Source: a virus. Taken from it: a stretch of DNA of 26,866 nt. The first letter of the stretch is position 1, and each line of letters starts with the position of its first letter. The DNA lies in the IMG/VR virus record IMGVR_UViG_3300037151_000043, positions 1 through 26,866 of that record; one strand, 5' to 3'. Under the pieces are notes generated by a model, which saw only the letters and a list, made by a program, of their open reading frames with translations, was not told the origin of the DNA and did not search any database. Below are positions 1 to 26,866 of this stretch, one piece after another. The translations under genes and the position numbers were made by a program.

Positions 1-130
1 CCTCGCACGGGTTGCCGTGACCGATCGTGACGTCCCACAGCCCTGTCGAAAGCTGCATCTGGATCACATGCCCTAGATGGTTGGTCGTTTGGTAGATGAC
101 CGCGTCCAGCAGCCACGGGGTTCCGTCCAC
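1..130 (-). CDS. Possible minus-strand gene, 3' end outside the window
   Basis: The minus strand is open without a stop from position 157 to 1, and a GTG start can be placed at 130-128. The 43 visible codons end mostly in G or C (about 80%) and translate to a protein-like mix (DGTPWLLDAVIYQ, then GLWDVTIGHGNPCE), whereas all three plus-strand frames here are interrupted by stops (at 16, 28 and 74). I do not recognise the product. No convincing ribosome binding site precedes the GTG. Only 27 bp separate it from the divergent head gene at 158, too little for two promoters, so the true start or the gene itself is uncertain. It may instead be a chance open frame. Confidence 0.35.
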   Translation of the reverse strand, partial: MDGTPWLLDAVIYQTTNHLGHVIQMQLSTGLWDVTIGHGNPCE

Positions 131-157
131 ACCTGAGAGTCTACGAGGTCGACCGAG

Positions 158-1030
158 ATGGCCGCTGCCACCGTGCTCGATGCCTACACGGCCGGCTACG
201 CCCTCATCGACGCACCCGACACCCTCCCACTCCCACGGTCAGCGTGGCTCGACATCCTCACCCTCGACGACACGCTCACCGTCGAAGAGGTCCTGAACCG
301 CGGGACGCTCACAGCGGCCCGTACGGCCCTCCACCGGGCCCGTCTCCGCCTCTACAGCCAACATCGGGTGAAGGTGGTCGCAGCGGCACGGCAGGCGCTC
401 AACGGCCTATCCGTCCCAGCCTTGACGGCACAGCTGATCCTGCTAGCCAACCAGCCGCGCGCCGTCCGCCGAGACCAGGCCTACTCGACCCTCCGGTCGG
501 CCGCCTACGGCCTCACCGGCCAGTCGGCCACCTGGCAGCAGGCAAACGACGACGCCGCCTCCGCGGCCACCGAACGCGGCCGGGCCGAAGCGATGGCCAC
601 CCCTACCGGCGGCGGAACACCCGACCCCAAAAAGGTTGGCGCCATCCTCGCCGCCGGCATCGGCATCGGCGCCGTGACTGCCACGGGCTGGCAGGACCGG
701 CAACTCGCCCGGCAAGCGTGGATCCTCTCGGCCACCCACCCCGAGAACGCCGACACCCCCACCGCACCCGTCCAGGCCGCCCTCGACGATCTCGACGGTG
801 TCGGCGACCAGGCCGAAGACGACATGCACGCCACCATGTCCGGCGCGTTCGTCGACTACTTCGACCAGGGCGACGGAACCACCCTCGGCCAGTACGCCTG
901 GGTGACCGAAGACGACGACCTGGTCTGCCCTGATTGCGACGACAACGAATCCAACGGCCCGTATTCGATCGGCGACCTGCCGGACATGCCGGCGCACCCG
1001 AATTGCCGCTGCTGGTTCGAACTCGCCTGA
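158..1030 (+). CDS. Minor head protein, SPP1 gp7 / Mu gpF-type
   Basis: This 290-aa protein is likely a minor capsid or head morphogenesis protein, attached near the portal and needed for productive head assembly or DNA ejection. The C-terminus shows the signature of the phage Mu gpF/SPP1 gp7 family: YAWVTEDDDLVCPDCDDNE, then a Gly-Pro region, then PAHPNCRCW. The Cys pairs CPDC and CRC with the intervening His may bind a metal. The N-terminal two thirds are mostly helical and Ala-rich, with no other recognised domain. An in-frame stop at 134-136 restricts the start, and ATG 158 has a weak GAGG about nine bases upstream. The gene sits directly before the protease, as expected after a portal gene. 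The portal itself is not visible immediately upstream. Confidence 0.82.
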   Translation: MAAATVLDAYTAGYALIDAPDTLPLPRSAWLDILTLDDTLTVEEVLNRGTLTAARTALHRARLRLYSQHRVKVVAAARQALNGLSVPALTAQLILLANQPRAVRRDQAYSTLRSAAYGLTGQSATWQQANDDAASAATERGRAEAMATPTGGGTPDPKKVGAILAAGIGIGAVTATGWQDRQLARQAWILSATHPENADTPTAPVQAALDDLDGVGDQAEDDMHATMSGAFVDYFDQGDGTTLGQYAWVTEDDDLVCPDCDDNESNGPYSIGDLPDMPAHPNCRCWFELA

Positions 1031-1046
1031 CCTAAGGAGCCAGCCC

Positions 1047-2585
1047 ATGGCCATGACCATCCACGGCGTGGCCCTCCGGCCCGGTGTCTCCCGCAACCGG
1101 CGCCGCTACACCCCCGAGATGTGCTCGAAAGCGTACGACCGGATCTCCGAGCGCCTCGACGACATGGCCGGCCGTCCGCTCACGATGCGCACCGCCCACC
1201 CCGACCCTTCCGGCCAAGGCGCGGTAGTCACCTCGATCGTCGGGCACGTCACCAAAGCTTGGCTCACCTCGGACAAGGCGATCGCCTACGAAGCGCTCCT
1301 CGCCGACACCCCCGAAGGCAAGACCGTCCAGCAGCTCGTCAAGCCGGCGGCCGATGGCCGCGCCCACCTCGCCAACGTCTCCATCCGCGGGTACTTCCTC
1401 GGCGAGACCCGCCAGGACCCCGACGGGTGCGTGACCGCCGACGACCTTGAGATCGACGGCCTCGACCTGACCGACACCCCCGGCATGACAACCGCCTCGG
1501 TCGCACCAGGTGCCTCCGAATCCGTGCAGAGCACCCCCATCTTCGAAAGCGTCGAGGAGGCGTTCGTGGACACCACGACCAGCACCATCTACGCGGACCT
1601 CGGCTTCACCGCCGCCGGCCAGCGTCTACCGATCACCACCGAAGCCGACATCCGGACCTCATGGGCGGCCATCAACGAAACCGCCGACGGCTACACCCGC
1701 AAGCAGGCCGGCCGTATCCGGGGCCGGATCCGTGCCGCCGCCCGCGAGTCCGGCATCAACCTCGCCACCGAAGCCACCGACAGCGCGGTAAAGCAGATCA
1801 TCGAGGGCTACGCAGCGATGCTCCCCGAGCCGATGCGACCCAAGTTCATCGAAGAGGCCTACGCCTGCGTGTCCGTCGGCGACGGCGCGGCGTCCGTCGA
1901 CGCCTCCTGTTACGGGAACGACCCGGCCGATCTGCAGGCCGTGATCGGCCGGCTAGCCGCTGCGGTAGTGGCGGCGCTCGACGAGATCGACCCCAACGGG
2001 GACGGCCAGATCGACCTGCCCGAAGAGACCGCTCCCACCGGGAGCGCCAACGAGTCCGCCCGACCGGCGGCTAACGGAAAGGAGCCCACCATGGGTTCAG
2101 AAACGCAGCCGGCTGCCGGTACCACCGAGGCCGCAACGACCCCCGAGCCGCTCACCACCGAGTCGCTCAAGACCGCCCTGGCCGAGACCATGGGCCCGAT
2201 CGCCGAGGCCCTGGCCAAGGTCCTCACCCCCGCCGCCCCAGCAGGCGCCGCACCCGCCGCCGCTGCCGCCGAGACCGCCCCCGCGGCCGGTGCGGCCACC
2301 GCGACCGAAACCGCCGCTGCCGCGGCCACCGAGACGGCACCCGCCGGCCCAGTCACCGAAGCCGACCTCCGCGAGAAGATCCGCGCCGAGCTCCTCCAAG
2401 AAGCCCGCGCCGGCATCACCGGCCCCGGAGGCACCGCCCCTGAACGGAAGGGTCTCGTCAAGGACATCACCGAGGAGTCCTTCGACCTGTCCAGCCTCCC
2501 CAAGGCCCAGCGTGACGCCCTCGTAGGCGAGGCCTACGTCAAAAAGCTCTTCCCGGCCCTGTACGCCGACCTGGCCGCCGACTGA
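1047..2585 (+). CDS. Prohead (capsid maturation) protease with C-terminal scaffold region
   Basis: This 512-aa protein likely cleaves scaffold and capsid delta regions during head maturation. Residues 1-160 look like a phage serine protease: a His at 51 (RTAHPDP) and a Ser at 112 (LANVSIRGYF) are candidate catalytic residues, followed by a GLDLTDTPGM segment typical of prohead proteases. Residues about 180-240 match a small helical domain often found after such proteases (YADLGFTA, then IRTSWAAINE and RIRGRIRAAA). Residues 315-326 form a perfect EF-hand-like loop, DPNGDGQIDLPE. The last 164 residues are an Ala/Pro/Glu-rich scaffold, also translatable on its own. The start has TAAGGAG at 1033-1039, seven bases before ATG. 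A second ATG two codons in is also possible. Family assignment is by pattern only. Confidence 0.78.
   Translation: MAMTIHGVALRPGVSRNRRRYTPEMCSKAYDRISERLDDMAGRPLTMRTAHPDPSGQGAVVTSIVGHVTKAWLTSDKAIAYEALLADTPEGKTVQQLVKPAADGRAHLANVSIRGYFLGETRQDPDGCVTADDLEIDGLDLTDTPGMTTASVAPGASESVQSTPIFESVEEAFVDTTTSTIYADLGFTAAGQRLPITTEADIRTSWAAINETADGYTRKQAGRIRGRIRAAARESGINLATEATDSAVKQIIEGYAAMLPEPMRPKFIEEAYACVSVGDGAASVDASCYGNDPADLQAVIGRLAAAVVAALDEIDPNGDGQIDLPEETAPTGSANESARPAANGKEPTMGSETQPAAGTTEAATTPEPLTTESLKTALAETMGPIAEALAKVLTPAAPAGAAPAAAAAETAPAAGAATATETAAAAATETAPAGPVTEADLREKIRAELLQEARAGITGPGGTAPERKGLVKDITEESFDLSSLPKAQRDALVGEAYVKKLFPALYADLAAD
2091..2585 (+). CDS. Nested in-frame scaffold protein (internal start)
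   Basis: Inside the protease gene and in the same frame, ATG 2091 follows a very strong ribosome binding site, AAAGGAG at 2078-2084, six bases upstream. Translation from here gives a 164-aa protein without the protease domain: an Ala/Thr/Glu/Pro-rich region, predicted helix around EADLREKIRAELLQEA, and a C-terminus ending KKLFPALYADLAAD. This is the arrangement known from lambda C/Nu3, where the scaffold is made from an internal start of the protease gene. Composition, position just before the major capsid gene, and the ribosome binding site all agree. Independent synthesis is inferred, not shown. Confidence 0.72.
   Translation: MGSETQPAAGTTEAATTPEPLTTESLKTALAETMGPIAEALAKVLTPAAPAGAAPAAAAAETAPAAGAATATETAAAAATETAPAGPVTEADLREKIRAELLQEARAGITGPGGTAPERKGLVKDITEESFDLSSLPKAQRDALVGEAYVKKLFPALYADLAAD
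2229..2261 (+). repeat. 33-bp exact repeat, copy 1 (Ala-Pro linker)
   Basis: Eleven codons encoding PAAPAGAAPAA are identical, base for base, to positions 13613-13645 in the baseplate hub gene. Both copies are in the same reading frame. Here the repeat lies in the scaffold's disordered-looking Ala/Pro region. Confidence 0.9.
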
Positions 2586-2596
2586 CCCACCGCCGC

Positions 2597-2618
2597 TGAC
2601 AGCCCACCTCGGCTGTCA
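2597..2618 (+). promoter_or_regulatory. Hairpin between scaffold and capsid genes
   Basis: The 152-bp gap at 2586-2737 holds no gene. It contains a perfect 8-bp stem, TGACAGCC paired with GGCTGTCA, around a 6-nt loop. No T-run follows, so it is more likely an RNA stability or processing element, or a weak attenuator, than a classical terminator. The rest of the gap is C/G-rich, ending in the capsid gene's ribosome binding site. Confidence 0.55.
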
Positions 2619-2737
2619 CCACTGACCGCCCAGCCCAGGGCGCGGCCCAGCCAGCAGGGCCCCGATCCGCTGGCACCAACCCGACCGCGACAGGCGCCCG
2701 GGCTGGGTGCCACGCGCCCGCATGAGAGGAGCCCGCC

Positions 2738-4195
2738 GTGGCTACCGAGATCACCGAGGCCCTTACTGCCCTGGGCGCCAACGCCCTAGTCCAGAAGGTC
2801 ATCTCACCCGACCTGCTCGAGACGGTCCGGCGGTACTCGCCGCTCGTCGGCTTCATCCCGACTGACCCCTGGACGAGCAACATCTATTACTTCAACAGCC
2901 GCAACCAGCTCCCCCAGGGCGGGTTCGTGACCGACGGCGGCGCCCGCCCCGTCAGCTCCTCGAACTACGTCCAGGCGCAGTTCACGATCCGCAACATGCA
3001 GACCGTCGGATCGGTCACCGGGTACGCCCAGGAAGTCACCCGCTCCCAGATCGGCAACCTGCTCCAGAAGGAAATCCAGGGCGCCACCAAGGGCCTCGTC
3101 TGGGACATCGAGACCGGCATGGACTGGGGTTGCGCCGCAGCCACCGCCAACACCTTCCCCGAGTACGACGGCCTCGACGTCCAATGCTCCCAGTTCTCGA
3201 CGACCTCCAACCCGTCGAACATGCCGATCAACTCCCAAGACATGGGCGGCGCCGAACTCACCTCCGGCATGCTCGACCAGCTCGTCGAGCTCGTCGAGTC
3301 GAACATGGCCGAACCGGTCATCGGCGACGACTGGGCCTTCGTCCTGTCGTCCCGTGCCGTCAGCGCGTTGGGTCAGCAGTTCCTGCCGCAGCAGCGGTAC
3401 AACAGTGTCGAGATCGCCCCCGGCGTGAACGTCCCCGCCTACCGCGAGATCCCCTTCCTCAAGTCCTCGTTCCTGAACGCGCGGTCGGTGGCCATGCCGG
3501 CCGTGACCGCCACCCCGGCCAACACCGTCGCCGGTGCCAGCCTGCCGGCCGGCGAGTACTTCTACCGGCTGTCCGCGGTGATGGGCCGCTACGGCGAGCT
3601 CAACGCCTGCGCCGAGGTCAACGCCACCGTCACCGGCGGCTCCTCGACCGTCACCCTGGCCTTCGCGCCTCCGGCGTCGATCGAGGGCGGACTGGTCCAG
3701 TCCTACCGGGTGTTCCGTTCGACCGCGACCGGCCAGGAGTCCCTCATCGGGATCTGCGACGCCGTGGTCGGCTTCCTCGCTGACGGGATCACCCCGATCT
3801 TCGCCACCAGCATCGTGGACAACGGCTCCAGCCTGTGCCCGGTCAACGGTGCCACCGTGCCGGCGATCCTCCCGGTGGCGTACTACGGCACCAACGCCGG
3901 GGTGCTGCCCCGCGTCGTCGCCTCAAGCTCGGGCGGTTTGAACAACGGCGGCGGTGAGGACATCTACCTCATCTCCCGCAACAGCGACAACGTGGTCCGC
4001 CCGTACGTGCGGGACATCCAGCCGATCCCGCTGGCCGCCACCGTCACACAGCCGGACGTGTTGCCGTTCGCTCTGGTGACCGACACCTGCCTGGCGGTGC
4101 GGGCCGTGAAGTACATGGGCCGTCTCCGCAACGTGGTGGCCGACCTGTCGAACACCAGCCCGGTCGTCCTGACCTACGCCAACAGCAACCCGTAA
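2738..4195 (+). CDS. Major capsid protein with inserted Ig/FnIII-like domain
   Basis: This 485-aa protein is the best candidate for the major capsid protein (HK97 fold). It follows protease and scaffold, starts with a GTG behind AGAGGA seven bases upstream, and is followed by a strong terminator, all usual for this gene. The N-terminus (ALVQKVISPDLLETV, then a VTGYAQEVTRSQ segment) resembles capsid N-arm and E-loop regions. Residues about 255-370 look like an inserted beta-sandwich domain of Ig or FnIII type: LPAGEYFYRLSAVMGRYG, SSTVTLAF, VQSYRVFRSTATG, then a closing SIVDNG. After it the capsid-like sequence resumes (GGEDIYLISR, and a C-terminal VRAVKYMGRLRNVVADL). Such insertions are thought to project from the shell and bind surfaces weakly. 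Confidence 0.85.
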   Translation: MATEITEALTALGANALVQKVISPDLLETVRRYSPLVGFIPTDPWTSNIYYFNSRNQLPQGGFVTDGGARPVSSSNYVQAQFTIRNMQTVGSVTGYAQEVTRSQIGNLLQKEIQGATKGLVWDIETGMDWGCAAATANTFPEYDGLDVQCSQFSTTSNPSNMPINSQDMGGAELTSGMLDQLVELVESNMAEPVIGDDWAFVLSSRAVSALGQQFLPQQRYNSVEIAPGVNVPAYREIPFLKSSFLNARSVAMPAVTATPANTVAGASLPAGEYFYRLSAVMGRYGELNACAEVNATVTGGSSTVTLAFAPPASIEGGLVQSYRVFRSTATGQESLIGICDAVVGFLADGITPIFATSIVDNGSSLCPVNGATVPAILPVAYYGTNAGVLPRVVASSSGGLNNGGGEDIYLISRNSDNVVRPYVRDIQPIPLAATVTQPDVLPFALVTDTCLAVRAVKYMGRLRNVVADLSNTSPVVLTYANSNP

Positions 4196-4211
4196 CCAGC
4201 CGGGTCGTTTC

Positions 4212-4246
4212 CCCCCGGCCGCGCGGACACACCGCGCGGCCGGGGG
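4212..4246 (+). terminator. Strong hairpin terminator after the capsid gene
   Basis: A perfect 15-bp stem made only of G and C (4212-4226 with 4232-4246) encloses a 5-nt loop ACACA, 16 bp after the capsid stop codon. There is no T-run, which is common for terminators of high-GC phages and bacteria. The gap at 4196-4327 holds no gene. Besides the hairpin it has smaller dyads around 4252-4280 (GTCACG and CGTGAC). The role is probably to end or trim the abundant capsid mRNA. Confidence 0.75.
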
Positions 4247-4327
4247 ACCAGGTCACGTCACGAGTCATGACCCGTGACGCACAGAAGCACGGAAACACAG
4301 AACCCCATCTGACCAGAGGAGGCCGCC

Positions 4328-4618
4328 ATGGCCCTGTTCCAAAAGGACCAACCCGGCTCCGCCGCCGGCGGCCACCACTGGACCGAACCCGGCCAGATCA
4401 TCGAGATCCTCGACGAGAAACTCGCCGCCGACCTCCGCAAGATGGCCCACGCCGGCATCCGCGAAGTCTTCTCCAAGCCCGACGAACCGGCCGTCAAACG
4501 GACACCGGTCACCGAGACCGACCCGGCCAAAGTCGAGGCCACCGCAGCGGCCGCGCCGAAGGTCGCCGACGGTCTGAAAGCGGCCGACGCCAAGCCCGCC
4601 CCCCGCGCCGGCAAGTAA
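4328..4618 (+). CDS. Small head-region protein, function unknown
   Basis: A 96-aa protein with AGAGGAGG five bases before ATG, so translation is well supported. Residues 15-50 contain a predicted helix (PGQIIEILDEKLAADLRK). The remainder is Ala/Lys/Pro-rich and looks disordered, ending KPAPRAGK. Nothing marks a known domain. Small proteins at this position between the capsid gene and the connector often are head decoration, head-fibre or connector-associated proteins, but here only the position suggests that. Confidence 0.7.
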   Translation: MALFQKDQPGSAAGGHHWTEPGQIIEILDEKLAADLRKMAHAGIREVFSKPDEPAVKRTPVTETDPAKVEATAAAAPKVADGLKAADAKPAPRAGK

Positions 4619-4630
4619 CCGGAGGCCCCC

Positions 4631-5287
4631 ATGGCGACCACACCGTTCGCCACCTTCTCCCAGGCCCAGAACTTCGGGTCCGGCGTGGAGACCCTCCGCA
4701 GCTTCACCGACCCGACCGCCCAACTCGATCTGATGATCGCGGCGACGGAGAACATCGAGGACCGCTGCGACCGCCGCCTCGCGCCGTTCACGCAGCTCAC
4801 CGAGTCATGCCGGCTGCAGGCCGTCGACCAGGACGAACTCGGGTCCGCCGACATGCCGATGGACCTCCTCGCCGCGTCAGGCTACTCCCAAGCTCTCGCT
4901 TTCCAGTCGGTCAACATGGTCCGCGACGTCTTCCTCACCCAGTACCCGCCCAGGCGTGAGGACCTGTGGGAATACAACATCGACAACATCCTCCTCATCC
5001 GGGCGTACGGCGACACCCAGATCGTTCCCACCACGTCGATTGAGGGCCCGTGGGACACCGGCCACTTCCGTTTCCAACTCGGGATCTTCGCCCCCGTCGG
5101 CACCGAATGCGTGGTCACCTACGACGGCGGCTACACCGTCAACATCCCCTACGCCCTGCAGCTGGCCTGCATCTACCAGGCCATCAAAATGGCTGTAATC
5201 GGCGCCGAGCCGGAGTCCCGCAAAGAGCTGTCGCTTTCGGAGCTCGAAGGCGAGATCCTCAAACTGATCGCCCCCTACATCCGGTGA
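4631..5287 (+). CDS. Head-tail connector (adaptor) protein
   Basis: This 218-aa protein probably forms a ring under the portal. It has the arrangement of head-tail connector/adaptor proteins (HK97 gp6 or SPP1 gp15 class): an N-terminal helical part in which AQLDLMIAATENIEDRCDR would pack around the ring, then a central beta-rich part, and a C-terminal helix set (PYALQLACIYQAIKMA, then ELSLSELEGEILKLIAPY). A GGAGG sits five bases before the ATG. The stop codon overlaps the GTG of the next gene (GTGA), indicating translational coupling. Assignment rests on position and fold-like pattern, and a tail-proximal stopper is a possible alternative. Confidence 0.65.
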   Translation: MATTPFATFSQAQNFGSGVETLRSFTDPTAQLDLMIAATENIEDRCDRRLAPFTQLTESCRLQAVDQDELGSADMPMDLLAASGYSQALAFQSVNMVRDVFLTQYPPRREDLWEYNIDNILLIRAYGDTQIVPTTSIEGPWDTGHFRFQLGIFAPVGTECVVTYDGGYTVNIPYALQLACIYQAIKMAVIGAEPESRKELSLSELEGEILKLIAPYIR

Positions 5288-5793
5288 CCTGGGTTGAGAT
5301 CGTCGTCGACGGCGACGAAGACACCCTCGACATCCTCGGCGCCGTCTCCGAACGGGTAGACACTGTCGACGAGGTCTTCGAGGCCATCCACACGTCGTTC
5401 ATGGCCGCCGAAGAGTCCCGCTTCGACGAAGAGGGGCCCGGCTGGGCGCCGCTCGCCGAATCGACCTTGCAGGCCAAGGCGGAGCACGGCTGGTCGGACA
5501 AGATCCTGCAGGCGACCGGCCAGATGATGGCCTCGTTCATCAACCCCGACGCCCCCGGCCATCTCTACACCATCGAGGCCAGCCCGGATTTGACGACGGT
5601 GGAGATGGGCTCCGACTACCACTCGCCGTCACAGACCGGCCGGTGGGCCGAAACAGCCCTGGCCGCGTTCCCTCAGGAAGGCACCACGAAGATGGTGGCC
5701 CGGCCGATCATCGACGACCTCGACACCTTGGCCGCCGAATGGAACGACCTGGTGGCCGACTGGATCTCCGGTGTCACCACATCACCCAGCTGA
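5284..5793 (+). CDS. Virion morphogenesis / tail completion protein, Mu gpG-like
   Basis: The start is placed at GTG 5284, overlapping the preceding stop by four bases, giving 169 aa. An upstream ATG at 5050 is rejected, since its Arg/Pro-rich extension is a shadow of the connector gene. The sequence fits the phage virion morphogenesis family (Mu gpG, P2 gpS class): GWAPLAESTLQAK, DKILQATGQMMASF, a VEMGSDYHSPSQTGR stretch, and MVARPII corresponding to the family's Pro-Ala-Arg-Pro motif near the C-terminus. Members act at the head-tail junction or in tail completion. It is the last gene before the tRNA. Confidence 0.75.
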   Translation: MTWVEIVVDGDEDTLDILGAVSERVDTVDEVFEAIHTSFMAAEESRFDEEGPGWAPLAESTLQAKAEHGWSDKILQATGQMMASFINPDAPGHLYTIEASPDLTTVEMGSDYHSPSQTGRWAETALAAFPQEGTTKMVARPIIDDLDTLAAEWNDLVADWISGVTTSPS

Positions 5794-5805
5794 ACGAACA
5801 ATCGC

Positions 5806-5877
5806 AGCGGAGTAGAGCAGCGGTAGCTCGCCTGGCCCATAACCAGGAGGTCGAGGGTTCGAGTCCCTCCTCCGCCA
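5806..5877 (+). tRNA. tRNA-CAU (Met; initiator-like features)
   Basis: A 72-nt cloverleaf can be folded by hand. The acceptor stem is 5806-5812 with 5870-5876, the D stem GAGC/GCTC, the anticodon stem CCTGG/CCAGG with loop CCCATAA (anticodon CAT at 5838-5840), the variable loop 5 nt, and the T stem GAGGG/CCCTC with loop TTCGAGT. The discriminator is A5877, and CCA is not encoded. Position 1 (A) is opposed to position 72 (C), a mismatch, and positions 11-24 are A-T, both features of bacterial initiator tRNAs. Against a full initiator identity, the anticodon stem has only two of the three usual G-C pairs. Position 33 is C instead of the near-universal U. It lies inside the structural operon, so it is probably transcribed with the late genes and processed out. 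Confidence 0.93.
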
Positions 5878-6008
5878 CGACCGGGAAGCCGTCCGGGAAT
5901 CACGACAGCAGGCTCATCCCGTCCGTCTGATCGGAACAGGGAAGCAAGGGGAGTAGCTGCCGCCCGGCCGGTCCGGGATAAAGCACCCAGATTCGGGGAG
6001 GCCCCGCA
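5878..6008 (+). other. Non-coding spacer between tRNA and tail genes
   Basis: No credible gene is visible in these 131 bp. The RNA could fold: an imperfect stem at 5917-5942 (TCCC/GGGA plus inner pairs with bulges), and a 5-bp stem CCCGG/CCGGG at 5963-5977. The ribosome binding site GGGGAGG at 5995-6001 is followed at once by CCCC, so it could be partly hidden in a short hairpin. The segment may be a tRNA-processing spacer or 5' leader of the tail genes. No promoter was recognised with confidence. Confidence 0.5.
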
Positions 6009-6737
6009 ATGTCACTGCCGGGCCTGCAGGGCTATGTGGCATTCCCGCCCGTCACCCCCGACATCTTCGGACCGATCGTCTCCGCCGGCGAAGTCGCCGA
6101 CGCCATGGAAACCACCCTCCAAACGTGGTCGGCCACCTACATCGCCGAGATGGCCGCCCGGACCGGCCTCAACCAGATGCAGCCGTTCGGCAGCTGGGAA
6201 GCCGTCTACGAATACCGGGCCCTCCCCGCCGACCTGAGCGCCGCCTGCTGGGTTCTCGTCCCGACCACCGACCCGCGCCGCACCCCGGCCAAGCAGGGGG
6301 ACGGCACCTACCGGGCCGTGTTCATCGCCCAGGTCAACCTGGTTGTCTTCGGCACCGACTGGCGGTCATCCCGGGACCTCGTTTACGCCTACGCCGCAGC
6401 GGTCAACGCCGCCGTCCTCCAACACGGATCGCTCGGCGGGTTCGCTTCGAACACCAGATGGCTTGGCGGGTCGACCAAAGAGATCGACCACCAAAGGGTC
6501 CGGACAATCCAGGCCGCCACGCTCGGCTACGCGGTCACCGTCGAGAACGTCGTCGACACCAACACCGGCCCCGCCTCGTCGGTCCCGCCCGGCACCAGCT
6601 CCGGACCCACCGTCGAAACCGTGAACGTGCAGGTGGACGACTACCCCGTCGACCTGGGCCTCCCGAAAACCCGCACCACCACAGCCGCCGCCGCCTCTAC
6701 GAGCACGGCGACTGCCATCCCGACCGTCGAGGAGTAA
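6009..6737 (+). CDS. Putative tail terminator / tail completion protein
   Basis: A 242-aa protein placed between the head-tail genes and the sheath, where contractile-tailed phages usually encode the protein that caps the tail tube. The middle shows the alternating beta and helix pattern of tail terminators (AVFIAQVNLVVFGTDWRSS, a helix around LVYAYAAAVNAAVLQ, then TIQAATLGYAVTVENVVD). The C-terminal 60 residues are Thr/Ser/Pro/Ala-rich and look disordered. The start is ATG 6009 with GGGGAGG seven bases upstream. No diagnostic motif was found, so the role is inferred mainly from position and fold-like pattern. Confidence 0.55.
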   Translation: MSLPGLQGYVAFPPVTPDIFGPIVSAGEVADAMETTLQTWSATYIAEMAARTGLNQMQPFGSWEAVYEYRALPADLSAACWVLVPTTDPRRTPAKQGDGTYRAVFIAQVNLVVFGTDWRSSRDLVYAYAAAVNAAVLQHGSLGGFASNTRWLGGSTKEIDHQRVRTIQAATLGYAVTVENVVDTNTGPASSVPPGTSSGPTVETVNVQVDDYPVDLGLPKTRTTTAAAASTSTATAIPTVEE

Positions 6738-6740
6738 CCC

Positions 6741-6953
6741 ATGCCGGCAACCCAAACGTACGTGTCGGTCGCGGAGTTCGCCATCTCACCCTCCGCGGCA
6801 GGGACGGTCTGCCCCGGCGACCCCGTCACCCTCACCCCCGCCGAAGCCGCCCCCTACGTGGCCGCCCGCCAGCTCGTCCTGCAGCAACCCGCGCCGTCGC
6901 CGACGACGACCAAGACCGTGTCGGCCGCACCTCCCGAAGGAGACCCCCAATGA
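6741..6953 (+). CDS. 70-aa protein of unknown function before the sheath
   Basis: A short reading frame whose start follows GAGGAG, with its stop codon overlapping the sheath ATG (ATGA), so it is probably translated and coupled to the sheath. The sequence begins MPATQTYVSVAEF, has a helix-like stretch TPAEAAPYVAARQLVLQ, and ends in a Pro/Thr-rich tail. No known domain is recognised. It could be a small tail accessory protein or a translational leader for the sheath. Confidence 0.65.
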   Translation: MPATQTYVSVAEFAISPSAAGTVCPGDPVTLTPAEAAPYVAARQLVLQQPAPSPTTTKTVSAAPPEGDPQ

Positions 6954-8455
6954 GCTCAACCGCTCCTGGCACCACCGTCGAGGTGTCGGCCGCCGCCCTC
7001 CCAGGCGCATCAGCCCAGTCCACCGGCGCCTTCTTTGCTGTGGGTCTCACCCAGCGCGGCCCGGTCGGCGTGCCGATCATCCTCACCAGCCTCCAGGACT
7101 ACGTGAACCTGTGCGGCACCCGCCAAACCTACAGCCCCCTGTACGACTGCGCAGACCTGTTCTTCTCCTCAGGCGGGGCACAGATGTACGTCTCCCGGAT
7201 CGTCGGCCCCGCGGCCACGACCTCGACGGTCAGCCTCAGCGACCGGGGAAGCACGCCGCAGCCGACCCTGCAGGTCCAATCCAACGGGCCCGGTGTCGCC
7301 GGCAACAGCCTGACCGTGTCGGTCATCGCCGGCCCCGTCGCCGGCACCTACGTCATCCAGATCTCCATGTCCGGCCTCGTCGTCGAAACCTCCCCACCGC
7401 TGCAGACGACATCTGACGCGGTGAACTGGGGGCAGCTGATCCCGGTGTCGGTCAACAGCCCCAGCTCGAAGTACGTGACGATCACCGACCTCGCGTCCAC
7501 CAACCCGGCACCGGAGGACCAGCCGGCCCTCATCTCCAACGTCGCCCTCTCCGGCGGCGCCGATGACAACACCGACGCCGGCGACACCCAGTACGAAGCC
7601 GGCCTCCTCGTGTTCACCCCGGCCATGGGCCCCGGGCAGGTCGCCTGCCCCGGCCGGACCACCACCGCCGTCTACACCGCCCTCCTCAACTTCGCGCTCG
7701 CCACCAACCGGGTCGCCCTCCTCGACGCCGTCAACGGAGCCTCGGCTGCGACGATCGTCACCGCGGCCACCGCCTGCCAGGAGTCCGCCACCGACCCGTC
7801 ATACGGGACGATGTGCGCACCGTGGATCACCTGGCCCGGCATTCCCACCGGCACCGTCGTCCCAGCATGGCCACGCCAGATCCCGCCTTCGGCCGCGACG
7901 GCTACGGTGATGGCCGTCAACGACGCCTCCAACGACTGCAACATCGCCGCCGGCGGCAACAACGGCATCCTCAGCCAGGCGCTCGGTGTCGTGCAGAACT
8001 TCGTGGACTCCGACCGGGCCGCCCTCAACGCGGCGGGGGTGTCAGTGTGGCGGGCGGTGTACGGCAACGTCACCCTCTACGGCTACGAGTCGTTGGCCAC
8101 CGACCCCCGCTGGACGGACCTGGCCAACGTGCGGTTCCGGATGGAGCTCATCAACGACGGCCAGGTCATCGGCAACAGCTTCGTGTTCTCGCAGATCGAC
8201 GGCCAAGGCAAAATCTTCACCGCCTTCAACGGTGCCCTGTCGGCCCGGCTGGCGACCTACTACGCGTCGGGGTCGCTGTTCGGTGCGACCCCGGCGCAGG
8301 CGTATTCGGTCAACACCGGCCCCAATGTGAACACGCCGCAGACGATCACCGCCCGCCAGCTCAACGCCATCGAGTCGGTGGTCATGTCGCCGTCGGCGGA
8401 CGCCGTGAATATCAACATCACCAAGTACCTGGCCGACCAGTCCCTCAACACCTGA
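6950..8455 (+). CDS. Tail sheath protein (contractile tail)
   Basis: This 501-aa protein is the contractile tail sheath. The start chosen is ATG 6950, overlapping the previous stop and preceded by GAAGGAGA. A much longer upstream extension in this frame is an Arg-rich shadow of the tail terminator gene and is rejected. The N-terminus has the sheath pattern (PGTTVEVSAAALPG, then STGAFFAVGLTQRGPVG, a YVNLCGTRQTYSPLYDCADL segment, and GGAQMYVSRIVGPAA). The C-terminal domain is also typical (VSVWRAVYGNVTLYGYES, FRMELINDGQVIGNSFVF, and a closing VNINITKYLADQS). Contraction of this protein around the tube drives it through the envelope. This is the strongest evidence for a myovirus morphology. Confidence 0.93.
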   Translation: MSSTAPGTTVEVSAAALPGASAQSTGAFFAVGLTQRGPVGVPIILTSLQDYVNLCGTRQTYSPLYDCADLFFSSGGAQMYVSRIVGPAATTSTVSLSDRGSTPQPTLQVQSNGPGVAGNSLTVSVIAGPVAGTYVIQISMSGLVVETSPPLQTTSDAVNWGQLIPVSVNSPSSKYVTITDLASTNPAPEDQPALISNVALSGGADDNTDAGDTQYEAGLLVFTPAMGPGQVACPGRTTTAVYTALLNFALATNRVALLDAVNGASAATIVTAATACQESATDPSYGTMCAPWITWPGIPTGTVVPAWPRQIPPSAATATVMAVNDASNDCNIAAGGNNGILSQALGVVQNFVDSDRAALNAAGVSVWRAVYGNVTLYGYESLATDPRWTDLANVRFRMELINDGQVIGNSFVFSQIDGQGKIFTAFNGALSARLATYYASGSLFGATPAQAYSVNTGPNVNTPQTITARQLNAIESVVMSPSADAVNINITKYLADQSLNT

Positions 8456-8483
8456 CCGGCCCCCTGATCCCATCCAGCTTTCC

Positions 8484-8498
8484 GCCCGGGTGACGGGC
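8484..8498 (+). promoter_or_regulatory. Small hairpin between sheath and tube genes
   Basis: A 5-bp stem, GCCCG with CGGGC, encloses a GGTGA loop in the 68-bp gap. It is followed within about ten bases by the tube gene's ribosome binding site. It is short, and may be chance in GC-rich DNA or a modest mRNA stability element. Confidence 0.3.
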
Positions 8499-8523
8499 CT
8501 GTCTCCCCGAGGAGGTGGTCGGT

Positions 8524-8946
8524 ATGGCGCTTGAAACCGCTGTAACCGAACAGAATTATCTCATCACAGTGGTCGTGAACGGCCAGTCTCTGGGCGTGTT
8601 CGATTCCTACAGCGGCGGCGACGCCACCGCAGGGACCGTCCAACACCGGCCCGGGGGCATGGGACCGCAGCAGTCCTACGCGTCGTTGGCGAAGTACTCC
8701 GGTCTCACCATCTCCCGTGTCCTCGAGCCGTCGAGGGATTGGGAGCTGGTCCGGTCGTTGACGCAGATCGCCGGCACCTGCGACGCGTCCATGACCGAGC
8801 AGCCGTTGGATGCGGACGGAAACCCGTGGGGTAACCCGAAGGTGTTCACCGGTGCGTTCCGGTCGGTGAAGCCCGGCAAGGTCGACTCGACGTCGGACTC
8901 GATCCGCATGTTCGAGATCGACATGGACGTGGACGTCATCTCCTGA
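8524..8946 (+). CDS. Tail tube protein
   Basis: This 140-aa protein follows the sheath directly and has the size of contractile-tail tube proteins (P2 gpFII / T4 gp19 class). The sequence is beta-rich: NYLITVVVNGQSLGVFDS at the N-terminus, a GGDATAGTVQHRPGGMG loop with SLAKYSGLTISRVLEPSRDW, and SIRMFEIDMDVDVIS at the end. Although the frame opens at GTG 8515, ATG 8524 is preferred because GAGGAGG lies eight bases before it. The stop overlaps the next start (TGATG). Confidence 0.85.
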   Translation: MALETAVTEQNYLITVVVNGQSLGVFDSYSGGDATAGTVQHRPGGMGPQQSYASLAKYSGLTISRVLEPSRDWELVRSLTQIAGTCDASMTEQPLDADGNPWGNPKVFTGAFRSVKPGKVDSTSDSIRMFEIDMDVDVIS

Positions 8947-9533
8947 TGACCGCCCCTGCTATCAGCGTCACCTCCGCCGAGACCGCCGTGGCCCCGGTCA
9001 CGGCAGCGGCCGGCAGCCCGCTGTTCGACATGCGGACGATCCGGGCCGGGAAGCTGGCCAAGCTGTACAAGGACCTCGAGGTGCCCCGCTGGGACGAGGG
9101 CGGCCACCCGAAGGTGATGATCCGGTACCGGCCGATCTCCCAAACCTCGGCGTTGAACTCGGTCGAGAAGCGGCAGTCGTCGAAGGCGAAGGACTGGGTG
9201 ATGTTGGCCAACGCCGACCAGCTCGTCCAATCGTGTGTCGGCGTCTACGTCCTCAAAGACGACGATGCATTCACCCTGGCCCCTGACGGGTCGTGGGTGG
9301 AGTTCGATCCGAAGGGCGCGGGGGAGGCCGAGTTCGTCGGTTTCTCCGGCCCGCGTGCCCCCGAGCTCGCTGCGGCGTTCGGGATCAACCTCGACGGCGA
9401 AGCCTCCAAAGCCGTCGCACTGTGTAAGGGGATCTACTTCACCGAGGGCGACATGGCCGGAGCCTTGCAGCAGCTGACCATGTGGTCGGCGAAGGTGATC
9501 CCGGCGGCCGACGAGGAGGCCCTGGGGGAATAA
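8946..9533 (+). CDS. Tail assembly chaperone, short form (G-like)
   Basis: A 195-aa protein located between tube and tape measure, the standard place of the tail assembly chaperone. These chaperones bind the tape measure protein and help polymerise the tube around it. It starts at ATG 8946, overlapping the tube stop. The middle has RAGKLAKLYKDLEVPRWDEG and a QTSALNSVEKRQSSKAKDW region. The C-terminus (GINLDGEASKAVALCKG, FTEGDMAGALQQLTMWS) is helical. It ends just after a run of five G residues that suits -1 slippage into the following frame. Confidence 0.8.
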   Translation: MTAPAISVTSAETAVAPVTAAAGSPLFDMRTIRAGKLAKLYKDLEVPRWDEGGHPKVMIRYRPISQTSALNSVEKRQSSKAKDWVMLANADQLVQSCVGVYVLKDDDAFTLAPDGSWVEFDPKGAGEAEFVGFSGPRAPELAAAFGINLDGEASKAVALCKGIYFTEGDMAGALQQLTMWSAKVIPAADEEALGE

Positions 9534-9769
9534 TCCGGCATCCGGCCGTCGAAACCGCCGCCGTGGGGCTGCTGGTCACCGGCGGCGGCGTGCAGGATGC
9601 CATCGAATCGTTGTCGGCCCACCCTGACGACTGGATTTACCGGACGGCGATCGTGCAGCGGGCGGTGGAGATCGACCACAAGCGCCGTGAGAGTGAGATC
9701 AACGCCGTGGCTGACCGGGTCGGGTCGAAGGTTGCTGAAGTAATCGCGAGGGCTTTCGCGGCCCGTTGA
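8946..9769 (+). CDS. Tail assembly chaperone, frameshifted long form (GT-like)
   Basis: A -1 shift at 9524-9530 would add about 80 residues in frame 2 to 194 residues of the short form, giving about 274 aa. The extension begins around GIIRHPAVETAAVGLLVTGG and continues through HPDDWIYRTAIVQRAVEIDH to VAEVIARAFAAR, ending at TGA 9767-9769. It has no start codon with a suitable ribosome binding site of its own, and it overlaps the end of the short form, as in lambda G/GT. The frameshift is inferred from arrangement and sequence. Confidence 0.78.
9524..9530 (+). promoter_or_regulatory. Candidate -1 slippery site GGGGGAA
   Basis: In the zero frame the codons read CTG-GGG-GAA-TAA. Shifting back one base keeps GGG fully paired, but the GAA-decoding tRNA would then face GGA, a middle-position mismatch. 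The site lies immediately before the zero-frame stop at 9531, where slippage is often strongest. No clear downstream stimulatory hairpin was identified by eye. Confidence 0.7.
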
Positions 9770-9789
9770 CGTGGTGAGGAGTGGGACGG

Positions 9790-12693
9790 ATGTCGGTCTC
9801 CTCGTCAACGTCGAAGGTCACGATCACTCTCAACTTGGCCGGGCAGGCGGCGACGGTGAAGGGGATTACGACGGTCACCGGGGCGATCTCGGACATGACC
9901 GACGCCATCACCGAAGCCAACGAGCAGCTGTCGACTTCGGCCGAGGCCGCTGCTACGAAGGTTCAGGCCAGTGCCGACACCATCGGCGAAGCCGCGGACG
10001 CTGCGGGTGCCGATTGGAACGCGGCCGCTGACGAGATCACGGCCGCGGCCGCCCGGATGGCTGAGGCCGCCGAGACGGCCGCTGGGGCGTCGGAGGACAT
10101 GGCCACCCGCAACACCGCGGCGGCTACCACCTCCTCGACGAGCGTCATGTCGCTCCTCACGTCGTTCAAAACGCTCGCCCTCGGCGCCTCCGTCTACATG
10201 GGCGTCAAGGCCTACTCCGGCTATACGAGCGGCCTCGTCAAGCTGTCGACCCTGGCCGGGCTGACCCAGCAGCAGGTGAAGTCGCTCAACAAAGAGATCA
10301 TGAACACCGCCGTCGCCCTGCGGCAATCGCCGTCTTCCTTGGCCCAGGGGGCGTACTCGCCGGCCTCTGAGCGGTTTGGTCTCAAGGGCACCGAGAACGT
10401 GCTGGCCCGGGCGTCACAGCTGGCCAACATCGGAGGCAACCCCCTTTCTGGCCCCGACGGCACCTCGTATGCGCTGTCGACGATGCTGCAGACGCTCGGA
10501 TTGAAGCCGACCGCCAGCAACGTGGCCCGCGTCGCCGCCATGATCCGGGGCACCACCAGCGCCGGCGACATGCAACTCTCCGACCTGACCAACGCCATGT
10601 CGACCGGTGTCCTGAACATCGGCAAGACCTACGGGATCAATCCTGAGGCCAGCCTCGGCGCCCTCGCCTACTTCACCTCCCAAGGTGTGCCGGCCCAAGA
10701 GGCCGCCACCCGGATGCGCATGACCGAGAGTCTCCTGGTGGGCCAGACGTCGCAGGCGTCGAAGTACGGCGAGCTGATTGGGATAACTCCCGATCAGATC
10801 CAAGGTTCGGAATCGGCACTTTCACAACAGCTGTTCGGGCTCGGCCTGCGGCCCACCCAGCTGGCCAATGTGGTGCGTCAGGGCCCGGGAGGCCTAGCCA
10901 ACGCGTTCAATCTTTTGAACAAGTCGATGGCCGGCCTGCCTCCCGACCAGCAAGAGGCCCTGTGGGCGAAGCTGTTCGGCGGCGGCCGCACCGACGCCAC
11001 CGCCATGACGTTGGCGCAGGGTGCGATGTCGGGGAAGCTGATGGGCTTCACCAACGCCGTCGTCGGCGACTCGACCGTCGGCGGACTTAATACGGCCGAC
11101 GCTCAATGGAATGCCAGCCCCACCGGCCAGCTCAAGGCATTCGATACCGAGCTGCAGGTTGTCGCTACCGAAATCGGGTCGGTGGTTACGCCGGCCCTCG
11201 AATCGCTTATGAACGTCCTCGGCCCGTTGCTGAACCTGTTCGCTCAGCACAAGATCCTCCTCGACGCGCTGGCCATCCTGATCGGCGGGGAACTGGCCTT
11301 CAAGCTCCTCGGCCTGGTCAAAAACCTGAAAATGGTGTCCTCGGCGATCAGCATGATCCGTGACGCCAAGGCGTTCGAGGGGATCATCTCCGGGGCGACT
11401 ACCGCCGAGTCTGCGGTCGGCAAGCTGATCCAGAAGCTTCTCGGTGTCTCCGGCGCGGCGAAGGGCGCGGCGGGCACCGCGGCCAAGACAGGTGCCGGGG
11501 ATGCGGCCGGCGACGTTGCGGCCGGGACCGGTGTTGGGCTTGGCGCCACCGCCGGCCTCGTCGCCGCCGCGGTGATCATCCCGCTCGCCGCCACAGCTGG
11601 CGCTCTCGAACTCGCCCACCTGACCGGCCAGTACAACAACATGCTGGCCAAGAAGATGGCCGCCTCGGTCACCGAGAAGAACATCCTCAAGGCCCAGCAG
11701 GCGTTCTCCCATCAGAACGTTGGCGGCCCGACCGGCGGCCACTTCGCGATGGTCAACGGCCGGTGGATGTATGTCGGTGCCGGCGGCGACGAGACCATGA
11801 GCCCAACACCGAAGGGGTACGCGGCCGGCGGGATCACTGACGGGCCGGTGGCCATCGCCGGCGAAGGCAACCCCGCCTACCCCGAATATGTCATCCCCAC
11901 CGACCCCGCCTACCGGGCCCGCGCCGTCGCCCTTTTCCAATCGCTCGGCGGCGAACTCGTCCCCGGATCCATGACCCCCTCCGCCGTCCAATCCCTACCC
12001 GGCGCCGAACGCACCTTGGCCAACACCATCGGCACTGTCGTACCCGGCGGCCTGTTCCGCCAGATGCTCCTCAACCTGGTCGGCAGCGTCTTCTCCATCG
12101 CCGCCGGCACCGGAGGCGGTAGCGGCGGCGGCGGGAGTTCGATCCTCAACGCCATCACCGGCGGAGGCGGCTCAGCATCACAGAACCTGACCCTCGGCCA
12201 GCGGATGGCAGCCGCGCTCGGCTGGACCGGTCTCGAATGGACCGACCTGCAGCAGCTGTGGCAACGCGAGTCAGGGTGGAACCAGTACGCCAAGAACCCC
12301 AAGTCCGGCGCCTACGGCATCGCCCAAGCGTTGCCGGCCTCCAAATACCCGCTGGCCGGCCAGGCGGCGGGCGGGTCGTCACCGAACGCCCAGATCCAAT
12401 GGGGTCTCAACTACATCAGGTCCCGCTACGGCGACCCCGAAGGGGCGTTAGCCCACGAAAACCAGCTCGGCTTCTACGAGCAGGGCGGCATCATCCCCTT
12501 CGGATCGTACGATTCCGGCGGGTTCCTGCCGCAGGGCATCAGCGTCGCCCACAACGGCACCGGCGCACCCGAACCCGTCGGAGCGGCCGTAGCCGGCTCC
12601 GGCGGCACGACGGTGCTGCAAGTCAAGTTGGACAGCAAGGTCATCGCCGAAGCCGTCTACACCGACCTGCGCCGCAAGGCGGCCCGACGGTGA
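9790..12693 (+). CDS. Tape measure protein with C-terminal lytic transglycosylase domain
   Basis: This 967-aa protein sets tail length and likely helps penetrate the wall. The start is ATG 9790, eight bases after GAGGAG. The upstream GTG at 9781 overlaps that site. Residues 30-120 are Ala/Thr/Glu-rich and probably coiled coil. Residues about 140-450 resemble the phage minor tail/tape measure domain (GYTSGLVKLSTLAGLTQQQV, a GALAYFTSQGVPAQEAATRM repeat-like helix region). Hydrophobic stretches occur around LDALAILIGGELAFKLLGL and GATAGLVAAAVIIPLAAT. A YAAGGITDGPVAIAGEG segment with PEYVIP is common near tape-measure C-termini. Residues about 805-905 form an SLT-type domain, with Glu827 in LWQRESGWNQYAKN as likely catalytic acid and SGAYGIAQALP following. 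The stop overlaps the next start (GTGA). Confidence 0.9.
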   Translation: MSVSSSTSKVTITLNLAGQAATVKGITTVTGAISDMTDAITEANEQLSTSAEAAATKVQASADTIGEAADAAGADWNAAADEITAAAARMAEAAETAAGASEDMATRNTAAATTSSTSVMSLLTSFKTLALGASVYMGVKAYSGYTSGLVKLSTLAGLTQQQVKSLNKEIMNTAVALRQSPSSLAQGAYSPASERFGLKGTENVLARASQLANIGGNPLSGPDGTSYALSTMLQTLGLKPTASNVARVAAMIRGTTSAGDMQLSDLTNAMSTGVLNIGKTYGINPEASLGALAYFTSQGVPAQEAATRMRMTESLLVGQTSQASKYGELIGITPDQIQGSESALSQQLFGLGLRPTQLANVVRQGPGGLANAFNLLNKSMAGLPPDQQEALWAKLFGGGRTDATAMTLAQGAMSGKLMGFTNAVVGDSTVGGLNTADAQWNASPTGQLKAFDTELQVVATEIGSVVTPALESLMNVLGPLLNLFAQHKILLDALAILIGGELAFKLLGLVKNLKMVSSAISMIRDAKAFEGIISGATTAESAVGKLIQKLLGVSGAAKGAAGTAAKTGAGDAAGDVAAGTGVGLGATAGLVAAAVIIPLAATAGALELAHLTGQYNNMLAKKMAASVTEKNILKAQQAFSHQNVGGPTGGHFAMVNGRWMYVGAGGDETMSPTPKGYAAGGITDGPVAIAGEGNPAYPEYVIPTDPAYRARAVALFQSLGGELVPGSMTPSAVQSLPGAERTLANTIGTVVPGGLFRQMLLNLVGSVFSIAAGTGGGSGGGGSSILNAITGGGGSASQNLTLGQRMAAALGWTGLEWTDLQQLWQRESGWNQYAKNPKSGAYGIAQALPASKYPLAGQAAGGSSPNAQIQWGLNYIRSRYGDPEGALAHENQLGFYEQGGIIPFGSYDSGGFLPQGISVAHNGTGAPEPVGAAVAGSGGTTVLQVKLDSKVIAEAVYTDLRRKAARR

Positions 12694-13403
12694 CCGCCCC
12701 CAACCTGTGGATCCAGCCCACCGCCCCGGCCGGCACCCAGGTCGGCTTCGGCCTGTCCGACGACAGCTCAATGACCCGCTCCGGCGGCACCGGGGCCGGC
12801 GGCTGGCAGCTGATCGACCGGCCCCGCAACGCCGCCACCACCGAATGGGTCGACTGGGGCCCGTTCCAACTCACCATATCCCTCATCATCGACGGCTACG
12901 GCAACGGGATCGGCGCCCCGACATCGATCGAAGGCCCAATCGCCCTCGTCGAATCGTGGGAAACGCCGGTCGCGTCGTCGAGTCCTCCGCTGCCGCCGAT
13001 CCTGGCGGTGTCCGGTCCGGTGCCCCACAACGAGCTGCAGTGGGTTCTCCAGAATCTCAACTGGAAAGAAGCGATCCGCGACCCCGTCACCGGAGTCCGC
13101 TACCAGCAAAACCTCGACGTGGTGCTGTGGCAGTACCTGCCGCCGTCGATCACCGTCCAAAACTCCACCCCGGCCAAAGCGGCCCAGGCTGCGGCTTCGA
13201 CCACGACCGGGGCGCCGCAGCGGACCTACACGGTGAAGGCCGGCGACACGCTGATGACGATCGCCGCCAGCCTGTACGGCACCTGGCAGTACTGGACCCT
13301 CCTCGCGAATGCGAACAGCATCCGTGACCCCAACACCATCCTCGTGGGCCAGACGCTGCAGGTGCCGCCGAAGACAACGAACCCGCCGGCACTCGCGCCA
13401 TGA
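12690..13403 (+). CDS. LysM-containing baseplate/tail protein
   Basis: A 237-aa protein starting at GTG 12690, which overlaps the tape measure stop. The long upstream extension of this frame is an antiregister shadow and is excluded. The C-terminal 50 residues are a LysM domain (RTYTVKAGDTLMTIAASLYG, then a WTLLANANSIRDPNTILVGQ stretch ending LQVPP). LysM binds peptidoglycan N-acetylglucosamine. Proteins of this kind occur between tape measure and hub in many contractile-tailed phages (XkdP and T4 gp53 type), where they connect tube and baseplate. The N-terminal part (QLTISLIIDGYGNG, VESWETPVASSS) is beta-rich. The stop overlaps the hub start (ATGA). Confidence 0.85.
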   Translation: MTAPNLWIQPTAPAGTQVGFGLSDDSSMTRSGGTGAGGWQLIDRPRNAATTEWVDWGPFQLTISLIIDGYGNGIGAPTSIEGPIALVESWETPVASSSPPLPPILAVSGPVPHNELQWVLQNLNWKEAIRDPVTGVRYQQNLDVVLWQYLPPSITVQNSTPAKAAQAAASTTTGAPQRTYTVKAGDTLMTIAASLYGTWQYWTLLANANSIRDPNTILVGQTLQVPPKTTNPPALAP

Positions 13404-14842
13404 CCGCGGTTGTGTACCCGACGACCGGGTTCGACCCTGACTTCTCGGTCTCGTCGCTGGTCATCAACGGCTACCAGGCCACATCCGATGTCACCGCCGC
13501 CATCTCCGAGGCGCAGCTGGAGCGGACGATCGTCGGGGCTTCCACCTTGACGTTGACGCTCGAGGATCCGTTCCGGACGATCACGAACAGCAACCTCGCC
13601 CAAATCCAAGCACCCGCCGCCCCAGCAGGCGCCGCACCCGCCGCCCCCGGCTCCGGTGCCGCGTCGAGCGAGCCGTACAACCCGACCACCTGCGCCATCG
13701 AGGACGCCCAGGGGAATGTGGCCGCTTTCGCGTTGGCGGAGATCTCGAAGGACCAGGACGAGCTGACCCTCACCTTCGAGGACCTCTACATCAACCAGCT
13801 CCGCTACCAGTACGCCCAGGGCGAGGGGTATCTGACGGCGTCGGGGACGATGACCCGGGCCGACCTGATGGTCCAGATCATCAAAAAGACCGGCCTCAAC
13901 ATCCCCACCGTCGCGGTACCCGACACGTTCGCCGGGATCCAGCAGGTCAAGGACGACACCGGCGACTCGATGTGGGGAACCACCGACGAGCCGAACGAGG
14001 ACGCCTGGACCTGCCTCACCCGCCTCGCCAACGACGTCGAATGGCGCTGCTTCTCCAACGGCCAAGCGATCGTCATCGGACCCGACCCCTGGCTGCTCAC
14101 GCTGCCGATGGGCGCCACCTTCCAGGAACACGTCGGCGGCTGCGACGACATCGACTTCGACTGGGACATCAACCAGGCCCAAGCGACCGCCACCGTCTAC
14201 TGCAACACCGCCCTCCTCACCTTCCCGCCCGGGGTGCCGGCCACCCTTAAGAACATGGGTGTCGCCAACGGCATCTGGCTCACCTCCGACATCTCCCGCA
14301 GCCTGTTCCAACCGGACGCCCAGGTGGGTGTGGTCCAGCCGCAGCCGTTCCTCACCGAAGAACAGTACGCCGCCGCGGCCGACGGCACCTCCGACACCGA
14401 CGTCAACCCGACCCCCACCGCCTCCGACACCGCCGACGTCACCGGCGCCGCCGCCGTGGCCAACAGCGCGGTGGCCTACGCCCTCAAGCAGGTCGGGAAA
14501 CCGTACATTTGGGGTGGGATCGGCCCGGGCGGCTACGACTGCTCCGGGCTCACCTACGCCGCCTACCTGTCGGCCGGGCTCCCCATCCCACGCACCGCCG
14601 CCGAACAGTCCAACGGCCTCCCGCACGTGTCCATGTCCGACCTGGTAGCCGGGGACCTGATCTTCTACGTCGGCGAGGGTGACGGTGGCACCGTAGCCAA
14701 CCCGGGGCACGTGGTCATGTACATCGGCGGCGGCAACGTCGTCGAAGCCGAAATGACCGGCACCAACATCCAAACCGGCCCCATCCCCCCCGGCGCCCTG
14801 GGCGCAGCCCGGCCCAGCCTCACCCAGGGGACGGCGGCATGA
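13400..14842 (+). CDS. Baseplate hub protein with NlpC/P60 peptidase domain
   Basis: A 480-aa protein: residues 1-340 resemble tail hub proteins (XkdQ / gp27-like), with LVINGYQATSDVTAAISEAQ, a LTFEDLYINQLRYQYAQG segment, TRADLMVQIIKKTG and WTCLTRLANDVEWRCFSNG. Residues about 355-480 are an NlpC/P60 domain: AYALKQVGKPYIWGG, the nucleophile Cys381 in GYDCSGLTYAAY, and His437 in NPGHVVMYIGGG. This domain cleaves peptide cross-links of peptidoglycan, and at the tail tip would open the wall during entry. A linker at residues 72-82 is encoded by the 33-bp repeat shared with the scaffold. Both ends overlap neighbours by ATGA. Confidence 0.88.
   Translation: MTAVVYPTTGFDPDFSVSSLVINGYQATSDVTAAISEAQLERTIVGASTLTLTLEDPFRTITNSNLAQIQAPAAPAGAAPAAPGSGAASSEPYNPTTCAIEDAQGNVAAFALAEISKDQDELTLTFEDLYINQLRYQYAQGEGYLTASGTMTRADLMVQIIKKTGLNIPTVAVPDTFAGIQQVKDDTGDSMWGTTDEPNEDAWTCLTRLANDVEWRCFSNGQAIVIGPDPWLLTLPMGATFQEHVGGCDDIDFDWDINQAQATATVYCNTALLTFPPGVPATLKNMGVANGIWLTSDISRSLFQPDAQVGVVQPQPFLTEEQYAAAADGTSDTDVNPTPTASDTADVTGAAAVANSAVAYALKQVGKPYIWGGIGPGGYDCSGLTYAAYLSAGLPIPRTAAEQSNGLPHVSMSDLVAGDLIFYVGEGDGGTVANPGHVVMYIGGGNVVEAEMTGTNIQTGPIPPGALGAARPSLTQGTAA
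13613..13645 (+). repeat. 33-bp exact repeat, copy 2 (Ala-Pro linker)
   Basis: This is the second copy of the PAAPAGAAPAA-encoding segment found at 2229-2261. It interrupts the N-terminal part of the hub protein as a flexible linker between LAQIQ and a Gly/Ser-rich stretch. The two copies match at all 33 bases, including synonymous third positions. Confidence 0.9.
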
Positions 14843-15144
14843 CGACCTCGGACAAATACGGCGGGTACCTCAACGAACTCGTCTTCAAAAAGCGGTCACC
14901 GAGGCCGACGATGACCGGCCCGCAAGAAGGCACCATCATCACCGTCACCGGGACCGGGGCGGGCACGACGTGCATGGTGCAGATCTCGTCGGTCCAGTCG
15001 GCCGGCGGGTACGCCTGCGGCCCCGCCCCCTGCCCGGCCGGCGCCGAGGTCGGCCAACGGGCCCTGGTCGTGTTCGTCGGATCCGGCGTCGGCGACCCCT
15101 GGGTACTCGCCGTGACCACCGTGCCCGCACCACCAGGCTTCTAA
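14839..15144 (+). CDS. Small OB-fold baseplate/spike protein
   Basis: A 101-aa protein coupled to the hub by an ATGA overlap. It shows an OB-fold-like strand pattern typical of gp5/gpV N-terminal domains: GPQEGTIITVTGTGAG, TCMVQISSVQSAGG, VGQRALVVFVGSGVGDPW followed by VLAV. The pair of Cys in YACGPAPCPAG could form a disulfide or bind metal. It has no beta-helical spike tail, so it may be a minimal spike or an adaptor at the tip of the hub. Function is inferred from fold-like pattern and position between hub and wedge. Confidence 0.6.
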   Translation: MTTSDKYGGYLNELVFKKRSPRPTMTGPQEGTIITVTGTGAGTTCMVQISSVQSAGGYACGPAPCPAGAEVGQRALVVFVGSGVGDPWVLAVTTVPAPPGF

Positions 15145-15160
15145 GAAGAGGAAGGTCACG

Positions 15161-16897
15161 GTGTCGACGATCAACCCGGCCACCGGCCTCCCGTACCCCA
15201 ACACCACCACGACTGCTACCGCACCGGCGACGATCCCGACCGACACCGGCGGCTACATCAGCCTCCCCGTCACCGTCGACCCCTACCAGCTGACCGCGGA
15301 TGCGTTCGGGTTCATCGCCAACCAGATCCCCGGCTGGGTCCCCCCCGAAGGCGCCCTCGAGACGTGGATCATCTACGCCTGCGCCCGCATGGTCGCCCAG
15401 CTCGCCCAGACCGCAGCCCAAGTCCCCGACGTCATATTCGAATATTTGGGCGGCGCCCTCATGGGCGTCCCACCGAACCAGGGTGCCGCGGCGGAGTGTC
15501 AGACCACCTGGACGATGGTCGACACCTCCGGCTACACCGTCCCCGCCGGCACCGTCGTCGCCTTCGCCACCTCCGGCAACACCGTCGTCCAGTACGCCAC
15601 CCTCCAGGCCTTCTCGGTCCCGGAGGGCCAAACCTCCACCGCGGCCGGAGCCGTCACGGTCCAGGCGGCGGCAATCGGGGCTGCCGCGAATGGGATCGCG
15701 GCCGGTCCGATGGTCATCGTCGACCAGCTCGCCTTCGTCTCCTCCGTCACGTCCACCACCACCACGGCGGGCGGGGCGGACCCGGAGACGACCGCCCAGT
15801 ATTTGAACCAGCTGGCCGCCCGCTTCCAGCTCCTCACCCCCCGCCCCGTCCTGGCCGCCGATTTCGCGGTGATGGCCGCCCAGGTGGCCGGCGTGAACCG
15901 GGCGCTCGGGATCGACAACTACAACCCGTACGCCAACATGCTCACCGCCCTCGACGCCAGCTACGGGACGTCAGGCGCCTCTGTCGGCTCGTTCACGGCC
16001 ACGGCCAACTGCACGGTGGCCACCAGCAACGCCTGGGCGGAGACCGGCACCTACAGCCTCTCAATGGTGGCCACGGCCGGCGGGTCGATGACCTGCCAGT
16101 CCGGCTGGTATCCGATCGCCGGCGGCGAAACCTACACCGCCATGGCCTTCTTCCACGCCGCCACCGTCGCAGCCGAATGCGCCGTGGACCTGGTGTGGGG
16201 CGACGTCAACCAGAACGTCCTCTCCACCAGCGCCGGTACCACCAGCGATGATTCGACCGGCGGGGGAGTGCAGGTCACCAACACCGCCACGGCCCCCTCC
16301 AACGCCTCCTACCTGAAACTCCAGCCGAGGGTCACGGCCGGCTCCGCGGGCGAAACCCACGACTGCGACGAACGGGGAGTCCTCCTCGGCACCACGACCA
16401 CCTGGGGGCCTGGCGGGGCGCAGACCGGCCAGGAGCGGATGGTCACCGTCGTCCCCGTCGACGTCAACGGCAATGCCCTCACCGACGACGAGATGGCCGC
16501 CATCTCCACCGAGCTCGAGTCGCTCCGTGAAGTCAACTTCGTGGTCAACATCGTGCCCCCGACCTACACCGCCGTGAACGTCACCGCCGCCGTCGTCTGC
16601 CAACCCTCCGCCTCCCTGGCCACCGTCCAAGCCGCCGTCGTCACCGCCCTGCAGGCCTACCTGGCTCCGGGCACCTGGGCCGGCGGCGGGCAGATCCCGC
16701 CGGTCTGGCTCAACGACAACACCGTCTACTACCTCGACGTCGCCGGCGTGATCATCAACGTCCCGGGCGTCCACCACATCGTCGCCGGCTCCCTCACCGT
16801 CAATGGCGGCACCGCCGACGTGCCGCTCGACGGGCTGGCCGCCCTGCCGCAACCGGACATCAACGTCACGGTCACCGCGGCGGCGGCCGGCACCTAA
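15161..16897 (+). CDS. Baseplate J-like wedge protein with inserted carbohydrate-binding-like domain
   Basis: A 578-aa protein of the baseplate J (T4 gp6 / P2 gpJ) family, the scaffold of the baseplate wedge. GTG 15161 follows AGAGGAAGG. The N-terminal part has DAFGFIANQIPGWVPPEGA and a MGVPPNQGAAAECQTTWTM region, then SVTSTTTTAGGADPETTAQY and VLAADFAVMAAQVAGVNRA, all typical. Residues about 260-415 are an insertion resembling a CBM4/9-type jelly roll: TGTYSLSMVATAGGSMTC, IAGGETYTAMAFFHAAT, CAVDLVWGDVNQNVL, APSNASYLKLQPRV and TTTTWGPGG. The wedge sequence then resumes with RMVTVVPVDVNGNALTDDE and a beta-rich C-terminus. The insertion probably faces outward and may bind host glycans. Confidence 0.85.
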   Translation: MSTINPATGLPYPNTTTTATAPATIPTDTGGYISLPVTVDPYQLTADAFGFIANQIPGWVPPEGALETWIIYACARMVAQLAQTAAQVPDVIFEYLGGALMGVPPNQGAAAECQTTWTMVDTSGYTVPAGTVVAFATSGNTVVQYATLQAFSVPEGQTSTAAGAVTVQAAAIGAAANGIAAGPMVIVDQLAFVSSVTSTTTTAGGADPETTAQYLNQLAARFQLLTPRPVLAADFAVMAAQVAGVNRALGIDNYNPYANMLTALDASYGTSGASVGSFTATANCTVATSNAWAETGTYSLSMVATAGGSMTCQSGWYPIAGGETYTAMAFFHAATVAAECAVDLVWGDVNQNVLSTSAGTTSDDSTGGGVQVTNTATAPSNASYLKLQPRVTAGSAGETHDCDERGVLLGTTTTWGPGGAQTGQERMVTVVPVDVNGNALTDDEMAAISTELESLREVNFVVNIVPPTYTAVNVTAAVVCQPSASLATVQAAVVTALQAYLAPGTWAGGGQIPPVWLNDNTVYYLDVAGVIINVPGVHHIVAGSLTVNGGTADVPLDGLAALPQPDINVTVTAAAAGT

Positions 16898-16920
16898 CCC
16901 GCTCCACCCACCCTCGTCGA

Positions 16921-16940
16921 CTGCGCGTTCTAACGCGCAG
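16921..16940 (+). terminator. Hairpin after the wedge gene
   Basis: CTGCGCG pairs with CGCGCAG around TTCTAA (up to nine pairs if the TT and AA also pair). It lies in the 71-bp gap between wedge and fibre genes, 23 bp after the stop. There is no T-run. It may attenuate transcription or stabilise the upstream mRNA. Confidence 0.5.
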
Positions 16941-16968
16941 GACGCGCGCCCCCCCCGGAGGCCCTGCG

Positions 16969-17430
16969 ATGTCGTTCACCAACTACGCCGACCAGCAGAT
17001 CATCAACGCCGTCCTCGCCGACCAGGCGCTCGGCAATCCCTCCACCTGGCAGATGGGTCTCTCCACCACCGCACCCTCCCAGGTCAAAGGCGGCGCCACC
17101 CCGTACTGGAATTTCACCGAACCGACCTCGGGGACCGGCGGCTACGGCCGGCTCGCCGTCGCAGCCAACACCACCAACTGGGGTGCCGTCGGATCCCCCC
17201 CGACCGACGGCTACTCCGGCACCAACCTCGTCGCCGTCACCTTCCCCGGCAGCTCCGCCGCCTGGGCGTCGGGGGCGACACCGCTGGTGGCGATCGGCTG
17301 GTGGGACTCGGCCACCGTCGGCGCCGGGAACCTGTGGATCTTCGCCCCGCTCGCACCCACCGTCACCGTCTCCGCCGCCGGGGTGACCGTCCTCTTCCCC
17401 GCAAGCGCCTTAGTCGTCACCAACGACTGA
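16969..17430 (+). CDS. Tail fibre-like / minor tail protein
   Basis: A 153-aa protein with GGAGG before ATG 16969. Its pattern is that of a widespread small phage tail protein: an N-terminal helix (YADQQIINAVLADQALG), WQMGLSTTAP, a GGYGRLAVAANTTNW segment, AVTFPGSSAAWASG, and IGWWDSATVGAGNLWIFAPL. Proteins of this type attach to the baseplate or fibre base and are often followed by fibre genes, as here. Exact function is not known. A role in connecting the wedge to the adhesins is an inference. Confidence 0.6.
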   Translation: MSFTNYADQQIINAVLADQALGNPSTWQMGLSTTAPSQVKGGATPYWNFTEPTSGTGGYGRLAVAANTTNWGAVGSPPTDGYSGTNLVAVTFPGSSAAWASGATPLVAIGWWDSATVGAGNLWIFAPLAPTVTVSAAGVTVLFPASALVVTND

Positions 17431-17473
17431 CCTCGCCGTCCCAGCAGCCCGCGCGTAGAGAGGACGGTGATCC

Positions 17474-19033
17474 ATGTCGGGCATCGTCCAGCACACCTCG
17501 AAAGCCGAAACCGGATCCAACGTCACCGTCTCCCTGACCAACCCGGTCACCGACGGCAACACGGTCCTCATCTTCGTCCACCTCGCAACCGCCGCCCCTG
17601 ACACCACCCCCGCGGGATGGACCGAACTCGGCCAAGCGACGGCCGGCGGGTCGACGCTCACCGCCTACGCCAAGACCGTCACCGGCACCGGCGACGGAAC
17701 CTTCAACCTCACGTTCAGCACCAGCTCCGTCTACCAGGCCGGCTTCTGCGAGTACGCCGGCCTGGTCGAGGGCCCGTCGGTCCTCAACGTCCAACCCTCA
17801 ACCACAGCGTCAGGGTCCACCCAGGCGTCCGGTGCGGTCACGGTCAGCAACATCGGTGCGGTCCTGGTCGCCATCACCGCAAACGCCACCGTCGCCTACA
17901 CCGGCGGGTGGGCCGGGGCCACCGAGATCGGCTCCCCGATCGGCGGCGACCTGGCCACCTGGGCCTCGACGTTCCTCGCTGCGACGGGCAGCTACAACCC
18001 GACCGCGACCCTGGCCGCCAGCGGGGCGCATGAGCCGCTCGGGCTCACCGTGGTCCTCGACGCCCCCTACGAGGCCGCCACCTCCGTCTCCACGGCCACC
18101 GCCACGCCGGCGACGGTCATCATCTCCAAAGCCACCAGCCATTCGGCTAGCACCGCAACAGGCGCCCCGACGGTGTACGTGCTCGGCGAGTCCACCGGGG
18201 CGGCCGATTCGGCGTCGGTCGCTTTCGCTTTCCCGAACCTGATCCTCGAAACCTCCGCGGCCGCCACCTCGGCCAGCTCGGCGGTCGGGTCGCCGTACAA
18301 CCCGGGCGAGCAGCTCCCGCCGCCGCCTGAGCCGACGGTGGCGGACATCACCCTGCAGCTGTACGACGCCCTCGGCCCCATCCCGGGATTGGGTGTCGGC
18401 GACGACTACTTGGGCTGGCCGCTCCTGTGCTTTCTCGACGGGATCGGCCAGATCATCCAACGGATCGCCGACCTCGCCCAAGACACCGCAGGCGGGCCCG
18501 GCTGGTCAAGCCTGCTCGACCCCACCCGCTGCCCCCCCTACGCCCTGGCGTGGCTGGCCCAGTGCGTCGGCGTCACCTTCAACCAAACCCAATCCACCGC
18601 CGCAGCCCAGCTGGCCGCCATCCAAGCCGAGCAGGGATTCAACCGGGGCACCGTCGCCGCCCTGCAGAACGCGGCCGGCCAGTGGATGCAGCCGGGCCAG
18701 CAGGTCGTCATCTACGAACGGGACCCGGACCCGTACAGCTTCACCGTCGTCCTCCAGCTCGGCACCCTCGCCCCCGCCACCTACGGCCAAACCTCAGCCG
18801 AATACCCGACCTACGCCGAGCGGACCGCCGCCCGGTCCACATATTCGACCCCCTCCTACCCGCAGGCGCAGGTGCAGGCTGCTTTGGAGTCGCAGAAGCC
18901 GGCCGGGCTGCTGATGAACATCCAGATCGTCGCCGGCCCCACCTACGGGCAGGTCGGCGACGCCTACAGCACCTACGCCGCACGGCTGGCCGCGCTCCCG
19001 ACTTACGCCGACGTCGCCGTCTTCGAGCCCTGA
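17474..19033 (+). CDS. Tail protein I-like protein fused to an N-terminal adhesin-like region
   Basis: A 519-aa protein. Its C-terminal part, from about residue 290, resembles the P2 gpI / tail protein I family, which sits next to gpJ in the baseplate: WSSLLDPTRCPPYALAWLA, QAEQGFNRGTVAALQNAAG, PGQQVVIYERDPDPYSF. The family is usually near 200 aa, so the extra N-terminal 270 residues are unusual. They contain beta-sandwich-like sequence (LTNPVTDGNTVLIFVHLAT, PAGWTELGQATAGGST, a FNLTFSTSSVYQAGF segment) and Thr/Ala-rich stretches, joined by a Pro-rich linker near residue 280. Two 23-residue copies of a TYGQ-YxTYA motif lie at residues 436 and 490. The start is ATG 17474 with AGAGAGGA upstream. 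Confidence 0.7.
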   Translation: MSGIVQHTSKAETGSNVTVSLTNPVTDGNTVLIFVHLATAAPDTTPAGWTELGQATAGGSTLTAYAKTVTGTGDGTFNLTFSTSSVYQAGFCEYAGLVEGPSVLNVQPSTTASGSTQASGAVTVSNIGAVLVAITANATVAYTGGWAGATEIGSPIGGDLATWASTFLAATGSYNPTATLAASGAHEPLGLTVVLDAPYEAATSVSTATATPATVIISKATSHSASTATGAPTVYVLGESTGAADSASVAFAFPNLILETSAAATSASSAVGSPYNPGEQLPPPPEPTVADITLQLYDALGPIPGLGVGDDYLGWPLLCFLDGIGQIIQRIADLAQDTAGGPGWSSLLDPTRCPPYALAWLAQCVGVTFNQTQSTAAAQLAAIQAEQGFNRGTVAALQNAAGQWMQPGQQVVIYERDPDPYSFTVVLQLGTLAPATYGQTSAEYPTYAERTAARSTYSTPSYPQAQVQAALESQKPAGLLMNIQIVAGPTYGQVGDAYSTYAARLAALPTYADVAVFEP

Positions 19034-19046
19034 GAAAGGCCCACCG

Positions 19047-19745
19047 ATGGGAACCACCACTGCACGTCTCGCGCTGCCGTACCCGTACGAGTCGGACCCC
19101 GACAATGTGCCGCTCAGCCTGCAAAACCTGTGCGGCCGGCTCGACACCATCCTCGGCATCGACGGGTACGGCACCCTCGCCGACCGGCCCTCCCCGGGCA
19201 ACGAAGGGTTCACCTACTTCGCTTCCGATCAGACCGGCGCGGGCGGCACCGAAGGTCTCCTGTTCTACGACAACGGCTCCGGCTGGATCGCCATCAACCC
19301 CTACGTCGCCTTCGCCGGCACCGGCGGCCAGTGGGGTGTCGCCGCCACCGTCGCCCACTCGGATCACACCCACTCGGTCGTGGTCCGCACCACCCACACC
19401 TACGCCATCTCCGGCCCGGTGTCGGTCTACGCCAACGCCCAAGCGGGAGCCCCCGAGCCGTTCTACCCCGGGCTCGCCAACGGCCAGACCGCCAACATCG
19501 CCGCCGTCCGCTACTCGGTCGCATCGGGAACGTCGGTGACCTTCACCGTCACCTCCGGCGGGTCCCCGGTCGCCGGCGGCTCCGCTCTCACCGCCGGGCC
19601 GGCGCCCGTGCTCACCACCCTCGGCCAGGCCATCACCGACGGCGAGAACCTTGGCATCACCGTCACCGCCGTCAGCACCGACAACCCGTCGGGGCTGACG
19701 GTCTCGTTCTACCTCGACCTGACCTGCCCCGTCCAGGCGTCGTGA
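19047..19745 (+). CDS. Tail fibre / minor tail protein with HxH motif
   Basis: A 232-aa protein with AGAAAGG before ATG 19047. It begins with a pattern common in phage tail proteins that assemble fibres (LALPYPYESDPDNVPLSLQ, a LCGRLDTILGIDGYG helix, RPSPGNEGFTYFASDQ, then GLLFYDNGSGWIAINP). The centre has AHSDHTHSV, whose His-x-His recalls the metal-binding motifs of T4 long-tail-fibre tips. The C-terminal half is Thr/Val/Gly-rich and beta-like. It probably is a structural or adaptor piece of the fibre complex; identity is not certain. Confidence 0.6.
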   Translation: MGTTTARLALPYPYESDPDNVPLSLQNLCGRLDTILGIDGYGTLADRPSPGNEGFTYFASDQTGAGGTEGLLFYDNGSGWIAINPYVAFAGTGGQWGVAATVAHSDHTHSVVVRTTHTYAISGPVSVYANAQAGAPEPFYPGLANGQTANIAAVRYSVASGTSVTFTVTSGGSPVAGGSALTAGPAPVLTTLGQAITDGENLGITVTAVSTDNPSGLTVSFYLDLTCPVQAS

Positions 19746-19746
19746 C

Positions 19747-20562
<816 letters not shown>

Positions 20563-20578
20563 CCGAAGGAGTCGCCGG

Positions 20579-20887
20579 GTGTCTATTCCGCATCTGACGA
20601 TCCCTTTCCAGATCGTCAACGGTCAAGCGCTGACCGTCGAGCAGAACAGCGTCGACGAGATCACCCAGTGCGTCGAGGTGCTCTGTGCCACCGTCACCGG
20701 CACCCGCCTCGAGCTACCCGCCTACGGCATCCCCGACCAGACGTTCTCGCAGCAGGTCACCGCGGCGCCGATCCAGCAGGCCATCGCCACCTGGGAACCG
20801 CGGGCCCAGGCGGTCGTGACGGTCACCCCGGGTTCCGCCACCGCCGTCTCCGTGACGGTCCTCAACACGTCGGGAGGTGCCGGCTGA
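20579..20887 (+). CDS. Baseplate wedge protein, gp25/gpW-like candidate
   Basis: A 102-aa protein with GTG 20579 behind GAAGGAG. It matches the small wedge subunit (T4 gp25, P2 gpW) in size and in pattern: IPFQIVNGQALTVEQNSV, a helix ITQCVEVLCATVTGTRLE, then LPAYGIPDQTF where gp25 relatives carry a similar Gly-rich turn, and a C-terminal beta region AVVTVTPGSATAVSVTVL. In P2-type gene order the gene sits before J, whereas here it follows the glycine-rich protein, about 3.7 kb after the J gene. Stop and next start overlap (TGATG). Moderate confidence. Confidence 0.6.
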   Translation: MSIPHLTIPFQIVNGQALTVEQNSVDEITQCVEVLCATVTGTRLELPAYGIPDQTFSQQVTAAPIQQAIATWEPRAQAVVTVTPGSATAVSVTVLNTSGGAG

Positions 20888-21588
20888 TGTCCATGCCCAA
20901 CCCTGGCACCACCGTCGACGTCGTCGCCGCCGGCGGGATCCCGATGCCGCCGACGATCGAGACAGGCATCCCGATCGGGACCGGCCCCGGCACCGTCGCC
21001 TCCGGCACCTACGTCGTCCTCATCCTGGGGGCTCTGCAGTCCGGGAACAATCTGTCCGACTTGGAGTCGGTGGCGGAGGCGATCGCCAACCTCGGCCTCG
21101 GCTCCGCCGCCCTACAACCGTCGTCGGCTTTCGACGCGGACGGTACGGCACAGAACCTGGTCAACGCCGAGGCGGCCACCAGGGCAGCCCAGATCGCCGC
21201 CCTCCAAGCCGCCCTCTCCGCCCTGGCGGCCACAGCCTGGCAGCCAGATACCGCCTATCTCGCCGAGTCGGTGGTCACCGAAGGCGGGAACCTCTACCAG
21301 GCCCCCTCCGGCGGTGTCCCCGCCGAGTCGACGTTCAACCCGGCCCAGTGGGTGCTGCTGTCGTCGATCGGCGTCGCCATCGACACCACCACCGGCGACA
21401 TCCAACCGCTCGGCGCCGCCGCCGCCGGTACCTCCACCAAGGCGGCCGCAGCCAACCACGTCCACCCCACCACCGGGGTGTTGGCGGCTGGCAACAACCT
21501 GGCTGATGTCGAGTCGGTGCCGGCAGCTCGCACCACCTTGCAGACCGATCCTCGCGCCGCCGCGGTGGCCTTCATCTACGGGAGCTGA
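20887..21588 (+). CDS. Tail fibre protein with chitin-binding-like segment
   Basis: A 233-aa protein starting at ATG 20887, overlapping the wedge stop. It has two copies of a fibre repeat: SGNNLSDLESVAEAIANLGL near residue 57 and AGNNLADVESVPAARTTLQT near residue 202. Between them come a helical stretch (TRAAQIAALQAALSALA), then WQPDTAYLAESVVTEGGNLY with APSGG and FNPAQWVLL, which resembles a CBM5/12 chitin-binding-like domain. A NHVHPTTG motif follows. The protein likely joins the receptor-binding complex. Exact target is unknown. Confidence 0.65.
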   Translation: MSMPNPGTTVDVVAAGGIPMPPTIETGIPIGTGPGTVASGTYVVLILGALQSGNNLSDLESVAEAIANLGLGSAALQPSSAFDADGTAQNLVNAEAATRAAQIAALQAALSALAATAWQPDTAYLAESVVTEGGNLYQAPSGGVPAESTFNPAQWVLLSSIGVAIDTTTGDIQPLGAAAAGTSTKAAAANHVHPTTGVLAAGNNLADVESVPAARTTLQTDPRAAAVAFIYGS

Positions 21589-21592
21589 CCCC

Positions 21593-21958
21593 ATGGCCAA
21601 CAACATCATGGCTGCGACATCGACGATCCCGCAGAGCCTTTTCAACGGGCAGCTCGCCGGGACCGGCGCCACCCTTCTCTACACCGTCCCCGCCGACTCG
21701 TCCGCCGTCGCCAAGCAGGGCGCAGCCTGCAACGTGTCGGGGGCTGCGGTCACGTTCTCGCTCGGGATCGTCCCCTCCGGCGGCAGCTGGGACGGCACCC
21801 ACACCATCATCAGCGCCTGGGCGATCGAGCCCGGCAACAGCCTGCCGTTGACCGACTACCTGGCCGGCGCCTGCCTTAACGCCGGCGACATGATCTACGC
21901 CCAAGCATCGGCCGCGGTCGCCATCAACGTCCTCATCACCGGGACGGTCATCAACTGA
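21593..21958 (+). CDS. Small beta-rich fibre-associated protein
   Basis: The 121-aa protein begins at ATG 21593, with GGGAG upstream; the longer upstream reading of this frame is a Pro-rich shadow of the previous gene. It is beta-rich (LLYTVPADSSAVAKQ, VSGAAVTFSLGIVPSGG, IISAWAIEPGNSLPLTDY, AGDMIYAQASAAVAINV) and resembles small phage proteins placed among fibre genes. No catalytic motif is visible. Its stop overlaps the tailspike start, so the two are translationally coupled. It may be a fibre-attachment or capping protein. Confidence 0.6.
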   Translation: MANNIMAATSTIPQSLFNGQLAGTGATLLYTVPADSSAVAKQGAACNVSGAAVTFSLGIVPSGGSWDGTHTIISAWAIEPGNSLPLTDYLAGACLNAGDMIYAQASAAVAINVLITGTVIN

Positions 21959-24900
21959 TGGCCAACTCCCTCCAGCAGGCACCCACGCTGCTCAACCCGC
22001 TGGCCACCGTCGACGCCGCCACGACCATCGCGGCTGCGGCCGCGGTGTCGAAGCTGGCCATCGACAACAACCTGTCCGAGATCGCCGGCGCCGGCGCAGC
22101 CGCCGTCCAGGCCGCCCGCGGCCATCTCAACGTCACCAACTTCGCGATGCCGTTCGCGTCAGGCGACACCACGGGCGCGACCGACACGGCCGCATACCAG
22201 TACTACGCCATCCTGTGCGCAGCCAACGGCGGCGGGTCGATCTACTTCGCCGGCGGCCAGTCCACCCCGTACTACCTGCTCATGGGGCAGACCATCCCCA
22301 ACAACACCCGCCTCTACTCCGACGTCGGCACCACCTCCGGATCCGGCGGCGCCCATGTCATCGAGTGGGTGTACCCGGCGTCCGGCGGGGCTTCGTGCGG
22401 GTTCGGCTCGACCACCTGGTTCTCCGCAGCGACCGAGCCGACGACGTCGGATACCAGCATCATCGTCGACCACCTGTCCATGAACCTGAGCAACGCCTGC
22501 GTGATCCTGACCGGCTGCGTGCTCGGCGACGACGGGGTCACCATCAGCGTCCCCTCCGCGGCCGATCTGGCGCCGGGCATGCTGGTGTCGGACATCACCA
22601 ACTCCGCCGCCTGGATCGGCGCGGTGGTCACGGCCGCATCCAACGGTGCCACCGTCACCTCGTTCACCGGCACCCAGACGCTCAGCGCCAACCTCGGCAC
22701 CGCCGGCTCAACGCCCGTCCCGCTGACCTCAGGCGACTTCCCGACGTCGGGCACGATCCGTGTCCAGACCGGCACCAACGCCAACGGCTGGGCGACCTTC
22801 ACCTACAACGGCGTTACCGCCACCGGCTTCGAGAACGTCACCTATGTGTCCACCGTCGGCGGCGGCACCACCCTGGCCACCGGAAACATTGTCAGCATGC
22901 TTGGCGACGCCAATTACGGCTACGGCGCCTACCTGGCCGCCGGGCTCACCGGCACCACCACCACCACCTCGGTCAACACCGAAGCCAACACCATCACCGT
23001 CACCAACAGCGGCGCCGCCGCCTACCCGACCGGCGACTCCGGCACCACCCTCACGTTGCAGTTCTCCCCGCACGGAATCTGCACCGTCGGCTACCGCAAC
23101 GTCGTCGAATGGACCGTCATCGAAGCCCCCCAAGGCTGCGGGATCGTCCTGTCCCAGGCCACCGCGGCCGGATATCCGACCAGCAACAACGTCGAAGAGA
23201 ACCGCTTCTACAACAACCTCGTCAACTACCCCAGCTCGAAGTCCGCGGCTATCCCCGCCCTCGGATCGGCCATCCCCGGCAGCCGTGTCCCGATCGGCGG
23301 CCAGCACGGCTTCTGGGTCAACAAATGGGTTGGTGGCCAGAACAACTCCGACTCGTTCTGCATGAACAACGTCGTCGTCCAGTCCGGAGACATCCCCTTC
23401 AAGTTCGACGCCTCCGCGGACTGGAAGATCGCCCACAACCATCCGTGGTCATGCTACGGGCCGGCCTACTTCTACCTGGCCGGCATGTCGGGCACCACCT
23501 TCGACGACAACACCATGGACATGGCCCTTCCCTCCGCCGCGCCGGCCGGGATCACCTACTACGGCATCTACGGCGTCTGCTCTGGCGAGCACTTCGGCGT
23601 CAGCCAAGCCACCGGCGCCAACTCCATCAGCCGGAACCGGCCGCACCTCGAAGAGAACAACTACCTGGCCAACACCACCTACCTGTTCCTCGAAGGGCCA
23701 GCCAGCCCGAACACTGTCGCCTACGTCGCCCTGGCCATGAACTCGTACCAGCAAGACAACAAGGGCACCGGCACGAGCATGGCCTACCAGTTATCTGGCA
23801 ACACCGGGACCATGTACGTCAACATCGGATCGTCAGAGATCGGCGCCATCGGCACGACCATCGTGGCGGGACCTCCGACTACTGGTAACGGCGGGATCAT
23901 CGGCACGACCGCCAACGTGTCGGTCACCGCAGGCGGCGGGGGCAGCTCGGCGGCCGCCGGGACGCTCCCAGTCACCCCGGTGACAACCTCGATCTACCAG
24001 GCCCTGTCAACGGACTGTGTGCTCCCGTCCGAGGGCGGCTCCGCCCAGACGATTGTCCTGCCGGTGACACCGGTAGCCGGGCAGCTGATCGTCATCTCCA
24101 ACCCTGGCTCCGGCCTGGTCAGCATCTCCCCGTCACCCAGCCAGGGCATCCCCGGCGCCACGACCCACACCGACGCCGGCTGCGGGATCACCGCCGGCAG
24201 CAATCAAATGTCGGACCCGACCGGCAACCTCGTCACCGGAGACGTCGGCTCCTTCGCCGTCAACACCCACATCCCCGCCGGCACCACCATCGTCTCGGTC
24301 GCCAACCCGGGCACGACCAGCGCGGTCGCAACCTTGTCGGCCAACGCCTTGACCACCCCGTCGGGCGGCACCGGATCAGTGTTGGTCGCCGCGCCCATGA
24401 CGATCTACAACAACACGGCCGTCCAGCTCGTATGGGACACCACCTACAGCGCCTGGCGGTACGCAGACCGGCCAGTCGTGTCGCTCGGCGGCGGCGGCCT
24501 CTCCGTGGTCGGCAACGCCCTGGAGACCCTCAACTCGGCCGGCGCCACCCGCAACACCCTCGACGACGGCTCCGGCAACATGACCTCGGCCGGGCTGCTG
24601 ACCGCCACCGGCCTGTTCGTCACCGGCTACGGCAACCTGAAGATCAACGGCCGCGGCGACGGCGGCCCCACCAACAACGGCAACGCCTATGTGACGGCTT
24701 CGGTCACCTGCACCATCAACGCCACCACCGCCGTCACCACGACAGCCAGCTTCACGTCCGCCGGCGTCACCACCGGCATGACCGTGTCCGGCACAGGTAT
24801 CCCGGCTGGGACGACCGTCACCGTCAACTCGGCCACCTCCATCACGCTCTCCCAGGCTGCCACCGCCTCGGCCACCGAGACCCTCGTTTTCGGGACGCTA

Positions 24901-26079
24901 CCGACCAACCCCCCGTTCAGTTCAACGACGGCGGTATGGCCGACCGGTGCTCTGGTCTTCGACGAGGCGACGCCTGCGCTGTGGCGCACCCCGAACGGCA
25001 CCATCTACACGGGGCAGCCGCCCGTCGACTGGGTCAACGACCACCTCCCCTTCGCCAACAGCGCCGGCACCGGACTCGCCAAGAGTGCCCTCGGTGTCTA
25101 TTCGGTCAGCTACGGCACCACCGGCACCACCGCAGCCGCAGGCAACGACTCGCGGTTCACCACCCTGGCCAGCGAAATCGCCGCCATCCCAGCGATCGAC
25201 ACCACGGCCACCGACATCAAGGCCCCCGGCGCCCAAGCAGCCGGCGCCAAAGGACTCCCCGCCGACGCCGCCCATGTCCATCCCGGCGGCCTGTACACCA
25301 TCACCGCCACCCAGCAATGGCAGATCCCGGCCGGCGCCACCGCCCTCAAAGTGGTCTGTGTCGGCGCCGGCGGCGGCGGCGGTGCCGGCGGCACCGGAGC
25401 GGTCGGCGCAACCGGGGCCGGCGGCGCCGGAGGCGGCGGCGGAGGATCGGGGGCCACCCTCGAGGCGTTCCTCGCCGGCCTCACCTCCGGCGACTACCTC
25501 ACCGTCACCGTCGGGGCAGGCGGAGCCGCCGGGTCCAACGGTGGGAACAGCTCCGTCGCTTCGGGTACCACGTCGCCGATCCAGACCATCACCACCACCC
25601 AGGCCGTCGGCGGCGGCCCGGGCACAGCCGGGTCGGGCACCACCGGCGGCAACGCCGGCGAGTACGGCAAGAACGCCTCCACCAGCTCCAACGCCAGCGT
25701 CCCGGGCGTGGGCGGAGGGGGCGGAAGCACCGGGTCCGGTAACTCCGGCGGCGGCGCTTTCGGGTTCACCGGAGGTGCCGGCGGCGGCGGAGGCGCCGGC
25801 GGGGCGGCCTCATCGGCCGGCGGCGGCGGGGGCGGCACAGCTGGCGCCTCCGGATCTCAGAACGCGGCAGGCACAAACGGCACCGTCGGTACCGCCTCGG
25901 CCAACACGGGCAACAACAACGGAGAGGTCGGCGGCAACGCCAGCGCAGCGACGGCCTACGGGGCTGGCGGCGGCGGCGGGGCCGGCGGGGGAGGGGCCTT
26001 CACCGGCGGGACCGGCGGGACCGGCGGGACCGGCGGGGCCGGCGGCCCGGGCGTCGTGTACATCCAGGTCATCGGCTGA
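21958..26079 (+). CDS. Large beta-helix tailspike/fibre with glycine-rich C-terminal domain
   Basis: A 1373-aa protein and the likely main receptor-binding protein. Residues about 60-620 look like a right-handed beta-helix of the pectate-lyase type: a start like GDTTGATDTAAYQYYAILCA with GGGSIYFAGG, then NTRLYSDVGT, and later NNVEENRFYNNLVNYPS, HGFWVNKWVGGQ and SISRNRPHLEENNYL. Three copies of a domain with a T-I-PAGTT-type motif lie near residues 206, 757 (NTHIPAGTTIVSVANPG) and 936 (VSGTGIPAGTTVTVN). Around residue 1106 comes AAHVHPGG, then the glycine-rich domain LYTITATQQWQIPAGATAL followed by GGGG-dense sequence to the end. No catalytic pair can be assigned, so depolymerase activity is possible but unproven. 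Stop of the preceding gene overlaps its ATG. Confidence 0.82.
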   Translation: MANSLQQAPTLLNPLATVDAATTIAAAAAVSKLAIDNNLSEIAGAGAAAVQAARGHLNVTNFAMPFASGDTTGATDTAAYQYYAILCAANGGGSIYFAGGQSTPYYLLMGQTIPNNTRLYSDVGTTSGSGGAHVIEWVYPASGGASCGFGSTTWFSAATEPTTSDTSIIVDHLSMNLSNACVILTGCVLGDDGVTISVPSAADLAPGMLVSDITNSAAWIGAVVTAASNGATVTSFTGTQTLSANLGTAGSTPVPLTSGDFPTSGTIRVQTGTNANGWATFTYNGVTATGFENVTYVSTVGGGTTLATGNIVSMLGDANYGYGAYLAAGLTGTTTTTSVNTEANTITVTNSGAAAYPTGDSGTTLTLQFSPHGICTVGYRNVVEWTVIEAPQGCGIVLSQATAAGYPTSNNVEENRFYNNLVNYPSSKSAAIPALGSAIPGSRVPIGGQHGFWVNKWVGGQNNSDSFCMNNVVVQSGDIPFKFDASADWKIAHNHPWSCYGPAYFYLAGMSGTTFDDNTMDMALPSAAPAGITYYGIYGVCSGEHFGVSQATGANSISRNRPHLEENNYLANTTYLFLEGPASPNTVAYVALAMNSYQQDNKGTGTSMAYQLSGNTGTMYVNIGSSEIGAIGTTIVAGPPTTGNGGIIGTTANVSVTAGGGGSSAAAGTLPVTPVTTSIYQALSTDCVLPSEGGSAQTIVLPVTPVAGQLIVISNPGSGLVSISPSPSQGIPGATTHTDAGCGITAGSNQMSDPTGNLVTGDVGSFAVNTHIPAGTTIVSVANPGTTSAVATLSANALTTPSGGTGSVLVAAPMTIYNNTAVQLVWDTTYSAWRYADRPVVSLGGGGLSVVGNALETLNSAGATRNTLDDGSGNMTSAGLLTATGLFVTGYGNLKINGRGDGGPTNNGNAYVTASVTCTINATTAVTTTASFTSAGVTTGMTVSGTGIPAGTTVTVNSATSITLSQAATASATETLVFGTLPTNPPFSSTTAVWPTGALVFDEATPALWRTPNGTIYTGQPPVDWVNDHLPFANSAGTGLAKSALGVYSVSYGTTGTTAAAGNDSRFTTLASEIAAIPAIDTTATDIKAPGAQAAGAKGLPADAAHVHPGGLYTITATQQWQIPAGATALKVVCVGAGGGGGAGGTGAVGATGAGGAGGGGGGSGATLEAFLAGLTSGDYLTVTVGAGGAAGSNGGNSSVASGTTSPIQTITTTQAVGGGPGTAGSGTTGGNAGEYGKNASTSSNASVPGVGGGGGSTGSGNSGGGAFGFTGGAGGGGGAGGAASSAGGGGGGTAGASGSQNAAGTNGTVGTASANTGNNNGEVGGNASAATAYGAGGGGGAGGGGAFTGGTGGTGGTGGAGGPGVVYIQVIG
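26002..26037 (+). repeat. Four tandem copies of a 9-bp repeat (Thr-Gly-Gly)
   Basis: The unit ACCGGCGGG occurs four times without a mismatch in the tailspike's glycine-rich end, encoding four Thr-Gly-Gly units. It is in frame and could vary in copy number. Confidence 0.95.
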
Positions 26080-26084
26080 TCCTG

Positions 26085-26756
26085 ATGGCAACCATGTACG
26101 ACTCCGCCGGCGACCACATCCCCGCCGGAGCCACCGACATCCTCGCCTACACCGACGGCGAATACGCCAACGTCAACACCCTCCGGGTCCTCAACCCGCA
26201 CGCCCGGATCCACACCATCTCCGTCGCCGGCCAAGTCGCCGCCGAATACGAAGACGTCGAACCCGGCTGCCTCTGGCCACCCGCCGAAGCCGTCGACCGC
26301 TGGGAAACCTGGCGGTACGACGGCACCCTCGGCTTCTACGGCGACGAAGGAACCCTCGCCCAGGTCCGAGAGTTGCTCGGCGGCGAGTCCGACGAGGCCA
26401 ACTACTTCGACGCCAACTGGACCGACATCCCGCACATCGACCCGGGCTACGCCGGCACCCAATACGCCTCCAACCCGGAATACGACACGTCGCTGATCGG
26501 CCCCGGCTTCGACAGCCGACCCGGTGCCACACCCGCACCCGCACCAACCCCGCCACCGCCCCCCACCGAGGAGATCGACGTGAACAACTGGGTCCTCATC
26601 CGCAACACCACCACCGGCCAAATCGCCCTCCTCTACACCGCCCTCGGCCGCAAGCAATACATCGGCTTCCCGGCCACCGTCACGTCCCTCACCGCCCGCG
26701 GCATCCTCCTCCTCGAGTGGGCCGACGACGACTACAACTCCGTCCCCTACCTGTGA
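26085..26756 (+). CDS. Putative endolysin, GH25/DUF1906-like
   Basis: A 223-aa protein starting right after the tailspike, at the junction from structural to lysis genes. Residues 1-145 resemble the C-terminal part of a GH25- or DUF1906-like TIM barrel used in phage lysins of high-GC bacteria: YTDGEYANVNTLRVLNP, an acidic EYEDVEPGCLWPPAEAVD, GFYGDEGTLAQVREL, then YFDANWTDIPHIDPG and a GTQYASNPEYDTSLIGPGF ending. Glu in DVEPG is a candidate catalytic residue. A Pro-rich linker (TPAPAPTPPPPP) leads to a 58-aa C-terminal domain (NWVLIRNTTTGQIALLYTAL). The barrel is shorter than the usual GH25 length, so the fold may be partial and it may be a structural or wall-binding protein rather than the main lysin. 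Confidence 0.6.
   Translation: MATMYDSAGDHIPAGATDILAYTDGEYANVNTLRVLNPHARIHTISVAGQVAAEYEDVEPGCLWPPAEAVDRWETWRYDGTLGFYGDEGTLAQVRELLGGESDEANYFDANWTDIPHIDPGYAGTQYASNPEYDTSLIGPGFDSRPGATPAPAPTPPPPPTEEIDVNNWVLIRNTTTGQIALLYTALGRKQYIGFPATVTSLTARGILLLEWADDDYNSVPYL
26580..26756 (+). CDS. Possible internal start for the lysin C-terminal domain
   Basis: In the same frame, GTG 26580 has GAGGAG six bases upstream (26568-26573), just after the Pro-rich linker. Translation would give a free 58-aa C-terminal domain. Some known phage endolysins make their wall-binding domain this way and assemble with the full protein. GAG codons also occur by chance in this GC-rich linker, so this is tentative. Confidence 0.4.
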   Translation: MNNWVLIRNTTTGQIALLYTALGRKQYIGFPATVTSLTARGILLLEWADDDYNSVPYL

Positions 26757-26762
26757 CCTGAC

Positions 26763-26866
26763 ATGACGGAGATCAGCGGGGCCTACCACGAGGCCGTCGC
26801 CCAAAACGCCCGGGCCAACAAGCTGCTCGTCCGAGTCGGGATCGTCGCCCTCGCAGTGCTGGTCGC
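26763..26866 (+). CDS. Partial membrane protein, possible holin
   Basis: The window ends 34 codons into this reading frame. ATG 26763 lies six bases after the lysin stop, without a strong ribosome binding site, suggesting coupling. The visible part has a polar N-terminus (MTEISGAYHEAVAQNARANK) and then a hydrophobic stretch, LLVRVGIVALAVLV, that looks like the start of a transmembrane helix. A short membrane protein next to a lysin suggests a holin. The rest of the gene lies beyond the window. Confidence 0.55.
   Translation, partial: MTEISGAYHEAVAQNARANKLLVRVGIVALAVLV

Follow-up and report, generated by a model that had tools for sequence, protein, structure and literature searches.

Described systems and the gene neighbourhood

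It is already known that carbohydrate-binding modules (CBMs) occur in baseplate proteins, even in a J-like wedge protein. In the contractile system AlgoCIS, the J/gp6-like wedge protein Alg11 contains CBM-fold modules that have been proposed to aid attachment (PMC8894135, PDB 7aeb). These are CBM1 and CBM2, which make up domain IV (residues 278-643) and form a spike cage. In the Bacillus cereus myophage Vp4, CBM folds are found in the wedge protein Gp119 and are missing from the homologue of a related phage; Gp119 binds and decorates host cells, whereas the CBM-less homologue does not (PMC11406892). Gp119 is a different wedge protein from J, being A511 gp105-like (baseplate wedge 3), and its modules are CBM16-like and Xyn10B-like. 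The 'evolved Dit' proteins carry CBMs in the loops of a baseplate ring protein, with a content that varies between close phages and an affinity that is lower than that of the receptor-binding protein (reviewed in PMC7291167), but they are siphophage Dits of non-contractile tails and not J proteins. Away from the baseplate, RcGTA head spikes bind the host capsule (PMC13420450). For J itself, the wedges of A-1(L) and diffocin contain two J homologues each, and there are six wedges (PMC10966104, PMC10996793). In diffocin the dimerization domain pairs with the neighbouring wedge, forming an iris ring (PMC10996793).

The window, which is the whole stretch of DNA analysed here, is a 26.9-kb IMG/VR virus record. 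Its gene order runs from the head genes through the tail sheath, the tape measure, a LysM protein, an NlpC/P60 hub and a small gene to baseplate J, which is followed by a fibre-type gene, gpI (Tail_P2_I) and then the tail-fibre genes. The tail sheath of a contractile tail (6125..8455, + strand) matches PHROG 279 (tail sheath, E 2e-13) and, weakly, Pfam Phage_sheath_1 (E 0.0048). Given this gene order and the sheath gene, the virus is most likely a contractile-tailed phage. The hub (13400..14842, +) carries an NlpC/P60 peptidoglycan hydrolase domain (Pfam NLPC_P60, E 3.2e-19), and the small gene directly before J (14839..15144, +), which had no family match in Pfam or PHROG, stands where a sheath initiator or a spike would be encoded, a role suggested by gene order only. 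The gene between J and gpI (16969..17430, +) encodes a fibre-type protein, which Pfam PF23140 (E 1.5e-16) places in the Gp80 / GP4 'fiber I' family. The gpI-like wedge partner (17474..19033, +; Pfam Tail_P2_I, E 3.4e-5) has a long N-terminal extra region: the Tail_P2_I match is restricted to residues 344-430, and the first ~200 residues resemble a separate, fused N-terminal domain. The LysM-bearing tail/baseplate protein (12237..13403, +; Pfam LysM, E 2.7e-9) directly precedes the hub, and its counterpart may be A-1(L) gp16, a LysM adaptor that connects hub to wedge (PMC10966104).

The host is likely actinobacterial, given the G+C content of ~70% around J, the peptidoglycan enzymes of the hub and the fact that Gordonia phages are the only annotated relatives of J. 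A search for prophage copies in bacterial genomes found none, and a search of plasmids gave no match.

The J protein and its inserted module

The J gene is a single uninterrupted reading frame (15161..16897, +) with a GTG start, and encodes a baseplate J (T4 gp6-like) wedge protein of 578 aa. Pfam Baseplate_J covers residues 94-255 (E 2.6e-19), PHROG 6 'baseplate wedge subunit' matches with E 1.5e-18, and the core of the AF2 model (pLDDT 86 and pTM 0.62 for the full protein) resembles A-1(L) gp31, diffocin CD1371, phiCD508, Mu gp47, phi812 and T4 gp6 in Foldseek. By profile match and J/gp6 fold it belongs with the Baseplate J wedge proteins; the J profile was also compared with the PDB. With domain names assigned by homology with diffocin (PMC10996793), the predicted secondary structure of the N-terminal part (15161..15922, +) comprises a helical core-bundle, a trifurcation-type beta region and the start of the dimerization domain, up to GIDNY. 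According to alignment and secondary structure, the C-terminal part (16421..16897, +) begins with a short linker, after which the dimerization domain resumes at QERMVTVVPVDVNG.

Between these parts lies the inserted module (15923..16420, +), which was delimited by alignments, AF2, Foldseek and PHROG 16363 and is referred to here as type A. The original prediction that a module interrupts J is borne out by the alignments and by the relatives that lack it, with the correction that the insert spans 166 residues (255-420) and not ~155, and is followed by a short linker that runs to QERMVTV. In the AF2 model of J the module sits between J strands 247-252 and 426-433, with flanking linkers that are less certain, and by homology, in the diffocin nomenclature, the insertion loop would belong to the C-terminal dimerization domain. 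The two parts of J are continuous in insert-less J proteins, and the Gordonia phage J of ~386 aa aligns across both with the middle missing. The nearest relative (L009), whose core is 52% identical in the tree alignment and 57% in the best BLAST segment, has a six-residue loop at the insert site and reads ...VLDGYNP-ANGTAG-NARMVTVAAVD.... The G+C content is ~69-70% in the insert and in the flanks alike, and for this reason base composition gives no signal of a recent acquisition. Exact peptide patterns derived from the single sequence found no close relatives in viral or bacterial collections; alignment-based patterns were required, and scanning IMG/VR with an alignment of Gordonia-phage J proteins gave 58 J loci.

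The AF2 model of the module, built with 21 aligned relatives, is a confident CBM-type beta-sandwich (mean pLDDT 91.6, pTM 0.87) with ten strands, in agreement with the alternating strand pattern that had been read from the sequence. In Foldseek against the PDB, the leading matches are CBM22 domains of xylanases (4xup, 1dyo and 1h6x), with E values of 8e-8 to 3e-7. CBM4-2, CBM16 and CBM61 come next, and over all these matches E ranges from 8e-8 to 2e-5 and TM from 0.6 to 0.75. By predicted fold, the module falls within Pfam CBM_4_9 and CAZy CBM4, 16 and 22 (E 8e-8, TM up to 0.75). The proposed CBM4/9 type holds, then, for the fold and for the profile links described below, but not as a direct family match, since the window copy does not reach the curated cut-off of Pfam CBM_4_9 and is too distant to score. 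The link in sequence passes through tail proteins. A profile of six J inserts alone picks up tail-protein domains in three loci (L024, L019 and L050) with E 2e-21 to 8e-13, compared with a best value of 1e-3 in the reversed-sequence control, and these stretches score 34.9, 28.3 and 35.1 bits, respectively, against CBM_4_9, where the cut-off is 25.9; only these bridging relatives, and not the window copy, exceed it. When the PDB was searched by sequence with the J inserts, or with profiles stripped of the CBM-positive rows, no CBM was found, the results being chance matches or none. With those rows included, the best match was CBM22 (E 0.0015-0.004), which is not independent of the bridge because the CBM-positive rows are in the profile.

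Among viral structure models, the Foldseek neighbours of the module are J-like proteins, CenC-type CBMs and minor tail proteins, one of them annotated 'Baseplate protein J-like', and the same module is present in actinophage minor tail proteins. PHROG 16363, a family without known function, matches the insert with E 9.3e-11 (residues 22-156 of the stretch). Three sister J inserts match NCBIfam GTA_spike_fiber (NF048003) over their full length with E values of 3e-6 to 8e-6, at 16-28 bits and hence under the curated cut-off of 36 bits; that domain belongs to a head spike and not to a baseplate. A CBM4/9/16/22-like fold for the module is supported by the predicted structure and the profile comparisons.

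The J loop is a recurrent insertion site

Six further J proteins carry a comparable insert at this position, and the feature is therefore not a chance occurrence. Among the 52 J proteins that were aligned, 36 have a short loop at this site, as do the Gordonia phage J proteins, while seven have type A, four have type B (~105 aa), one has type C (~65 aa) and four have type D (~480 aa). An ordinary wedge domain in this region of related J proteins, the observation that would have counted against the original prediction, was looked for; the relatives have nothing or an unrelated domain there. The J core, with the insert left out, gave a tree in which L084 sits on a long branch and the type A label changes at least six times. 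This number is soft given the quick search and the many open forks, but three of the changes are forced by strongly supported branches. Exchange is independently indicated by two pairs of proteins: the inserts of L006 and L007 are 52% alike and their cores 41%, whereas L010 and L019 have cores that are 65% alike and modules of different types. Given that relatives are empty or carry different modules at the same spot, the J loop looks like a socket for swappable modules.

Type B (VNEVQRVAIDATGGTFTLTFGGQTT...) occupies this loop in L008:3676-4008, L012:3682-4011, L015:3676-4011 and L028:3676-4008. It has no Pfam match, and the proposal that it is the same domain as type A was rejected because a profile comparison gave no match. 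It is a widespread virion domain, found in hundreds of IMG/VR loci, and a single protein (L187) has as many as 11 copies in tandem; in the best 79 of 410 confirmed loci it occurs, frequently as tandem repeats, in 92 reading frames, of which J accounts for only 7 (some identical). The type D inserts (L031, L032, L041 and L043) are found in J proteins of up to 895 aa, that of L031 being cut by the contig end. Identity of type D with type A was likewise rejected, since the profiles matched only weakly, over 50 columns where D begins, and its second half gave no match. One 130-kb contig (IMGVR_UViG_3300046533_000294) contains two J loci, L011 at 92947-100383 and L017 at 28445-35884. Both have a type B insert, and the J of each is identical to one from another contig; either the assembly merged two viruses or there are two tail modules.

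The position of the loop separates it from the insertions described in other contractile systems. The wedge proteins of AlgoCIS and Streptomyces coelicolor have their extra domains before J profile position ~160, whereas in the window the insert is at ~248, showing that the insertion sites differ. Coincidence with the Alg11 site in particular (~159) was considered and rejected, and the window protein, a phage J with one module in its dimerization domain, is not of the Alg11 type with CBMs at the domain IV site. The J protein of the Streptomyces coelicolor contractile injection system (PDB 9gtp_1K) has an insertion of ~250 residues at profile positions 159-162, and this site, close to that of the Alg11 CBMs, is a second hot spot for J insertions.

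Proposed role and alternatives

The reading that we consider rather probable is that J carries a horizontally exchanged module of the CBM4/9/16/22 fold, and that a ring of about 12 copies would grip a host glycan with low affinity and so aid adsorption. The analysis itself shows the insertion, its predicted fold, the way in which modules recur and replace one another at a single site, and the sheath gene; copy number, outward exposure, glycan binding and the role in adsorption are inferred. Several copies around the baseplate, as had been proposed, are implied by the position of the module in the wedge, and with two J proteins in each of six wedges, as in A-1(L) and diffocin, their number would be about 12. 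Inserted in the dimerization-domain loop, each copy of this ring could provide a low-affinity hold on a surface glycan, such as wall polysaccharide, capsule or similar. Through many such weak contacts the baseplate would be drawn to the cell and set in the right orientation, in support of the receptor-binding fibres, before the NlpC/P60 enzyme of the hub and the tube cross the wall. The loop would act as a socket from which the module could disappear, to which it could return and in which other small domains could take its place, with the wedge undisturbed. The strongest support by analogy for adhesion comes from Vp4 Gp119, followed by the evolved Dits and Alg11. A putative accessory adhesion module that probably binds a host surface glycan seems the most economical reading.

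The main rival, to which we give a clearly lower probability, is that the insert has no sugar ligand and serves as a spacer or docking domain in the structure, either anchoring the neighbouring fibre protein or bracing the wedge against the hub. Indeed, the J homologue gp31 of A-1(L) has an insertion domain that in one of its two copies holds the long tail fibre, while that of the other copy plugs a cleft of the hub (PMC10966104), and the wing domains of diffocin touch the hub hydrolase (PMC10996793). In A-1(L), a CBM of the neck fibre did not bind the host, and thus some phage beta-sandwiches of this kind are non-binding (PMC10966104). The residues of the module are also compatible with docking. 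Its family conserves scaffold-like positions (S13, E15, G42, P125 and D149), of which the Glu is Gly in the window copy, and in a HMMER alignment to 1dyo/1h6x no conserved counterpart was found for R25, W53, Y103, Y134, Y136 and E138, which we take to line the CBM22 cleft of 1dyo. Nonetheless, the ligand sites of CBMs vary considerably, and for this reason the missing cleft residues weaken membership of CBM22 and leave glycan binding possible. The insertions of A-1(L) and diffocin are, moreover, at another J site and are needed in assembly, while here the closest relatives have no domain or unrelated ones, and a module so easily lost or replaced among close relatives disfavours an essential structural role. 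The presence of the same module in unrelated tail proteins is what would be expected of an accessory binding module.

It is quite improbable that the insert is a passive, degenerate remnant of a decoration domain brought by recombination. The window copy has lost the near-invariant Glu of the family (Gly269), the GW tryptophan (Phe278) and the WT tryptophan (Gly369), but its frame is open, its fold is predicted with confidence by AF2 and the module is kept in several J lineages. Least probable of all is a protective or gating role, in which the modules would enclose the central spike until contraction opens the shell, like the 'spike cage' that two CBMs build in Alg11 (PMC8894135): the ~480-aa inserts of L031, L032, L041 and L043 are somewhat larger than Alg11 domain IV (366 aa), but the Alg11 CBMs are N-terminal to J profile position ~159 and the window module is at ~248, and one domain of 166 aa is small for a cage.

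Beyond the accessory adhesion proposed for the window phage, a broader and more tentative idea, which we regard as possible and on balance doubtful, is that the loop at about residue 255 is a general programmable socket of the wedge in many contractile phages, in which modules of types A-D are swapped and host range is partly set by a 12-module ring independent of the tail fibres. The literature searched contained no description of a phage J loop as a recurrent exchange site for unrelated modules. If the wedge has interchangeable surface modules, a second, multivalent layer of recognition would stand beside the contraction trigger. The J loop already accepts inserts of 65-480 residues in natural phages, so that versions of a single protein that have a module can be set against versions that lack one, and the role of such baseplate decoration is directly testable.

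Host recognition is usually credited to fibres and spikes. Among the genes at the end of the window, 21958-26079 encodes a protein of 1373 aa, whose sole match is a C-terminal Gly_rich_2 and which is possibly the main fibre or an adhesin.
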